Assembly (NCBI GenBank): GCA_017305715.1
Contig: JAFKKG010000024.1
Coordinates: 91,383-155,382, forward strand
From: Hyphomicrobiales bacterium
GTDB taxonomy: Bacteria > Pseudomonadota > Alphaproteobacteria > Rhizobiales > Xanthobacteraceae
Reading direction: 5' to 3'
DNA: 64,000 bases
The stretch's first letter is position 1. Every line of letters starts with the position of its first letter. A model generated the notes under the pieces. The model was not told where the DNA came from. It ran no database searches and saw only the letters and a list, made by a program, of their open reading frames with translations. A program made the position numbers and the translations under genes. This document shows, piece after piece, positions 1-64,000 of this stretch.

Positions 1-2
1 CC

Positions 3-983
3 CGCATGCCGGCGCGTCTGCTACACCCGGGCGCCGCGACGAAATGCGCTGCGATGCAGCGTGCGATCATCAATGCCGCCATGCTCGACATGGATATCGC
101 CATATCGGTCTATATCGATGCCGGCCACCGCGACCGCCGGCAGACGCTGGACCGCCTGGCGTCGAATTTTGAGAGCACCGTCGGTGGCGTCGTCGATATC
201 GTTGCTTCCGCGGCGACAGAGCTTCAAGCGGCCGCGCAATCGCTGCAGGCGGCGACCGCCCGCACGTCGACGCAATCGGGCCTCGTCACGAACGCCTCGC
301 GGGAGGCCACGGCGAATGTCAACGCCGTGGCCGCCGCCGTCGAGCAATTGACAAACTCCATCGGGGAAATCAGCCAGCGCGTCAGCGACTCCGCCCGGAT
401 CGCCGCGGAAGCGACCGAAGGTATCAACGCCGCCGGCGAGAAGATGCAGCAGCTGTCGGTTGCCGCGCAACAGATCGGCGCCATCGTCGACCTGATCACC
501 AGCATTGCCGGGCAGACCAATCTTCTGGCGCTGAACGCCACCATCGAAGCTGCAAGGGCAGGCGACGCCGGGCGCGGATTTGCGGTGGTCGCCCAGGAAG
601 TCAAATCGCTGGCCGAACAAACCGCAAAGGCTACCGCGGAGATCGCCTCGCAGATCGGGAACATCCAGAAATCGACCACGGACTCGACCACGGCCATCAC
701 CGATATCGTGGGTGTCATCAGGTCGATGGGCGAGGTATCGACCGCTATCGCGTCCGCGGTAGAGCAGCAGGGCGCGGCGACCAACGAAATCTCGCGCAAT
801 GTCCAGCAGGCTGCAGTCGGCACCACCGATGTCTCGCGTAATATTGAGGATGTACGCCACGCTGCGGAGGAATCCGGCGCCACCGCGTCCAACGTGCTAG
901 ATGCCGCAGGTGAGTTGTCGAAACAATCCGAAACCCTTCGCAACGAGGTCTCGAAGTTCCTGGACACGGTGAAGGCGGCCTGA
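3..983 (+). CDS. Methyl-accepting chemotaxis protein, C-terminal part (5' end outside window)
   Basis: The frame is already open at the left edge, so the N-terminal sensor lies outside. The first ~35 residues (including [12 protein letters not shown]) resemble the last helix of a protoglobin sensor, which would make this a soluble globin-coupled, aerotaxis-type transducer. No membrane segment or HAMP domain is visible. The rest is one long coiled coil carrying the strongly conserved signalling hairpin tip at about residues 165-200 ([18 protein letters not shown], then [18 protein letters not shown]), the part that contacts CheA and CheW. The chemoreceptor identity is certain; the haem sensor is inference from a short stretch. 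Confidence 0.9.
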
Positions 984-1273
984 ACGGGGACGCTGGACGC
1001 CGCCCCGAATACAGAATCTGGCCACAATGTTGCGGAACTCCGGCGACCTCCGATGCGCCGATGATCGGCAGCAATATTGTGCGCCTTCATCCTGCATCCT
1101 GCCGTTGAATTTACTCGTTAATTCGCGACGATCCGCCTCTGTGCTCGATCGGTCACAGGCACCCACCTGCCGCGAAAAATTTGACCGGTTTCGGGGTGAC
1201 AAGGCCTGTCAAAATGGCGACAATCGGATTAATCCGTGTCTGCAAATCAGCTTTGGAACTCGCGTTGAGGAAA
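984..1273. other. Intergenic stretch, nothing recognised
   Basis: About 290 bases separate the chemoreceptor from the next secreted protein. I see no convincing terminator hairpin, RNA gene or conserved reading frame here. The promoter of the downstream gene presumably lies in it. Confidence 0.5.
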
Positions 1274-1879
1274 ATGCCGTCCGTGATCGCGTCACGATCA
1301 TCGTTGTTGGCTGCTGCCGCCGGCCTCCTCGTGCTGAGCCCGGTGCACGCGCATGCGCAGTGGTGGCGCAGCGCGCCGGTCGATTTCGAATCCTGTGCGG
1401 ACACCGCCGAAAAGGCCAAGAGCAAGGAAGAGAAGACCTCAGCGCTTGCCGAATGCAACGCGAAGTTCGCCGGCCGCCGCAAACCGGGCGGCGGTTACAC
1501 CTATTACGACTTCATGCAGGACCGCACCTTCGATATCGCGGGGCCCAATCCGACGGCGGAAGAGCAGAAGCATATCGACCATCAATACACCGCCTATCTC
1601 GAGAACCAGCGGCGCAACACCATCGCCGCGGCGTTCACGGCCAGGCAGCAGCAACAACAGGAAGCGCAGCAGCGCGTGCAGCAGGTATCGCTGCGAACCG
1701 AGCCCGAAAAAATCCCGGTGCCGGTGGCGAGCCCGGTCAAGCAGGCCGCCCGCATCAAGGCCTCCAACTGCGCCAAGAATGCCTTCTCCTGTGAATGGCC
1801 GCGCTTGTCGCAAGGCATCGACGATCTGAAGAAGCTGTTCGGCGCAACGCCGGCGCCGAGCAAGCCGAAGCGAGGCTGA
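1274..1879 (+). CDS. Hypothetical secreted protein, Gln-rich
   Basis: A 201-residue protein with an apparent Sec signal peptide: basic start, hydrophobic LLAAAAGLLVLSPVHA, cleavage near AHAQ. The ATG at 1274 was chosen over upstream in-frame codons because it puts the signal peptide at the N-terminus and follows a TTGAGG ribosome site. The mature part has two cysteines early (SCADTAEK and ALAECNAKF), a YTYYDFMQDRTFDI stretch, a Gln-rich helix (QQQQQEAQQRVQQ) and two late cysteines. I do not recognise a characterised family. It is probably periplasmic, and the four cysteines could form disulfides. Confidence 0.7.
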   Translation: MPSVIASRSSLLAAAAGLLVLSPVHAHAQWWRSAPVDFESCADTAEKAKSKEEKTSALAECNAKFAGRRKPGGGYTYYDFMQDRTFDIAGPNPTAEEQKHIDHQYTAYLENQRRNTIAAAFTARQQQQQEAQQRVQQVSLRTEPEKIPVPVASPVKQAARIKASNCAKNAFSCEWPRLSQGIDDLKKLFGATPAPSKPKRG

Positions 1880-1890
1880 CTTCTTCCGCC

Positions 1891-1910
1891 GTCCCGGCCT
1901 GAGCCGGGAC
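1891..1910. repeat. Short perfect hairpin of the GTCCCGGC...GCCGGGAC family
   Basis: GTCCCGGC (1891-1898) and GCCGGGAC (1903-1910) form an 8-bp stem with a CTGA loop between two convergent genes. The same core recurs at 43586-43703, 48113-48140 and 57235-57281. It may act as a bidirectional terminator. Confidence 0.6.
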
Positions 1911-1961
1911 GATGACGTCACTCCACAATCACCGTCGCCCGGAACACCCGCATCAACGGGA

Positions 1962-2174
1962 TCAATGCGTGCGTGCACGCCTGGTTCGGCGCGGCGTGAC
2001 TGGCCTCGTGACCGGCGACGGCTCATAGGCCCGCCTCGCCGCACGCTGCTCTTGCAGCCGCGCGTCATAGCCCGGCGATGGCGTCGCCGTCGGCGGCGCG
2101 GCGTGAGCCGGGATCAGGGATGCCGCGCCAAGAAATGCGACAATCGCCAGAGCTGCCGCGCGCGTTGGTTTCAT
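1962..2174 (-). CDS. Small secreted Pro/Arg-rich protein
   Basis: A 70-residue protein starting at the ATG at 2174, which is preceded by a GGGAG ribosome site about 8 bases upstream. Residues 1-24 look like a Sec signal peptide (MKPTRAAALAIVAFLGAA, cleavage near AHA). The mature ~46 residues are rich in Pro, Arg and Thr and end in a basic tail (RRTRRARTH). No family is recognised. The signal peptide and ribosome site make a real gene likely, but so short a protein cannot be given a function. Confidence 0.55.
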   Translation of the reverse strand: MKPTRAAALAIVAFLGAASLIPAHAAPPTATPSPGYDARLQEQRAARRAYEPSPVTRPVTPRRTRRARTH

Positions 2175-2235
2175 GTCGCTTCTCCCGCTCAAGCCCGATG
2201 GGACTAGGTTCAATCGTTCGCTCCGGACTCTGTTC

Positions 2236-2356
2236 ACCTCTCCCAGCGGGGAGAGGTCGATCTGCGCAGCAAATCGGGTGAGGGCGCGCTGCTCCAACGA
2301 CGGACCGTAAACCCTCACCCGGCGCTTCGCGCCGACCTCTCCCGACGGGAGAGGTC
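2236..2356. repeat. Palindromic intergenic repeat (CTCTCCC...GGGAGAGG family)
   Basis: Two arms related to CACCTCTCCC and GGGAGAGGTCG flank an inner pair (GGGTGAGGGCGC and CCCTCACCCGGCGC), with a small GGCGCTTCGCGCC hairpin inside. Related copies lie at about 8191, 9155, 11491, 26751, 32938, 33632 and 36949, always between genes. Unlikely to be coding; any role in termination or RNA stability is inference. Confidence 0.65.
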
Positions 2357-2471
2357 GAATTCCCGATGCCGGTCGAGCTCAACCTAATCTCATCCCGCTT
2401 TAGTCGCTCTAACGCAGTTCAGCGGCTTTATCCTTCGGGACGAGGCCGTTCCTCGGGATGAGGCCCGGCAG

Positions 2472-2540
2472 CTCAGGATGAACTCTCAGACCCTCATGGT
2501 GAGGAGCGCGGCAACGCCGCGCGTCTCGAACCACGAGGCC
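2472..2540. repeat. Second palindromic repeat type (CCTCATGG...CCACGAGG)
   Basis: CCTCATGGT (2492-2500) and CCACGAGG (2531-2538) enclose a perfect inner palindrome GCGCGGCAACGCCGCGC (2506-2522). It differs in sequence from the neighbouring 2236-2356 element. The remainder of the gap to the ketopantoate reductase stop at 2600 shows nothing I can name. Confidence 0.5.
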
Positions 2541-2599
2541 ATTAGCGCATACCAAAGCCAAAACCCACGCGCCATCATTGCCATTTCAAGACAACGGCA

Positions 2600-3601
2600 T
2601 CAGCCGCGGATCTGTTCCGGCGTCAATCCCGGCGAGCCCTTGGCCTCGGCCTCGGCCTTGCGGATCAGCTCGACGACCCGTCGCGACAATGGCGCGTCCA
2701 GCCCGCGCCGGTCGGCAATCCCGGTGATGACGCCCTGCAGATAGTCGATCTCGGTGCGGCGGCCGCGCTGCAAATCCTCCCACATCGAAGACCGCGCCTC
2801 GGGATCGATCTTCATCGTCCGTCCCAGCATGGCCTCGAAGATCATGTCCGGCAGCCGCAGCAAGCGCGGCATCCAGGCGGCCGGAATCGGCGTCGACGAC
2901 ACCGGAATGATGCCCTCGGCGCGGATCGCCACCAGGCCTTCCGCCATCTGGTCGGCGAATAATCTCCGCCACGGCCGCTGCGCGAGTTGCCGGCGCAGCG
3001 GCAGGTCGCCCAGCGCATTGAGCGCGTTGTTGAGATTGACGAGCAGCTTGCCCCATTGCACGCCGTCGATGTTGTCGGTCGGGCGCATCTTCAGGCCGGG
3101 CACCGAAAGCTTTTCAGCGGTATCGCCATCGTCCTGTTCGATCACGATGTCGCCGGAGGTGGCGCGATGAAATCGCCCCTCGCCCGCCGAGATCACGTTG
3201 AACGGCACCATACCGCCGAGCACGCGCCTTCCGGGCAGGCGGTTGCGCAGCACCGTGACATTGCCGACGCCGTTCTGCAGGCTCACGACGACGACATCGG
3301 GCGGTGCATTCCTGGCGATGATATCGGCGATGTCGGCGGTATCGGCGCTTTTGACCGTGACCAGCACGACGCCGGCATCCCCGAAGATCGACGGATCGTC
3401 CGACAGCGCCAGCGCCTGTGCATCGATCGTCCGATCAACCCCTTCAAAGCTCGTCGCCCGCAGGCCCCTGGCCTCGATCTCGGCGATCACCCGTGGGCGG
3501 GCCAGCAGCGCGACACGGCGGCCGCCGGCCGCCAGCATGCCGCCGACGAAGCAGCCGATGCTGCCCGCCCCCGCCACGCCAATCGTTCGGCCTGCGTTCA
3601 T
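2600..3601 (-). CDS. 2-dehydropantoate 2-reductase family (ketopantoate reductase)
   Basis: PanE-family protein of 333 residues. It would reduce 2-dehydropantoate to pantoate with NADPH on the route to CoA. The N-terminal Rossmann motif GAGSIG is at residues 11-16. The family's VKSAD and LQNGVGN segments follow, and the lysine of WGKLLVNLNNALNAL matches the catalytic Lys. The ATG at 3601 was preferred to a TTG two codons upstream. It stands alone on this strand with no pantothenate genes nearby. Alphaproteobacteria often carry several PanE paralogues, so the physiological substrate is uncertain and no symbol is given. Confidence 0.85.
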   Translation of the reverse strand: MNAGRTIGVAGAGSIGCFVGGMLAAGGRRVALLARPRVIAEIEARGLRATSFEGVDRTIDAQALALSDDPSIFGDAGVVLVTVKSADTADIADIIARNAPPDVVVVSLQNGVGNVTVLRNRLPGRRVLGGMVPFNVISAGEGRFHRATSGDIVIEQDDGDTAEKLSVPGLKMRPTDNIDGVQWGKLLVNLNNALNALGDLPLRRQLAQRPWRRLFADQMAEGLVAIRAEGIIPVSSTPIPAAWMPRLLRLPDMIFEAMLGRTMKIDPEARSSMWEDLQRGRRTEIDYLQGVITGIADRRGLDAPLSRRVVELIRKAEAEAKGSPGLTPEQIRG

Positions 3602-3749
3602 ATTCAATTGTCTCTATTGCCGGCCCTTCGATAGCAGAACCGCCTGGTGGTGCCTATCGAAGGCGCATCCCGTCAGCCGGGCGCGCCTTGTAACCGTCAT
3701 GGGCCACCGCTATGTTTCGCCGGGGGCTGACACGCTGCAGGAGAAGACC

Positions 3750-4352
3750 ATGGGTTTACTCGACATACTCAACGGCATGCAGAACGGCCCCCGCGGCCCG
3801 AGCGCCCCGAGCGCACCATCGGATGGCAAGGAGGGCATGTCCCCGATGACAATGGCGATCCTGGCCCTGCTGGCCTGGAAAGCCGTGAAGCATTTCGGTG
3901 GCAGCCAGCCCGGAGCAGCGCCCTCGACGCCGTCTGCGCCCCCCAAACTTCCCGGCAACGTGACCGCGAGCCTGCCCGGCGGGCTGGGCGGTGCGTTGGG
4001 CGGCGGCGGTCTCAGTGACCTGATGAAGGGCGGCCTCGGCGGTTTGCTCGCGGGCGGCGCCGCCGGCAGCATTTTGAGCGGCGGCCTCGGCGACCTGCTC
4101 AAGCAGTTTCAGGAAAAGGGCCAGGGTGACGCGGCCAATTCATGGGTCAGCAACGGTCCTAACAAAGAAATCGCGCCCGGCGATCTCGCCAGCGCCCTCG
4201 GCGCCGACCAGATCAATTCGCTGGCCGCGCAAAGCGGGCTGTCCAGCGATGAATTGCTGAAAGGCCTCAGCCAGTATCTACCCGATGTGATCAATCATTT
4301 GACGCCGGACGGCAGGCTGCCGAACGAGCACGAAATCTCAAGCCGGCTCTGA
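3750..4352 (+). CDS. YidB/DUF937 family protein
   Basis: A 200-residue protein starting at the ATG at 3750 behind a good CAGGAGAAG ribosome site. Residues 1-60 carry a short hydrophobic segment (MTMAILALLAWKAV). A Gly/Pro/Leu-rich middle follows (repeated LGG and GGL units). The C-terminal ~60 residues (LASALGADQINSLAAQSGLS...LPDVINHLTPDGRLPN) are the typical YidB-like domain. The biochemical function of the family is not established. It precedes the GlsB-like membrane protein by 88 bases and may be co-transcribed with it. Confidence 0.8.
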   Translation: MGLLDILNGMQNGPRGPSAPSAPSDGKEGMSPMTMAILALLAWKAVKHFGGSQPGAAPSTPSAPPKLPGNVTASLPGGLGGALGGGGLSDLMKGGLGGLLAGGAAGSILSGGLGDLLKQFQEKGQGDAANSWVSNGPNKEIAPGDLASALGADQINSLAAQSGLSSDELLKGLSQYLPDVINHLTPDGRLPNEHEISSRL

Positions 4353-4440
4353 TACTGCGATAACGCGGCGCGTTCGCGCGCCGCATTCTCTCTCACAGAA
4401 CCTTGCTCTCTCACAGAACCTTGCAAGAAGGACCACAGTC

Positions 4441-4716
4441 ATGGGTGGCATTATCTGGGTCGTCGTCGTCGGCTTCGTCGCCGGAATCATCGCGCGCCTG
4501 CTTTCGCCCGGCCCGAACAACCCGAGCGGGTTCATCCTGACCACGGTGCTCGGCATCGCTGGTGCGTTTCTGGCCACCTTTATCGGCCAGGCCATCGGCC
4601 ATTACGGTCCCGATCAGGGCGCCGGCTTCATCACCGCCACCATCGGCGCATTGATCGTGCTGTTCATCTGGAACCGGCTGGTCGCCCGCGGCACGATTTC
4701 CGACATGAATAAGTGA
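4441..4716 (+). CDS. GlsB/YeaQ/YmgE family membrane protein
   Basis: A 91-residue inner-membrane protein with three hydrophobic, Gly-rich helices: IIWVVVVGFVAGIIARLL, FILTTVLGIAGAFLATFIG and FITATIGALIVLFIW. It has the family's length and a conserved-looking PGPNNPSGF loop. Members are often called transglycosylase-associated or general stress membrane proteins, but no enzyme activity is proven. It follows the YidB-like gene on the same strand. Confidence 0.85.
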   Translation: MGGIIWVVVVGFVAGIIARLLSPGPNNPSGFILTTVLGIAGAFLATFIGQAIGHYGPDQGAGFITATIGALIVLFIWNRLVARGTISDMNK

Positions 4717-4723
4717 CGGCGTA

Positions 4724-4830
4724 GCTGTCATCCCGGGGCGATGCGTAGCATCGAACCCGGGATCTCGAGATTCACCGGTGCGCAATTGCGCACCTGCGGT
4801 CTGGTGCTGGCGCACCATCCCGGAATGACG
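4724..4830. repeat. Modular hairpin-cassette repeat, copy A
   Basis: Bounded by GTCATCCCGG and CCCGGAATGAC arms. Inside are three separate hairpins: CGATGCGTAGCATCG (4739-4753), GGTGCGCAATTGCGCACC, and a GGTGC...GCACC unit. The copy at 13209-13314 has the same outer arms and first hairpin but different sequences in the other two positions. Confidence 0.65.
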
Positions 4831-4849
4831 AATCTAATTTTCTCAGCCC

Positions 4850-5632
4850 TCACAAAATCAAATGCATGCCCGCATCCATGCGGATGAACTCACCGGTCAT
4901 CTGTCCTGACGCCGGCGAGGCGAGGAATGTGACGAGCTGCGCAATATCGTCGGCCGTTGAGGCCGTCTTCAGCGGGACCTTGGCGATCACGGAATCGCGC
5001 ACCGCCTTGGCTCCGGCCTCGCCGCGGCCCTTGGTGAACCAGGGCGTATCGATATAGCCCGGGCATACCGTGTTGACGCGGATCAGGGGCGCGAGCGCCC
5101 GCGCCAGCGATTGCGTCATGGTGTTGAGCGCGCCCTTGCTCGCGGCATAGGCCACCGAAGAACCGCCGCCGGAAATGCCGGCTACCGACGACACGTTGAC
5201 CACGGCGGTGGCCCGGCCGGATGCTTTTGCACCGGCCTCGAGCTGCGCCCGCGCGGCACGGATCATCTGGAACGGGCCGATGGTGTTGACGGCATAGATG
5301 CGCTGGAAATCTTCCGCGGTGAGGCCATCCATATTGTCATGCGGCACATGCTTGGTGGTGCCGGCATTGTTGACCAGGATATCGAGCCGTCCCCAGGACG
5401 CCGCAGCCGCCGCGATCTTCTTGCAATCCTCGTCGCGCGAGACATCGCCCTGCACCACCACGACTTCGGCGCCCGCCGTGCGGCAGAGGTCCGCGGTCGC
5501 TTCGGCCTCGGCCTTGCTGTTGGAGTAATTGACGACGATACGCGCACCGCCCTTGGCCAGAATGGCCGCCGTCGCAGCCCCAAGGCCGGATGCCGAACCC
5601 GTTACGATCGCGTACAAACCATCCTTCGACAT
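4850..5632 (-). CDS. SDR family oxidoreductase
   Basis: A 260-residue classical short-chain dehydrogenase. The cofactor motif TGSASGLG sits near residue 12, the NNAG motif follows, the catalytic Ser lies in VVNVSSVAG, and the YAASK Tyr-Lys pair is present. The C-terminal GQMTGEFIRMDAG region is family-typical. The ATG at 5632 was chosen because AGAGGA lies six bases upstream; an ATG at 5638 is too close to it. It is divergent from the acyl-CoA dehydrogenase pair, so a 3-hydroxyacyl or alcohol substrate in the same pathway is plausible but unproven. Confidence 0.88.
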   Translation of the reverse strand: MSKDGLYAIVTGSASGLGAATAAILAKGGARIVVNYSNSKAEAEATADLCRTAGAEVVVVQGDVSRDEDCKKIAAAAASWGRLDILVNNAGTTKHVPHDNMDGLTAEDFQRIYAVNTIGPFQMIRAARAQLEAGAKASGRATAVVNVSSVAGISGGGSSVAYAASKGALNTMTQSLARALAPLIRVNTVCPGYIDTPWFTKGRGEAGAKAVRDSVIAKVPLKTASTADDIAQLVTFLASPASGQMTGEFIRMDAGMHLIL

Positions 5633-5916
5633 CCGCATTCCTCTTGTTGTTTTGAGCCGAACTTTCCCCGCGGTGGCATACCATATCGCGCCATAAAGTC
5701 CCTGCAAATCCGCACCTTCCGCTAGGCGGAATTCATTCATCGCCTGATGGGCCTCATGCTGCCCCCGCAAGCGGCCCTGCGGGCAGCGCTTGTCAGGCCT
5801 ATGGCTTTTCCTCATCATAAAGCGCAAGAAAAGGTCGAGAACAGAGCGCACCCGAAGCTCGGCGAAACAGCCGGGCCCGGTGCCAATCGTCTGTGCCAAT
5901 CAAGATGAGGAACGCT

Positions 5917-6981
5917 GTGGCGGAGAGTGAGAACATTGTTGCCGAGACCGCGGAGAAAATCTTCGCCGATCTTGCGGACGCCCAAACCATCAATCGCGAC
6001 AAGGAAGGCGCCTGGAAAGCCCCGCTCTGGCAGGCGCTGACGGAGTCCGGCCTGCCGCTGTCCTGGGTGCCGGAGGATTGCAACGGTTCGGGCGCGAGCC
6101 TCGCCGAAGGCTTTTCCGTTCTCAGCGCCGCCGGGCGCCATGCCGTCGCTGTCCCGCTGGCCGAAACCATGCTCGCCGGCTGGCTGCTGGCACAGGCGAA
6201 GATCTCTTCGCCCGACGGCGAAATGACCGTCGCGCCCGCAAGCCCGAAGGATCGCATCACGCTCAATGCCGATGGCAGCCTGTCGGGAAAAGCCCGCGGC
6301 GTGCCGTTCGCCAAAGCCGCGAGGCACATCGCGGTCCTCGCCGGCGATGCCAAGGGGCTGTCGATCGCGCTCGTCGATGCCAGCAAATGCCGGATCGAGG
6401 CCGGCCTCGGCCTCGGCGGAGATCACAGCGACACGGTGATCTTCGACAAGGTGCAGCCGGTCACGACCAGGCCGGCGCCAAAGGGTTTTGAGCAGACCCA
6501 CCTGATGCTGATGGGGGGCGTCGCCCGCTCGCTGCAAATCGCCGGCGCGCTGGAATCGATGCTGGAAATCTCCGTCGGCTATTCCAACGAGCGCGTCGCC
6601 TTCGAAAAGAAAATTTCGAAGTTCCAGGCGGTGCAGCACAACCTCGCACGCCTGGCCGGCGAATCGGCGGCCGCCCTTGCCGCGGCAACATCGGCGGCCG
6701 ATGCCATCGCCAACGCAAAATCCTTCAATGACGAGGTGTTCCTCGAGGCCGTCGCGGCAAAAATCCGCTGCTCGGAAGCGGCTGAAAAGGGCGGCGGCAT
6801 CGCCCATCAGGTCCATGGCGCGATCGGCTTCACCATCGAGCACATCCTGCACCGCTATTCGCTGCGCGCGCTCGGATGGCGCGACGATTTCGGCTCCGAA
6901 AGCTACTGGGCGGTCGAACTCGGCAAGCTCGTGGCGAACCGCGGCGCCGATGAATTGTGGCCGCTGGTGGCCTCGCGCTGA
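5917..6981 (+). CDS. Acyl-CoA dehydrogenase family protein, small-subunit type
   Basis: About 354 residues with the acyl-CoA dehydrogenase architecture: helical N-terminal domain, beta domain, then the C-terminal four-helix bundle (FEKKISKFQAVQHNLARLAG, HQVHGAIGFTIEHILHRYS). It resembles the catalytically weak partner subunit of heteromeric ACADs such as PimD-type proteins. The end of the protein (LGWRDDFGSESYW) lacks the usual YEGTSE segment. The GTG at 5917 follows AGGA by five bases; an ATG at 5905 and a GTG at 5893 are in-frame alternatives. Its partner is the next gene, 34 bases downstream. FAD-dependent alpha,beta-desaturation of an acyl-CoA is the expected reaction. Confidence 0.85.
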   Translation: MAESENIVAETAEKIFADLADAQTINRDKEGAWKAPLWQALTESGLPLSWVPEDCNGSGASLAEGFSVLSAAGRHAVAVPLAETMLAGWLLAQAKISSPDGEMTVAPASPKDRITLNADGSLSGKARGVPFAKAARHIAVLAGDAKGLSIALVDASKCRIEAGLGLGGDHSDTVIFDKVQPVTTRPAPKGFEQTHLMLMGGVARSLQIAGALESMLEISVGYSNERVAFEKKISKFQAVQHNLARLAGESAAALAAATSAADAIANAKSFNDEVFLEAVAAKIRCSEAAEKGGGIAHQVHGAIGFTIEHILHRYSLRALGWRDDFGSESYWAVELGKLVANRGADELWPLVASR

Positions 6982-7015
6982 TTTTTGTAACCGTTTGCCT
7001 GCATAGAGACGCCCC

Positions 7016-8176
7016 ATGACCGCAGCCCTCCGTTTCGATCCGATCCGCCTGCCGCCCGAATGCGAACAGCTTCGTAAGGAAGTGCGCGCTTTCCTTGCCG
7101 AGGAAATCGCCGCCGGCACCTTCGATCCGCACAAGCCCAACCGCGAAGACACCGACGCGCCGGAATTTTCCCGAAGGGTCGGCGCCAAGGGCTGGCTCGG
7201 CATGACCTGGCCGAAGAAATATGGCGGCCATGAGCGCTCGTTCCTCGAGCGCTATGTCGTGACCGAGGAGATGCGCGTCGCCAACGCGCCGACGCGGCGC
7301 TTCTTCGTCGCCGACCGCCAGAGCGGGCCGGTGCTGCTGAAATACGCGCCGGAGAATATCAAGATGGACATCCTGCCGCGCATCTGCCGCGGCGAGGTCT
7401 GTTTTGCGATCGGCATGAGCGAGCCGAACTCCGGCTCCGACCTGTTTGCGGCCAAGACCCGCGCCACCAAGACCGACGGCGGCTATCTGATCAACGGCAC
7501 CAAGATCTGGACCTCGTCGGCCCACATCGCCGACTACATGATCGCGATCTTCCGCACCTCGCCGCCGACCAAGGAAAATCGCCGCCACGGCCTGACCCAG
7601 TTCCTGGTCAAGATGAAGCAGCCGGGCATCCAGGTGAACCCGATCGGCCAGATCACCGGCCAGTACGAGTTCAACGAGGTGGTCTTCACCGATTTCTTCG
7701 TACCCGACGATCACGTGCTCGGCGAAGTCGACGGCGCCTGGAAGCAGGCGACGTCAGAACTCGCCTATGAGCGCTCCGGCCCGGAGCGTTTTCTCGAAAC
7801 CTATTACGTGCTGACCGAACTGGTCCGCGCCGTCGGCAAGAACCCGGATACCCGCAGCGCCGAAGGCATCGGCCGTCTGGTGGCGCAGTTGCACACCATG
7901 CGGCGCATGTCGGTCTCGGTGGCGGGCATGCTGCAGGCCGGCAAGGAGCCGGTGGTGGAGGCTTCGATCGTCAAGGACATCGGCACGGTGTGGGAGCAGG
8001 CGCTGCCGCACCGGGTGCGCGACCTTGCGGCATTCGTCGAGGAAACCGCCACCAACCGCGAGACGCTGGAGAACCAGCTTTCATTCGCGATCAAGACTGC
8101 GCCGAAACTGACCATCCAGGGCGGCACCACCGAAGTGCTGCGCGGCATCATCGCCCGCGGGCTCGGTCTGCGCTGA
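7016..8176 (+). CDS. Acyl-CoA dehydrogenase family protein, large-subunit type
   Basis: A 386-residue ACAD with the FAD/substrate motif CFAIGMSEPNSGSDL near residue 130 and the INGTKIWTSSAH segment near 160. The C-terminal position that holds the catalytic Glu in medium-chain dehydrogenases reads QGGTTEVLR, so that Glu is absent. E252 in ELAYERSGPERF lies where isovaleryl-type and sterol-side-chain ACADs place their base, so it is the likely catalytic residue (inference). With the preceding gene it probably forms a heteromeric dehydrogenase comparable to PimC/PimD. Confidence 0.9.
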   Translation: MTAALRFDPIRLPPECEQLRKEVRAFLAEEIAAGTFDPHKPNREDTDAPEFSRRVGAKGWLGMTWPKKYGGHERSFLERYVVTEEMRVANAPTRRFFVADRQSGPVLLKYAPENIKMDILPRICRGEVCFAIGMSEPNSGSDLFAAKTRATKTDGGYLINGTKIWTSSAHIADYMIAIFRTSPPTKENRRHGLTQFLVKMKQPGIQVNPIGQITGQYEFNEVVFTDFFVPDDHVLGEVDGAWKQATSELAYERSGPERFLETYYVLTELVRAVGKNPDTRSAEGIGRLVAQLHTMRRMSVSVAGMLQAGKEPVVEASIVKDIGTVWEQALPHRVRDLAAFVEETATNRETLENQLSFAIKTAPKLTIQGGTTEVLRGIIARGLGLR

Positions 8177-8190
8177 CGCATTCTCTTCTA

Positions 8191-8300
8191 ACCTCTCCCT
8201 CTGGGAGAGGTCGGATCGCCCTGGCGATCCGGGTGAGGGGTTACGGCCTATCGATAGACCGCACCCCCTCACCCCAACCCTCTCCCCATGGGAGAGGGAG
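8191..8300. repeat. Palindromic intergenic repeat (CTCTCCC...GGGAGAGG family)
   Basis: Starts ACCTCTCCCTCTGGGAGAGG and ends CTCTCCCCATGGGAGAGG, with a GGTGAGGGG...CCCCTCACC pair and GGCGATCC hairpin between. It lies within the acyl-CoA operon, between the large dehydrogenase subunit and the crotonase gene. Confidence 0.65.
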
Positions 8301-8345
8301 CACACTTTCGCCGTAGCAACACCTTGATCAATCGGAGACAACACC

Positions 8346-9146
8346 ATGAGCAAATACACTGTTATCGGCGTCGAGAAGCACGGCCATGTCGGCCTGATCG
8401 AGATCCGCAAACCGCCGCTGAATTTCTTCGACGTGGCGCTGATCAATCAGATCGCGGACGCGCTGGAAGAATTCGACAAGGATGTCGAAATCCGCGCCTC
8501 GGTGCTCGCTGCGCAAGGCAAGGCATTCTGCGCAGGCGCCGATTTCTCCGACCCGCAGCGGCAGGAGCAGGAAGCCAGCGCGCAGAAGGATCCGGCCGCC
8601 AATTTGCCGATCAACCATCTCTACGTTCAGGCCGTGCGCATCTTCCGCAACAAGAAGCCGATCGTCGCGGCAGTGCATGGCGCGGCCATCGGCGGCGGTC
8701 TCGGCCTTGCGGTGTCGGCGGATTTCCGCGTCACCTGCCCCGAAGCCCGCTTTGCCGCGAACTTCACCAAGCTCGGCTTCCATCCGGGCTTCGGCCTCAC
8801 CACGACGCTGCCCGAACTGGTCGGCAAGAACAATGCGGAGCTGATTTTCTACACCAGCCGCCGCGTCACCGGCGAGGAAGCCACCCGCATGGGCCTTGCC
8901 AATATCTGCGTGCCGCAGGATCAGGTTCGCGCCGAGGCCATGAAGCTCGCGGCGGAAATCGCCGAATGCTCGCCGCTCGGCCTGGTCTCGACCCGCGCCA
9001 CCATGCGCGCCGGCCTCGCCGACCGCGTCCTTGCCGCCACCAACCATGAACTGATCGAGCAGACCAAGCTCCGCGCCACCGAAGACTTCAAGGAAGGCGT
9101 CAAGGCGACGGCCGAGCGAAGGGTCGCGAACTTCAAGGGGCGGTGA
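8346..9146 (+). CDS. Enoyl-CoA hydratase/isomerase (crotonase) family protein
   Basis: A 266-residue crotonase-fold protein. The oxyanion-hole segments are clear: AFCAGADFSD near residue 60 and HGAAIGGGLGLAV near 115. The segment carrying the two acid residues of classical enoyl-CoA hydratase reads NFTKLGFHPGFGLTTTLPEL, so the first Glu is not evident and the chemistry may not be simple hydration. It follows the two acyl-CoA dehydrogenase genes on the same strand, consistent with the next beta-oxidation-like step. Confidence 0.88.
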   Translation: MSKYTVIGVEKHGHVGLIEIRKPPLNFFDVALINQIADALEEFDKDVEIRASVLAAQGKAFCAGADFSDPQRQEQEASAQKDPAANLPINHLYVQAVRIFRNKKPIVAAVHGAAIGGGLGLAVSADFRVTCPEARFAANFTKLGFHPGFGLTTTLPELVGKNNAELIFYTSRRVTGEEATRMGLANICVPQDQVRAEAMKLAAEIAECSPLGLVSTRATMRAGLADRVLAATNHELIEQTKLRATEDFKEGVKATAERRVANFKGR

Positions 9147-9154
9147 GGTTTTTC

Positions 9155-9297
9155 TTCCCTTCTCCCCTTGTGGGAGAAGGTGGCGCGAAGCGCCGGATGA
9201 GGGGTCTCTATCCTCCTCGAGTCTTACCGTGAGGAGAGAACCCCTCACCCGTCTTCGCTTCGCGAAGCCACCCTCTCCCACAAGGGGAGAGGGGAAG
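9155..9297. repeat. Long palindromic repeat (TTCTCCCC...GGGGAGAGG)
   Basis: Begins TTCTCCCCTTGTGGGAGAAGG with GGCGCGAAGCGCC and ends as its inverted partner (GCTTCGCGAAGCCACCCTC, CACAAGGGGAGAGG). It lies between convergent genes, where it could stop transcription from both sides. A closely similar element is at 36949-37102. Confidence 0.7.
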
Positions 9298-9314
9298 TAA
9301 GCGTGCCGGAGCGG

Positions 9315-11429
9315 CTAGCTCCTCCCCACCACCAGCGCATCCACGATCGTCACGCCCTGCCCCTCCGGATGCACCAGCACCGGATTGATCTCGATCTCCG
9401 AGATAATTTTCGCATGGTGCGCGGCCAGCACCGAGACCTCTGAAATCAACCGCGACAGCGCCGCGACGTCGGCCTTTGCCGCGCCACGAAATCCATTGAG
9501 TAGCGGCGCCGCTTTCAACGCGGCCAGCATCGCGGAAGCTTCCTCGGCACTGACAGGCGCCGGGCGGTAGGTCACGTCTCGAAACAGCTCCGTGGTGATG
9601 CCGCCGAAGCCGACCATGACCATCGGCCCAAAAATCCTGTCCGTCAGCGTGCCGATGATGATCTCGACGCCCTTTTTGGCCATCGGTCCGACCAGCACGC
9701 CCTGGATGACCGCATCCGGCCGATGCTTGCGCGCGTTGTCGAGCAGCGCGCCGTAGGCCATGAACGCTTCGCCCTTGGCCGTGATGTTGACGCGGACGCC
9801 GCCGGCCTCGCTCTTGTGCGGGATGTCGCGCGACTGGATTTTCATCACCAGCGGAAAGCCCGCGCGTACGATCGCGGCATCGAGTCCATCGCGCGCCGTC
9901 ACCAGCGTCTCATCCGGCACCGCGATCCCGGCGTCGCGCAGCAGCGACTTGCTGTCGAATTCCGACAGCGTTGGCGCGCTCAGATGCGCCGTGATATCTC
10001 GCGCTGGCAGGCCCCGTACATCGGACTGCGGTGCGAGCCTGAAATTCGCATACTCAACAAGCCGCCGCATCGCGACGCCGACATGCGTCAGGCCCGACAA
10101 TACGACCACGCCGGATTTCGCCAGTTCCCGCCGTGCGAAGTCGGACGGCAGCGTGTAGGAATAGAACACGACAGGCTTGCTCTGCCGCGCGATCACCGGC
10201 TTCAGCTCGGCTTCCTTGAACGGCTGACGCGTTTCGCTGGCGAACGACATGATGACCAGGGTCGCATCGACTTCGTCCGAAGCGCCAAATAGCTCGATGC
10301 TTTTCTGCAGACCGCCGCTGCTGACGCCTTGCGCCGTGACGTCGACGGGATTGCCCGCCGCGCCATAGGACGGCATCCACTGCTTGATCTGATTCTGGAC
10401 CGGCTGCGACAGTTCCGGAACCTTGAGCCCCTGCAGCGAGACGGTATCCGCGCCCCAGATGCCGGCGCCGCCGGACACGGTGAGCACCGCGACGCGGTCG
10501 CCCTTCGGCAGCGGGTTCGTCGTCAGCACCGCCGCGATCGTCACCGCCTCGTCGAGGTCGTTGGAGACGATGAAGCCGTATTTGGCGAATACCGCGTCAT
10601 AGGCTGCCGACCATCCCGCCATGCTGGCGGTGTGCGAGGCCGCCGCGCGCTCGCCGGCGCCGGAGCGGCCGACTTTGGTCACGATGACGGGTTTTCGCAT
10701 TTCCGCGGCGCGGCGCGCGGCGACCAGAAATTTGTCGACGTCGCGGATGCCCTCGATGAACAGCAGGATCACATCGGTGGAGGCGTCCTGCACCATGTAG
10801 TCCAGGAACTCGCCGGCGCCGAGATCGCTTTCATTGCCGGCGCTGACGCAATAGCTGATCGCAACGCCGAGCGCCTTGGCGCGATGCTTGATGGCAAAGC
10901 CGATGCCGCCGGATTGCGCGACGATGGCGATCCGGCGGGTGGTCGCGACCAATGGAATATGGCCTGGCTTGACGTCGACCGTCGGGCTGAAAGTGGCCGC
11001 GACCTTCTGCACTTCGCTGAGAAAGCCCTCCGCATTGGGACCGGAAATCCGCATGCCCGTGCGCTTTGCGATCGCGACGATCTCATCCTGCATCGCGGCG
11101 CTGTCGCCGCCTTCCTCGGCAAAGCCGGAGGAGATGATCACGGCATTTTTCACGCCGGCCGCGGCGCACTGCTCCAGCGCACCGACCACGGCGCGGGCCG
11201 GAATGATGATGATGGCAAGATCGATCGGCGCCCCGACCTCGGCGATCGACGTGTAGCATGTCAGCCCGTCGATATCGCCATAGTTCGGATTGATCGGATA
11301 AATCTTGCCCGGATATTCGTTCTTGCGCAGCATCGACAGCAGCCGCCCCGGAATCTTCTCCTGATCGCGCGATGCGCCGATCAGCGCGATGCTGTCGGGC
11401 GCGAAGAAGCTGTCGAGCGGATGCGGCAT
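9315..11429 (-). CDS. Acyl-CoA synthetase, NDP-forming (acetate--CoA ligase family)
   Basis: A 704-residue fused protein. An N-terminal CoA-binding Rossmann domain (FFAPDSIALIGASRD) is followed by two succinyl-CoA-synthetase-like domains and a C-terminal ATP-grasp domain (FPLVMKIQSRDIPHKSEAGG onward). The His of AAASHTASMAG matches the phosphohistidine of the family. The reaction is carboxylate + CoA + NTP to acyl-CoA + NDP + phosphate. The ATG at 11429 was chosen because upstream codons fall in a repeat. It is in a minus-strand group with the VOC, crotonase and binding-protein genes and probably activates the pathway's carboxylic acid. Confidence 0.88.
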   Translation of the reverse strand: MPHPLDSFFAPDSIALIGASRDQEKIPGRLLSMLRKNEYPGKIYPINPNYGDIDGLTCYTSIAEVGAPIDLAIIIIPARAVVGALEQCAAAGVKNAVIISSGFAEEGGDSAAMQDEIVAIAKRTGMRISGPNAEGFLSEVQKVAATFSPTVDVKPGHIPLVATTRRIAIVAQSGGIGFAIKHRAKALGVAISYCVSAGNESDLGAGEFLDYMVQDASTDVILLFIEGIRDVDKFLVAARRAAEMRKPVIVTKVGRSGAGERAAASHTASMAGWSAAYDAVFAKYGFIVSNDLDEAVTIAAVLTTNPLPKGDRVAVLTVSGGAGIWGADTVSLQGLKVPELSQPVQNQIKQWMPSYGAAGNPVDVTAQGVSSGGLQKSIELFGASDEVDATLVIMSFASETRQPFKEAELKPVIARQSKPVVFYSYTLPSDFARRELAKSGVVVLSGLTHVGVAMRRLVEYANFRLAPQSDVRGLPARDITAHLSAPTLSEFDSKSLLRDAGIAVPDETLVTARDGLDAAIVRAGFPLVMKIQSRDIPHKSEAGGVRVNITAKGEAFMAYGALLDNARKHRPDAVIQGVLVGPMAKKGVEIIIGTLTDRIFGPMVMVGFGGITTELFRDVTYRPAPVSAEEASAMLAALKAAPLLNGFRGAAKADVAALSRLISEVSVLAAHHAKIISEIEINPVLVHPEGQGVTIVDALVVGRS

Positions 11430-11490
11430 GGGGATCGTCTCTTGTCTTGTTGTTGTGATTGAAACGTCAATGGCCCCGCGATGGCGGTGA

Positions 11491-11597
11491 GCTCCCTCTC
11501 CCCTTGCGGGAGAGGGTCGGGGAGAGGGGTCCACACGGGCAGTGCCGATGCCGCCACCCCTCTCCCTGGCCCTCCCCCGCAAAGGGGGGGAGGGAAC
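11491..11597. repeat. Palindromic intergenic repeat
   Basis: CTCCCTCTCCCCTTGCGGGAG opens the element and CCTCCCCCGCAAAGGGGGGAGGG closes it, with CACCCCTCTCCCT in the middle. It separates the synthetase gene from the VOC gene upstream. Confidence 0.6.
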
Positions 11598-11607
11598 AGA
11601 CCGCGCC

Positions 11608-12372
11608 TCACGCTACCAGGCTAAACCTGACCCCGCACAGATCAAACCCGTCCCCCACCACCTTGCAACCCCTGGCCTTGGCGGCATCCAGCACCTTCGC
11701 AACATTGGCGACCCTGAATGTCAGCCCGCTCATCAGATCGGCAGGCCCGCTGACAAAGCGGAAGCTGGCATTGGGCAGCTTCAGCACCGGCTCGCCGCTT
11801 GCGCCGGTGCTGACGCTGACCCCGATGATCTTGCCCCAATGCGCGGCGAGCACCTCCGGGTCAGGGCTTTCCATCTCGACATCCGTCAGCGCCAGCGTCA
11901 CGTCCTTGCGGATCGACTTCTGCCAGTCGGGACCGGCCGGCGGATAGGTACCCAGCACATCGTCGCTGCCATCGGTGTGGTTGAACTCGATGAAGGCGGC
12001 GCGGCAGTCGCGCGGGTGCAACTGCACGCCGTGATAGGGCGCGTGCGTGATCACGTTCGCGGTGCGCACGCCCATGTCGTTGGCGCGCTTGCCCCAGGCA
12101 TCGGGATCGTCGCAGCAGAAGATCGCCATATAGCCGCCGCGGCCGCCGTTCTTGTCGATGAAGCGGCCCGCCGCGGTGCCGGGCTGGAACGGCGCCACCA
12201 CTTCCAGCAGGATCGTATCGACCGGCAGCAGCGCGTTCACCAGACCGTATTTGGCGACGTTACCGTCGCGGTAACATTCGTTCAGCCCCATGATCCCGGC
12301 AATATCCGAGATCACGGGTTCCAGCTGCGGCGCCACCAGGCAGATCTGCCGCAGCCTCATATAACCGGCCAT
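11608..12372 (-). CDS. VOC family protein (glyoxalase/dioxygenase superfamily)
   Basis: A 254-residue protein with two tandem vicinal-oxygen-chelate modules: residues ~5-125 (RQICLVAPQLEPVISDIAGI and FIEFNHTDG) and ~135-254 (VTLALTDVEMESPDPEVLAAHW). It has the length and internal duplication of a VOC protein. Whether it keeps a metal site is unclear, because the usual His/Glu positions are not all obvious. It starts nine bases after the stop of the upstream crotonase gene, so the two are co-transcribed. Substrate unknown. Confidence 0.8.
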   Translation of the reverse strand: MAGYMRLRQICLVAPQLEPVISDIAGIMGLNECYRDGNVAKYGLVNALLPVDTILLEVVAPFQPGTAAGRFIDKNGGRGGYMAIFCCDDPDAWGKRANDMGVRTANVITHAPYHGVQLHPRDCRAAFIEFNHTDGSDDVLGTYPPAGPDWQKSIRKDVTLALTDVEMESPDPEVLAAHWGKIIGVSVSTGASGEPVLKLPNASFRFVSGPADLMSGLTFRVANVAKVLDAAKARGCKVVGDGFDLCGVRFSLVA

Positions 12373-12381
12373 GTCACCCTC

Positions 12382-13176
12382 TCAATGGTTCTGGAACACG
12401 GGCTTGCGCTTCTCGACAAACGCCTTCGCCGCTTCCTTGTGGTCGAGGGTTTCGCCCGAACGCGAATGGTGGATCGCCTCGGCGTCAAAGCATTCTTCCA
12501 GCGACATCGTCTCGGCGTTGTTGATGTTGCGCTTGATGTAGCCCAGCGTGATCGACGGGCCCTGCGCCAGCGACATCGCCAGATCGTGCGCGACCGCCTC
12601 GACTTCGGCGTCCGGCACCACCTTGGTCACCATGCCGAGGTTGTAGGCCTCCTGGGCGCTGAGCACCGGCGAGGTCAGATACAGTTCGCGCGCCTTGGCG
12701 CTGCCGAGCATCTGCGTGAGGAAATAGGTGCCGCCGTAATCGCCGGACAGCCCGACCTTTGCAAAGGCGGTGGTGATCTTGCAGGACGCGCCGGCGACGC
12801 GCAGGTCGCAGGCGAGCGCGATGGAAAGTCCCGCGCCGGCCGCAGCGCCGTCGACCTGCGCGACCACGGGCTTTTGCATCTGGTGCAGGATGCGCGAGAC
12901 TTCCATGCCGCGGCGCAGGTTGACCATCTTGGCTTCGAACGACAGCGGCGCCCTTCCCTCTGCCATCGATTTGACGTCGCCGCCGACGCAGAACGTACCG
13001 CCGGCGCCTTTCAACAGCACCGCGCGCACCTCGTGATCCTCGGCCGCGCGCCGCGCCGCCTCGACGAGCCCCCGCGTCATGTCCGGATTGAGCGCATTGC
13101 GCCGGTCGGGGCGGTTCATGGTGATGGTGAGCAAGCCCTTGTCGAGCTGCTGGAGGACCATTTCGTTCTGGCTCAT
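12382..13176 (-). CDS. Enoyl-CoA hydratase-related protein, PaaG-like
   Basis: A 264-residue crotonase-fold enzyme. Oxyanion-hole segments are GTFCVGGDVKSM near residue 60 and GAAAGAGLSIAL near 110. The stretch AFAKVGLSGDYGGTYFL has an Asp in the SPDSGG-type position used by PaaG-like isomerases, rather than the Glu pair of the classical hydratase, followed by GSAKARELYL. An acyl-CoA double-bond or ring isomerisation is therefore as likely as hydration. It leads the minus-strand group of VOC protein and NDP-forming synthetase. Confidence 0.85.
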   Translation of the reverse strand: MSQNEMVLQQLDKGLLTITMNRPDRRNALNPDMTRGLVEAARRAAEDHEVRAVLLKGAGGTFCVGGDVKSMAEGRAPLSFEAKMVNLRRGMEVSRILHQMQKPVVAQVDGAAAGAGLSIALACDLRVAGASCKITTAFAKVGLSGDYGGTYFLTQMLGSAKARELYLTSPVLSAQEAYNLGMVTKVVPDAEVEAVAHDLAMSLAQGPSITLGYIKRNINNAETMSLEECFDAEAIHHSRSGETLDHKEAAKAFVEKRKPVFQNH

Positions 13177-13208
13177 CTGCGGGTTCTTTCCTTGTTGTTG
13201 GTTGTGTT

Positions 13209-13314
13209 CGTCATTCCGGGATGGTCCGAAGGACCAGACCCGGAATCTCGCGATTCCCCGGGGCGCAATTGCGCCCCTGAGGTTCGATGCTACGCATCGC
13301 CCCGGAATGACAGC
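13209..13314. repeat. Modular hairpin-cassette repeat, copy B (inverted relative to copy A)
   Basis: Read on the minus strand it has the same arms and first hairpin (CGATGCGTAGCATCG) as the element at 4724. It then carries GGGGCGCAATTGCGCCCC in place of the GGTGCGC-type hairpin and GGTCC...GGACC in place of the GGTGC...GCACC unit. Confidence 0.65.
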
Positions 13315-13347
13315 TAGTTAAATCTCTCGCGCCTCGCACCACATGCG

Positions 13348-14553
13348 TCACTTCTTCACCAGCGGGCAGCGCGACAGTTCCAGCGACTGGAATGCCTCGT
13401 TGCCGGGAATGGTGGCAAGCAGCTTGTAATCGTCCCAGCGCGCCTTGGATTCGGAGGGCTTCTTGACCTCGAACAGATACATGTCGTGGACCATGCGGCC
13501 GTCCTCGCGGATTTTCCCGTTCTTGGCAAACATGTCGTTGATCGGGGTCTCCTTCATGATCTTCATGACGGCCGCCGAATCGGTGGTGCCCGCCGCCTTT
13601 ACCGCTTTCAGGTAATGCGTGACGGAGGAGTAGACGCCGGCCTGGGCCGAGGTCGGCACGCGCTTGATACGCTCCATGAAGCGCTTCGAGAAGGCGCGGG
13701 TGTCGTCGTTGAGATCCCAGTAAAAGGCTTCCGCGAGCAGCAGACCCTGCGCGGTCTCCAGCCCGATGCTGTCGATGTCGGTGACAAAAGCCAGCAGCGG
13801 CGCGACCTTCTGGCCGCTCTTCATCAACCCGAATTCGGCCGCCTGCTTGATGGCGTTGATGGTGTCGCCGCCGGCGTTTGCCAACCCGATGACCTTGGCC
13901 TTGGAAGACTGCGCCTGCAGCAGGAAGGAGGAGAAGTCGGAGGTGTTGAGCGGATGCCGCACGCTGCCGAGCACCTTGCCGCCGGACTTCGTCACGACAT
14001 TGGCGGTGTCCTTTTCCAGATCATGTCCGAACGCATAGTCCGCGGTCAGGAAGTACCAGCTGTCGAGGCCTTGCTTGACCGAGGCGAGCCCGGTGACGTT
14101 GGCCTGCCCGTACGTGTCGAACACATAGTGGACCGTATAGGGACCGCAGGCTTCGTTGCTGAGCCGGATCGAACCGGGCCCGTTGAACATGATGATCTTG
14201 TTGCGCGCCTTGGCGATCTCGCCGGCGGAGAGCGCGGTCGCGGACGCCGCGACATCGAAAATCATTTCGACGCCCTGATTGTCCAGCATGTCGCGGGCGA
14301 TGTTGGCGGAAAGGTCAGCCTTGTTCTGGTGATCGGCCGCGATGATCTCGATCTTGCGGCCGAGCACCTCGCCGCCGAAATCCTCCGCCGCCATCTTCGC
14401 CGCGGTTTCGCTGCCGGGCCCGGTGATGTCGGCATACAGGCTCGACATGTCGAGGATGCCGCCGAGCTTGAGCGGCGGTTTTGCTTGTGCCAGTGCCGCC
14501 GTGCTCGACATCGCCAACGCCATGGCGAAAATGCCCGCAACGATCCGTTTCAT
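13348..14553 (-). CDS. ABC transporter periplasmic substrate-binding protein (Leu/Ile/Val-binding type)
   Basis: A 401-residue type I periplasmic binding protein. The ATG at 14553 follows a strong GGGAGG site by five bases and begins a Sec signal peptide (MKRIVAGIFAMALAMSS, cleavage near ALAQA). The mature start PLKLGGILDMSSLYADITGP is typical of branched-chain amino acid or aromatic/fatty acid binding proteins of this family. No permease or ATPase gene is in the window, so it relies on partners elsewhere. Its place ahead of the acyl-CoA genes suggests uptake of the acid they degrade (inference). Confidence 0.88.
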   Translation of the reverse strand: MKRIVAGIFAMALAMSSTAALAQAKPPLKLGGILDMSSLYADITGPGSETAAKMAAEDFGGEVLGRKIEIIAADHQNKADLSANIARDMLDNQGVEMIFDVAASATALSAGEIAKARNKIIMFNGPGSIRLSNEACGPYTVHYVFDTYGQANVTGLASVKQGLDSWYFLTADYAFGHDLEKDTANVVTKSGGKVLGSVRHPLNTSDFSSFLLQAQSSKAKVIGLANAGGDTINAIKQAAEFGLMKSGQKVAPLLAFVTDIDSIGLETAQGLLLAEAFYWDLNDDTRAFSKRFMERIKRVPTSAQAGVYSSVTHYLKAVKAAGTTDSAAVMKIMKETPINDMFAKNGKIREDGRMVHDMYLFEVKKPSESKARWDDYKLLATIPGNEAFQSLELSRCPLVKK

Positions 14554-14715
14554 GCCGCCCTCCCATTTTTTCATCCGCATTTGCCTGCGGCTTTGAAGCG
14601 CGATCATGCCGCATGCCACCCACAGCGGCAAGGCACGGAAGCCGAGCGCTTTTGCAAGTGTTTTTCCGCTAAGCGGAATGGTGCGAACCAGATCGGAATA
14701 TGCTACATTCGATTC

Positions 14716-14919
14716 ATGCCAAAAACGACGCCATCAGGGACCAAGGCCAGGAAAAAGAGCGGCTTTGTCATTGGCCGCGACGGCTTCGGCAAGATCAGCG
14801 CCGTTGAGGGCATCCGGCTGACCGCGGCCATGAAGAAGCGTGCCAGTGACGCGGAGCGCAAGGGGCTGTCGCCGGAGGAGTTTCGCGAGTCAATTATGCG
14901 TTCGTATCGCAAGGGCTGA
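14716..14919 (+). CDS. VbhA-like antitoxin of a Fic module
   Basis: A 67-residue basic, helical protein ending 11 bases before the Fic reading frame, the usual arrangement of class I Fic modules. Residues 27-34 (ISAVEGIR) resemble the inhibitory motif [S/T]xxxE[G/N] that blocks the Fic ATP site. The acidic-Gly pair (E31-G32) is present, but the Ser lies three rather than four residues before the Glu. The C-terminal half (AMKKRASDAERKGLSPEEF) matches antitoxin VbhA-like helices. Function rests on context plus the motif. Confidence 0.6.
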   Translation: MPKTTPSGTKARKKSGFVIGRDGFGKISAVEGIRLTAAMKKRASDAERKGLSPEEFRESIMRSYRKG

Positions 14920-14930
14920 GCGCCTGCGGC

Positions 14931-15502
14931 ATGTATGATGCGATCGATGATCCCTATACCTACGAGAACTCAACGGTTCTCGTAAACAAGCTGGATCTGC
15001 GCGATCAGAAAGAACTGGACGATTACGAGGCCGAAATCTCCAACGCCCGCTCGGAAGAGCCTCTGCCCGAAGGCAATCTGGATTTTGCGCATTATTGCGC
15101 CATCCACCATCACCTGTTTCAGGATGTGTACGATTGGGCGGGAAAGCACCGCACGGTACGCATATCGAAGCAGGGAAATCCATTCTGTTTTCCGGAACAC
15201 ATCGAATCTCAGGCATGCAGCTCTTCGTTGCGCTAAAAACTAGCAACTTTCTTGAAGGTCTTAAGCCCGATGATTTCTCAACTCGGGCTGCGCATTTTCT
15301 GTCTGAATTGAACGCGATCCATGCGTTTCGAGAAGGGAACGGCCGCACCCAGCTGACTTTTTTTGCTTTGCTGGCCAACAACGCCGGTCATCCACTCGAC
15401 CTCGCAAAGCTTGACCCTGACTTGATGCTCAAGGCCATGATCGAGAGCTTCGAAGGCGACGAAACCGAACCGGCTCGCGTGATCAAAGGTCTCATCACAT
15501 GA
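14931..15502 (+). pseudogene. Fic/DOC family AMPylator toxin, frameshifted
   Basis: Two overlapping frames together make one Fic protein. The first (14931-15236) carries the N-terminal part, including FQDVYDWAGKHRTVRISK and FPEHIES. The second continues from MQLFVALKTSNFLEGL to the Fic motif HAFREGNGRT, whose catalytic His codon is at 15320-15322. The switch is near 15212-15216 and equals loss of one base, or gain of two, in the coding strand. The last Arg of HxFx[D/E]GNGRxxR is replaced by Leu. Either a real inactivating mutation or a sequencing error; the pieces are otherwise well preserved, suggesting a recent event. Confidence 0.75.
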
Positions 15503-16287
15503 GACATCGAGACCGTCGCAGCCCGAGCATCACGGCCATGCTGACATGTGGCTTGGTCGTTATGACCGCCGCCCCGGCAAACGCCGCCGGCTGCGCGTTT
15601 GAGCCGCAAGGCGAAGGCCGCGTCGCCGCGGTGATCGATGCGCGCACGTTTCGGCTCGATGATGGCCGCGAAGTCCGTCTCGCCGGCATCGTGCCGGCCC
15701 ATCCGGACAAGACCAAAGCGGCGCTGGCGGCTGTTGTCACCGGGCGCGACGTGGCGCTGCGAGGCGCCGACGATGCGCCGGACCGTTACGGCCGCCAGCC
15801 TGCCTTTGTCTTTCTCGCAGGTTCCGAGGCGCCGGTGCAAAGCGAGTTGCTGCGGCGAGGTGAGGCGCTGGTTTCGACCGAGGTGGCGAGCAAGGACTGC
15901 GCCACTGAGCTGGCTGCCGCCGAGGCCGAGGCGCGGCAGGCCCGCAAGGGAACCTGGGCCGATCCGGCGGCCATAAAAAACGCGGAAAGTCCCGGCGATA
16001 TTTTGGCCGGGATCGGGCGCTTTACGGTGGTCGAAGGCAGGGTTTTGTCCGTGCGGCAGGCGGGGGCAACGACCTATCTGAATTTTGGCCGGAACTGGAC
16101 ACGGGACTTTGCTGTGACTATTTCAAGGCGCATGATACCGGCGTTCGAGGCCGCCGGACTTGTGCCTAAGTCCCTCGAAAATCGACGGATTCGTGTCCGC
16201 GGCTTTGTCGAGGCGCGGGGTGGGCCACGGATCGAGGTGCTCCGGGTGGGGCAGATTGAAGTGCTGGGTGCGGAATTAGCTCGCTAG
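15499..16287 (+). CDS. Thermonuclease (SNase-fold) family protein, active site degenerate
   Basis: A 262-residue secreted protein whose ATG at 15499 overlaps the Fic stop (ATGA). A signal peptide ends near ANAAG. Residues 40-140 match the SNase fold: VIDARTFRL, REVRLAGI and DRYGRQPAFVF, retaining the two Arg positions. The acidic positions are lost: the usual GDT reads ART, and the DAPE segment after VRLAGI reads VPAHPD. Calcium binding and the general base therefore look missing, and nuclease activity is unlikely. A second module follows (ILAGIGRFTVVEGRVLSVRQ) with a further beta-rich segment to the end. It is probably a periplasmic binding or scaffold protein. Confidence 0.75.
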   Translation: MRHRDRRSPSITAMLTCGLVVMTAAPANAAGCAFEPQGEGRVAAVIDARTFRLDDGREVRLAGIVPAHPDKTKAALAAVVTGRDVALRGADDAPDRYGRQPAFVFLAGSEAPVQSELLRRGEALVSTEVASKDCATELAAAEAEARQARKGTWADPAAIKNAESPGDILAGIGRFTVVEGRVLSVRQAGATTYLNFGRNWTRDFAVTISRRMIPAFEAAGLVPKSLENRRIRVRGFVEARGGPRIEVLRVGQIEVLGAELAR

Positions 16288-16388
16288 AGCGTTTTCAAGC
16301 GAAGTGGGTACCGTTCGCGTGAAGAAAACGCGTCAAAACAAAAGGATAGAGCCCCATTCCGGTTCGATCGGAACGGAAAAGGCTCTAG
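16286..16388. repeat. Intergenic repeat with two hairpins (AGAGCGTTTTC...GGCTCTAG)
   Basis: GCGTTTTC pairs with GAAAACGC around AAGCGAAGTGGGTACC, and AGAGCC pairs with GGCTCT around CCGGTTC/GGAACGG. The sequence is of a type I associate with dispersed rhizobial intergenic repeats. It occupies the whole gap before the M48 gene. Confidence 0.55.
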
Positions 16389-16394
16389 ACAAGA

Positions 16395-17894
16395 GTGGCT
16401 GACGTGACAGGGCGTTCGGGACAGCACGCAGGGAGTACAGGCCGCTGCCTCTTGGCTGTGCCGGCCGTGCTGTGCGCGGCCTTGACGCTGTCGGCGTGCG
16501 GCAGTGCGGGCCGGTTCGAGACCGCGGCCCCGACCACGGCCGCACCGGCGAAACCGATCCGTACGGTGGCGCAGACGCCGGCCAGCGAGCGCGAGCACGA
16601 GCGCATCCTCTCCTCCTATGGCGGCGCTTACGACGATCCGAAACTGGAAGCGCTGATCAGCAAGACCGTCGAGCGGCTGGTTGCGGCCTCGGATCGCCCC
16701 GACCAGGCCTATCGCGTCACCATCCTCAATTCCGGCGCGGTCAACGCGTTCGCGCTGCCGACCGGCCAGCTCTATGTGACGCGCGGCCTGATCGCGCTCG
16801 CCAGCGATACCTCGGAATTGTCCTCGGTGCTGAGCCACGAGATGGCGCATGTGCTCGCAAAACACGCCTCGATCCGCGAGGACCAGGCGCGGCAGGCCGC
16901 CGTCGTCACCCGCGTCGTCACCGACATGAGCAACGACCCGGATCTCACCGCGCTGGCGCTCGCCAAGACGAAACTGACGATGGCGAGCTTCTCCCGCCAG
17001 CAGGAGTTCGAGGCCGACGGCATCGGCGTCGGCATTGCGGCGCGCGCGCATTTCGATCCCTATGGCGCCTCGCGCTTCCTGAACGCGATGGAGCGCAACG
17101 CGGCGCTGAAGGCCGGCAAGACCTCGCTCGACCCCCGCGCGCAGGATTTCCTGTCGTCGCATCCGGCCACCCCGGAGCGCGTGCAGAATGCGCAGAATTC
17201 GGCGCGGCAATATTCCTCGCCCGAAGGCGGCGAGCGCGACCGCGAGGCGTATCTCGCCGCGATCGACAACATCGTCTATGGCGAGGACCCCAGTGAAGGC
17301 TTTGTGCGCGGACGGCGCTTCCTGCATCCGAAGCTCGGCTTCACCTTCGCCGCCCCCGATACGTTCACGCTGGATAACACCGCGCAGGCCGTGATCGGCG
17401 TCCGCGAAGGCGGCACCCAGGCGATGCGCTTCGACGTGGTGCGGGTGCCGGCGGAGCAGTCGCTCGGCGACTATCTCAATTCCGGCTGGATGGAAGGCGT
17501 CGAGAAGGCGACGACCGAGGACCTCACCATCAACGGTTTCCCGGCCGCGTCGGCGTCAGCCCATGGCGACCAGTGGCAGTTCAAGGTCTACGCGCTGCGC
17601 TTCGGCACCGACGTCTACCGCTTCATTTTCGCGGCGAGGCAGAAGAGCACCGAGAGCGAGCGCAATGCGCGCGAGACCGTCAACTCGTTCCGCCGCCTGA
17701 CGCTCGAGGAAATTCAGGCGGCACGTCCGCTGCGCATCAAGATCATCACCGTGCAGCCCGGCGACACCGTGGAATCGCTCTCCCACCGCATGGCCGGCGT
17801 CGACCGCCCGGCCCAACGCTTCCGCATCCTCAACGGCCTCGACGCCAACGCCCAGGTCAAGACCCGCGACCGCGTCAAGATCGTGGTGGATTGA
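16395..17894 (+). CDS. M48 family metalloprotease lipoprotein with C-terminal LysM-like segment
   Basis: A 499-residue protein from a GTG start at 16395. The N-terminus has a lipobox (LSAC, Cys35), so it should be anchored to a membrane on the periplasmic side. The zinc motif HEMAH is at residues 148-152 and the third ligand is in QQEFEADGIG near 203, as in BepA/YfgC-type proteases. A repeat-free linker follows. The last ~50 residues (IITVQPGDTVESLSHRMAG...RVKIVVD) look like a LysM-type peptidoglycan-binding module. Expected role: quality control of outer-membrane proteins near the cell wall. Confidence 0.85.
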   Translation: MADVTGRSGQHAGSTGRCLLAVPAVLCAALTLSACGSAGRFETAAPTTAAPAKPIRTVAQTPASEREHERILSSYGGAYDDPKLEALISKTVERLVAASDRPDQAYRVTILNSGAVNAFALPTGQLYVTRGLIALASDTSELSSVLSHEMAHVLAKHASIREDQARQAAVVTRVVTDMSNDPDLTALALAKTKLTMASFSRQQEFEADGIGVGIAARAHFDPYGASRFLNAMERNAALKAGKTSLDPRAQDFLSSHPATPERVQNAQNSARQYSSPEGGERDREAYLAAIDNIVYGEDPSEGFVRGRRFLHPKLGFTFAAPDTFTLDNTAQAVIGVREGGTQAMRFDVVRVPAEQSLGDYLNSGWMEGVEKATTEDLTINGFPAASASAHGDQWQFKVYALRFGTDVYRFIFAARQKSTESERNARETVNSFRRLTLEEIQAARPLRIKIITVQPGDTVESLSHRMAGVDRPAQRFRILNGLDANAQVKTRDRVKIVVD

Positions 17895-17903
17895 CGCGAA
17901 GCG

Positions 17904-17980
17904 CATCATCCCGGGTCGCGAAGCGAACCCGGGATCTCGCGATTCCGGTCTGGACCCTCGGTCCATCGCCGCATGACGGG
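17904..17980. repeat. Modular hairpin-cassette repeat, copy C (short)
   Basis: CATCCCGGGTCGCGAAGCGAAC, CCCGGGATCTCGCGATTC and GGTCTGGACC...GGTCC units follow each other between the M48 gene and a convergent gene. It shares the CCCGGGATCTCG[AC]GATTC core with copies A and B. Confidence 0.5.
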
Positions 17981-18000
17981 CTCAAAAGGGGCGGGTCACC

Positions 18001-18291
18001 TCAATGCATGGACTCGAGCACCACGACCACACCCGTCGGCTCGGGCTCATGCGGCCTCAAGCTGGTGAGCGTCGCATCGCTCCAGTCCGCCAGACTGACA
18101 ATTTCGCCGCTTTGGGCTTCCGCCTCCGGCAGGGTCGCTGGCTCCAGCACCTTGAGGCCGCCTGCATCGAGAAAGAATGTGTGATTCCCGAACAGGTCGT
18201 TCAATTCGGGAAACGCGGGATGATTTTCGGGAAGGACCTCAGCCTCGAATTGGCTCAGGGTCTGTTTCAACTGGGTCGAGCTTAGCTTCAT
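18001..18291 (-). CDS. Hypothetical protein, 96 residues
   Basis: It starts at the ATG at 18291 behind GGAGCAGATC, a good ribosome site. The sequence is acidic, without a signal peptide or membrane segment, and contains LFGNHTFFLDAGGLKVLEP and a C-terminal GVVVVLESMH. I do not recognise the family. It follows the host-attachment-family gene on the same strand by 114 bases. Confidence 0.6.
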   Translation of the reverse strand: MKLSSTQLKQTLSQFEAEVLPENHPAFPELNDLFGNHTFFLDAGGLKVLEPATLPEAEAQSGEIVSLADWSDATLTSLRPHEPEPTGVVVVLESMH

Positions 18292-18405
18292 GATCTGCTC
18301 CGTCTGGTATGTGCCGGTCTTCTCTGGACGTGTTCCCCTCCAGTCTGTTGCCGTGTTCATCAGACAAGCCGCAACGCTCGCTTGCTCGGATATCGAGCAA
18401 GTCGC

Positions 18406-18861
18406 TCAGGCGGCAATAAGCCGCTCGATCTCGGCAACCGGATGCGAGGTCAGTTCCTTCGGAATTTCTCCGGTCACGCGCGCGATGACCTCGGCGTGGA
18501 GGGACTTGCGCAGATTGCCGAGGACCTTCGGCGGAGCGATGAGTACGAGTTTCTCGAACAGATTGGCGTGGTTGTAACGATACAGCGCCTCGGCCAGCTC
18601 GCCGGCAAACCGCTCCTCGGCAATATCGTGCCAGTCGGTTTCCTCCATGGCACTTCGGGCGGCACCAACGCTTGCGCTGGATCGCCCGGGACGATCGGAA
18701 CCCTGCTCGCGTGTCGGCGGATTGTCGCGTTCCAGGACGTGCTCGACGGCCAGCTTGACCTGATGCGCCGTGCCCTTGTTGCGCAGGAAGAGCGCCTTTT
18801 GACCGTCGCCGACGAGGACGAGCGCGTTGTGGTGAACGTAGGTTGCGGGTTCCATGGCCAT
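18406..18861 (-). CDS. Host attachment family protein
   Basis: A 151-residue cytosolic protein. The ATG at 18861 sits five bases after GGAG. Segments ALVLVGDGQKALFLRN, DIAEERFAGELAEALYRY, KLVLIAPPKVLGNLR and the end ELTSHPVAEIERLI match the family annotated as 'protein required for attachment to host cells', which has a fold reminiscent of release-factor or Rossmann-like domains. The family name comes from plant-associated bacteria; the molecular activity is not known. Confidence 0.8.
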   Translation of the reverse strand: MAMEPATYVHHNALVLVGDGQKALFLRNKGTAHQVKLAVEHVLERDNPPTREQGSDRPGRSSASVGAARSAMEETDWHDIAEERFAGELAEALYRYNHANLFEKLVLIAPPKVLGNLRKSLHAEVIARVTGEIPKELTSHPVAEIERLIAA

Positions 18862-19024
18862 TCTTGCTCCAGATCAGTTGCGTTGATTGACAACGCCGGA
18901 GCCGTCACCCGGTTTCCGCAACGTGACGCCGACGCCGACGATGACATCGCGTCAAATGCGCACGGCATATTCGTCCCTGCATCGTCGTTCCTGCGAAGAC
19001 AGGTAGCCGCGATGGATGGCGGAC

Positions 19025-19231
19025 TCACCGGCCCTTCGCGCGGATGGCAACAGGCTCCGCATCCGGAGCGCCCCACTGCTGCTCCAGGCCGACGCCGGAA
19101 ATTACCACCAGCGTCTGGCCGAGCGGATGGGTATGCCATGCCGATCGCGCTCCGGGCTCGAACGTCACGTTGCCCGCGGAGGTGCGCGACGAGCCGAGCC
19201 AACAATATGCTTTTGTGGCAAAGATCCCGGC
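19025..19231 (-). pseudogene. Cupin protein remnant
   Basis: On the minus strand the frame reads ...[19 protein letters not shown], then [18 protein letters not shown], a clear cupin-domain segment with the metal-binding HTHPLG motif. It ends at a stop at 19025 shortly after WGAPDAEP, without the rest of the barrel. An in-frame stop about 10 codons before the preserved part, at about 19232, removes the N-terminus. No start codon with a ribosome site is seen. I read it as the decayed core of a cupin gene. Confidence 0.6.
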
Positions 19232-19255
19232 TCAAGGCCGGGACGACGCACAACA

Positions 19256-19283
19256 AAAAGCCCGGTCTCTCGGCCGGGCTTTT
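19256..19283 (-). terminator. Rho-independent terminator of carD
   Basis: AAAAGCCCGG (19256-19265) and CCGGGCTTTT (19274-19283) form a perfect 10-bp stem with an 8-base loop, 28 bases past the CarD stop. On the minus strand the stem ends in a U-run. The symmetrical A/T tails would also let it work on the plus strand. Confidence 0.85.
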
Positions 19284-19310
19284 CGCAATTCAATCGTGCA
19301 GTAAGCTGGC

Positions 19311-20267
19311 TTACGCCGCTTCATCCGCGACGGCCGTGTCGTCTCCGTCGGCATCGGCCTCGTCACCTTCACCGTCGGCTTCCGCGTTGCCTTCGGTCTT
19401 GGCGCCGCGGCGCGGGCTCTTGGCGAGCTGGCTCTCGATTTCCTTGACCGCTTCGGTCTCGGTCGAATGCTGGACGACGGCGATTTCGCGCGACAGGCGA
19501 TCGAGCGCGGCTTCATAAAGCTGGCGTTCGCTGTAAGACTGTTCGGGCTGCGATTCCGAGCGATAGAGATCGCGAACCACTTCGGCGATCGCAACGATGT
19601 CGCCGGAATTGATCTTGGCTTCGTATTCCTGCGCCCGGCGCGACCACATCGTGCGCTTGACGCGCGCGCGGCCCTTCAGGGTCTCGAGGGCCTTCTTGAC
19701 CAGCGCCGGATCGGACAGCTTGCGCATGCCGACATTGGCGACCTTGGCGGTCGGCACCCGCAGCGTCATCTTGTCCTTCATGAAATTGATCACGAACAGC
19801 TCAAGCTTGGCGCCCGCGATCTCCTGCTCCTCGATCGCCAGGATCTGGCCGACACCGTGAGCGGGATAGACCACGAATTCATTGGCCTTGAAGCCCTGAC
19901 GCTGGGTCACGACCTTCTTCGGCTCCTCGACGCGAGGGGCAGCGGCCTTCGGGGCCGCCACGGCAGCCTTCGGCGCCACGACGGCGGCCTTGGGCGCAAC
20001 AATGGGGGCCTTGGAAGCAACAGCGGCTTTGGGGGCAGTTTTCGGAGCGACCTTCGGAGCAGTGGCCTTCGAACCCGTCGCTTTCGCGGCAGTTTTTGCA
20101 GTCTTATCTGGCATTGAGCTTCTTTTGTTTTTCGAGGACTTTGTGGCCGCAACCTTCCTGGCTTCCTTTACGGACGCCTTGGCACGGCCCTTGGTTGCGC
20201 TGCGGCTGGCCGCGGCGGCTTTTTTCGAAGTCTTTGAAACACTCTTTTTACGCGTTTTCTGTGACAC
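19311..20267 (-). CDS. CarD family transcriptional regulator with long basic N-terminal tail
   Basis: The CarD/CdnL RNA-polymerase-binding domain is at about residues 125-185 (FKANEFVVYPAHGVGQI, then FVINFMKDKMTLRVP), followed by the helical DNA-contacting domain. CarD proteins stabilise open complexes, notably at rRNA promoters. The first ~120 residues are Lys/Ala/Pro-rich and histone-H1-like; the last ~35 are very acidic (EGDEADADGDD). The GTG at 20267 was chosen because the promoter lies just upstream and the Lys-rich codons read like a real protein; an ATG at 20114 would give a 267-residue form. Confidence 0.88.
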   Translation of the reverse strand: MSQKTRKKSVSKTSKKAAAASRSATKGRAKASVKEARKVAATKSSKNKRSSMPDKTAKTAAKATGSKATAPKVAPKTAPKAAVASKAPIVAPKAAVVAPKAAVAAPKAAAPRVEEPKKVVTQRQGFKANEFVVYPAHGVGQILAIEEQEIAGAKLELFVINFMKDKMTLRVPTAKVANVGMRKLSDPALVKKALETLKGRARVKRTMWSRRAQEYEAKINSGDIVAIAEVVRDLYRSESQPEQSYSERQLYEAALDRLSREIAVVQHSTETEAVKEIESQLAKSPRRGAKTEGNAEADGEGDEADADGDDTAVADEAA

Positions 20268-20357
20268 AGCCTGCGCGCGGAACTGCCACGCCCCTGTTCG
20301 AAGTTTTTACGGGACCACCGGGAGGGCCGAAGTTACGCACGGCTGAATCCGGCTTGT

Positions 20358-20394
20358 AATGTGCCCAATATAGCACATTTTCCGCAAAAATCAA
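20358..20394 (-). promoter_or_regulatory. Predicted carD promoter with a palindrome over the -10 box
   Basis: On the minus strand TTGATT (20394-20389), a 16-base spacer and TATATT (20372-20367) match a sigma-70-type promoter. The palindrome AATGTGC-N8-GCACATT (20358-20379) overlaps the -10 element and is a plausible repressor site. Neither has been tested. Confidence 0.55.
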
Positions 20395-20551
20395 TGATTT
20401 ACGCCCCGTTCCGGACCTTTGCAGGGACCTTTCGGTCATAAGTCCGTCAACAAGGTTAAATCAGCAGGCTCTCTCGCGTCCGGAGGTGTCGGATAGGGCT
20501 CAGATTAGGTCCGGATCGGTCTTAACCTGCCCGGGAAGGCGATGGGGCGAA

Positions 20552-20890
20552 TCAGTCTCCGCTGCCGGGTTCCTTGGAAAAATATTTCTCGAACTTGCCT
20601 TCCATCCCCTCGAAATCTTTCGCGTCCGGCGGCTGCTCCTTCTTCTGGGTGATGTTGGGCCAGCTCTTGGCGTATTCGGTGTTGACCTCCAGCCACTTTT
20701 CCAGCCCCGGCTCGGTGTCCGGTTTGATGGCGTCGGCGGGACATTCGGGCTCGCAAACGCCGCAGTCGATGCACTCGTCGGGGTGGATGACCAGCATGTT
20801 CTCGCCCTCGTAGAAGCAGTCGACGGGGCAGACTTCAACGCAGTCGGTATATTTGCATTTGATGCAGGCATCAGTGACGACGTAAGTCAT
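20552..20890 (-). CDS. fdxA: Ferredoxin FdxA (7Fe, 3Fe-4S/4Fe-4S)
   Basis: A 112-residue ferredoxin. The first cluster segment is [18 protein letters not shown] and the second is [12 protein letters not shown], the pattern of a Azotobacter-type 7Fe ferredoxin. The C-terminal ~50 residues ([20 protein letters not shown]) are the family's usual extension. It would be a cytosolic electron carrier. It lies between the S4-domain protein and CarD, an arrangement common in alphaproteobacteria. Confidence 0.93.
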
Positions 20891-21072
20891 CCAGGACTCC
20901 GAAAGGTGGCTCCGAAACGGTCAAGATTTCCGGGGTTTGCGTAGCGCATGAACTGCGCAGCCGCAAGGGAAGTGGCAAGGGAAGTATGAGGGATGTAGGC
21001 GGGATCTGGAAACGGAATGGGGCCACTGAAAGCGCGGTTTTTCAAGCGCCCGACAGGGCTGCTTGCAGATAA

Positions 21073-21342
21073 TCATTCCGCGCGGCTCTGCAAATCCTCG
21101 AACAGCACGCGGGCGGCCGTCGCATCGCCCCGCCGCTCGGAAAACCCGGTGACCTTCAGCACCCGCACCGAATGGTCGAGCCCGACGGTGACGACGTCGC
21201 CGAGCTTCACCACATGTCCCGGCGATTTTTCGCGCACACCGTTGATGCGGACATGGCCGCGTTCGACGAGCTCGGCAGCCGAGGTGCGCGCCTTCACCAC
21301 CCGCGCGTGCCACAGCCATTTATCGAGACGCTGTCGATCCAA
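21073..21342 (-). CDS. S4 domain RNA-binding protein (HslR-like)
   Basis: An 89-residue basic protein made of one S4 domain: RLDKWLWHARVVKARTSA, then LVERGHVRINGVR, the RNA-binding helix-turn part. Family members bind rRNA or stalled 50S subunits with peptidyl-tRNA. It starts 21 bases after the stop of the large helicase gene on the same strand, so the two are probably one transcript, consistent with a shared RNA role. Confidence 0.88.
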   Translation of the reverse strand: MDRQRLDKWLWHARVVKARTSAAELVERGHVRINGVREKSPGHVVKLGDVVTVGLDHSVRVLKVTGFSERRGDATAARVLFEDLQSRAE

Positions 21343-21363
21343 TCAGACCCACTCAAAAAAAAA

Positions 21364-24300
21364 TCAGCGATCCTTGTTGCCGGCGAGTTGTTCCTTCAGC
21401 GCCGCGAGTTTTGCGAACGGTGAATTCGGATCGATCGGCCGGTCGCGCTCGCGCGGGTTGGCGCTGGTCGCGTATTGGCGATGCGACGGGCCGGAGTCGC
21501 GCTTGTCGCGGCCACCCTTGTCACGCCCGCCGAAATCACGGCCGCCCTTGTCGCGCCCGCCACGGTCACCCTTGTTGCGATCGCCCTTGTTGCGGTCGCC
21601 CTTGTTGCGGTCGCCGCCGAATTTTTCCGGACGGCCACCCGCTTTATCGCGATCGCGGCGGTTGTCATTGCCCTTGCCTTCAAAGCGTTCGCGCGGCGGA
21701 CGGTTGTCGGCACGCGCCTGCTGATGGGCTTCTTGCGGCGCGCCCTCGGCCGGCGTCGCATTGGCGTCGACCGGCGCGCCCTCGCGGGGCTTTCTGAACT
21801 CGTTGTGACGGCGGCCGCGGCGATGCCGCTGCTCGCGTCCGGCAGCCGCCTCGCCGCCTTCGCCGGCAGCGGGCGCGGCACCGTCGGCGCTGCGCTCCTG
21901 CGGACGGCCGTGGTGGCGCTGGCGGTTGCGGTCATGGTGCGGGCGGCGTTCTTCCGAACGGCCGCCGGGGCGCCAGACTTCCACCATTTCGGGGACAACA
22001 GGCGCTTCGGGTTTGGCTTCGGCTTCCGCGGCAGCGGCGTCGCTGGCGACGGCCTCGCTCGCAGCTTCCGCGACAGGGGCCGCATCGGCGGCGGGCGCTT
22101 CCGCTGTTTCGGCCACCGGCGTTTCCGCCGGCGCAGGCTCCGCGGGCGCTTCCATGACCGGTGCGGCTTCCACCACCACCGCTTCGACCGGCGGCGGAGC
22201 AAGCACGACGGCAGGCAGCAAGGCGGCCGACGGCGCGGGATCGCCGGAGATCGGCTGGACCAGGTTCTCGTCGGCGGCGGACACGGGTGCTTCCGCAACG
22301 GTCGCAACCGCCGCCTCCGCCGTGTCGGCCGGCGCGGCTTCCGCAACCACGACCGGCTCGGTCGCCGCCACCGGCTTCGGCGGCAGCGGCGCGCGCTTTT
22401 CCGAGCGGTAGCCGAGCGCGCGCAGGATCGAAGCAAAGTCCTCGCCGGCCGATCCGGTCAGCGAGGTCATCGCCTGCGTGACGACAAAACTGCGGCCGTC
22501 GAACGCGCCGGCGGGCTTTTCGCCGGGCGACGATTCGCGCCACGCCAGAGCGGGACGAATGAGATCGGCAAGCCGCTCCAGGATATCGACGCGCACCGCG
22601 CGCTCGCCGCACTGGCGATAGCCGAGCACGCGATAGGCATCGCGCGGCAGCGCCTTGTCGACCGCGAACGAGGTGCGGCCGGACGAGGCCAGATGCTGCG
22701 CGCCCGACAGCGCGGCCATGTCGACATTGTCCTGCTTCTCGGCCCACAGCAGCATCGCCAGCGAGCGCGCCGCGGGCTTGAGCAGGCCGGGGAAATAGAT
22801 GTGATAGGCGCCGAACCGCACGCCGTATTTGCGCAAGAGCGCGCGCGAGGGCTGGTCGAGATCCTTCATCTCGGCGGTGATCTTGGCGCGCTCCAGCACG
22901 CCGAGCGCCTCGATCAATTGAAACGCGATGCCGCGCGCAATGCCGGTGATGTCCTCGGCCTTGGCCAGGCCGAACAGCGGGCCGAGCAGCTTCTCGACAT
23001 GCGTCTTGAGCCACAGATCGAGCCGCGTCTGCACCGCTTCGCGCGCCGCGCCGTTGAGGCGGTCGTCGGAGATGATGCGCAGCCGCGGATGCAGCGCGTC
23101 GTCGGCGGCCACGAGTTTGGCGACCGCGTCGCCGGTCCAGCGGATGGTGCCGTCCGAGGTCAGCACGAACGCATCATCGGGCGCGCTCGCGAGTTTCTCG
23201 GCGCGCGCGTCGATCTCGCCGGCCAGCACCTGCTGTGCCGCCGCCTGCAATGCCTTGGCGTCGCTTCCGGCCTGCGCCGCATCTGGTGCAAAGGTGAATC
23301 CGTCGAGGCGGCCGATCACATGGCCTTCAACGATCACTTCGCCGGTCTTGCCGATTTCCGTATTCAAAACACTGTTCTCCCGCAGGCGGCGCATCAATAC
23401 ACTGGTACGGCGGTCAACGAAACGCTCCGTTAGCCGTTCATGCAGCGCATCGGACAATTTATTTTCGACCTCGCGCGTGATCCCCTGCCAGTGATCGGGG
23501 TCGGATAGCCAGTCCGGACGGTTGGCGACGAAGGTCCAGGTGCGGATTTGCGCGATCCGGCCCGACAGCGTGTCGATATCGCCGGTGACGCGGTCGGCCT
23601 GGTCGACCTGGGCGGCGAACCATGCGTCGGGGATTGCGCCCTTTTTCATCAGGAATCCGTACAGCGTGGTCACCAGTTCGGCATGGGCGGCCGGCGCCAG
23701 GCGGCGGTAATCCGGGATCTGGCAGGCGTCCCACAGCCGCTCCACGGCGGCCGGGCCATGCGCCATATCGCGCACCTCGGCGTCGCGTGCCGTATGATCG
23801 AGCACGCGCAGATCCTCGGCGATCGGCGCGCGGGTCAGGACCTCGTGCTGCGGCGACAGCGCCAGCGAGACCTGCAACGCGGCGAGCGAGGCGAAATCCA
23901 GCTTCGAATTGCGCCATTGCAGCATTTTGACGCTGTCGAACGTGTGGTTCTGCAGCGCATTGACCAGTTCCGGCTCGAACGGCGCGCAGCGGCCCGTGGT
24001 CCCGAAGGTGCCGTTGCGCGTGGCGCGGCCGGCGCGGCCGGCAATCTGTGCAAACTCCGACGGGTTCAGGCGGCGGAACTGGTAGCCGTCATATTTGCGG
24101 TCGGAGGCGAAGGCGACGTGATCGACGTCGAGATTGAGGCCCATGCCGACGGCGTCGGTGGCGACGAGATAATCGACGTCGCCGTTCTGGAACATCGCCA
24201 CCTGCGCATTGCGGGTGCGCGGCGACAGCGAGCCCAGCACCACCGCGGCACCACCATGCTGGCGGCGGATCAGTTCGGCGATGGCGTAGACCTCATCGGC

Positions 24301-24852
24301 CGAGAACGCGACGATCGCGGTCCTTCTCGGCTGGCGCGTGATCTTGCGGTCGCCGGCGAATTCGAGCTGCGACAATCTGGGCCGGGTGACGATGGACGCG
24401 CCCGGCAGCAGCCGCTCGATGATGGGACGCATCGTCGCAGCCCCGAGCAGCAGCGTCTCGTCGCGGCCGCGCCGGTGCAGGATGCGATCGGTGAAGACAT
24501 GCCCGCGTTCGAGATCGGAGGCGATCTGGATTTCATCGACCGCGAGGAACGAGACGTCGATGTCGCGCGGCATCGCTTCCACCGTCGACACCCAGTAGCG
24601 CGGGTTCTTCGGCTTGATCTTCTCCTCGCCGGTGATCAGCGCGACGCTCTCACTTCCCGCGCGATCGGCGATCTTGTTGTAGACCTCGCGCGCGAGCAGC
24701 CGCAGCGGCAGGCCGATGATCCCCGACGAATGCGCCAGCATGCGCTCGATCGCCAGATGGGTCTTGCCGGTGTTGGTCGGCCCCAGCACCGCGGTGACGC
24801 CGGCGCCGGGAGCCCGTTCATGTCCGAACGTGGACGAATAGGAGAAAGCCAT
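21364..24852 (-). CDS. SUV3/MgpS-like ATP-dependent RNA helicase with long disordered tail
   Basis: 1162 residues. The N-terminal half is an SF2 helicase: Walker A GPTNTGKTH near residue 24, the DExx box as AVDEIQIASD, then VATDAVGMGLNLDVDHVAF and the motif VI segment QIAGRAGRATR. This matches mitochondrial SUV3 and alphaproteobacterial MgpS-type helicases. From about residue 790 it becomes Ala/Pro/Glu-rich and then an Arg/Gly/Asp/Lys tail with tandem GDRNK and GRDKGG units, typical of disordered RNA-binding tails. It heads an operon with the S4 protein; RNA unwinding in decay or ribosome work is expected. Confidence 0.88.
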   Translation of the reverse strand: MAFSYSSTFGHERAPGAGVTAVLGPTNTGKTHLAIERMLAHSSGIIGLPLRLLAREVYNKIADRAGSESVALITGEEKIKPKNPRYWVSTVEAMPRDIDVSFLAVDEIQIASDLERGHVFTDRILHRRGRDETLLLGAATMRPIIERLLPGASIVTRPRLSQLEFAGDRKITRQPRRTAIVAFSADEVYAIAELIRRQHGGAAVVLGSLSPRTRNAQVAMFQNGDVDYLVATDAVGMGLNLDVDHVAFASDRKYDGYQFRRLNPSEFAQIAGRAGRATRNGTFGTTGRCAPFEPELVNALQNHTFDSVKMLQWRNSKLDFASLAALQVSLALSPQHEVLTRAPIAEDLRVLDHTARDAEVRDMAHGPAAVERLWDACQIPDYRRLAPAAHAELVTTLYGFLMKKGAIPDAWFAAQVDQADRVTGDIDTLSGRIAQIRTWTFVANRPDWLSDPDHWQGITREVENKLSDALHERLTERFVDRRTSVLMRRLRENSVLNTEIGKTGEVIVEGHVIGRLDGFTFAPDAAQAGSDAKALQAAAQQVLAGEIDARAEKLASAPDDAFVLTSDGTIRWTGDAVAKLVAADDALHPRLRIISDDRLNGAAREAVQTRLDLWLKTHVEKLLGPLFGLAKAEDITGIARGIAFQLIEALGVLERAKITAEMKDLDQPSRALLRKYGVRFGAYHIYFPGLLKPAARSLAMLLWAEKQDNVDMAALSGAQHLASSGRTSFAVDKALPRDAYRVLGYRQCGERAVRVDILERLADLIRPALAWRESSPGEKPAGAFDGRSFVVTQAMTSLTGSAGEDFASILRALGYRSEKRAPLPPKPVAATEPVVVAEAAPADTAEAAVATVAEAPVSAADENLVQPISGDPAPSAALLPAVVLAPPPVEAVVVEAAPVMEAPAEPAPAETPVAETAEAPAADAAPVAEAASEAVASDAAAAEAEAKPEAPVVPEMVEVWRPGGRSEERRPHHDRNRQRHHGRPQERSADGAAPAAGEGGEAAAGREQRHRRGRRHNEFRKPREGAPVDANATPAEGAPQEAHQQARADNRPPRERFEGKGNDNRRDRDKAGGRPEKFGGDRNKGDRNKGDRNKGDRGGRDKGGRDFGGRDKGGRDKRDSGPSHRQYATSANPRERDRPIDPNSPFAKLAALKEQLAGNKDR

Positions 24853-25245
24853 AATTTGCAGGTGTTTCTTTGATTCTCGGCGGCGCCGCGCGGCTTGCTA
24901 TGTGTGTCGTTTTGCGACGGTGATGCGGTCGCGGCTTAAGCTCTGGAACGAGCCCGGAACGAATCGCGCCCGAATCGCTGACTCCCACTCAAACCGGCTT
25001 CGTTCACCGCAACATCCAGCGTTAGCGCTCATGATGCGGCACTAGATCAAGTTTGACGGGGCTCCACAAGGCGGGTTTTCCGGATCAATTTCCTTAAAAT
25101 CGAATGCAGTCGGAGTCGAATCAGAAGAGGTGAAGAGTCAATGGGATTCCGCTTCGTGAGTTGCAACGATGTCTCCCTGCGCGAAGCTCTGCTCCCTCCC
25201 CCGCAAGGGGGGAGGGAGCGATAGAGTTCGCCTCGTTACGGCGTA
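24853..25245. other. Gap between helicase and DUF3108 genes
   Basis: About 390 bases. The only clear structure is the hairpin at 25191-25219. The part near 24853-24960 should hold the helicase promoter, but I could not pick one pair of boxes with confidence. Confidence 0.4.
25191..25219. repeat. Strong hairpin after the DUF3108 gene
   Basis: GCTCCCTCCCCC and GGGGGGAGGGAGC pair around GCAA, 26 bases past the DUF3108 stop. It is probably a terminator-like copy of the intergenic CTCCCTCC repeat family. Confidence 0.6.
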
Positions 25246-26094
25246 TTACTGCGTCTTCGCCACCCGCGGCGGCGCGGCCGTGGTGACAAAACTCGTCGCC
25301 TCCAGCGCGGCCGGGCCGAACGGGGTCGGGATCGTCATGCGGAATGGAACCAGGATGCGCGTGCCGGCGATCGGCACGAAGGCGATCTCGATGTTGCGCT
25401 GGCTGGCGAGATATTTGATCACGGGCCGGTCCGGGATATAGCCCGCCACCGGCGTGAAATAGACCGCGCACACCAGCGCCGGGCCATGATAGCCGCGCTC
25501 GGCCTTGACGTTTTCCATGCGCTTGTAATCGAGCTTGAGGTCGTAGCGCAGCCGCCCGTCGAAGATGCCGGTGCCGACGCGGCAGGCCTCCGGCGTCAGC
25601 AGATCGCCGGTGCCTGGCACGCGGATCATGGTGCCGGTCATCGGATCGAGCACGTTCTTGCGATGCGCTTCGGTGACCACGATGCGGTCCGGATCGACCG
25701 GCGGTTCCGGTTCGATCGAAAAATCCTTGATGCCGCCATTGGCGATCACGAGGCGGACGGTCTCGGATTTCTTCGAGGTCGTGGTGGTCGCGGTATAGGC
25801 GTTGGCGATCAGCCCGCCATTGACGACGCGGCCCTGCGACGCGCCAGACCCCTTGCCGCCGGAGAACGCCTGCAGCAGCCCGGAGGAACCGCCCTGGGCG
25901 GAGGCGGAAAACGCGTCATCGCCGATTTCGATGGTCCAGGAGCCCTTGCCCACGGGAATACCCGACAGCGTCGCCTCATAATGGGCATCGAGCCGGCCCT
26001 GCGCGGACGCCTCCAGCGGCGCCAGCCACAGCAGCACGCCGGCCGCAAAGCCGCCCAATAGGCCTATCCGAGACGAAACGGCGCGTGTGGTCAC
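25246..26094 (-). CDS. DUF3108 domain-containing exported protein
   Basis: A 282-residue protein from a GTG start at 26094 with a signal peptide (RIGLLGGFAAGVLLWLAPLEASA, in two hydrophobic blocks). The mature part begins GRLDAHYEATLSGIPVGKG, the usual opening of DUF3108 proteins, and contains RYDLKLDYKRMENV and VCAVYFTPVAGYIPD. The family is beta-rich and periplasmic with no established activity. It is divergent from rpmB. Confidence 0.82.
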   Translation of the reverse strand: MTTRAVSSRIGLLGGFAAGVLLWLAPLEASAQGRLDAHYEATLSGIPVGKGSWTIEIGDDAFSASAQGGSSGLLQAFSGGKGSGASQGRVVNGGLIANAYTATTTTSKKSETVRLVIANGGIKDFSIEPEPPVDPDRIVVTEAHRKNVLDPMTGTMIRVPGTGDLLTPEACRVGTGIFDGRLRYDLKLDYKRMENVKAERGYHGPALVCAVYFTPVAGYIPDRPVIKYLASQRNIEIAFVPIAGTRILVPFRMTIPTPFGPAALEATSFVTTAAPPRVAKTQ

Positions 26095-26314
26095 CTGGAT
26101 GACGGTCCTGCTGGCGCGAGCTCTTGTTTATTTAAGACGAAATATCCGGCAAACAACGCGTCGCCGCACCCGGCGGTGGCTCAATCCGCCGAGGCTATAG
26201 ATGTCGGCGGGGATTGCGGCCTTTATAGGGTGCTAACGCCTTGGAAAGCCTTCCAAACCGCCAATTCCGCGGGTCCGGGCTTGCGCAAAATTGCGCGCAA
26301 AACCCCGCAAAACC

Positions 26315-26343
26315 TTGACGCAACAGGCCCATCGCCCTATACG
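26315..26343 (+). promoter_or_regulatory. Predicted rpmB promoter
   Basis: TTGACG (26315-26320), a 17-base spacer and TATACG (26338-26343) give a near-consensus sigma-70 promoter about 90 bases before the rpmB start. The 26095-26435 gap otherwise holds only the presumed divergent promoter of the DUF3108 gene. Confidence 0.65.
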
Positions 26344-26435
26344 TCCGCGGTTCCTGGAAATGGACATGATTTTGGACCCCCGCGCGGCGCCATGATGCGC
26401 TGCCTGGTTGCGGGGATGGAAGAGGATTTTTTGCG

Positions 26436-26744
26436 ATGTCTCGGCGCTGCGAACTGACGGCCAAGGGCCCCCAGGTGGGCCACAAGGTGAGCCACTCGAA
26501 CATCAAGACCAAGCGGCGCTTCCTGCCGAACCTGGTCAACGTCACCTTCATCTCGGACGCGCTCGGCCGCAACGTGCGCCTGCGCGTCTCGACCAATGCG
26601 CTGAAGAGCGTCGACCACAATGGCGGCCTCGACGGCTATCTCCTCAAGGCCAAGGCCGACGTGCTGTCGCCCCGCGCCCTCGACCTGAAGCGCGCGATCC
26701 AGAAGAAGGTCGGCAAGCCGGTGTACGAGAAGAAGGCGAGCTGA
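26436..26744 (+). CDS. rpmB: 50S ribosomal protein L28
   Basis: A 102-residue L28 protein, part of the large subunit near the exit-site region. The N-terminal [20 protein letters not shown] and the following [13 protein letters not shown], then [10 protein letters not shown]-like [12 protein letters not shown], are diagnostic. It is monocistronic: a promoter lies about 90 bases upstream and a strong terminator follows. It marks the left border of the accessory island. Confidence 0.95.
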
Positions 26745-26750
26745 GATTGA

Positions 26751-26803
26751 ATCTCCCTCCCCCCGCTGTTGCGGGGAGAGGGTCGGGGTGAGGGGCCTCT
26801 CTC
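26751..26803. repeat. Short palindromic repeat after rpmB
   Basis: CTCCCTCCCCCCGC and GCGGGGAGAGGG pair closely behind the rpmB stop, a short member of the CTCTCCC family. Confidence 0.5.
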
Positions 26804-26832
26804 CGAGCAAAGACTGCCAAAGAGTTTTGAAC

Positions 26833-26864
26833 GGCTGGGTCGAAGGACCCGGCCATTTTTGTTT
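26833..26864 (+). terminator. Rho-independent terminator of rpmB
   Basis: GGCTGGGTC (26833-26841) and GACCCGGCC (26846-26854) form a 9-bp stem with one G-U pair around GAAG, followed by ATTTTTGTTT. It separates rpmB from the island. Confidence 0.85.
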
Positions 26865-26925
26865 GGTGGGAACCTTGATTGTTGGCGAACCCAAGAGAAG
26901 CAAATCTTCTCAATAGCTTAAGGCC

Positions 26926-26973
26926 AAATCTCGCGACACCATGTACCTCACTCATGGTACCTGCGCGGGATTT
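26926..26973. repeat. Imperfect palindrome at the left edge of the island
   Basis: AAATCTCGCG (26926-26935) pairs with CGCGGGATTT (26964-26973), and inside them GTACC (26943-26947) pairs with GGTAC (26956-26960). It lies just before the operators of the XRE gene. It could be an operator, a terminator or an insertion scar. Confidence 0.4.
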
Positions 26974-26987
26974 CTCTACCGAAAGTT

Positions 26988-27030
26988 TAGCAAATCAGCG
27001 ATACTAGTACGCTAATTAGCTGATACGCTT
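26988..27030. promoter_or_regulatory. Operator cluster before the XRE-ImmA operon
   Basis: The stretch holds CAGCGATAC (26996-27004), a near palindrome AGCGATACTAGTACGCT, the perfect palindrome GCTAATTAGC (27011-27020), and AGCTGATACGCT (27018-27029). Read on the minus strand the last gives AGCGTATCAGC. The same word recurs before the Ubl-E2 operon and before the dCTP deaminase pair. Likely autoregulatory site of the XRE protein. Confidence 0.6.
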
Positions 27031-27045
27031 ACAAAAGGATATCCA

Positions 27046-27375
27046 ATGAGTCTTGATCTGTCGTCCTTCGGCCGGACGATTTCGTCCGCACGTAAAGCGA
27101 TTGGCCTAAGTCAGAAGGAATTGGCAGCAAAAATAAAAAAGGAAGACGGAGAACCTATTACTCCGCAGTACTTGAATGACATTGAGCATGATCGGCGAAG
27201 CCCGCAGTCCGATCATCTCGTTAGTGAATTTGCGAAGGTGTTAAAGATAGACACATATTCCCTTTACGCGGCGGCTGGGATGCTTCCTGAGCAAGACAGA
27301 AAGCTACTGAAGAAAGCCAGTCCAGCCGAAGCAAAGGATGCATTTGTCGCGTTTAGACGGAAACTCACAGGATAA
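27046..27375 (+). CDS. XRE family HTH transcriptional regulator (CapH-like)
   Basis: A 109-residue repressor-type protein. Residues ~8-65 form a lambda-type helix-turn-helix (ISSARKAIGLSQKELAAKI, then ITPQYLNDIEHDRRSP). The C-terminal ~40 residues (YAAAGMLPEQDRKLLKKAS) could be a dimer or protease-target segment. The next gene overlaps it by 38 bases and encodes an ImmA/IrrE metallopeptidase, the pairing known from ImmR-ImmA and CapH-CapP, where the protease cleaves the repressor after DNA damage. Repeated operators in three island promoters suggest it controls the whole island (inference). Confidence 0.85.
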   Translation: MSLDLSSFGRTISSARKAIGLSQKELAAKIKKEDGEPITPQYLNDIEHDRRSPQSDHLVSEFAKVLKIDTYSLYAAAGMLPEQDRKLLKKASPAEAKDAFVAFRRKLTG

Positions 27376-28087
27376 GCGCTTGGTCAAATACATTCGAGAC
27401 GATTTTCACGGCTTTCCTGAACGACCGCACTACGAGCCCAAAGAACTCGAAATGCAGTTTGAGCGGCTCGTGATAGATTTTCTTAGAACGAAGTATGGGA
27501 AAGTTGAGTTTCCTTTCAAAACAGACGACATCACACTGTTGATCGAACGAGACGTATTGGACCTTGACCAATATGCTGATTTGACACCGTACGGTGATGA
27601 CGTCGAAGGCATGACGCAATTTAAGCGCGACGCAAAACCCGACGTCTTTATTTCTAAGAACGTTCATCGACACGAAAATCGACTTCGAACGACCCTAGCT
27701 CACGAATATGGACACGTCATTCTGCATAGTTATTTGTTTAAGCTTGGACAACGAAGACTTCGATTAGGACTGAATCAGTCAGCGAGCGCGATCTACTGCA
27801 AACGCGGCACCATGCTTGGCGCAAAGAAGGTAGATTGGATGGAATGGCAAGCAGGTTTTGCCTCGGGCGTAGTATTGATGCCCAAAACTTACGTTCACAC
27901 TGTAGTGGCACCGATTCGCCAGCGGTTGGGAGTGTTTGGCGCCGCCGAACAGGGCACGGATGCCGGGCATCTGATGATTCGCGCAGTGATGAATTCATTT
28001 ATGGTCTCGCGTGAAGCCGCCATCGTGCGGCTCAAGGTGCTGAATATGCTGGGTTCGATGCCAGAACAGCGCTCTCTCTTTAGCTAA
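27338..28087 (+). CDS. ImmA/IrrE family metallo-endopeptidase (CapP-like)
   Basis: A 249-residue zinc peptidase. The HEYGH motif is at residues 122-126. The third ligand is probably the Glu in DWMEWQAGFASGVVLMP, the family's ExxAxxFA...LMP segment. Cysteine content is low. It overlaps the XRE gene and is surely translated with it. By analogy with ImmA and CapP it would cut the neighbouring repressor in response to a damage signal, inducing the operons downstream. The ATG at 27338 gives the longest form; the first ~14 residues are uncertain. Confidence 0.87.
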   Translation: MHLSRLDGNSQDKRLVKYIRDDFHGFPERPHYEPKELEMQFERLVIDFLRTKYGKVEFPFKTDDITLLIERDVLDLDQYADLTPYGDDVEGMTQFKRDAKPDVFISKNVHRHENRLRTTLAHEYGHVILHSYLFKLGQRRLRLGLNQSASAIYCKRGTMLGAKKVDWMEWQAGFASGVVLMPKTYVHTVVAPIRQRLGVFGAAEQGTDAGHLMIRAVMNSFMVSREAAIVRLKVLNMLGSMPEQRSLFS

Positions 28088-28098
28088 AAATTTTTCGC

Positions 28099-28168
28099 TT
28101 GACTAAGTTCGGTTTGCGATCGCATGATACGTCAATCAGCGTATCGGCGTATTAGCAGATCGGCATAT
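28099..28168 (+). promoter_or_regulatory. Promoter and operators of the Ubl-E2 / JAB-E1 operon
   Basis: TTGACT (28099-28104) is a plausible -35 box with a weak CATGAT -10 about 18 bases on. Behind it lie TCAGCGTATCGGCG (28136-28149) and the related GTATTAGCAGATCGGCATATC-like half-sites to 28168. The 14-base word differs by one base from that at 31373-31386. Binding downstream of the -10 would block transcription. Confidence 0.55.
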
Positions 28169-28185
28169 CAACGGAGATTGTGACT

Positions 28186-29034
28186 ATGAGCGTCGAATGG
28201 AACGAAGATAGAGGCGAATCGCGCCAATCGGGTCCGGGGCTTTGCGGCTGTGGATCCGACAGCGAGCAGGCTGCAAAGACAGAAATTGAAAAAGCTCAGA
28301 GAGAAATTGGCCGAGCTGAAAAAGAGATCGAGCACGGTATTCGTGACCTCAACGAAGCTCGCATTCACCTCGACAAGGCAGAGAGAGACCTCGAAAGGGA
28401 ACACCACGAAGAAGGTGTTCATTTCACCGTCGATGGTGAGCCGTTCGAAACCCGTCATCCCGAGCAAACACCAAATTTCATAATCAAAGAATACAGCGAT
28501 CGCGACCCAGCAACTAACTATCTCGTAAAAATCCAGGGTCACGGCAAAGACGTGAGTTACAAGGATAAAGGCAATACCCAGATCACGATTGAAGACTGCG
28601 ATGCCTTCCAGATTATCTCTGTCGGCCCTGCGCCCGTATCAGATGGTCGCAGCAAGACCGGGGTCGATGCGTTTATCGCCGGACTGCAGGATGTCGGTTG
28701 CAAGCCGGAGATCGTTCCCAACAAGTCCGACCATGTTGCATTTACCTACGAAGTGCCTACAGGCAAATACGCGGGCCAATCGATCAACATTGGCCTTGTC
28801 GTCCCCCCGGATTTTCCACTTACCCCGCCGGGGGGCGTGCACATTTCGTCCTTAATTCATCCGAACAAGCCCGGCGGCAGTCATCCGACCGGGGGCGTTC
28901 ATGATAGTTCCTTCCAGGGCTACCTCGGCCATTCGTGGCAATACTGGTCTCGCCCCTTCAACGAGTGGAGTAAGACCAAAAGGACAATCACCGCTTATTT
29001 TGGTCATCTCTGGAAGCTGTGGGACACGCAATGA
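28186..29034 (+). CDS. Coiled coil - ubiquitin-like (multiubiquitin) domain - E2-like domain fusion
   Basis: 282 residues from the ATG at 28186 (GGAG nine bases upstream). Residues 28-75 are a heptad-like coiled coil (IEKAQREIGRAEKEIEHGI). Residues 76-150 match the multiubiquitin beta-grasp domain (VHFTVDGEPFETR, PATNYLVKIQGHGKDVSYKD, FQIISVGPAPV). Residues 155-282 are E2-like: FPLTPPGGVHISSLIHPN keeps the PxxPP and HPN (225-227) features, then WQYWSRPFNEW and YFGHLWKLW. The protein has four Cys (20, 22, 138, 172) and none after HPN, so a thioester at the classical site is impossible. It is coupled by ATGA to the JAB-E1 gene. Probably modifier and carrier in one chain. Confidence 0.82.
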   Translation: MSVEWNEDRGESRQSGPGLCGCGSDSEQAAKTEIEKAQREIGRAEKEIEHGIRDLNEARIHLDKAERDLEREHHEEGVHFTVDGEPFETRHPEQTPNFIIKEYSDRDPATNYLVKIQGHGKDVSYKDKGNTQITIEDCDAFQIISVGPAPVSDGRSKTGVDAFIAGLQDVGCKPEIVPNKSDHVAFTYEVPTGKYAGQSINIGLVVPPDFPLTPPGGVHISSLIHPNKPGGSHPTGGVHDSSFQGYLGHSWQYWSRPFNEWSKTKRTITAYFGHLWKLWDTQ

Positions 29035-30443
29035 CCCGTGCCGCCCTCAGTGTCGCCATGACTGAAACGCTTGGCGCGTCGGCGCAGCAGCATCTGTTAC
29101 GTACCGACCGCCAAGAGGATTTGTGTTTCGCCCTGTGGCGTCCGAGCACCGGGCAGACGCGCACCACTGCATTGATTTATCGCCTCCTTGTACCATTTTC
29201 TGGCGAGCGCAGCGTGCACGGCAATGCAAGTTTTGAATCGCGGTATTTTCAACGGGCGCTCTCCGAAGCAGTCACTGATGGCGCGGGTATCGCGCTGATG
29301 CATAGTCATCCGCATGGCTGTCAGTGGCAAGGTATGAGCCCCGACGACGTCGACACCGAAAGCGGTCATGCGCCGGCCGTTTATGGTGCAACGCGGTTGC
29401 CGTTCATTGGGTTGACCATCTCGGGTGACCGCGCATGGTCTGGTCGATTCTGGACGCGAACGGGTCCAAGAAAGTACGAACGACAAGATTGTGCGACAGT
29501 GCGGGTGGTGGGTGAACGCCTAAAAATCACATACATGGACCGGCTCGCTCCACCACCGACGGAAACCCTCGCTCAGATCAGAACTGTTTCTGCTTGGGGC
29601 TCACAGAAGCAGGCCGACCTGACCCGATTGCGCGTTGGCTTGGTGGGCGCCGGAAGCGTTGGTGGATTTGTCGCTGAGGCTGCTGCGCGCACTGGTTTTG
29701 AAGATATCACCGGCATCGACTTCGACGTCGTCGAAGAGAAAAATCTCGATCGTCTCCTGTTCGCGACACGGCGCGATATCGGGCTTCCAAAAATTAACGC
29801 TTTGGAACGACATCTGCTGGACCGAGCGACAGCACAAAGTTTTCGATTCTTGTCTATTCCCTGTGCTGTGTATGAGAAGGAGGCTCTTCTCGCCGCGCTC
29901 GATTGTGACCTGATCGTCTCTTGTGTCGATCGTCCATGGGCGCGTCACGTTTTAAATCTCATCGCTTATGCGCATCTAATCCCTGTCGTCGACGGGGGAA
30001 TCGCGGTAAGACGCAATCGCCAGGGTGAATTTGCCGCAGCTGATTGGCGCGCCCACACGATCGGCCCCGGCCGTCGTTGCTTAGAATGCATCGGGCAGTA
30101 CGATTCTGGTCACGTGCAGATCGAACGCGATGGTTATCTTGAGGATCCAACGTACATTGAACACTTGTCGGCCGGCCACCCTCTCAAAGCGCGCGAAAAC
30201 GTGTTCGCTTTCTCGATGAGTTGTGCCAGCTTGCAGTTCAATCAGATGCTAAATTTTGCTCTCGATCCATTAGGTCAAGCTAACTCCGGTGAACAGCTTT
30301 ATCATTTTGTCGGTGCCCGCATGGAACCCGCGCTGTTCGAACATTGTCAGGCCGACTGCATGTTCCCCAAGATCGTCGCTGCAGGCGACGAATGTCCCTA
30401 CATTTTGGCTAGTAAACGTCCCGTCGGCTCGGCAACGAGGTAA
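29031..30443 (+). CDS. JAB/MPN deubiquitinase-like protease fused to E1/ThiF-like adenylyltransferase
   Basis: 470 residues; the start overlaps the upstream stop (ATGA). Residues ~30-160 form a JAMM metalloprotease: H91-S-H93 followed after nine residues by S103-P-D-D106, with a preceding Glu in FSGERSVHG or SFES. Residues ~195-470 form an E1-like domain: GAGSVG (206-211), the ID-FD acidic end of strand 2, SCVDRPWARH, and zinc-type pairs C350-x2-C353 (RRCLEC) and C439-x3-C443 (HCQADC). Expected work: the E1 part adenylates the Ubl or its carrier, the JAB part processes or removes it. Same-strand partner of the Ubl-E2 fusion. Confidence 0.87.
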   Translation: MTRAALSVAMTETLGASAQQHLLRTDRQEDLCFALWRPSTGQTRTTALIYRLLVPFSGERSVHGNASFESRYFQRALSEAVTDGAGIALMHSHPHGCQWQGMSPDDVDTESGHAPAVYGATRLPFIGLTISGDRAWSGRFWTRTGPRKYERQDCATVRVVGERLKITYMDRLAPPPTETLAQIRTVSAWGSQKQADLTRLRVGLVGAGSVGGFVAEAAARTGFEDITGIDFDVVEEKNLDRLLFATRRDIGLPKINALERHLLDRATAQSFRFLSIPCAVYEKEALLAALDCDLIVSCVDRPWARHVLNLIAYAHLIPVVDGGIAVRRNRQGEFAAADWRAHTIGPGRRCLECIGQYDSGHVQIERDGYLEDPTYIEHLSAGHPLKARENVFAFSMSCASLQFNQMLNFALDPLGQANSGEQLYHFVGARMEPALFEHCQADCMFPKIVAAGDECPYILASKRPVGSATR

Positions 30444-30487
30444 GCTGTAAGAGTTACACCGTCACGAAAAGCGTTCACCGACCATCG

Positions 30488-31054
30488 TCATTTTTTATGT
30501 TTTAATGGATGCTTCTGGTCTTTGTAGCGATCGGTCTTGCGTGAACCATAAGCCATAGAATTCGGGACAGGAGATTTCAATTCAAGAAAAGTTAGTTGGC
30601 ATGGTCTATCTATGAGAGGCGTAAGCTTGATCGGTATTTGACCGTGGTTGGCGATTTCGAGGACTATTGGACCGCTCCATCCAGGCTGAATCCACGGCGC
30701 TGTTTGGTGCATACTGAGACCTACGCGCGCGTATGTGCTTCTACCTTCAACAAGTCCAATGAGCGATTTAGGAATAGTGATTGACTCATGAGTTAGCGCG
30801 AGAACCAACTCACCGGGAACTAGATCGAAATAGTCTCGCTCTTCTGTATTCCAAAGGTTTAGATCGCCCAACGATCCCAAACCGCCAGCAACGGAAAGAG
30901 TAATCCCGGTAATATCTTTTCTATAGGTGGTGAACTGACGGCCTAATCGTAAGTCAATCGAGGCTTCACCCCACTGAGTTTCCTCCAGCGCAGGGGAGAA
31001 CTGTATTTTCCCATTCTCCACCTGTCGGCGAAGATCCTTTTGGGAGAGGATCAT
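30488..31054 (-). CDS. dCTP deaminase-like protein (Dcd, dUTPase fold)
   Basis: A 188-residue protein of normal Dcd length. The motifs GEASIDLRLG (29-38), GRSTYARVGL (104-113), QPGWSGPIVLEIAN with E133, and LIDRPCQLTFLEL match dCTP deaminase; the Arg, Ser and Glu that act in catalysis are retained. The reaction would be dCTP to dUTP. Its ATG overlaps the stop of the small unknown gene upstream by four bases. It is convergent with the Ubl operon and shares its operator, so a role in depleting or editing nucleotides during phage attack or damage is possible; simple housekeeping is the alternative. Confidence 0.82.
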   Translation of the reverse strand: MILSQKDLRRQVENGKIQFSPALEETQWGEASIDLRLGRQFTTYRKDITGITLSVAGGLGSLGDLNLWNTEERDYFDLVPGELVLALTHESITIPKSLIGLVEGRSTYARVGLSMHQTAPWIQPGWSGPIVLEIANHGQIPIKLTPLIDRPCQLTFLELKSPVPNSMAYGSRKTDRYKDQKHPLKHKK

Positions 31055-31329
31055 CCAGTAGCCTTTCGGACTAACGAGCTTGCAATGTCGGCTAAGCCCG
31101 TTGTCGTGAAAAACGATCCAGCAAGTTTTACGGTCAAGTATGTAGGCGAAACGTTTTTAACTTCGGCAAAAATGTATTGGTCGCTGCCCTGCTGAACTAT
31201 TGAGTCGGTCTTGGCAAAGCCTGACACAATTCCACCCTCGGTAGTTACGGTTACCAGCTTTTCCCCCGGAAATGCCCCCGCTTTTACATTGGTCGGAACG
31301 AGAACCATTTCGCCAGGACGTGGGGCCAT
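31051..31329 (-). CDS. Small protein of unknown function, partner of the dCTP deaminase
   Basis: 92 residues from the ATG at 31329 with GGGAG upstream. The sequence is beta-rich with no signal peptide and no cysteine: VLVPTNVKAGAFPGEKLVTV, then YIFAEVKNVSPTYLTVKLAG, then a short C-terminal helix. I do not recognise a family. It overlaps the dCTP-deaminase-like gene (ATGA), so the two are translated together, perhaps as a complex or as regulator and enzyme. Confidence 0.65.
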   Translation of the reverse strand: MAPRPGEMVLVPTNVKAGAFPGEKLVTVTTEGGIVSGFAKTDSIVQQGSDQYIFAEVKNVSPTYLTVKLAGSFFTTTGLADIASSLVRKATG

Positions 31330-31369
31330 GCTTTTCTCCCTGAGGTAGAGGACGAGGACATTACGGAGT

Positions 31370-31397
31370 GATTCAGCGAATCGGCGATTCGTGAATC
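31370..31397. promoter_or_regulatory. Double palindromic operator before the small protein / deaminase pair
   Basis: Nested inverted repeats: GATTCA (31370-31375) with TGAATC (31392-31397), and GAATCG with CGATTC inside. It contains TCAGCGAATCGGCG (31373-31386), the shared island word. It lies 41 bases before the start codon on the minus strand, the right place for a repressor site. The rest of the gap to 31622 shows a CCCCGCTGT direct repeat and nothing else. Confidence 0.6.
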
Positions 31398-31621
31398 GTT
31401 TTCCCCGCTGTCCCCGCTGTTTTGACGGGAAAAGTCAGTTTATATGCGAAAATTTCGCCCCACAAGAACAAACATAGAACATGATTTATAGAGAATTAGC
31501 CGTCGAATAGACTGGGAGGCAAGCGCAATACGCGCACACGATATATGGCTCTCCCTTGCCTGCCCTACCGTAACTGAACATCCTGTGATTGAGACGGTAT
31601 CCCATCGACGCGGAGGGATTG

Positions 31622-32905
31622 GTGAGCAGAAACATCGTCATCTGCTGCGACGGCACCGGCAATGAAATCTCCGAAAACATCTCCAACGTCCTGAAGCTCT
31701 ATCGCTGCCTGCGCAAAACCGAAAAGACCGAGCCGCGGCAACTGGTGTTTTACGATCCCGGCGTCGGCACGCTGTCGCGGCCGGACCCGTGGCACAAGCT
31801 CGCGCAGGATTTTTCCGCCATCTGGGGGCTCGCCACCGGCTATGGGCTCGATGACAATGTGCTCGCGGCCTACGCCTTCCTGGTGCAGAACTGGCGCGAG
31901 GGCGACCAGATCTATCTGTTCGGCTTTTCGCGCGGCGCCTACACGGTCAGGGTGCTGGCGGGGCTGATCCACAAGATCGGGCTGATTTCCCCCGAGCAGG
32001 CCAATCTCGCAGGAAGCGGACTGATCGCCTACAAGGCGTTCTCCAGCGACGAGGCGCCGCGCTTGCGCGAGAAATTCCGCGGGCTCACGGATGCCGGCGC
32101 CGCCGAGGAGGCCGAGCCGCCCTCGCCGTTCGACAACGCCGCGCAGTTCGCGCGCATCACCTCGTCGCGCTGGCCCGTCATCCGCTTCGTCGGCGTCTGG
32201 GATACGGTGGCGAGCGTGATCGTGCCGCGGGCCGACCGGTTCTATCTCCCGAGCCTGGAAGAACTGGCCTGGACGCTGCAGAACCCGAGCGTGCAGACAT
32301 TCCGGCAGGCGATCTCGATCGACGAGCGGCGCTGCATGTTCCGCCTCAAGAAGTGGGACGACCCGCAGACCTACAAGCCGGTCCGCTTCAACGACATCAA
32401 CAACACGCCGCAGGACATCTTGCAGGTGTGGTTTTCAGGCGTGCATTCCGATATCGGCGGCGGCTATCCCGAAAAGCAATCCGGCTTGTCGAAATATCCG
32501 CTGCTCTGGATGATCGACGAGGCCGAAAAATCCGGTCTCAAATTCAACCACGCCAATGTCAACCAGCTCGCCTGGGGCGTGCCCCGCAAGGGCAGCCCGT
32601 TCTCCTACGTCGCGCCGGATGTCGCCGCGCCGCTGCACCAGTCGCTGACCGGTGCGTGGTGGCTGCTCGAATTTTTGCCGAAGCTCGCGACGTACAAGGA
32701 GTGGCCGCAGCGGCAGGTGGCTTTCGGAGTCTACATCCCCGACGGCGAACCGCGCCTGATCCCGGAGGGCGCCGTGATCCATGAATCCGTGGTGAAGCGG
32801 ATGGCGGAGATCAGCGATTACCGCCCGGTGAATCTGCCGGCGACATACGAGACGTGGCCGATGCCGGTGAAGCCGGAGCATGTGGAGATGCCGGCGGAGG
32901 TGTGA
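31622..32905 (+). CDS. DUF2235 domain-containing alpha/beta hydrolase
   Basis: 427 residues from a GTG start behind GGAGGG. The opening SRNIVICCDGTGNE and the nucleophile segment YLFGFSRGAYTVR (Ser103) are diagnostic of DUF2235, the fold of Tle1-type lipases. WFSGVHSDIGGGYPE carries the conserved HxDIGGGY motif. There is no VgrG or PAAR gene nearby, so a type VI effector is not supported. It sits just outside the island and its GC-rich codons match the chromosome. Confidence 0.85.
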   Translation: MSRNIVICCDGTGNEISENISNVLKLYRCLRKTEKTEPRQLVFYDPGVGTLSRPDPWHKLAQDFSAIWGLATGYGLDDNVLAAYAFLVQNWREGDQIYLFGFSRGAYTVRVLAGLIHKIGLISPEQANLAGSGLIAYKAFSSDEAPRLREKFRGLTDAGAAEEAEPPSPFDNAAQFARITSSRWPVIRFVGVWDTVASVIVPRADRFYLPSLEELAWTLQNPSVQTFRQAISIDERRCMFRLKKWDDPQTYKPVRFNDINNTPQDILQVWFSGVHSDIGGGYPEKQSGLSKYPLLWMIDEAEKSGLKFNHANVNQLAWGVPRKGSPFSYVAPDVAAPLHQSLTGAWWLLEFLPKLATYKEWPQRQVAFGVYIPDGEPRLIPEGAVIHESVVKRMAEISDYRPVNLPATYETWPMPVKPEHVEMPAEV

Positions 32906-32937
32906 GGGCCGAGCAGCGAACCACGCGAACAGTATGT

Positions 32938-33066
32938 TCCCTCCCCCCTTGCGGGGGAGGGCTAGGGAGAGGGGTTCTCACGGGCAGTCTCGCTTGGAGC
33001 CACCCCTCTCCCCCACCTCGAGAGCGAGCTTCGCTCGCCTCGGACCCCCGCAAGGGGGGAGGGAGC
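32938..33066. repeat. Palindromic intergenic repeat with GAGCGAGCTTCGCTC hairpin
   Basis: CCTCCCCCCTTGCGGGGGAGGG at the left and CCCGCAAGGGGGGAGGGAG at the right, with CACCCCTCTCCC and GAGCGAGCTTCGCTC in the middle. The right half recurs nearly unchanged at 33719-33767. Confidence 0.65.
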
Positions 33067-33301
33067 AGACCGTTTGCGCGGCTCACCTCTCAGTTCTGAT
33101 TTACAGAATCAATGTCAAGCCCCAAAATAAAAAATATTTCGCTTTTCCGCAATGGCAAATCAGGGCTAGGACCTTGCCCATCCCGTCCTGGTCAGAAGGG
33201 CGTCGGCCGTCGTCACGGACGTTGGGCGGGGAGCGGTGGACGCTGAGGTTGTCGCCTGACGCGCGCAGCTGAAGCGTACGGCAAAGACGTGTGGTCCTGA
33301 C

Positions 33302-33560
33302 GCCGCGTTGCTGGCGTCCATGCACCTGGGGGCATCTGACTTCCCAGGGCGCGACGGAGGCAAAAGAGCCGTTCTCCGGGGAGAGCACGTTATAAGCCGT
33401 AAAGCCATCGCGCAGGGAATGTCGGATGTTCTCCGCTGCCCTGTATGCTCGTGTGCAGCTTTCTTAGCACAAACCGCACACGAGACCGCGGGTGCAGCGC
33501 GCATCCGGCATTCCCTGCGCCCTCGATTTGGAGAGGGCGGAACGAAATTGAAAACCTCGG
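33302..33560 (+). repeat. Structured dispersed repeat, copy 1
   Basis: About 260 bases closely similar to the inverse of 63739-64000. It contains an outer inverted repeat (GCAGGGAATGTCGGAT 33412-33427 with ATCCGGCATTCCCTGC 33503-33518) and an inner one (CTCGTGTGC 33448-33456 with GCACACGAG 33476-33484). The second copy changes a base pair in the inner stem on both sides. Bases 33067-33301 look like the flank of the same element. Short open frames on both strands here are not convincing genes. Confidence 0.75.
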
Positions 33561-33631
33561 GCGAAACATGCCGCGGGAACGCGGAGGTGTGTGCGTCGAT
33601 GATGAGCACCATGCGTGCCGCACGAATAGTC

Positions 33632-33767
33632 GGCTCCCTCCCCCCTTGCGGGTGAGGGCTGGGGAGAGGGGTGAGCCACGCCCACCGCCGTTGCCGCCAC
33701 CCCTCTCCCTAAACCTCAAGAGCGAGCTTCGCTCGCCTCGGACCCCCGCAAGGGGGGAGGGAACGCA
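33632..33767. repeat. Palindromic intergenic repeat next to the monooxygenase gene
   Basis: CTCCCTCCCCCCTTGCGGGTGAGG opens it and CCCGCAAGGGGGGAGGGAAC closes it, with GAGCGAGCTTCGCTC inside. It is nearly the same element as 32938-33066, so two copies flank the structured repeat. Confidence 0.65.
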
Positions 33768-33800
33768 GTTGGGCTCACAATGACAGCCGTGCAATCACGA

Positions 33801-35567
33801 CTACCCCTTCCCCAATCTCCCCGCCTCGATCGCCGCGATCTGCAACGCGATGAAGCGGCTGTAGATGCGGGCCTGCGAGAAGGCGCCGGCGGTGAACCAC
33901 AGGCCGGGCTGCGGCGTGCGGGTCCACATGTTGCGCAGTTCCTGCGTGGCATCGTCAAAGCCCCAGACGCGGCCGACGCGGTTCGCAACCTCGGGGCCAA
34001 ACAACTGGTGCAGCAGATGATCCGGCCCCTTGTAGCCGGTCGCAAGCACGAACAGTTCGGCAGCAAGATGCCCGCCGTCCCTCAGCCGCAAACCGTCCGC
34101 CGCAAAGCCCTCGATATCGTCGGCCTGAATCAAGCGAATCTTGCCGTCCGCGATCAGCTCGGAACAGCCGACATTGAAATAATAGCCGCCGCCGCGGGTG
34201 CGGAATTTCAGCGGCCAGCCGGTGCCGTCCTCGCCGAATTCGAGCCGGAAGCCAACGCGCTCCAGCCGCTGCAAGAGCGGCGCGTCGAGCCGCTTCACCT
34301 CGTCGGTGACGAGCTTGTGCGCGAGCTTCATCACCGGCAGCGGCACATTGGTGTTGAGGATGTCGCGCACCTCGATCGGCGGGCCGTCGCCGAGATAGAG
34401 CCTGTCGTAAAGCTGCGCCGGCTCGACATTGACGATCATGGTCGGCGAGCGCTGCACCATGGTCACCTCGGCGCCCGCGGCGTGCAGCTCCTGGCAGATG
34501 TCATGCGCGCTGGTGCCGGTGCCGAACACAGCTACCGAACGCCCGGCCCATTGCCTGCCGGCCGCGAAACGGCTGGAATGCAGCACCTCACCGGCAAAAT
34601 TCTCGATGCCTTCGATGCGCGGAATATTCGGCGTGCCACTGACGCTGGTCGCGAGCACGATGTGTTTGGGCCGCAGCGTGCGCGCGCCACCTTCGCGCGA
34701 CAAACGCGCCGTCCAGCGCTGCGCCGCCGCGTCATAGTCCGCGCCCTCGAACGCGGTGCGCGTCCAGAAATCGACCTCCATGATGTCGACATAGCTCTCC
34801 AGCCAGTTCGCGATCTTGTCCTTCGGGATGTAATCCGGAAAGGTCGGCGGGAACGGCAGATAGCGCAGATGATTGACCGGCGTCTTGTTGTGCAGCTTCA
34901 GCCCGCGATAGCGCAGCCGCCAATTGTCGCCGATGCGCTGCTCGCGATCGACCACCAGCGCGGAGAGGCCGATACGCCTGCATTCGACCGCCGCCGAAAT
35001 GCCGGCATGGCCGCCGCCGACGATCAGCACATCGGGGTCGCGGATGTCATAGCTGGAATCCAGCGCGCGCTGTTCGAGCCAGTCCGGCGCGGCAAAATCC
35101 CGCGCATGGGATTCGTTTTGTGCGCTGGCGCGGGCCGCGCAGATGGCGTCGAAATCGAGCGCGGTGGACAGCGTCCACGCCTTCACCTCCCCGTCCGGCT
35201 GCGGCAGCAGCCTGATCGCACCGACGCCGGGGCCATGGACCGTCTCAAAGCGGATGATCGCCTCGATCACCTCGCGCCCGGCGACGACGTTTTTGCGCGG
35301 CGGCAACATCAAAGCATCGATGCGGAAACCGCTGGCTGCGGCCTCGCGCGCCCGCGCCCGCAATTCGCCGGCGAGCGTTTCGCGGCCGGAAAACGTCGCA
35401 AACTGCCAGGAAATGCCGAGCAAGTTCCGCCAATGGCCGTCCGGGGCGAACAGTTCCGCCAGCCGCGCCGGCGTCTCCCCGCCCAGCGCGGCGTTGAAAG
35501 CGGCAAGCCAGATCTCCGTAGTTTCACGGAGATTCGATTCGGACGCGGCGTCCGGTCTGTCGAGCAT
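33801..35567 (-). CDS. FAD-dependent monooxygenase (FMO/Baeyer-Villiger type) with SnoaL-like N-terminus
   Basis: 588 residues. Residues 1-140 look like an NTF2/SnoaL-type domain (EIWLAAFNAALGGETPARLAE). The flavoprotein part starts at DPDVLIVGGGHAG, with the FAD motif at 184-189. A second nucleotide motif, VAVFGTGTSAHD, follows, and between them is FAGEVLHSSRF, similar to the FxGxxxH fingerprint of flavin monooxygenases. It would use NADPH and oxygen on an organic substrate. It is larger than usual because of the N-terminal domain. It stands alone, flanked by repeats. Confidence 0.85.
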   Translation of the reverse strand: MLDRPDAASESNLRETTEIWLAAFNAALGGETPARLAELFAPDGHWRNLLGISWQFATFSGRETLAGELRARAREAAASGFRIDALMLPPRKNVVAGREVIEAIIRFETVHGPGVGAIRLLPQPDGEVKAWTLSTALDFDAICAARASAQNESHARDFAAPDWLEQRALDSSYDIRDPDVLIVGGGHAGISAAVECRRIGLSALVVDREQRIGDNWRLRYRGLKLHNKTPVNHLRYLPFPPTFPDYIPKDKIANWLESYVDIMEVDFWTRTAFEGADYDAAAQRWTARLSREGGARTLRPKHIVLATSVSGTPNIPRIEGIENFAGEVLHSSRFAAGRQWAGRSVAVFGTGTSAHDICQELHAAGAEVTMVQRSPTMIVNVEPAQLYDRLYLGDGPPIEVRDILNTNVPLPVMKLAHKLVTDEVKRLDAPLLQRLERVGFRLEFGEDGTGWPLKFRTRGGGYYFNVGCSELIADGKIRLIQADDIEGFAADGLRLRDGGHLAAELFVLATGYKGPDHLLHQLFGPEVANRVGRVWGFDDATQELRNMWTRTPQPGLWFTAGAFSQARIYSRFIALQIAAIEAGRLGKG

Positions 35568-35641
35568 GCGCGGGCCTTCCCAACTGCAGTTTCCCTTTGT
35601 TTTACAGGCCTTTCCCCGTCATTGCGAGGCGCGAAGCCGCA

Positions 35642-35716
35642 TAGCCCGGATGAGCCAAGCGATATCCGGGAAGCAAGCCAGACCGGTCCCGAATATCGCT
35701 GCGCTCATCCGGGCTA
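35642..35716. repeat. Long hairpin repeat (TAGCCCGGATGAGC family)
   Basis: TAGCCCGGATGAGC (35642-35655) pairs with GCTCATCCGGGCTA (35703-35716), and AGCGATATCCGGGA inside pairs with TCCCGAATATCGCT with one mismatch. It fills the divergent gap between the monooxygenase and DUF2336 genes. Confidence 0.7.
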
Positions 35717-35813
35717 CAGGCCGGCTTTGGTCATCAATTTTACGGAACCTTCAGCTATTGCCCATACGCTTTGGCCCTGTGCCAGAATTGGCTTCGAACG
35801 CTCAGGACGAGCG

Positions 35814-36938
35814 ATGCTTGAACGATCCATCGCCGACGAGGTCGAGGCGGCCATTACGGCCGGTTCGGCGGAAAAACATCTCGAAACCTTCCGGCGCGTC
35901 ACGGACCTGTTCCTGACGACCGCCCATGGCTGCGGCGAGGAGCAGATCGAGCTGTTCGGGCACGTGCTCGAACGCCTGATCAAGACGGTCGAGCTGCGCG
36001 CGCTCGCCGATGTCGCCGCCAAGATCGCGCTCGCCGAAATCAGCAGCCAGCTCGCCTCCGTGAAGCAGGCGCCGCCGGCGGTGATCCGCCGCCTCGCCGG
36101 CAATGACGAGATTGCGGTCGCAGGCCCGGTGCTGACCGAATCGGCGCGGTTGTCGGCGGAGGACCTGGTCGAGCTGGCGCAGACCAAAAGCGAGGCGCAT
36201 CTGCTGGCGATTTCCGGCCGCTGGTGGCTCGGCGAGGTCGTCACCGACGCGCTGCTGGCGCGGCATTATCCGAGCGTCAACCGCAAGATCGTCGGCAATC
36301 CCGGCGCCAAATTTTCTGCCCAGGGTTTTGCCGAAGTTCTTGTTCAGGCCGAGCACGATCCGGAACTCGCGGTCGAGACCGGCCTTCGCGTCGACCTGCC
36401 GCCGGATCTGCGCCGGCAATTGCTGCGCGATGCGACCGAGGCCGTGCGCACGCGGCTGTTGTCGCGCGCGCCGCCGCATCTGTTCGAGGAAATCCGCGGC
36501 GCCATCGCCGCCGCCGCTGACAGCGCCAACCGCGAAATGTCGCGCACGCGCGATTTCGCCTCCGCCAAGCGCTACGTGACGCTGCTCGCCAAGAACGGCC
36601 AGCTCAACGAGGCGGCGCTGATGAGTTTTGCCCGGCAGCGCAAATACGAAGAGACCGTGGTGACGCTGGCCGAACTGTCGCGCTCCGGCATCGACGTGAT
36701 CCGCCCCTTGATGCAGAGCCTGCGCGATGAAGGCCTGCTGATTCCCTGCCGCGTCGCCGGCTTGCGGTGGGATACGGTCGCCGCCGTGCTCGACTGCCGT
36801 TTCACCACGGGCCATATGGGCCCGCACGAACTGGCGCAGGCGAAAGCGCAATACAGCCGGATGACGCTGGAAAACGCGCAACGCATGCTGCGCTTCTGGC
36901 AGGTGAAAGCCGTCGACACCCCGGCGGGAGTGAATTGA
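35814..36938 (+). CDS. DUF2336 domain-containing protein
   Basis: 374 residues from the ATG at 35814 behind AGGA. The protein is almost wholly helical with no membrane segments: RRVTDLFLTTAHGCGEEQIELF, LRALADVAAKIALAEISSQL and NGQLNEAALMSFARQRKYE. These HEAT-like features and the length match DUF2336, a family of alphaproteobacterial proteins often annotated without function. A regulatory or scaffold role is likely, but nothing in the neighbourhood narrows it. Confidence 0.8.
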   Translation: MLERSIADEVEAAITAGSAEKHLETFRRVTDLFLTTAHGCGEEQIELFGHVLERLIKTVELRALADVAAKIALAEISSQLASVKQAPPAVIRRLAGNDEIAVAGPVLTESARLSAEDLVELAQTKSEAHLLAISGRWWLGEVVTDALLARHYPSVNRKIVGNPGAKFSAQGFAEVLVQAEHDPELAVETGLRVDLPPDLRRQLLRDATEAVRTRLLSRAPPHLFEEIRGAIAAAADSANREMSRTRDFASAKRYVTLLAKNGQLNEAALMSFARQRKYEETVVTLAELSRSGIDVIRPLMQSLRDEGLLIPCRVAGLRWDTVAAVLDCRFTTGHMGPHELAQAKAQYSRMTLENAQRMLRFWQVKAVDTPAGVN

Positions 36939-36948
36939 CGGATGCCTA

Positions 36949-37102
36949 CTTCCCTTCTCCCCTTGTGGGAGAAGGTGGCGCGAAGCGCCGGATGAGGGGC
37001 CTGCATCCGCGGAATCGGTGCGCGCGGATAGAACCCCTCACCCGTCTCGCCGTCGCTACGCGCCGTCGATCCACCCTCTCCCGCAAGGGGAGAGGGCAAG
37101 TG
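36949..37102. repeat. Long palindromic repeat, near copy of 9155-9297
   Basis: TTCTCCCCTTGTGGGAGAAGG with GGCGCGAAGCGCC on the left, and CACCCTCTCCCGCAAGGGGAG on the right, around ATGAGGGG...CCCCTCACCC. It lies between convergent genes. Confidence 0.65.
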
Positions 37103-37109
37103 AAGCAAG

Positions 37110-38210
37110 CTACGCCGCGCGAATCAGATTCGCGTCGAGATGCTTCAGCCGCGGCATCACTTCCTGCTTCAGCAGCCGCAGCGAATGGTGCCAGGCTTCC
37201 GGCTTGTGCTTGTAGTCGAAGCCGAACACCAAGAGCGTGCCGAAGCCGCCGACCTCGTGATAGATCTTCTCGATCTTCTCGGTGACGGTGGCCGGCGAGC
37301 CGACGATCCAGTTGCGCTTGGCGCAATAGTCGACGGTGACATCCGAGTCAGGCACGTCGGGCGCGTGCTTGAGGTAGTCCTTGAAACCGAAATGCCCGAG
37401 CAAGGGAAGGAAATACTCGCGCATCATCCGGCCCATCATGTCGCCGACCGACAGCTTCCAGGCTTCCTCGTCGGTGTCGGCGATGAACACCTCGCGCACC
37501 AGCCGCCAGTCCTTCCGGTTCGGCTTGCGGCCGGTCTTGGCCGCTCCCGCCTCCACCGATTCCCAGTGGCTGCCGACATAGGCCGGGTTGAGGTTCAGAC
37601 TCATCGGAATATAGCCGCGCTCGCCCGCGAGCTTGAGCGTATCCGATCCCTTGGAGAGGCCGGCGACGCCGATCGGCGGATGCGGCGCCTGCAACGGCTT
37701 GATGTGGGGCTTGAGGAAGTCGAACATGGTGTCGGGCTTGTTCACCTTCCAGAACTTGCCCTCATACGACCACGGTGCGTCCTCGGTCCACATTTTGAGG
37801 ATGATTTCCAGCGCCTCGCGGGTCATGTCGCGGTTCTGGCCGGACATGCCGTCGACGTTGAACATCGCCCAGTCGCTCGGCAGGCCCGACGCCGCAACGC
37901 CGAAATTCAGCCTGCCGCCGGAGAGGTGGTCGAGCATCGCGACGCGGTTGGCGAGCTCCGCCGGGTGGTGATAGGGCAGCAGGAAGCCGCCGGGGCCGAG
38001 GCGGATATTTTTGGTCTGCAGGAACGCCTGCGCGAGGATCAGGTCCGGCGAGGGGTGCGGTTCCCAGGGTGCGGTGTGGTGTTCGCCGATCCAGGCTTCC
38101 TGATAGCCGAGCTCATCGAGCCACCGAAGCGTCTGCAGATCCCAATCGTGACCCTCCTTCAACCCGCACTCCGGCGGATGGGACGGCATGGTGAAATATC
38201 CGATCTCCAT
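37110..38210 (-). CDS. LLM class flavin-dependent oxidoreductase (luciferase-like)
   Basis: 366 residues with the bacterial luciferase TIM-barrel: MEIGYFTMPSHPPE, ELGYQEAWIGEHHTAPWEP, LGPGGFLLPYHHPAELANR, and DHLSGGRLNFGVAASG. Such proteins are FMN- or F420-dependent monooxygenases acting on alkanes, aldehydes or sulfonates. The ATG at 38210 follows AGAGGA by seven bases. It is near two other flavin enzymes (the FMO-type gene and the OYE-type gene), but they are not clearly one operon. Confidence 0.88.
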   Translation of the reverse strand: MEIGYFTMPSHPPECGLKEGHDWDLQTLRWLDELGYQEAWIGEHHTAPWEPHPSPDLILAQAFLQTKNIRLGPGGFLLPYHHPAELANRVAMLDHLSGGRLNFGVAASGLPSDWAMFNVDGMSGQNRDMTREALEIILKMWTEDAPWSYEGKFWKVNKPDTMFDFLKPHIKPLQAPHPPIGVAGLSKGSDTLKLAGERGYIPMSLNLNPAYVGSHWESVEAGAAKTGRKPNRKDWRLVREVFIADTDEEAWKLSVGDMMGRMMREYFLPLLGHFGFKDYLKHAPDVPDSDVTVDYCAKRNWIVGSPATVTEKIEKIYHEVGGFGTLLVFGFDYKHKPEAWHHSLRLLKQEVMPRLKHLDANLIRAA

Positions 38211-38347
38211 GAGGTATCCTCTCGCTGTCATTTTTTCAAAGCGCGTCTGTCGCGCGCAAGCGAGAGCATAGCACGCCGGGCGTGTGGCCGAGATATGACG
38301 AATCCGTCAGGCAGGGATCGTGCGGCAGAGTGCCGCGAAATGTGCCG

Positions 38348-39460
38348 CTAGCGCGTCCCGAAACTGGTGGGGCCGAACAGCGCCTTATGCGTCGAGGGTT
38401 GCGAACGCCAATATTGCGGCGGTGCACTGACCTCGCCGCCGAGTTCGGCGGCGGCATGCCAGCCCCAGCGCGGGTCGTAGAGCATGCCGCGGGCGAGCGC
38501 GACCATGTCGGCCTTGCCGGACGCCACGATCTCCTCGGCCTGTTTCGGTTCGGTGATCAGCCCGACCGCGATGGTGGTCAGGCCCGTGGCCTTTTTGATC
38601 GCCTCCGCAAACTGCACCTGGTAGCCCGGCCCGAGCGGGATTTTTTGCAGCGGCGAAACGCCGCCCGAGGACGCGTCAATCCAGTCGACGCCGCGTTTTT
38701 TCAACGCCTTGGCATATTCGATGGTCTGCGCCAGATCCCAGCCACCCTCGACCCAGTCGGTCGAGGACACCCGCAACCCGACCGGCTTGTCACTCGGAAA
38801 CGCGTCGCGCACCGCGTCGAACACTTCGAGCGGGAAGCGCATGCGGTTCTCCAGCGACCCGCCATATTGATCGGTGCGCCGGTTGGAGATCGGCGACAGG
38901 AACTGATGCAGCAGATAGCCGTGGGCGCTGTGCACCTCGACGGCGTCGATGCCGAGCCGCGCGGCGCGCCTGGCGCCGGCCACGAACGCATCGCGCACCC
39001 GCGCAAGGCCCTCGGCGTCGAGCGCCAGCGGCGGCGTTTCGCTTTCCTTGTGCGGAATGGCGGATGGCCCCTCCGGCCGCCAGCCGCCTTCGGATACCGG
39101 GATCAACTGGCCGCCGTCCCAGGGCGTATGGCTCGAGGCCTTGCGGCCGGCATGGGCGAGCTGGATCATCACGGCGGCCTTGGAGCGCTTGCGCACCGAG
39201 GCCAGGATCGGCTTCAGCGCCGCCTCGTTGGCGTCGTTGTAGAGGCCGAGGCAACCCGGTGTGATCCGGCCGACCGCCTCGACCGCCGTGGCCTCGATGC
39301 AGAAGATCGACGCCCCCGACAGCGCCAGCGAATTGATATGCGTGAAGTGCCAGTCATTGGCATCGCCTTCGACCGACGAATACTGGCACATCGGCGCCAC
39401 CATGATGCGGTTGGCCAGCTTCAGGCCACGCAGCTCGATCGGGGAAAACAGGGTGCTCAT
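38348..39460 (-). CDS. NADH:flavin oxidoreductase (old yellow enzyme, YqjM-like class)
   Basis: 370 residues. ANRIMVAPMCQYSS has the active-site Cys typical of the YqjM class; AHAGRKAS, EVHSAHGYLLHQFLSP and NRRTDQYGGSLENRMRF are the standard FMN/substrate segments. The enzyme reduces activated C=C bonds of enones with NAD(P)H. It is followed 95 bases on by the Bug-type binding protein gene's neighbour region in the opposite order of transcription (that gene is upstream on this strand). Confidence 0.9.
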   Translation of the reverse strand: MSTLFSPIELRGLKLANRIMVAPMCQYSSVEGDANDWHFTHINSLALSGASIFCIEATAVEAVGRITPGCLGLYNDANEAALKPILASVRKRSKAAVMIQLAHAGRKASSHTPWDGGQLIPVSEGGWRPEGPSAIPHKESETPPLALDAEGLARVRDAFVAGARRAARLGIDAVEVHSAHGYLLHQFLSPISNRRTDQYGGSLENRMRFPLEVFDAVRDAFPSDKPVGLRVSSTDWVEGGWDLAQTIEYAKALKKRGVDWIDASSGGVSPLQKIPLGPGYQVQFAEAIKKATGLTTIAVGLITEPKQAEEIVASGKADMVALARGMLYDPRWGWHAAAELGGEVSAPPQYWRSQPSTHKALFGPTSFGTR

Positions 39461-39553
39461 AAGGGATTTCCGGATTGGGAGGGCAGGACGCTGGCCTGCA
39501 ACGTAGCGAGCCGCACCCCGCTCCTCAACCCGCCGCCCGCGCAACCCTCCCCC

Positions 39554-40516
39554 TTACTGTTTGATCCCCGCCGCCTTGATCAGTTCGAAATTGGCCGCGA
39601 TCTCGCGCTTGACGAGCGCGTCCATCTCGCCCGGCGACATCGGCATCGGCTCGATGCCGAGCTTTTTCAGCCCCTCCTGCGTCACCGGATCGGCCAGCAC
39701 CCTGGTGCCTGCCGCATGCAATTTGTCGACGATGTCGCGCGGCGTCTTCGAGGGCACCAGCACGCCGAACCAGATCGCGCTGTCGGCATCCTTCAGTCCG
39801 ACATCGACCGGGCTCGGCACATCGGGCAGCTCGGCGGCGCGCTTGGCCGTCGACACCACGAGCGCGCGTACCTGACCCTCACGGATCAGCGGCAGCGCGG
39901 TAGCGAGCGGACAGAAATAGAAATCGATCCGGCCGCCAAGGATATCGGCGATCACTTCGCCGCCACCGCGGTAGGGAACGTGCGTGGCCTCGAAGCCGGC
40001 GGCGAGGCGGAATTTCTCCGAACTGATATGCACCGCGCTGCCGATGCCGACCGAGCCATAGGAGATCGATCCGGGCTTCGCCTTGGCGTCCGCGATGAAA
40101 TCCCGGATGGTTTTCCACGGCCGCGCGTTCGGCACGATCATCACATTGGCGGTAGAGCCGATCATCAGCACCGAAGCGAGATCGCGCGCGGCATCGAAGG
40201 CCAGATTCGGAAAGATCGCCGGCGCAATCGTCAGTGCGTTGGAATTGGAGAGGATGCTGTAGCCATCGGGATCGGCCTTCGCCACCAGGCCTGAGCCGAC
40301 CGTTCCACCGGCGCCGGCGCGATTTTCGATCACGATCGGCTGGCCGAGTTCGGCCGCCAGACGATCGAACAATAGCCGCGGCACGACATCGGCCGCGCTG
40401 CCCGCGCCAAACGGAATGGTCGCCTTGATCATCCGCGACGGCCAGGTTTCGGTGTGGGCCGCAGAGGCAGCGAAAATAGCAGAAAGGACGCAAATGACGC
40501 GAAGGGACTGGTTCAT
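39554..40516 (-). CDS. Tripartite tricarboxylate transporter substrate-binding protein (Bug/TctC type)
   Basis: 320 residues. The ATG at 40516 follows CCGGAG by seven bases and opens a signal peptide (LRVICVLSAIFAASAAHT). The mature part has WPSRMIKATIPFGAGSAADV, VIENRAGAGGTVGSGLVAKA and HVPYRGGGEVIADILGGRID, the usual Bug signature. It binds small organic acids in the periplasm. No TctA or TctB membrane gene is present, as is common for these abundant orphan binding proteins. Confidence 0.9.
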   Translation of the reverse strand: MNQSLRVICVLSAIFAASAAHTETWPSRMIKATIPFGAGSAADVVPRLLFDRLAAELGQPIVIENRAGAGGTVGSGLVAKADPDGYSILSNSNALTIAPAIFPNLAFDAARDLASVLMIGSTANVMIVPNARPWKTIRDFIADAKAKPGSISYGSVGIGSAVHISSEKFRLAAGFEATHVPYRGGGEVIADILGGRIDFYFCPLATALPLIREGQVRALVVSTAKRAAELPDVPSPVDVGLKDADSAIWFGVLVPSKTPRDIVDKLHAAGTRVLADPVTQEGLKKLGIEPMPMSPGEMDALVKREIAANFELIKAAGIKQ

Positions 40517-40593
40517 TAGACGCTCCGGTTTCATGGCCGGAAGCGTAGCAAGAACCGTTCCATTATTGAATGAAGTCCGCAGTCGCAGTGGAT

Positions 40594-41664
40594 TCAATCC
40601 ATCAGCGTGAACTGGAGCAGCAGATTGCGCTGGATCATCGAGAAATTGTCGTCGGAGATCATCGTCAGCACCGTATCGCCCTCCGGTGTGACGTGAGCGT
40701 CGAGGCCTTCCAGATTGTCGATCTCGCTGCCGAGATCGGCGGTAAAGATGGTGGGGCCATCGATCACGGCTCCGGGCGCGAGCGATGCGAGCGCGATGCG
40801 CCGGAGCCGGACGCCGACGCCGCCGAGGATGGAAAATTTACGCTCCAGCAGCAGAAGGTCCCCCGACGGCAGCAGCACCGCGTCGCTGATGTCGAAATTC
40901 TCGGTGCGACGGACGCCGAACTGGCCGGGCGTCCTGCCGCCGATCAGAAAGCCGATGATGTGGCCGCCGGCATCCAACCCGCGTTCGGAGATCGCGATCA
41001 ACGTACCCGCCAGCGGTTGACCTTTGGGCACCATGACCAGCGCCTCCAACCCCTTGTTGAACGGCAGCTTGCGCGCCGCCGGCGGCAGCGGCACCACCTC
41101 GCCGAGCGCGCGCGTAAAGCCCTTGGAAAAATCGAACCGCAAGATCTGGTTGACGCGTTCGATGCCGATATAGACGTAGGAACCATCGAGCGCGATCGAC
41201 TCGGTATCGAACCAGCCGCGCGCGGTGATCGGCTTGCCGTCGGAGCCGAGCATCGGCGATGCCTCGACGTCACCGAGACCGGTCATCTCGCGGCCCTTGT
41301 AGACGATGCGGCCGGTGAACCAGCCGCCCTTGTCGCTGATGGCGATGAAGCGTTCACCCTTGGCGTCGAGCCGCAGGCCCGACAATCCACCAAAGCCGCG
41401 AAACCGTGAGGTGAGGATCAAGCCGCTGCGATACTCCAGCGATCCGTACCGCACATGCGAGCGGTCGCGGGTATCGAACGACGGCAGCGGGCGTGCGTTG
41501 ACTTCGATCGAGATCGGCGCAGTGACCGAATATTCATCTGATATCGCCGGCTTTGGCGGCCGCTGAACCGCAGTCTGCGCCCGCGCGAGGGCGGGCAGCA
41601 CGGCCGCCGAAAGCCCCGCCGCTGCACTTTTCAGGGTGCGGCGGCGGCTGACCGGTGCGCGCAT
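40594..41664 (-). CDS. Tat-exported esterase-like / phytase-like beta-propeller protein
   Basis: 356 residues. The N-terminus has a twin-arginine signal (SRRRTLKSAAAGLSAAVLPA). The mature part matches the 'esterase-like activity of phytase' family: FGGLSGLRLDAKGERFIAIS, ARGWFDTESIALDGS and SEIDNLEGLDAHVTPEGDTV. The ATG at 41664 lies four bases after the cobT stop, so it is co-transcribed with cobS-cobT, although a link to cobalamin is not obvious. It is periplasmic; the substrate is unknown. Confidence 0.8.
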   Translation of the reverse strand: MRAPVSRRRTLKSAAAGLSAAVLPALARAQTAVQRPPKPAISDEYSVTAPISIEVNARPLPSFDTRDRSHVRYGSLEYRSGLILTSRFRGFGGLSGLRLDAKGERFIAISDKGGWFTGRIVYKGREMTGLGDVEASPMLGSDGKPITARGWFDTESIALDGSYVYIGIERVNQILRFDFSKGFTRALGEVVPLPPAARKLPFNKGLEALVMVPKGQPLAGTLIAISERGLDAGGHIIGFLIGGRTPGQFGVRRTENFDISDAVLLPSGDLLLLERKFSILGGVGVRLRRIALASLAPGAVIDGPTIFTADLGSEIDNLEGLDAHVTPEGDTVLTMISDDNFSMIQRNLLLQFTLMD

Positions 41665-41668
41665 CCTC

Positions 41669-43570
41669 TCAGGAATGCAGACGGCGCGGCCGGTGGCCCG
41701 TCGTCGGCGCGGCGCCGTGGGTCTCGCTGAACAATTCAGCGAGCTTTTCGGTGATCGCGCCGCCGAGTTCCTCGGCATCGACGATGGTCACCGCGCGGCG
41801 ATAGTAGCGCGTGACGTCGTGACCGATGCCGATCGCGATCAGTTCGACCGGCGAGCGGGTCTCGATCTCCTCGATGATGTGGCGCAGATGCCGCTCGAGG
41901 TAATTGCCGGGATTGACCGACAGCGTGGAATCGTCGACCGGCGCGCCGTCGGAAATCATCATCAGGATCTTGCGCTGCTCGGGACGGCCGAGCAGCCGCT
42001 TGTGCGCCCAATCCAGCGCCTCGCCGTCGATGTTTTCCTTGAGCAGCCCCTCGCGCATCATCAGCCCGAGATTCTTTCGCGCACGACGCCAGGGGGCGTC
42101 GGCGGATTTGTAGATGATGTGGCGCAGATCGTTCAGCCGTCCCGGATTGGCCGGCTTGCCGGCGGCAAGCCACGCCTCGCGGGATTGGCCGCCCTTCCAG
42201 GCGCGCGTGGTGAAACCGAGGATCTCGACCTTGACGCCGCAACGCTCCAGCGTCCGCGCCAGAATGTCGGCGCAGGTCGCCGCCACCGTAATGGGCCGGC
42301 CGCGCATCGAACCGGAATTGTCGAGCAGCAGCGTCACCACGGTGTCGCGGAAGGTTGCTTCCTTCTCGTGCATGAAGGAGAGCGGGTGATAGGGATCGGT
42401 GACCACGCGCGACAGCCGCGCCGGATCGAGGATGCCTTCCTCGAGATCGAATTCCCAGGCGCGGTTCTGCTGCGCCATCAATCTACGTTGGAGCCGGTTG
42501 GCGAGCCGGGCGACGATGCCCTGCAGATGCGCCAGCTGCTTGTCGAGATAGCTGCGCAGCCGTTCCAGTTCATCGTGGTCGCAGAGATCTTCGGCCGCGA
42601 TCACCTCGTCGAATTTCGGGGCGAAGGCGTGATATTCCGGTCCGCGCGGTTCGTTGGCGCCGCGTGAATTCGGTCGCGTAGCCTCGCCCGGCGTCTCGTC
42701 GTCGCCGAGTTCGCCATCGTCGAACGTATCCGACGTGGAGGCCTGCGCGCTCTCCATCGCGCTTTCCGACATCTCGTCGGTCGAGGCCTGGGCCTGATCG
42801 GCGCTCATTTCCTGCGCGGCGTCGCTATCGGGCGAGCCTTCGGCGCCGGACTGGTCGTTCTCGCCGTCCTGATTCTCGTCGTTGTTCTCGTCGTCATCGG
42901 CGTCGGCATTGCGGTCGTCGCCGAGATCGAGCGCCGACAGCAGATCGTGCACGAGGTCGCCGAACTTGGCCTGGTCCTCGGTGACGCGGCTCAACTGGTC
43001 GAGCCGCGCGCCGATCTTGTCTTCCAGCGCCGGGCGCCAGAGGTCGACCATTTTCTTGGCCGCCGCGGGCGGCGCCATGCCGGTCAGGCGCTCGCGCACC
43101 AGCATCGCCAGCGCATCCGACAGCGGCGCGTCGGCGCGATCGGTGATTTCGTCGTACTTGCCGCGGTGGAAATGATCGTCGAGCATCGCGGTGAGGTTTT
43201 TCGCCACCCCCGCCATCCGGCGCGAGCCGATGGCCTCGACGCGGGCCTGCTCGACCGCCTCGAACACGCCGCGCGCCTGCGGATTGCCCGGCATCAGCTT
43301 GCGGTGAACTTTCGGATCGTGACAGGCGAGCTTGAGCGCGATCGAATCGGCATGGCCGCGCACGATTGCCGCATCGCGCTTCGTCATTTTGCGCGCGGGT
43401 TCGGGCAGCCGCGCCTTGCCCGGCGCCAGGCCCGGACGCTCGGCCGCGAACGTCACTTCGAGCTCGGGGGCTTTCGCAATCGCGCGTAGGCACGACGTGA
43501 CCGCGCGCTTGAACGGCTCGGTCGGGGCTTCCTTGGATCCGGTGCGGAATTTGGAATTGGATGTGGTCAT
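41669..43570 (-). CDS. cobT: Aerobic cobaltochelatase subunit CobT
   Basis: 633 residues, normal for CobT. The C-terminal von Willebrand A domain has the metal-ion site [17 protein letters not shown] long acidic Glu/Asp/Asn/Gln stretch in the middle (residues ~215-300, [16 protein letters not shown]) is typical. With CobS it forms the AAA+ chaperone-like complex that drives cobalt insertion into hydrogenobyrinate a,c-diamide by CobN. cobN is not in the window. It is transcribed after cobS across a repeat-bearing gap. Confidence 0.92.
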
Positions 43571-43585
43571 CTTGTTCTCGTCACC

Positions 43586-43703
43586 CGTCGTCCCGGCGAA
43601 GGCCGGGACCCATAACCACCAGCGATTATTGTTAGCCCGATCTCCAACACCGTCGTCCTGCCGAACCGCCGCGGCGTGGGTCCCGGCCTTCGCCGGGACG
43701 ACG
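43586..43703. repeat. 118-base inverted repeat between cobS and cobT
   Basis: The 27-base arms at 43586-43612 and 43677-43703 are exact inverses (each holds TCCCGGC, GAAG or CTTC, and GCCGGGA), separated by 64 bases. Each arm is itself a hairpin of the GTCCCGGC family. In the cobS transcript it could fold into one large stem. Confidence 0.75.
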
Positions 43704-43720
43704 TTTGCGGATTACAACGA

Positions 43721-44719
43721 CTACGAAAGCGCCACGTTGACCGAGCTCTCGGCGAGTTCCTGGTTGAAGCAGCGCTGATAGAACTCAGCCACCAGCGGCC
43801 GTTCCAGTTCGTCGCACTTGTTGAGGAAAGTGACGCGGAACGAGAAGCCGATGTCGCCGAAGATCTCCGAGTTCTCGGCCCAGGTGATCACCGTACGCGG
43901 GCTCATCACGGTCGAGAGATCGCCATTGGCGAACGCGTTACGGGTGAGATCGGCGAGCCTCACCATCTTGTTGACGATGTCGCGGCCTTCCTGCGTGCGG
44001 TAATGCTTCGCCTTGGCGAGCACGATTTCGACTTCCTCGTCATGCGCCAGATAGTTCAGCGTGGTGACGATCGACCAGCGGTCCATCTGGCCCTGGTTGA
44101 TCTGCTGGGTGCCGTGATAGAGGCCCGACGTATCGCCGAGACCGACCGTGTTGGCGGTCGAGAACAGGCGGAACGACGGATGCGGCTTGATCACCTTGTT
44201 CTGGTCGAGCAGCGTCAGGCGGCCGGAGACTTCCAGCACGCGCTGGATCACGAACATCACGTCGGGACGGCCGGCGTCATATTCGTCGAACACCAAAGCG
44301 ATGTTGTGCTGCAGCGCCCAAGGCAGAATGCCGTCGCGGAACTCCGTGACCTGCTTGCCGTCGCGCACGACGATGGAGTCCTTGCCGACCAGGTCGATAC
44401 GGCTGATGTGGCTGTCGAGGTTGACGCGCACGCAAGGCCAGTTCAGCCGGGCCGCGACCTGCTCGATATGGGTCGATTTACCCGTGCCGTGATAGCCGGT
44501 GACCATGACGCGGCGGTTCTTGGCAAAACCGGCGAGGATCGCAAGCGTGGTGGCGCGGTCGAAGCGGTAGTCCGAATCGACTTCCGGCACATGCGGGTCG
44601 ACTTCGGAATAGGCGGGCACTTCGAGATCGGTATCGATCCCGAAAACCTGCCGGACCGACACCTTCATATCGGGCAAACCGACGGGTTCCTGAGTTTTGG
44701 TCATGGCGGCGGTCGTCAT
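43721..44719 (-). CDS. cobS: Aerobic cobaltochelatase subunit CobS
   Basis: 332 residues of the MoxR-like AAA+ group. Walker A is [10 protein letters not shown] near residue 75; the Walker B/sensor region is [34 protein letters not shown] follows. The ATG at 44719 was taken over a TTG one codon upstream because GGAGG lies four bases ahead of it. CobS hydrolyses ATP and with CobT loads cobalt through CobN in aerobic cobalamin synthesis. Confidence 0.94.
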
Positions 44720-45034
44720 CAATCCTCCGAGGTCCCGGGCATTCCCGAAACCAGATTTGTTGCGTGGCTGCGGATGGGGTGCTGTTGGCCAACCCTAGCA
44801 GAGAGCAGGAGCCGGCAGAAGCCCGGGGCGCAATCAAAGTTCCACTGCTTTATCATTGAGATAGGCAATATGTCAGGTTTTTGGAGGGCTGCCCTGCAAA
44901 TCACGCCGAACTTTTGCCGGGCGGCCGCCCCGCCCCCCGCGGCAGGCGGTCGGGCCGGGATGGCACTTTCCACCTCCCTGGCGAGTTGTTAGGTCTGAGC
45001 ATCAGGCAAACCGCCGCACCGGAACAGGATTCTT
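44720..45034. other. Divergent promoter region of cobS and dedA
   Basis: About 315 bases. No cobalamin riboswitch box or other RNA structure is recognisable. I could not fix promoter boxes on either strand. Confidence 0.4.
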
Positions 45035-45697
45035 GTGACTTCATATCTTGATTCCCTGATCGCCTTTGTCTCGGCCCATGCCTGGCTTGCCTATCTCACG
45101 CTGTTCCTTGCGGCCCTGCTGGAGGCGGTTCCGGTGGTTGGTTCGCTGGTGCCGGGATCGACCATCATCCTGGCCTTGAGCGCCCTGGTGCCGGGCGGCG
45201 AATTGACGCTTTGGGCGGTGCTGTTAGCCGCGATCGCAGGCGCCATGCTCGGCGACGGGACCGCGTTCTGGATCGGCCACCGCTCGCAGCGCGAAATCCT
45301 CGGCGTCTGGCCGCTGAAAAACTATCCGGGCGTGGTGGCGCAAAGCGAAGCCTTCTTCCACAAAAGGGGCGCGTTGGCCGTGTTTTTCGCCCGCTTCGTG
45401 CCGCCGATACGCGCCTTCGTGCCGGTCACGGCGGGCGCGCTGGGCATGCCACCGCTACGCTTTTACGGGGTCAATATCCCGGCCATTCTGGTCTGGGCGA
45501 TGGCGCATGTGCTGCCGGGCGTGCTGGCGATCTCTGCTTTTCATCAATATTTCGGCGTGCCGCATCATCATGGCACGGGCAAGCATCTGTGGATGCTGGC
45601 GGTGCTGGGCGGCGCGCTGATCGTCGCCATAGCCTTCTGGATTGTCCGCCGCCGCGGCGGCGGTGGTGCGATCGAGATTCCCAAGCCGATCAAGTAA
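45035..45697 (+). CDS. DedA family membrane protein
   Basis: 220 residues from a GTG start behind AGGA. It has several hydrophobic helices (YLTLFLAALLEAVPVVGSL, LWAVLLAAIAGAMLGDG, ALIVAIAFWIV) and the family's segments GDGTAFWIGHR and FARFVPPIRAFVPVTAG. DedA proteins are inner-membrane lipid flippases or transporters needed for envelope homeostasis. Its 3' end overlaps the convergent citrate-synthase-like gene by eight bases. Confidence 0.9.
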   Translation: MTSYLDSLIAFVSAHAWLAYLTLFLAALLEAVPVVGSLVPGSTIILALSALVPGGELTLWAVLLAAIAGAMLGDGTAFWIGHRSQREILGVWPLKNYPGVVAQSEAFFHKRGALAVFFARFVPPIRAFVPVTAGALGMPPLRFYGVNIPAILVWAMAHVLPGVLAISAFHQYFGVPHHHGTGKHLWMLAVLGGALIVAIAFWIVRRRGGGGAIEIPKPIK

Positions 45698-46904
45698 TCC
45701 GGGCCCGTCCCGGCGCGGGGCCGACATAGCGCGCACGCGGGCGGATCAGGCGGCCATGGCGCAATTGTTCGCTCGCATGCGCGATCCAGCCCACAGTGCG
45801 CGCCATCGAAAACAGTACCAGTTCATGGCCCGGCGGCAGGCCCAGCGTGTGCACCAGCACGGCCAGCGCGTAGTCGATATTGACGAATTCGCCGGTCGCT
45901 TCCGCAATGCGTTCCGGGATTTCGTGGGTCAGTTTGCGGTCCGCGCCGGAGCGCGCCAGCGCTTCCAGCAAGGCCTGCGCGCGCGGATCGCCCAGCTTGT
46001 AGACGCCGTGGCCGAAACCCGCGAAGCGCTCGCCCAACGCGACACGCTCGCGAACCAGGCGCACAACGTCTCCGCCGGCCAGCGTCTTGAGCAGTTGCGC
46101 CGCCAGCACGCCGGCACCGCCATGCTTGGGGCCTTTCAATGCGACGAGCCCGGCAATCATCGCATCGTAAAGGTTGAGGCCGGTCGACGCCGCGCAGCGC
46201 ACGGTGAAGGTCGAGGCGTTCAATTCGTGATCCGCCAGCAGCACCAGCGCGCGCCGGATCAGGTCGGCGGCGTGCTTGTTGTCGGGCGCCCAGACTTTGG
46301 CGATCTGCAGGTGCAGCGGTTGCGGCGATGTCCTCGCGTTCAACATGGTCGCGACCACGAGGCGCATGATGCGGCCGCCGACCATCGCACGTCCCTCCGG
46401 CGCGCGGGTGAAGGCGCGGGGATCGGCGACGGCAGCAAATGCCAGCACCGCAATGGCGCGATCGATCGCATTGGCGCCGCGCGCGGCCTCGGCCACCGCG
46501 CGCATTTCCTCCGAGATCGACGGGCAATTGTCCGGACCGAACGGATCGACGCCGGCGACGTCCCACAACAATGTCGCGGCATGTTCGAGCGTGTCGCGCT
46601 CGGCGAGATCGACGCAATTGACGCCGCGGTAGATCGGGCCGTCCTCGGTGATGGTCGCCACCGCCGAATCCATCACCGGCAGATCGGCGTCGAAACTGCG
46701 CATCCCGCGCGGCTCCGGCGCCGGCGTCCGCCGCTCCTTCAAGGTGCGGACATCCTCGGCCCGGTAGCGATGGCTGCGCGAATCGGCCGACGGCTCGGAG
46801 CGGATCAGGCCACGGCTGACATAGGCGTAGAGTGTCGCCTGCGAAATCGCGAGTTCGGCGGAGGCCTCGCGGGCCGAGAGGTAGAGGCCGGCGGATTTTT
46901 TCAT
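45690..46904 (-). CDS. Citrate synthase family protein with N-terminal MerR-type HTH
   Basis: 404 residues. Residues 8-60 look like a MerR/excisionase-type helix-turn-helix (LSAREASAELAISQATLYAY, then SRSHRYRAEDVRTLKER). Residues 75-404 are citrate synthase, retaining the catalytic triad: H261 (KGPKHGGAG), H299 (GFGHGVYK) and D344 (FVNIDYA). The HTH fusion suggests an enzyme that also binds DNA, possibly the tandem palindromes at 46906-46934 in front of its own and the divergent gene. Metabolite-responsive autoregulation is inference. Confidence 0.87.
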   Translation of the reverse strand: MKKSAGLYLSAREASAELAISQATLYAYVSRGLIRSEPSADSRSHRYRAEDVRTLKERRTPAPEPRGMRSFDADLPVMDSAVATITEDGPIYRGVNCVDLAERDTLEHAATLLWDVAGVDPFGPDNCPSISEEMRAVAEAARGANAIDRAIAVLAFAAVADPRAFTRAPEGRAMVGGRIMRLVVATMLNARTSPQPLHLQIAKVWAPDNKHAADLIRRALVLLADHELNASTFTVRCAASTGLNLYDAMIAGLVALKGPKHGGAGVLAAQLLKTLAGGDVVRLVRERVALGERFAGFGHGVYKLGDPRAQALLEALARSGADRKLTHEIPERIAEATGEFVNIDYALAVLVHTLGLPPGHELVLFSMARTVGWIAHASEQLRHGRLIRPRARYVGPAPGRARIT

Positions 46905-46905
46905 A

Positions 46906-46934
46906 TTGATTTACATAATCAAGATTGATCAATC
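46906..46934. promoter_or_regulatory. Tandem palindromic operators between the citrate synthase paralogues
   Basis: TTGATT-TACAT-AATCAA (46906-46922) is a perfect inverted repeat, directly followed by the perfect 12-base palindrome GATTGATCAATC (46923-46934). Both use the half-site TTGAT. They fill the centre of the 73-base divergent gap, so one protein could control both genes. The HTH domain of the minus-strand gene is the obvious candidate. Confidence 0.65.
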
Positions 46935-46977
46935 TGTCGAGAGGACCGACCTTTGCAGTGCACAAAGGGAGATCATC

Positions 46978-48069
46978 ATGAACATCCAGCTTTCAAAGAC
47001 CCCGATCGGCCTCGACGGCGTTCCCGCCGCCGAAACCGTACTCAGCCATGTCGACGGCGAGCGCGGCGAACTGATCATCGCCGGCGAGCGGGTTGGCGAT
47101 CTCGCCCGCAAGACCGGGTTCGAGGGCGTGACCGCCCGGCTCTGGAGCGGCGGCACCGGCGAGCCGATCGGCGAGGCCGCGGTGCGCGCCGCGCTCGGGG
47201 CGGGACGCGAACGCGCCTTTGCGCGGCTGCCGGAACTGTTGGGCATTACCCACGGCCTATCGATCGTCGACGGATTCCGGGCGGCGATTGCAGGGCTGCG
47301 CGCGGAAGCGGGATTGGCGCACGAGGCGACGATCGTCGGCGCATTTCCGGTCATCGCGGGTGCGCTGGTGCAGCGCGCGAAAGGCAACGATCCCGTGATG
47401 CCCGATCCGACCGCCAGCCACGCCGCCGACACGCTGTCGATGATGCTCGGCCGCAAGCCCGGCGTGCGTGAAGCAGCGGCGCTCGACGCCTATTTCGTCA
47501 CGGTGAGCGACCACGGCATGAACGCCTCGACCTTCACGACACGCGTCATCGCCTCGACCCATGCCGATCTGTTCGCCGCCGTCACCGGCGGCTATTGCGC
47601 GCTGACCGGGCCGCTGCATGGCGGCGCGCCGGAGCCGGTGCTGGAAATGCTGGATGCGATCGGCTCACGCGAGCGCATCAAGCCGTGGGTCGACAGCGCG
47701 CTGGCGCGCGGCGAGCGGCTGATGGGTTTTGGTCACCGCGTCTATCGCGTTCGTGATCCGCGCGCCGACGTGCTCAAGGGCGCGATCGAGCGGCTGGCCG
47801 GCGGCGGCATGGATTTGCCGTTCGCAGGCGAGGTCGAGGCCTATATCCGCGATGCCTTGAAGCGAAAGAATCCGGAGCGACCGCTCGACACCAATGTGGA
47901 ATTCTTCACCGCGATCCTGCTCGACGCGCTGAAAATCCCGCGCCAGGCGTTCACGCCGATCTTCGCGGTGGCACGCGCTGCCGGGTGGACCGCGCATGCG
48001 CGCGAGCAACAGCGCGGCGGCCGGCTGATCCGGCCGAGTTCGGCGTATATCGGACCAATGCCGGGGTGA
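46978..48069 (+). CDS. Citrate synthase / methylcitrate synthase paralogue
   Basis: 363 residues from the ATG at 46978 behind AAGGGAG. Citrate synthase segments: DHGMNASTFTTRV, GPLHGGAPEPV (H214) and GFGHRVYRVRDPRA (H253). At the third catalytic position, where the classical enzyme has Asp in a PNVD segment, this protein has Glu (E308, TNVEFF). That change may alter rate or substrate. It is divergent from the HTH-bearing paralogue and might form hetero-oligomers with it (inference). Condensation of acetyl- or propionyl-CoA with oxaloacetate is the family reaction. Confidence 0.87.
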   Translation: MNIQLSKTPIGLDGVPAAETVLSHVDGERGELIIAGERVGDLARKTGFEGVTARLWSGGTGEPIGEAAVRAALGAGRERAFARLPELLGITHGLSIVDGFRAAIAGLRAEAGLAHEATIVGAFPVIAGALVQRAKGNDPVMPDPTASHAADTLSMMLGRKPGVREAAALDAYFVTVSDHGMNASTFTTRVIASTHADLFAAVTGGYCALTGPLHGGAPEPVLEMLDAIGSRERIKPWVDSALARGERLMGFGHRVYRVRDPRADVLKGAIERLAGGGMDLPFAGEVEAYIRDALKRKNPERPLDTNVEFFTAILLDALKIPRQAFTPIFAVARAAGWTAHAREQQRGGRLIRPSSAYIGPMPG

Positions 48070-48112
48070 GCAGGCGAAAGCGTATGGAGGGCGGCAGCGG
48101 AGCCATCTCCGC

Positions 48113-48140
48113 TGTCGTCCCGGCGAAGGCCGGGACGACA
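48113..48140. terminator. Perfect 12-bp hairpin between convergent genes
   Basis: TGTCGTCCCGGC (48113-48124) and GCCGGGACGACA (48129-48140) pair completely around GAAG. It lies between the citrate synthase and J-domain genes, which point at each other. It lacks a long U-run, so it may slow rather than fully stop transcription. Confidence 0.6.
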
Positions 48141-48144
48141 ATAG

Positions 48145-48801
48145 CTACGCGCCGCGCACCACCGTCTTGAGATAATTATACGCCTTGATGATCTCGATCA
48201 GGCGGTCCTCGGTGGAGCGGTCGCCGCCATTGGCATCGGGATGGTGCTGCTTCACCAGCGCCTTGTATTTCGCCTTCACCGTTTCCAGCGTGGCATCGGG
48301 GCCGAGCCCCATCACCTGCAGCGCCTTGCGCTCGGCGTTCATCACTTTTCGGGTTTCGGGCTTGGCCTCGCCAGCCGCACCGCCGGGACCGGGCCGCCAG
48401 CGGCCGCGTCCGTTGAGCTCCGAGAACATGCTGAACGGATCGGAAGCCGCATCGAGTTCGGCCTCGGCGCCGGCCTTGCCCTTCTTGCCGCCATTGGCGC
48501 CCATCTTCCAGGTCGGACGATGACCGGTCAGCGCGTCCTTCTGGTAGCGCGCGACGGCGTCGGCGTTCATGCCCTGGAAGAAGTTGTAACCCTGGTTGTA
48601 TTCGCGCACGTGGTTGAGACAGAAGTGCCAGTACTCCTTCGAGTTCTCACGGCCCTTGGGGGCGCGGTGCGGTCCCCTGTTCTTGCACTCCGGCCATTCG
48701 CACATGGCGGATTCTTCGCGCGCCGCCGCCTGCTGCTTCGCGCTCAGCTTGTTGGGCTTGATGCGAATGGAGTCGAAGAATTTGGATGAATCAATTGGCA
48801 T
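48145..48801 (-). CDS. J domain-containing protein (DnaJ family)
   Basis: 218 residues. The J domain is C-terminal (about 155-218): ALQVMGLGPDATLETVKAKY followed by LVKQHHPDANGGD with the HPD motif. The N-terminal half has CEWPECKNRGPHRAP and WHFCLNHVREYNQGYNFF, whose Cys and His residues could bind metal. It would recruit a DnaK-type chaperone to a specific client. This architecture is common in alphaproteobacteria. It is divergent from bolA. Confidence 0.88.
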   Translation of the reverse strand: MPIDSSKFFDSIRIKPNKLSAKQQAAAREESAMCEWPECKNRGPHRAPKGRENSKEYWHFCLNHVREYNQGYNFFQGMNADAVARYQKDALTGHRPTWKMGANGGKKGKAGAEAELDAASDPFSMFSELNGRGRWRPGPGGAAGEAKPETRKVMNAERKALQVMGLGPDATLETVKAKYKALVKQHHPDANGGDRSTEDRLIEIIKAYNYLKTVVRGA

Positions 48802-48910
48802 GGCTGACTTTGACTACGCAATGCCCGCGGCTTCAAGTCTTGACATTGCGAATCCCTCTCTTCCGATGTGCCATTGACGGAAAGCAGGCGGATGCGTATC
48901 TGCCGCCATC

Positions 48911-49189
48911 ATGAGCACCAAAGACGATATCATAAAGAAGTTGCGTGAAGCTTTCGTGCCCGAAAGCCTCGATGTTGTCGATGAATCACATCTGCATGAG
49001 GGCCATGCCGGCCACCGGCCGGGCGGCGAGACGCATTTCAGGGTATATATCGTGTCGCCGGCCTTCGAAGGGAAGAGCCGCATCGACCGCCATCGCATGG
49101 TCAATATGGCGCTGGATGCGGAACTGAAGGGCTCCGTGCACGCACTGGCGATCAAGGCGCAGGCTCCCGGGGAAAATACCGGCCGCTGA
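48911..49189 (+). CDS. BolA family protein
   Basis: 92 residues with the BolA fold: IIKKLREAFVPESLDVVDES, the HxGH-type segment HLHEGHAGHRPGGETHF, and RIDRHRMVNMALDAELKGSVHALAIKA. BolA proteins pair with monothiol glutaredoxins in iron-sulfur cluster handling and regulation. It starts 109 bases from the divergent J-domain gene. Confidence 0.9.
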   Translation: MSTKDDIIKKLREAFVPESLDVVDESHLHEGHAGHRPGGETHFRVYIVSPAFEGKSRIDRHRMVNMALDAELKGSVHALAIKAQAPGENTGR

Positions 49190-49378
49190 TTTTTGCCACT
49201 GCCGCAAAGGTGAGCGTCCGACGACATCGGCGCGGCGAGGACCGCCCGGGACAGTGGCAGCGCTCGCGTCTTTGTGAGACAATCCGCCGCGCGATGGATC
49301 GGTTCCCGGAGAACGCGGGGTCGGGCTGACCTCGATGCCGCTGACCTCGATGCCATTGCGATGTGATGGGGTCGTCCG

Positions 49379-49816
49379 ATGCGTCATGCGGCACATCAGG
49401 GGTTGGCGACAGCCATTCTGGCTTTGATGGCGATTTGTCCGGCTGTCGCGCTCGACATGCCCGGCCCCTCCGCCCAGGAGGTGCTGGTGAAGAGCATCCT
49501 GGTGACACTCAATGATGCGGTCGCATCGGATAATTTCACCGTCCTCCACGCCAAGATTTCAAAGCCGTTTCGCGAGCAGTTTCCACCGGAGAAACTGCGG
49601 GCGGTCTTCAAGGACCTGGTCGAGAATCACGCGGTGTTCGACGCCGTGGTCGCGCAAAAAATGTTTCCCGATGAAGACGCCAGGATCGACGACAAGGGCG
49701 TGTTGAACCTGAAAGGCCGTTTCCAGACCACCCCCAAGCAGGTCAAATACCAGCTTGGATTCATCGAGTCCGAGGGCGCCTGGAAGCTCAGCGGCGTGGC
49801 GATCGACATTGAATAG
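49379..49816 (+). CDS. Hypothetical secreted protein
   Basis: 145 residues with a signal peptide (LATAILALMAICPAVALD). The mature part has KSILVTLNDAVASDNFTVLH, PFREQFPPEKLRAVFKDL and a beta-rich end (YQLGFIESEGAWKLSGVAID). The helix-then-sheet order and the ending are reminiscent of NTF2/SnoaL-like small proteins, but no family is certain. It would be periplasmic. Confidence 0.65.
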   Translation: MRHAAHQGLATAILALMAICPAVALDMPGPSAQEVLVKSILVTLNDAVASDNFTVLHAKISKPFREQFPPEKLRAVFKDLVENHAVFDAVVAQKMFPDEDARIDDKGVLNLKGRFQTTPKQVKYQLGFIESEGAWKLSGVAIDIE

Positions 49817-49846
49817 GAATCATCTCGCGGAAATCCACCCGCGACT

Positions 49847-51154
<1,308 letters not shown>

Positions 51155-51175
51155 TCTAGGTCATCCGGACAGAGT

Positions 51176-52321
51176 TCAGCTTGTCGCCAGTTTGGTCTTC
51201 AGAAAATTGCGCACCAGAGAAGGCTCGACGTCGTTTGCGATCACCGCGCGTCCGACCGCCTCCAGCAGGATGAAAGTGAGCTTGCCGCGCTTGACCTTCT
51301 TGTCCTGCGCCATCAGCGCCATCAGGGCATCGGCATCCGCCAGCCCTTCCTGGGTGAAGCCCGCGATATCCTGCAACCGCGTCGGCAGCCCCACCGAAGA
51401 CAGATGATGTTCGACGCGCGCGGCGTCCGCCTGCGAGATCATGCCGAGTTGCGCGGAAAATTGCGCCGCCAGCACCATGCCGATGGCAACGCCTTCGCCG
51501 TGGAACAGGCGATCGGAGAAGCCGGTCGCGGCCTCCAGCGCATGGCCAAAGGTGTGGCCGAGATTGAGCAGCGCGCGTTCGCCGGTTTCGCGCTCGTCGC
51601 GCGACACGATCGCGGCCTTGGCGCGGCAGGAGGTGGCAATCGCGTGCTCGCGCGCGGCATTGCCGGAAAAGATGCCGGCATGATTGGTCTCGAGCCAGGC
51701 GAAGAAGGCTTCGTCGCCGAGCACGCCATATTTGGCGACTTCGGCATACCCCGCGCGGAACTGGCGCGGCGACAGCGTGTCCAGCACGGAAGTATCGGCG
51801 ATAACCAGCACCGGCTGGTGAAACGCGCCGAGCAGGTTCTTGCCTTGCGGCGAGTTGATCCCGGTCTTGCCGCCGACGGACGAATCCACCTGCGCCAATA
51901 GCGATGTCGGCACCTGCACGAAATCGACCCCACGGCGCAGGATCGCCGCCGCGAAGCCGGCGAGATCGCCGACCACGCCGCCGCCGAGCGCGATCACCAG
52001 ATCGTTGCGCTCGATCCTGGCCGCGACCAGCGCCTCGGAGACCTTCTCAAGTCCGGCATAGGTCTTCGACCCCTCGCCCTCCTCGACGACGACATGCGAC
52101 GTCGGGATGCCGGCCGCGGCGAGCGACGCCTGCGTCGGCTCCAACCAATGCTTGGCCACGGTGCGGTCGGTGACGATGGCGGTCCGCACCCCCGGCCGCA
52201 GCGCCGCGACACGCGCGCCCAGCGATTGCAGCACGTCGCGGCCGATGACGATGTCATAGGCGCGATCGCCGAGCGCGACGTCGACCGTGATGGGATCAGA
52301 ATGTTTCAGGGGTGCCGTCAT
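51176..52321 (-). CDS. aroB: 3-dehydroquinate synthase
   Basis: 381 residues. The NAD-binding segment LVIALGGGVVGDLAGFAAA, the VPTSLLAQVDSSVGGKTGIN block and the metal-site GHTFGHALEA are all present. It converts DAHP to 3-dehydroquinate, the second step of the shikimate route. Its ATG overlaps the aroK stop (ATGA at 52321-52318), so the two are translationally coupled. Confidence 0.95.
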   Translation of the reverse strand: MTAPLKHSDPITVDVALGDRAYDIVIGRDVLQSLGARVAALRPGVRTAIVTDRTVAKHWLEPTQASLAAAGIPTSHVVVEEGEGSKTYAGLEKVSEALVAARIERNDLVIALGGGVVGDLAGFAAAILRRGVDFVQVPTSLLAQVDSSVGGKTGINSPQGKNLLGAFHQPVLVIADTSVLDTLSPRQFRAGYAEVAKYGVLGDEAFFAWLETNHAGIFSGNAAREHAIATSCRAKAAIVSRDERETGERALLNLGHTFGHALEAATGFSDRLFHGEGVAIGMVLAAQFSAQLGMISQADAARVEHHLSSVGLPTRLQDIAGFTQEGLADADALMALMAQDKKVKRGKLTFILLEAVGRAVIANDVEPSLVRNFLKTKLATS

Positions 52322-52992
52322 GGCGCAGCGCTCATCCCGTCCGTTGTCGTCGTTGTTGTTGAATCTTGAGTAGAATCTTGATCGGACTCCCGGGCCGGTG
52401 GCGCGGCATGGCCGCACAGCCGGATGCGCAAGGCGTCCATGCATTCGTCGACGATACGTTCATGCGGCACGTCGCGCGACAGGATCGTCAGATCGGCGCC
52501 CTGATAGACCGGCTCGCGGATTTCGAGCAGGCGGGCGACCGTCGCAACCGGATCTTCGGTCTGCAGCAAAGGCCGGTCGGCGCGACGCTTGACGCGCTTC
52601 ATGATCACGTCGAGGTCTGCCTTGAGCCAGATCGAGACCGCTTTGTCGGCGATCCGCTTGCGGGTTTCCTCGCGCATGAAGGCGCCGCCGCCGGTGGCGA
52701 TCACGGCCGGCCCATTGTCGAGCAGCCGCGCAATCACCCGGGCCTCGCCATCACGAAAATACGGTTCGCCATGGGTCGCGAAAATCTCCGGAATGGTCAT
52801 GCCGGCATGGGCCGCCTCGATCTCGACATCCGCATCGAGGAAAGGCAGCCGCAACCGCGCCGCCAGCCGGCGGCCGATGGTGGACTTGCCGGCCCCCATC
52901 ATGCCGACGAGCACGACCGAACGCTTTCCCAGCGCCGACGCGATCTCGGCTTCCTGGGGGGTTATCTGTGCCGGTATGGCGGTCTCGGGCAT
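52318..52992 (-). CDS. aroK: Shikimate kinase
   Basis: 224 residues from the ATG at 52992. The P-loop is VGMMGAGKSTIGRRLA near residue 33; FLDADVEIE, the shikimate-binding YFRDGEARVIARL and VIATGGGAFM follow. It phosphorylates shikimate at the 3-position. A short Ser/Thr/Asp-rich tail (DQDSTQDSTTTTTTDG) past the kinase fold is unusual. First gene of the aroK-aroB-corC operon. Confidence 0.95.
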   Translation of the reverse strand: MPETAIPAQITPQEAEIASALGKRSVVLVGMMGAGKSTIGRRLAARLRLPFLDADVEIEAAHAGMTIPEIFATHGEPYFRDGEARVIARLLDNGPAVIATGGGAFMREETRKRIADKAVSIWLKADLDVIMKRVKRRADRPLLQTEDPVATVARLLEIREPVYQGADLTILSRDVPHERIVDECMDALRIRLCGHAAPPARESDQDSTQDSTTTTTTDGMSAAP

Positions 52993-53169
52993 CCAGAACT
53001 CGGGTCTACGTGCGGATTTTCCGCATTCTGCGCCACCTATACTACCCCCTCGGACGCCGTTGCCAGAGACTCTTGCAAGAGGAATGGGAACATGTAGGTA
53101 GTCAGTTCGGCCACCCCCGATGATTTCAATGGTTAATTCGCGGCCAAGGCCACTCCTCAAGGCGTCCTG

Positions 53170-53316
53170 ATGCCCAGTTTGTTCCGCTTTCTGACCGTCG
53201 TCGGCATCATCGCCGGGGTCAGCTATGGCGTGGTCTTCGCGCTGGCGAATTTCGTCAATCCGAAGCCGCGGGAAATGACCGTCACCATCCCCCCGGATAA
53301 GTTCCTCAAGAAATAG
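53170..53316 (+). CDS. Small single-span membrane protein (48 residues)
   Basis: A short frame starting at the ATG at 53170 and ending five bases before the xerD start. The sequence has one hydrophobic helix (FLTVVGIIAGVSYGVVFALA) and a conserved-looking tail (FVNPKPREMTVTIPPDKF). Tight spacing to xerD and the clean membrane helix argue for a real gene in the xerD operon. I recognise no characterised family. Confidence 0.65.
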   Translation: MPSLFRFLTVVGIIAGVSYGVVFALANFVNPKPREMTVTIPPDKFLKK

Positions 53317-53321
53317 CCGCT

Positions 53322-54302
53322 ATGGTCTCGAGGATGCGCTCCAGGACCACACCGAAGACCTCATCCGACCTGAAATTGACCGACCTGTTCCTCGACATGC
53401 TCGCGGCGGAACAGGGGGCGGGCGACAACACGCTCGACGCCTATCGCCGTGATCTCACCGATTTTTCCGAATTTCTGGGCCGCGCCGGCCAGAATTTTAC
53501 CGGCGCCGGGACCCAGACCCTGCGCGACTATTTGGCCGATCTGGACACGCGCGGCTTCAAATCGTCGAGCGTGGCGCGCCGCCTGTCGGCCATGCGGCAT
53601 CTGTTTCGCTTTCTGCTCAACGAACGGATTCGCAGCGACGATCCCGCCGCGATCCTGTCGGGCCCGAAACGCGGTCGCGGCCTGCCCAAGGTGCTGTCGA
53701 TATCAGACGTCGACCGCATGCTGATGCGGGCAAAGGAACTCACGGAGACCGACGCCTCGCCGGCGCAACGGCTGCGCGCGCTGCGGCTCTATTGCCTGCT
53801 TGAAGTGCTCTACGCCACCGGCCTGCGCGTCTCCGAACTGGTGGCGCTGCCGTTGTCTGCGGCACGGCGCGACGCGCGCATGATCGTGGTGCGTGGCAAG
53901 GGCAACAAGGAGCGGCTGGTACCGCTGAACCAGCCGTCGCGTCAGGCGATGGCCGACTACCTGGCCGCGATGGAGGTGCTGAAGCCCGAGAAGAAGAAAA
54001 ATGCCCCCGCCTCGAAATGGCTGTTTCCATCCTTTGGCGAGAGCGGGCACCTGACGCGGCAGCATTTCGCGCGCGACCTGAAAGAACTCGCATCCGCCTC
54101 GGGGCTGGCGCCGCGGCTGGTCTCGCCGCATGTGCTGCGCCACGCCTTTGCCAGCCATCTTTTGCACAACGGTGCCGATTTGCGCATCGTGCAGACGCTG
54201 CTGGGCCACACCGATATCTCGACCACGCAGATCTATACCCATGTGGTGGAAGAGCGGCTGAAGAGTCTGGTGCGCGACCTGCATCCGCTGGCGGAGAAGT
54301 AG
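53322..54302 (+). CDS. xerD: Site-specific tyrosine recombinase XerD
   Basis: 326 residues. The N-terminal SAM-like domain (FLDMLAAEQGAGDNTLDAYR) is followed by the catalytic domain with Arg in YATGLRVSEL, Lys in VRGKGNKERLVPL, His-x-x-Arg in SPHVLRHAFASHLL, His in LLGHTDISTTQ and the nucleophile Tyr in IYTHV. It resolves chromosome dimers at dif with XerC. The location beside accA and aroK is that of the chromosomal enzyme, not of a mobile element. Confidence 0.93.
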   Translation: MVSRMRSRTTPKTSSDLKLTDLFLDMLAAEQGAGDNTLDAYRRDLTDFSEFLGRAGQNFTGAGTQTLRDYLADLDTRGFKSSSVARRLSAMRHLFRFLLNERIRSDDPAAILSGPKRGRGLPKVLSISDVDRMLMRAKELTETDASPAQRLRALRLYCLLEVLYATGLRVSELVALPLSAARRDARMIVVRGKGNKERLVPLNQPSRQAMADYLAAMEVLKPEKKKNAPASKWLFPSFGESGHLTRQHFARDLKELASASGLAPRLVSPHVLRHAFASHLLHNGADLRIVQTLLGHTDISTTQIYTHVVEERLKSLVRDLHPLAEK

Positions 54303-54488
54303 ACTTCCGCGTTGCCAGCACGTATGCCGCCTTGACATCGACGCCTTCTCCCCCGAAACAGCCCCTCCCATCGCCACCTGCCGCGGGCCACCGCGCAGGC
54401 CACCCGCTAAATCGTTGAAGAGACTGATCTTCTTTCTCAAAGACGAAACCACTTCGCCCGCAGCCAAGTTCCTCCCTATATTGGTTTG

Positions 54489-55451
54489 ATGCCGGATCAG
54501 ATGCGCAGCTATCTCGACTTCGAAAAACCCGTTGCCGAACTCGAGGCCAAGGTCGACGAGTTGCGCGCGCTTGCCGCGACCGGCAGCGATATCGGCGATG
54601 AGATCGCGCGCATCGAGGACAAGGCGTCGCAAGCCCTGACCGACCTCTATGCCGGACTGACGCCGTGGCAGAAGACGCTGGTGGCGCGCCATCCGCAGCG
54701 CCCGCACTTCACCGATTTCATCAGCGGCTTGATCACCGAATTCACGCCGATGGCGGGCGACCGCAAGTTCGGCGAGGACGAAGCCTTGATGGGCGGCTTC
54801 GGCCGCTTCCGCGGCGAGGCGATCTGCGTGATCGGCCAGGAAAAGGGCGCCTCGACGGAGAGCCGCATCAAGCACAATTTCGGCATGGCCCGCCCGGAGG
54901 GCTACCGCAAGGCGGTCCGCCTGATGGAGATGGCCGACCGATTCGGTATTCCCGTGCTGTCGATCGTTGATTCGGCCGGCGCCTATCCCGGCATCGGCGC
55001 CGAGGAACGCGGCCAGGCCGAAGCCATCGCGCGCTCCACCGACGCCTGCCTGTCGCTCGGCGTCCCCAATGTCGCGATCATCACCGGCGAGGGCATGTCC
55101 GGCGGCGCCATTGCGATCACCACCGCCAACTGCGTGCTCATGCTCGAACACGCGATCTACAGCGTGATCTCGCCGGAAGCGGCGTCCTCGATCCTGTGGC
55201 GGGACGGCACCAAGGCGCAGGAAGCCGCCACCTCCATGAAGATCACCGCGCAGGACATGCTGCGATTCGGCATCATCGACCAGATCCTGAAAGAGCCGCC
55301 CGGCGGCGCCCATCGCGATCCCGCCTCCATGATCGCCACCACCGGCGATGCCATCGCCCACGCTTTCGAAGACCTCCGCAACCTCGACGCGGACGCCGTC
55401 CGCAAGCGTCGGCGGCAGAAATTCCTCGATATCGGCCGCAAACTGGGCTGA
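54489..55451 (+). CDS. accA: Acetyl-CoA carboxylase carboxyltransferase subunit alpha
   Basis: 320 residues from the ATG at 54489. YLDFEKPVAELEAKVDELR, ARHPQRPHFTDFI, RKFGEDEALMGGFGRF, GMARPEGYRKAVRLMEMA and IVDSAGAYPGIGAEERGQAE are diagnostic of AccA. With AccD it moves the carboxyl group from biotin to acetyl-CoA, giving malonyl-CoA for fatty acid synthesis. A CTATATT element just upstream may be the -10 box. Confidence 0.95.
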   Translation: MPDQMRSYLDFEKPVAELEAKVDELRALAATGSDIGDEIARIEDKASQALTDLYAGLTPWQKTLVARHPQRPHFTDFISGLITEFTPMAGDRKFGEDEALMGGFGRFRGEAICVIGQEKGASTESRIKHNFGMARPEGYRKAVRLMEMADRFGIPVLSIVDSAGAYPGIGAEERGQAEAIARSTDACLSLGVPNVAIITGEGMSGGAIAITTANCVLMLEHAIYSVISPEAASSILWRDGTKAQEAATSMKITAQDMLRFGIIDQILKEPPGGAHRDPASMIATTGDAIAHAFEDLRNLDADAVRKRRRQKFLDIGRKLG

Positions 55452-55731
55452 ACCGGGCTTCGATTCCTTCTTCCTCGGGAAGCGATCAAGGGGCCGCGAG
55501 AGGCGCCATCTCAAAATCGCCGGTTTTTTGCCAAATCATTGAATTTGGCCGCAATTATGCCCGGACCGGGTTCTTTAAGATTTGTTGACCATGCCCGCTG
55601 GGGAACCCTGGGGTGCGGCCTGATCGAGTTGCGGCACAACGGCCTAAAGGGTAAGATTTTATGCATCGGCTTCAGGGCATGACGCTGTGGTTGGGGTGCG
55701 AAAATTGCCCGATGGGTGTGGAGCTTGGCTT

Positions 55732-57228
55732 TTGATTTACCGCTCGCTGGTTCGCGCGCTCATCACGTCGGCTGCCCTTGCGGCCGGCGTTTTGTTGACT
55801 GGCTGCAATAGCGACGAGATTTCGCTAGCCAGCAACGCCAAGGCCAACCAGCCGGTGCCGCCGAAGCTGATCCAGACCATGGTCGAAAGGGACATGGACC
55901 TGAATTCGCCGATCCTAGTCCGGCTGTTCAAGCAGGAAGCCGAACTGGAAATCTGGAAGCAGGATCGTTCCGGCCGTTTCGCGCTGCTGAAGACCTATCC
56001 GATCTGCCGCTGGTCGGGCGATCTCGGACCGAAGATCCGCGAGGGCGACCGCCAGGCGCCGGAAGGCTTCTATTCGATCTCGCCGGCGCAGATGAACCCG
56101 CAATCGGCCTATTACCTCTCCTTCAACACCGGCTATCCCAACGCATTCGACAAGGCGCTCGGCCGCACCGGCTCGCAATTGATGGTGCATGGCGATTGCT
56201 CCTCGCGCGGCTGCTACGCGATGACCGACGAGCAGATCGCGGAAATTTACTCGCTCGGCCGCGAGTCCTTCTTCGGCGGCCAGAAATCGTTCCAGTTGCA
56301 GGCCTATCCGTTCAAGATGACGCCGGTCAACATGGCGAAGCATCGCAACAACCAGCACATGCCGTTCTGGAAGATGATCAAGGAAGGCTACGATCATTTC
56401 GAGGTGACGAAGCAGGAGCCGAAGGTCGATTTCTGCGAGAAGAAATACGTGTTCGACGCCGTTCGGGCGCCCAACGCCACGCGCGATCCGGTGTTCGAGG
56501 CTTCGGCCAAGTGCCCGGCCTACGCGATCCCCGAAGACGTCGCCGCGGCCGTGCGCGAGAAGCAGCAGGCCGACGCCGCCGAGACCAGCAAGCTGATTTC
56601 GAAAGGCACCCCGGTTGCGCGGACCAACACCGGCATCGATGGCGGCATGAACAAGGTGTTCGCCGCCCAGGTGCCCGACGGCAATACCGGCCTTTCCGAA
56701 GGCGGCGACGGCCAGAGCCTGTCGCTGCTCTCGCTCGCGCGCGCCCCCGGCACCATCCCGTCCCACGTCAATCCGCCGCGCGCGCCGTCCGACAATCTGC
56801 TGCTCGGCGCACCGCAAGAACCCAAGCTCGCCGCAGCGCCCGCCTCCGCCCCGGCACCAGCACCCGCGCCGACGCGGGTTGCCAATGCCGCACCGGCCGC
56901 ACAGTCGGACGGGTTCTTCTCGAGCCTTGCCCGCAAGGTCGGCATTGGCGGCTCGGCCGATGCGACCGCGAGCACCGCCAGCGCGCCGCCGCCCGCAGCA
57001 CCGGCGAAGCCGAAGGTCATCGAAGCCAAGCGGACCGAGTCCGCTGTGCCAAAGGCGCCAGCGCCGAAGGCCGAACCCAAGCAGGCCGCCAGCCGGCCGC
57101 CGCTGAAACCGTCGGTCACGGCAGACACGCCGGCTCCGGCCGCCGCCGCAGCGCCCGCCCAGGTCGCCGGCTCGGCGCCGATCGTCTCGTCGAACTCGTT
57201 CGACAGCCGGTTCTCGGCGGTGAAGTAA
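55732..57228 (+). CDS. L,D-transpeptidase (YafK/YkuD type) lipoprotein
   Basis: 498 residues if it starts at the TTG at 55732 (GGAG upstream); a GTG at 55687 would add 15. The N-terminus is a lipoprotein signal (LAAGVLLTGC, Cys25). The YkuD catalytic segment is MVHGDCSSRGCYAMT with conserved His and Cys, preceded by EGFYSISPAQMNP and GYPNAFDKALGRTGS. From about residue 350 it is Ala/Pro-rich and probably disordered. It would form or cut peptidoglycan cross-links in the periplasm. Confidence 0.88.
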   Translation: MIYRSLVRALITSAALAAGVLLTGCNSDEISLASNAKANQPVPPKLIQTMVERDMDLNSPILVRLFKQEAELEIWKQDRSGRFALLKTYPICRWSGDLGPKIREGDRQAPEGFYSISPAQMNPQSAYYLSFNTGYPNAFDKALGRTGSQLMVHGDCSSRGCYAMTDEQIAEIYSLGRESFFGGQKSFQLQAYPFKMTPVNMAKHRNNQHMPFWKMIKEGYDHFEVTKQEPKVDFCEKKYVFDAVRAPNATRDPVFEASAKCPAYAIPEDVAAAVREKQQADAAETSKLISKGTPVARTNTGIDGGMNKVFAAQVPDGNTGLSEGGDGQSLSLLSLARAPGTIPSHVNPPRAPSDNLLLGAPQEPKLAAAPASAPAPAPAPTRVANAAPAAQSDGFFSSLARKVGIGGSADATASTASAPPPAAPAKPKVIEAKRTESAVPKAPAPKAEPKQAASRPPLKPSVTADTPAPAAAAAPAQVAGSAPIVSSNSFDSRFSAVK

Positions 57229-57234
57229 ATCGCT

Positions 57235-57281
57235 GTCGTCCTGGCACCGTGCGCAATTGCGCACCAGGCCGGGACGACGAC
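57235..57281. terminator. Hairpin repeat between convergent genes
   Basis: GTCGTCCTGGC at the left and GCCGGGACGAC at the right pair with one mismatch around GTGCGCAATTGCGCAC, the same inner palindrome as in the modular repeat at 4724. It lies between the L,D-transpeptidase and secA stops. Confidence 0.55.
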
Positions 57282-57322
57282 TGAAATGACGTCAGCGCCC
57301 GATCACAAGCCGCCTAGCTAGT

Positions 57323-60160
57323 CTAGGCGTACTTGCCGTGGCAGTGCTTGTACTTCTTGCCGCTTCCGCAGGGACAATCCTCGTTGCGGCCGACCTTGCC
57401 CCAGCTTGCGGGGTTTTTGGGATCGCGGTCGGCGGCGCTGACCTGAGGCACCAGCGAGGCGTTGGCGAACGCCATCTCGTCCTCGCCGGTATTCGGATCG
57501 AGCTTGTGGGCCTCCATCACCGGCAACGGCGGCTGCTGCTCTTCCGGCGGAATGATCTCGACGCGCATCAATTGCGCGGTCACCGCTTCGCGCAGATGCG
57601 CAATCATCGCCTCGAACAGGCTGAAGGCTTCCGACTTGTATTCCTGCAACGGATCGCGCTGGCCGTAACCGCGCAGGCCGATCACCTGGCGCAGATGGTC
57701 GAGCATCACGAGATGCTCGCGCCAGAGATGATCCAGCGTCTGCAGCAGGATGGTCTTTTCGACGTACCGCATCACGTCGGGGCCCCATTGCGCGACCTTG
57801 GCCGCCATGTGCTCGTCGACATGCTTCTCGATGCGCGCCAGCAACTCCTCGTCGGCGATGCCTTCCTCCTTGGCCCATTCATCGACCGGCAGGTCGACGT
57901 CGAGCACGCGCTTCAATTCCGCCTTCAACCCGGCAACGTCCCACTGCTCGGCATAGGCATGCTCGGGCACGTGCTTGGCGACGACCGCATCGACGAAGGC
58001 GTGGCGCATGTCGGTGACGGTCTCGGCGACGCTGTCTTCCTTCATCAGGTCGACGCGCTGGTCGAAGATCACCTTGCGCTGGTCGTTCTGGACGTTGTCG
58101 AATTTGAGCAGATTCTTGCGGATGTCGAAGTTGCGCGCCTCGACCTTCTGCTGCGCCTTTTCCAGCGCCTTGTTGATCCAGGGATGGATGATCGCCTCGC
58201 CCTCTTTCAGGCCGAGCCGCTGCAGCATGCTGTCGAGCCGGTCCGACCCGAATATCCGCATCAGGTCGTCTTCCAGCGACAGGAAGAATTTCGAGCGCCC
58301 GGGATCGCCCTGACGGCCGGAACGGCCGCGCAACTGGTTGTCGATGCGTCGCGATTCGTGGCGTTCCGAGCCCATGATGTAGAGCCCGCCCGGCTTGGTG
58401 ACGGTCTTGGCCGGCTTCGACCCCTTGGCGGGCTCGATCTCGACGACGTCCACCGCGTTCAGCACGATCTCGCGGAAGCGTTCGATGTCGGCCTTGATGC
58501 GCTCGATCTTGGCGGCCTTCTCGGCCTCGTCGGTAATGTTGGCGGTTTCCTGCAGGATCCGCATCTCGAGCGAGCCGCCGAGCTTGATGTCGGTACCGCG
58601 GCCGGCCATGTTGGTCGCGATCGTGATCGCGCCGGGAACGCCGGCTTCCGCGACGATATAGGCTTCCTGTTCGTGGAAGCGCGCGTTCAGCACCGCGAAC
58701 AGTTTGGCGGGCTTGCCCGCGCGCGCCGCGGCATAGAGCTTCTCCATGCCGGATTCGGAGGTGAAATCGATCTGCTTGTAGCCGTGCTTCTTCAGATAAT
58801 CGGCCAGCACTTCCGACTTCTCGATCGAGGCGGTACCGACCAGCACCGGCTGCAACCGCGCATTGGCGCGCTCGATCTCGGCCAGGATCGCGGCGTATTT
58901 CTCGTTCTGGGTGCGATAGACCTCGTCATCCTCGTCGAGCCGCGCCACCGGCACGTTGGTCGGGATTTCGACCACCTCGAGCTTGTAGATGTCGAACAAT
59001 TCGTCGGCTTCGGTCAGCGCCGTACCGGTCATGCCGGCGAGCTTGGCGTACATCCGGAAATAGTTCTGGAAGGTGATCGAGGCGAGCGTCTGGTTTTCCG
59101 GCTGGACCTGGACATGCTCCTTGGCTTCCAGCGCCTGGTGCAGGCCTTCGGAATAGCGCCGGCCCTGCATCATGCGGCCGGTGAACTCGTCGATGATGAT
59201 GACCTCGCCGTCGCGGACGATGTAGTCCTTGTCGCGGTTGAACAGCGAATGGGCGCGCAGCGCCTGGTTGATGTGGTGGACGACCGAAACGTTCTCGACG
59301 TCGTACAGCGACTCGCCCTTGAGCTGGCCGGCGTCGCGCAGCAGCGTTTCGATCTTCTCCATGCCGGCTTCGGTCAGCGTCACCGTGCGCTGTTTCTCGT
59401 CGACCTCGTAGTCGGTCTTGTCGAGCTTGGGCAGGAAGGTATCGATGGTGTTGTAGAACTCCGAGCGGTCGTCGAGCGGGCCGGAGATGATCAGGGGGGT
59501 GCGGGCCTCGTCGATCAGGATCGAGTCGACTTCGTCGACGATGGCGTAGAAGTGGCTGCGCTGGACCATGTCCTCCAGGCGGTACTTCATGTTGTCGCGC
59601 AGATAATCGAAACCGTATTCGTTGTTGGTGCCGTAGGTGATGTCGCAGGCATAGGCCTGCTTGCGCTCGGCATCGTCGAGTCCATGGACGATCACGCCGA
59701 CGGAGAGCCCGAGGAACTTGTAGATCTGCCCCATCCACTCGGAGTCGCGTTTGGCGAGGTAGTCGTTGACGGTGACGACGTGGACGCCCTTGCCGGCCAG
59801 CGCGTTCAGATAGACCGCGAGCGTCGCCACCAGCGTCTTGCCTTCGCCGGTCTTCATCTCGGCGATATCGCCCTCGTGCAGCACCATGCCGCCGATCAGC
59901 TGGACGTCGAAATGCCGCTGGCCGAGGGTGCGCTTGGCGGCCTCGCGCACGGTGGCGAAGGCCGGCACCAGGATGTCGTCGAGGGTCTTGCCGTTGGCGA
60001 GCTGCTCGCGGAATGCCGCGGTGCGGGCCTTCAGCGCCTCATCCGACAGCGCGGCGAGTTCCGGCTCGAGCGCATTGATGGCGCTGACGCGGGATTGATA
60101 TCCTTTTACGCGGCGATCATTGGGGGAGCCGAACAGTTTGCGGGCGAGCGCGCCGATCAT
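57323..60160 (-). CDS. secA: Preprotein translocase ATPase SecA
   Basis: 945 residues from the ATG at 60160. Motor motifs [38 protein letters not shown] and [15 protein letters not shown] are intact. The C-terminal zinc ribbon [14 protein letters not shown], which binds SecB, is present. Full-length for the family. It drives preproteins through SecYEG. It is divergent from the ppiC-type gene, also an export-pathway protein. Confidence 0.97.
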
Positions 60161-60676
60161 ACCGAATTCCTGTCTATACCGTGTCTTGCGTTGCAAGCCG
60201 TGACGTGGACCAACAGACTGCCTATCAACTCACCGTGACGCGTCGCGGCAAACGCCCAATCCGGGGTCATCCGCCAAATGAGTGGGATTCAGGCAAGCTA
60301 AGGTTCAACGGCAAAAAGCCCAATAAAATAAGTGCTATCGCCGTCGATAGGTTCCGGCAGAGATATGGCTGGGCCGGAAGCTTGTCAACGTGGGCCAATG
60401 CCGCTGATTTGAAGCGCCAGCAGCGTTTGACGCCCGTCCGCCCAGGCGCTTCAAACCGATCCGCGGCTCTGGAAACATTAACTTTTTGCAAAGGGCCCCT
60501 CAGGTTTCAGAAGTCGGTCATAACGGACGCCGCGGCAGCTCACCAAGTCCGGCAACGGGACGCTTGCCTGTCGAGGAATTCATCATTTTGACAGACTTTT
60601 CGCGTTGCCAAGGCCCGATGATTGGGCGAGTGTCCCGCCGCCTCACACATACCCATCTTTAAGACAAGGATTTTGC
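60161..60676. other. Divergent gap between secA and ppiC
   Basis: About 515 bases. A TTGACA at 60588-60593 is a good -35 box, but I see no convincing -10 at the right spacing. No hairpin repeat, RNA gene or conserved small frame is evident. It must hold the promoters of secA and of the isomerase. Confidence 0.4.
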
Positions 60677-61612
60677 ATGACCACCTCGTTCCCGGAGACG
60701 AAAACCGGCCGGCGCTTCGGCTTGGCCGCCTTGAAGGTCTCCTTGGTCGCGACGACCTGCCTGGCCGCGGTTTTGGCCACGGGCCTGCCGGTTCGCGCCC
60801 AGGACAACCCCGTTCTGGCCAAGGTTAACGGGGTGGAGATCCGCCAGAGCGACGTCGCGCTGGCCGAAGAGGAACTCGGTCCCAGCCTTGCCCAGATGGA
60901 CCCGGCCACCAAGAAGGACAATGTCCTGGCCTTCCTGATCGACATGAAGATCGTTGCCAAGGCGGCCGAGGACAAGAAGGTCGAGAATTCCGAGGACTTC
61001 AAGAAGCGCCTGGCGTTCACGCGCAACCGCCTCCTGATGGACAGCCTGCTCGCCGCCGAGGGCAAGGCCGGGACCACCGAAGAGGCCATGAAGAAGGTCT
61101 ATGACGAGGCCTCCAAGCAGATCACCGGCGAAGCCGAAGTCCACGCCCGCCACATCCTGGTCGAGACCGAGGACGAGGCCAAGGCGATCGCGGAAGAGTT
61201 GAAGAAGGGCGCCGATTTCGCCGAACTGGCCAAGAAGAAATCCAAGGACCCCGGCGCCTCCGACGGCGGCGATCTCGGCTTCTTCACCAAGGAGCAGATG
61301 GTGCCGGAATTCTCCGCGGTGGCGTTCACGCTCGAACCCGGCAAGATTTCCGATCCCGTGAAGTCGCAATTCGGCTGGCACATCATCAAGGTCGAGGAAA
61401 AGCGCAACCGCAAGGCGCCCGAATTCGAGCAGGTCAAGGCCCAGATCGAAACCTATGTGACCCGCAAGGCGCAAGCCGATTACGTGGCCAAGCTGCGCGA
61501 AGCCGCCAAGGTCGAGCGCATGGACAAGCCCGCCGAGCCGGCGGCGAAGCCGGCCGAGGCTGCCAAGCCCGACGCCGCCAAGGACTCCAAGATGGCGCCG
61601 GCGAAGAAGTAA
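60677..61612 (+). CDS. Parvulin-type peptidylprolyl isomerase (PpiC/SurA/PrsA-like)
   Basis: 311 residues from the ATG at 60677 behind AAGGA. A signal peptide ends near VRAQD. A SurA-like helical part follows (SDVALAEEELGPSLAQM), then a rotamase domain at about residues 155-255: EVHARHILVETEDEAKAIAE, DGGDLGFFTKEQMVPEF and SQFGWHIIKVE. The tail is Lys/Ala/Pro-rich. It is a periplasmic foldase for exported proteins. Sits between secA and argJ, an order common in related genomes. Confidence 0.92.
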   Translation: MTTSFPETKTGRRFGLAALKVSLVATTCLAAVLATGLPVRAQDNPVLAKVNGVEIRQSDVALAEEELGPSLAQMDPATKKDNVLAFLIDMKIVAKAAEDKKVENSEDFKKRLAFTRNRLLMDSLLAAEGKAGTTEEAMKKVYDEASKQITGEAEVHARHILVETEDEAKAIAEELKKGADFAELAKKKSKDPGASDGGDLGFFTKEQMVPEFSAVAFTLEPGKISDPVKSQFGWHIIKVEEKRNRKAPEFEQVKAQIETYVTRKAQADYVAKLREAAKVERMDKPAEPAAKPAEAAKPDAAKDSKMAPAKK

Positions 61613-61667
61613 ATCGACTTCGCACTCGGACTTGAGTATTGAGACATCATGCCCGGCCCACTTCGGT

Positions 61668-61771
61668 GTGCCGGGCATCCATGTCTTTGGGACCTTCATT
61701 GACGAAGCTGAAGGCGTGGATGCCGGCAAGACGCGCTTTGCGCCTTTGGGTGTGCCGGGCATCCATGTCTT
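61668..61771. repeat. Direct repeat between ppiC and argJ
   Basis: GTGCCGGGCATCCATGTCTT occurs at 61668-61687 and again, unchanged, at 61752-61771, spaced by 84 bases, with related flanks (GAAGCTGAAGGCGTGGATG and GATGCTGAAGACGTGGATG). A tandem duplication of an ~84-base unit that has since diverged. Confidence 0.7.
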
Positions 61772-61854
61772 AGGGCCTTCACATGCGGATGCTGAAGACG
61801 TGGATGGCCGGGAAAGAGCCGGCGACTTCCAGCTTTCTTCGATAAGGCGCCCCG

Positions 61855-63111
61855 ATGTCATCCTCCGTCTCCCCCCTCGCCCCGACCGAAATCCCCGAAA
61901 TGCCCGCCATCGCCGGCGTCAGGCTCGCCACCGCCGCGGCCGGCATCCGCTACAAGGGGCGCACCGACGTGCTGCTCGCCGTGATGGACAAGGGCACTAC
62001 CGCCGCCGGCGTCTTCACCAAGTCGAAATGCCCGTCCGCCCCGGTGGAATGGTGCCGCGCCAAACTCAGGAACGGCGGATCGAAAGGAAGTCCCGCGCGG
62101 GCGCTGGTGGTGAATTCCGGCAATGCCAATGCGTTCACCGGCAAGACCGGCCGCCAGGCCACGGCGTTGACGGCGTCGATTGCCGCCAAGGCGGTCGGCT
62201 GCAAGCCGGACGAAGTCTATCTGGCTTCCACCGGCGTGATCGGCGAGCCGCTCGATGCCACCAAATTCAACGGCGTGCTCGGCACGCTGGCCGAGAGTGC
62301 GGCGCCGGCCGACTGGATGGACGCGGCGCGGGCGATCATGACCACCGACACCTTTCCGAAAGTCGCCACCGCGACCGTCAAGCTCGGCAAGACCAAGGTC
62401 ACCATCAACGGCATGGCCAAGGGCGCCGGCATGATCATGCCCGACATGGCCACCATGCTGTCGTTCGTGTTCACCGACGCGCCGCTGTCGTCTTCCGTGC
62501 TGCAAGCGCTGCTCAAGAGCGGCGTCGAGGACACGTTCAATGCGCTGACCATCGACAGCGACACCTCGACGTCGGACACCCTGCTCGCCTTTGCCACCGG
62601 CACCGCCGCTGCTGATGGCGCGCCAAAGATCACGCGCGCCGGCGATCCGCGCCTCAAGGCCTTCACCAAGGCTTTTCACGCCCTCCTCGCCGACCTTGCC
62701 GAGCAGGTCGCCCGCGACGGCGAAGGCGCGCGCAAGCTGGTCGAGGTCGTGGTCGAAGGCGCCACCACCAAGACGTCGGCGCGCCGCATCGCGATGTCGA
62801 TCGCCAATTCGCCGCTGGTGAAGACCGCGATCGCCGGCGAAGACGCCAATTGGGGCCGCGTGGTGATGGCGGTCGGCAAGGCCGGCGAGCCCGCCAACCG
62901 CGACAAGCTTTCGATTTCGTTCAACGGTATCCGCGTCGCGAAAAGCGGCGCGCGCGATCCGTCCTATAACGAGGCGGAAGTGTCCGAAGCGATGAAGGCG
63001 CCGAAGATCCAGATCAAGGTTTCGCTCGGCCTCGGCAAGGCCCGCGACCGCGTGCTGACCTGCGATCTCACCAAGGAATACGTCGCGATCAACGGCGACT
63101 ACCGCTCGTGA
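61855..63111 (+). CDS. argJ: Bifunctional glutamate N-acetyltransferase / amino-acid acetyltransferase
   Basis: 418 residues. The autocleavage segment [18 protein letters not shown] places the bond at A199-T200, giving the alpha chain and a beta chain with Thr200 as nucleophile. [23 protein letters not shown] and [19 protein letters not shown] are family signatures. It recycles the acetyl group from N-acetylornithine to glutamate in arginine synthesis. mutT follows 21 bases downstream. Confidence 0.95.
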
Positions 63112-63132
63112 CGCGTCCGGAACCATAAGCGC

Positions 63133-63543
63133 ATGGCGGACATCAAACTCACGCTGGTGGTCGCCTGCGCGCTGGTCGATGCCGACAAACGCGTGCTGCT
63201 GGCGCAGCGTCCGGCAGGCAAGTCGATGGCCGGCCTGTGGGAATTCCCCGGCGGCAAGGTCGAGCCCGGCGAACGCCCCGAACAGACGCTGATCCGCGAA
63301 CTGCACGAGGAGATCGGCATCGAGGTCAGCGAGCCCTGCCTTGCGCCGCTGACCTTTGCAAGCCATGCCTACGAGACCTTCCATCTGTTGATGCCGCTCT
63401 ACATCTGCCGGCGCTGGGAGGGCCAGGTGGTCGCGCGCGAAGGCCAGCAACTGGCCTGGGTGCGCGCGAGCAAACTGCGCGACTATCCGATGCCGGCGGC
63501 GGACATCCCGCTGATCCCGCATCTGCTGGATTTGCTGTTGTGA
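63133..63543 (+). CDS. mutT: 8-oxo-dGTP diphosphatase MutT (Nudix)
   Basis: 136 residues. The Nudix box runs G-x5-E-x7-REL-x-EE-x-G, seen as GGKVEPGERPEQTLIRELHE and EIGIEV. The start VVACALVDADKRVLLAQRP and end LVAREGQQLAWVRASKLRDY are typical of MutT. It removes oxidised nucleotides from the pool. Co-transcribed with argJ. Confidence 0.9.
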   Translation: MADIKLTLVVACALVDADKRVLLAQRPAGKSMAGLWEFPGGKVEPGERPEQTLIRELHEEIGIEVSEPCLAPLTFASHAYETFHLLMPLYICRRWEGQVVAREGQQLAWVRASKLRDYPMPAADIPLIPHLLDLLL

Positions 63544-63615
63544 GCTGAGCGAGCGGCGACACCCGCGAAGGCTGCGATTCAGTGCGCCGCGGCCCATTCC
63601 CGTCATTGCGAGCGA

Positions 63616-63691
63616 AGCGAAGCAATCCATTTCTCGGCATGACGGATACATGGATTGCTTCGCTCTCATGCACAAACGCTTCGCGTTTGTC
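63616..63691. repeat. Two hairpins (AGCGAAGCAATCCAT and ACAAACGC types)
   Basis: AGCGAAGCAATCCAT (63616-63630) pairs exactly with ATGGATTGCTTCGCT (63650-63664). ACAAACGC (63672-63679) then pairs with GCGTTTGT (63683-63690). Both are intergenic and follow the mutT stop. Confidence 0.65.
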
Positions 63692-63738
63692 GCAGACAAT
63701 GACGCGGAAATAGCTTTGCATTCTCGCGGCGCATCGCG

Positions 63739-64000
63739 CCCGAGGTTTGATTGGAAACTTCCCGCCCTCTCTAATCCGAGGGCGCAGGGAATGCCGGATG
63801 CGCGCTGCACCCGCGGTCTCATGTGCAACGTGCACTAAAAAATGCGCACATGAGCATACAGGGCAGCGGAGAACATCCGACATTCCCTGCGCGATGGCTT
63901 TACGGCTTATAACGTGCTCTCCCCGGAGAACGGCTCTTTTGCCTCCGTCGCGCCCTGGGAAGTCGAACGCCTCCAGGTGCATGGACGCCAGCAACGCGGC
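63739..64000 (-). repeat. Structured dispersed repeat, copy 2 (inverted, cut by window end)
   Basis: Inverse of 33302-33560 with high identity. Outer arms are GCAGGGAATGCCGGAT (63784-63799) and ATCCGACATTCCCTGC (63875-63890); the inner stem is CTCATGTGC with GCACATGAG. It continues past the right edge. Confidence 0.75.

Follow-up and report, generated by a model that had tools for sequence, protein, structure and literature searches.

Ubiquitin chemistry is generally considered to rest on two constants, a thioester formed by cysteine and a glycine at the C-terminus. In bacterial Bub systems, transfer goes via oxyesters. Bacterial Bil systems (BilABCD) have Ubl, E2, E1 and JAB in one operon as separate genes, with a catalytic cysteine in the E2, and type II CBASS places a cGAS/DncV-like nucleotidyltransferase beside an E1. 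A paper by Ye et al. in 2026 reportedly sets out the mechanism of Bub systems. The closest described relatives of the locus presented here are the Citrobacter Bub operon (BubA, BubB and BubCD; PDB 9ea4, 9ea5, 9ea8, 9eae and 9eav), in which a fusion of ubiquitin-like (Ubl) and E2-like domains stands beside a JAB-E1 fusion, and the polyUbl type of row 6e in Iyer 2006. The available text of the latter (PMC1779556) describes a JAB in front of an E1 together with one to three Ubls, multi-Ubl proteins that are fused to a cysteine-less E2-like domain and adjoin a JAB-E1 fusion, and, in some species, an inactive E2/RWD-like domain fused to Ubls.

Within the window, i.e. the whole analysed stretch of 64,000 nucleotides, genes A (282 aa) and B (470 aa) overlap by ATGA and carry the same pair of fusions, in an insert where the GC content is low (Table 1). 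A preliminary description, made from the sequence alone, had proposed two ORFs coupled by ATGA, a two-gene Ubl, E2-like, JAB and E1 set packed as two fusions, and a layout unlike that of Bil. Both ORFs are present and the packing and the contrast with Bil are borne out, but the two-fusion layout is already known: it is of the Bub type, described in row 6e of Iyer 2006 and in the Citrobacter operon. The correspondence as a whole is far above chance level. Identity with Bil was rejected because the genes are fused and the E2-like active site has no cysteine, although the Ubl, E2, E1 and JAB parts are shared. Type II CBASS (Cap2/Cap3) likewise has a bacterial E1 and a JAB, and the Cap2 E1 is a weaker relative; CBASS joins E2 to E1 whereas B joins JAB to E1, and this identity was rejected because a Pfam scan of 5 neighbouring proteins found no cGAS-like cyclase. 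We read A and B, with a probability of roughly 0.57, as a Bub-type Ubl conjugation operon, placed on a branch separate from that of Citrobacter and working by the mechanism proposed below. In this form, the operon appears to lack a cysteine thioester as well as a glycine at the C-terminus, and, measured against open-licence papers, the Ser/Ala-ended branch appears to be the less ordinary part of the find.

Table 1. Features of the A/B locus and of its upstream regulators (positions in the window).
Feature	Position	Strand	Evidence
HTH repressor, CapH-like	27046..27375	+	HTH_3 (Pfam) 7.3e-8; capH (PADLOC) 1.9e-4; HTH_VI 3.9e-9
ImmA/IrrE metallopeptidase (HEYGH), CapP-like	27338..28087	+	Peptidase_M78 (Pfam) 3.9e-7; capP (PADLOC) 1.2e-10; HExxH
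Gene A, fusion of coiled coil, Ubl and E2-like domain (resembling BubA+BubB)	28186..29034	+	ORF, Pfam, AlphaFold2, Foldseek
A residues 24-73, long regular-heptad helix, likely coiled coil	28255..28404	+	AlphaFold2, heptad count
A residues 76-152, ubiquitin-like beta-grasp domain, end GPAPVS	28411..28641	+	AlphaFold2, Foldseek, alignment
Predicted JAB processing site S152|D153	28639..28644	+	Free Ubl ends of split relatives
A residues 153-282, UBC/E2-like (Prok-E2_E) without active-site Cys, WSRP motif 254-257	28642..29031	+	Pfam, AlphaFold2, Foldseek
Gene B, JAB-E1 fusion (BubCD-like)	29031..30443	+	ORF, Pfam, sequence and fold matches
JAMM/JAB protease domain (E29, H91, H93, S103, D106), end approximate	29031..29525	+	Alignment, model
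Adenylation domain, E1-like; CxxC/CxxxC, probably a zinc site	29568..30440	+	Pfam, alignment
Codon of E1 Tyr375 (Citrobacter BubCD Y370)	30153..30155	+	Alignments

Protein B matches Citrobacter BubCD both by sequence (1.3e-19, residues 9-326) and by fold (6.0e-33), and the Citrobacter Bub structures are its top structural matches. Specifically, the JAMM residues H91, H93, S103 and D106 named in the preliminary description are confirmed, with the addition of E29, as is the E1-like domain with its GAGSVG (206-211), CxxC (350-353) and CxxxC (439-443) motifs, which Pfam assigns to ThiF at 3.3e-26. The fold search also brings up MccB, MoeB and ThiF for the E1 domain, as could be expected if the locus served sulfur carriage or the adenylation of a small molecule or peptide instead of protein conjugation; this is highly improbable, given the linked Ubl, E2-like and JAB parts, the absence of a Gly-Gly end and a whole-length match to BubCD with E-values much better than those to MccB and MoeB. 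A sulfur carrier identity was dropped because only the E1, taken alone, resembles ThiF/MoeB. In the alignment, D106 and Y375 of B fall at the positions of Citrobacter D104 and Y370, and Y375 is found in 24/24 rows of one alignment and is at least 90% kept in a second one (25 rows); the E1 loop that bears it has a pLDDT below 50 in the model of B. No conserved cysteine is found in the alignment rows between the CxxC and the next helix of the E1. According to the titles of PDB entries, the mutants D104A and Y370F (the latter in 9eav) were used in complexes with BubA(155-229) and BubB, and such a title suggests a functional role of Y370.

Gene A was said to combine a coiled coil with a beta-grasp domain at residues 76-150 and a UBC-like domain at residues 155-282, and each of the three parts is recovered. 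The coiled coil corresponds to a 50-residue AlphaFold2 helix whose a/d positions, in the best of seven registers, are 79% hydrophobic. The beta-grasp assignment agrees with the order of elements in the AlphaFold2 model (E78-82, E85-89, H96-104, E111-116, E139-145) and with the Foldseek matches of the Ubl part, namely multi-ubiquitin proteins and BubA(155-229), at probability 1.00, the single matches being weak as all their E-values exceed 0.001 and the pTM of the model is only 0.44; residues 148-155 are modelled at low confidence. The Ubl has a profile match to the multi-ubiquitin kind (0.0038); the Pfam Multi_ubiq family has no match in A itself, exceeds the cut-off in the relatives L008 (6.5e-21) and L020 (2.8e-11) and stays under it in L014, L021 and L042. 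Citrobacter Bub has several Ubls, whereas A has one Ubl and the coiled coil, a feature that the available text of Iyer 2006 (PMC1779556) does not mention for type 6e. The coiled coil would stand in for the extra Ubl repeats of the relatives and may oligomerise the tag.

The end of the Ubl can be read from relatives in which the two parts of A are split (n=16 loci in the window clade). In all 14 readable free Ubls the last residue is Ser (4 cases) or Ala (10 cases); as many of the split rows, such as L014/L018 and L021/L079, nearly duplicate one another, these are not 14 independent cases; the L042 terminus was read outside the Ubl alignment, where its row is empty. Since the same residues followed by Asp stand at the junction of 6/6 fused members, the cut is expected at S152|D153, and the naturally fused and naturally split relatives indicate where the cut should fall and offer clean substrates. 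A sequencing frameshift behind the split forms was rejected because loci from different phyla are split at one identical residue, with ATGA-type overlaps in two of them, L009 and L011. The preliminary description had left two fates to the internal Ubl, release by the JAB or attachment of the whole of A, and the split relatives point to release at S152|D153. Conversely, A could stay in one piece, with the Ubl tethered to the E2-like domain while E1 and JAB act on the C-terminus of A, or with the Ubl only docking, as its single ORF and the in-frame domains of 6/6 fused window-clade members found would allow; this is distinctly unlikely in view of the free Ubl C-terminus at the same place in 14/14 readable split relatives, the separate Ubl and E2-like parts used for the Citrobacter structures and the intact JAMM residues of the partner protein B.

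Citrobacter BubA constructs end at G229, which in the fusion is the glycine of NNG|E, whereas the Ubl of A apparently ends in Ser. An ungapped count from the last strand puts S152 one residue past the place of G229, while MAFFT, by introducing a three-residue gap, aligns G229 with G154, which lies two residues past S152. The JAB might instead cut at a glycine, after G147 (SVG) or G154 (SDG), to leave an ordinary glycine terminus, and some free Ubls of the other branch (L028, L075) do have a short tail after Gly. G147 is kept in 10/10 Ubl rows nearest the window, A included and L043 set apart, but is not kept in actinobacterial members, and this cut would meet a Gly|Pro bond and leave a tail shorter than that of Citrobacter; G154 occurs in 4/6 fused members, but L008 and L074 lack it, and no readable free Ubl extends as far as this position. 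A glycine cut is decidedly unlikely on these grounds, and S152|D153 remains the predicted site.

In the E2-like domain, Pfam Prok-E2_E covers residues 169-270 above its cut-off (5.6e-7), AlphaFold2 models residues 159-280 as UBC-like, and many E2s stand among the remaining Foldseek rows of A, at E-values above 0.001. The cysteines of A are at positions 20, 22, 138 and 172, and the active site has none, as in Citrobacter Bub; of the “carrier” claimed earlier, the E2-like domain is thus present, whereas a thioester carrier role is unsupported because the active-site cysteine is missing. Nor is a cysteine conserved in the active-site region of the ten E2 rows that stand closest to A, counting A itself and with the L043 row apart. 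A cysteine near the site does occur in 6/8 actinobacterial plasmid E2s, in L043 and, in the raw frame, in the E2 of L076, a further actinobacterial plasmid case, so that cysteine-free transfer may not hold branch-wide. The missing cysteine would also suit a mere structural adaptor, with the E1 handing the Ubl straight to the target; Iyer 2006 (PMC1779556) proposed an adaptor role for cysteine-less forms and terms them inactive. We regard this as unlikely, because the domain is kept wherever gene A or the gene for the E2 could be read, all of these domains but those of L043 and the haloarchaeal L024 have a motif resembling WSR or HSR, and the solved BubCD-BubB-BubA complex argues for a transfer role, though not thereby for catalysis.

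A tree of 32 JAB-E1 proteins sets A/B and Citrobacter Bub on opposite sides of a 100/100 branch. The DUF6527 gene, a usual downstream partner in Bub and type 6e operons, follows this split, being found in 0/21 window-clade and 0/2 haloarchaeal loci versus 9/9 across the branch, by a profile built from six of those nine Citrobacter-side loci. Similarly, type 6e shares the JAB-E1 and Ubl/E2-like fusions with A/B but has, in the available text of Iyer 2006 (PMC1779556), a further metal-binding protein, taken as DUF6527, that is missing here. Citrobacter Bub differs from A/B in the DUF6527 gene and in the probable zinc site of the E1, while the JAMM Asp and the E1 Tyr are equivalently placed and regulators lie upstream in both. 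A/B adds a second, distant reference alongside the solved Citrobacter proteins. The fused state requires 3 changes on the tree, with L012 scored as split (no Ubl gene was found there and its E2 frame is visible only in part), so that the two forms, fused and split, substitute for one another. As for the sample, B matched 157 plasmid records, of which 19 were fetched, the ten top-ranked at 38% identity or more (H1-H10) and nine distant, hand-picked ones; the other loci are all 8 from one search, both non-self matches of a second and the single one of a third, and L078 (H3), which begins inside the operon, is left out of the Ubl-end counts, tree rows and neighbours. A tblastn search of plasmids with the E2 domain alone gave no match, and a viral scan yielded 21 loci, among them a single one with a long match, L053, a typical Bub operon. 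Tentatively, and with considerable doubt, the window side may be a separate branch, cysteine-free in the form seen in A/B, in which a Ser/Ala-ended Ubl is cut by the JAB from a precursor and moved via an E1 tyrosine oxyester and a cysteine-less E2, with a Ubl-terminus rule unlike that of glycine-ended systems and a Ubl-E2 fusion perhaps independent of the Citrobacter-type Bubs.

In the Bub-type reading preferred here, the JAB of B would cut A after S152, as the split relatives suggest, to yield a coiled-coil Ubl with a C-terminal Ser and a separate E2-like protein. The E1 of B, whose residues are intact, would then adenylate the Ubl terminus, and the Ubl would be passed on via the conserved Tyr375 and not via a cysteine, probably as an oxyester, with the cysteine-less E2-like domain binding E1 and Ubl and presenting the target; the JAB domain may also undo the modification. 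For A/B, we infer processing and conjugation as well as targets and a part in phage defence. The chemistry needed to move a ubiquitin-like tag could be tested with two proteins, A and B.

Lastly, the HTH repressor and the HExxH ImmA/IrrE-type peptidase directly upstream of A/B match the CapH+CapP arrangement. Following DNA damage, the CapP-like peptidase would cut the CapH-like repressor and the operon would be expressed. The proposed purpose is a response to DNA damage or to phage; a search of open-licence literature found no data on phage protection by Bub operons. Comparison with L005 by eye places the true start of the peptidase probably just past 27375. Orthologues of the repressor, 74-75% identical, lie upstream of the A/B operon in L005 and L006, and a CapP-like ImmA/IrrE peptidase is found near 19/21 loci, while the available text of PMC13373217 gives CapW or CapH+CapP at 219/544 Bub operons.

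The operon of genes A and B is a variant of the Bub/6e kind that stands on its own branch, ordinary in layout but unusual in detail. The preliminary description had presented the packing into two fusions as unusual, but it is not novel because this layout is already described in the available text of Iyer et al. 2006 (PMC1779556) and in Citrobacter Bub. Specifically, that text gives type 6e as an E1, to which a JAB is mostly fused N-terminally, a protein containing between one and three Ubls, fused in some species to a cysteine-less E2/RWD-like domain, and a further, potentially metal-binding protein (PMC1779556). The Citrobacter plasmid copy, whose parts are named BubA, BubB, and BubCD in solved structures, carries regulators, a multi-Ubl-E2 fusion, JAB-E1, and DUF6527, in this order (Pfam). 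According to the available text of PMC13373217, 544 Bub operons are reported, 219 of which adjoin CapW or CapH+CapP, and phage protection is not demonstrated.

Both ORFs and their overlap are present as first described, as are the JAMM residues H91, H93, S103, and D106 and the E1 motifs GAGSVG, CxxC, and CxxxC of B, with E29 additionally upstream. Pfam detects Prok-E2_E in A (residues 169-270, 5.6e-7, above cut-off) and ThiF in B (3.3e-26). The AlphaFold2 model of A (14-row alignment, mean pLDDT 78.6, pTM 0.44) comprises a helix at 24-73 with regular heptads, the expected beta-grasp domain, a low-confidence stretch at 148-155, and the expected UBC-like part; in Foldseek, its Ubl part matches bacterial multi-ubiquitin proteins and BubA(155-229), and many E2s are also among the matches of A, every E-value being >0.001. 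The model of B (AlphaFold2, 12-row alignment, mean pLDDT 83.8, pTM 0.86) has Citrobacter BubCD as its top eight matches without exception, the first at 6.0e-33. Sequence and models together establish the predicted domains of A and B.

Coordinates of the operon, its neighbours, and features at relatives' loci
Feature	Locus	Coordinates	Strand	Remarks
HTH gene	window	27046-27375		upstream of A; PADLOC capH 1.9e-4
ImmA/IrrE peptidase gene	window	27338-28087		upstream of A; PADLOC capP 1.2e-10; HEYGH
Gene A	window	28186-29034	+	ORF
Gene B	window	29031-30443	+	ORF; overlaps A as ATGA
dCTP deaminase gene	window	30488-31054	-	TIGR02274 2.7e-41; convergent to operon, within low-GC insert
Small ORF	window	31051-31329	-	weak dUTPase-like match (0.039); convergent to operon, within low-GC insert
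Tle1-like gene match	L044	1494-4385		PF09994, beside rpmB
164 aa ORF	L005	7406-7900		overlapping, downstream of JAB-E1
Bub operon	L053	3880-6709		with DUF6527
Bub-type operon	L075	1853-4328		on to 5245

In an IQ-TREE tree of 32 JAB-E1 proteins, nine Citrobacter-type rows separate at 100/100 from 23 others, namely the 21 rows of the window's clade and two haloarchaeal ones. Ubl and E2 are either fused or encoded by separate genes among the relatives of A; this state needs three changes on the tree, where starred branches force three, and the direction of each, gain or loss, is not readable from a tree in which L075 is a long branch and the label of L012 is unsure. A profile search places DUF6527 at 9/9 loci of the Citrobacter branch, six of which built the profile, so that three finds are independent (L016, L026, L053), and at none of the 23 opposite loci within the flanks covered, which span a few kilobases each (in L007, about 1.5 kb on the downstream side). 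In L008, a close relative, three Multi_ubiq stretches lie N-terminal to the E2 and partly occupy the place of the window's coiled coil; because a PDB title describes filaments of the Citrobacter multi-ubiquitin protein, the coiled coil of A may by analogy be a substitute oligomerisation element.

Among the 16 split loci of the window's clade, 14/14 readable free Ubls end in Ser or Ala, either as PVS/TVS (L007, L009, L010, L011) or in Ala (L013, L014, L018-L021, L043, L076, L077, L079), the other two being L012 (gene not found) and L078 (record starts inside the operon). All six fused members (window, L005, L006, L008, L042, L074) have an equivalent junction residue followed by Asp, and the fused junction of the other branch reads NG|E (L015, L016, L025, L026, L053) or REG|E (L023). 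By sequence comparison, the junction of fused and split forms coincides, and since all readable free Ubls of the clade end at the matching residue, we infer that the JAB cuts A after S152. A cut at G147 or G154 stays as a rival. Citrobacter BubA constructs stop at the junction glycine, residue 229, which MAFFT sets opposite G154 via a three-residue gap, but an ungapped count from the last strand puts S152 one residue past the place of G229.

In the JAB-E1 alignment of 24 proteins, E29, H91, H93, G206, G211, D232, N238, R241, K254, D300, and Y375 are kept in every row, D106 in 22, and S103 in 21, whereas in a second alignment (25 rows) Y375 falls into the nearly invariant class (at least 90%) and not the invariant one; the JAMM and adenylation residues of B are intact and Tyr375 is conserved. 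The E1 loop with Y375, which is poorly modelled by AlphaFold2 and is where other E1s of the same fold have their cysteine, shows no conserved cysteine in the JAB-E1 alignment. D106 and Y375 align with Citrobacter D104 and Y370, both mutated in published structures, as in 9eav, titled 'BubCD(D104A/Y370F)-BubB-BubA(155-229)'. The single cysteine of the window's E2-like domain, C172, lies within or just after the first helix and is not conserved among aligned relatives; by sequence and fold, A lacks the E2 active-site cysteine. Against a clean cysteine-free story, a cysteine directly precedes WxxHSR in six of eight actinobacterial plasmid E2s (L014, L018, L019, L020, L021, L079; absent from L013 and L077) and in a ninth, L076 (raw frame only), and the L043 E2 has one near that position.

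An ImmA/IrrE-like peptidase with HExxH is found by profile search at 19/21 loci of the window's clade, four of which contributed to the profile, and not at L007 (774 bases upstream covered) or L077; matches occur at 6/11 other loci, that of L015 being weak and within a helicase ORF. The available text of PMC10904395 names ssDNA as the activator of PprI and CapP. In the mechanism that we propose, DNA damage would induce the operon, A would be cleaved after S152, and the serine carboxylate of the Ubl would be adenylated; a tyrosine would then bear the transfer, with the E2-like domain as a non-covalent or unusual helper, the Ubl would go onto protein targets, the JAB would reverse the modification, and the operon may serve in defence.

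G+C falls to 48-57% over about 26.8 to 31.4 kb of the window, between flanks of about 60-67%. At E 0.001, A is missing from 197/198 genomes of the family, and strong matches to B, the window's own genome counted, number 3/385 genomes of the class at 1e-60 and 2/398 of the phylum at 1e-50. In eight of the 20 other listed genomes of the genus, the 10-12 kb around rpmB hold none of A, B, HTH, ImmA, and dCTP deaminase; at L048, rpmB is followed by a PF09994 (Tle1-like) gene and then by two genes situated beyond the window's insert. The low G+C, rare matches, and empty rpmB sites fit a horizontally acquired insert. In one genome of the genus (L044), the Tle1-like gene matches as two opposite-oriented pieces, so the insertion spot is rearranged there too. 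dCTP deaminases, one of which lies in the insert, are also known as phage defence.

The 164 aa ORF of L005 (Bradyrhizobium frederickii) looks ParB/sulfiredoxin-like by eye and has no Pfam match. Two haloarchaeal plasmids (L022, L024) carry, upstream of a JAB-E1-like gene, separate small genes that resemble Ubl and E2 genes in position and on inspection by eye, and genes of helicase and RNase H-like type lie in the vicinity; the C-termini of the Ubl-like products show neither Gly nor a PVS/PVA motif. On L053, an IMG/VR contig called viral, a typical Bub operon adjoins ORFs resembling Mu-type phage genes (by eye). Lastly, the window's own genome (G000:C2) bears a second operon at L075, with Ubl, Prok-E2_E, JAB-E1, and DUF6527 as separate genes; the ORF after them looks, by eye, like an SppA/Clp-type serine protease. 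Both sides of the tree are thus represented in one cell.
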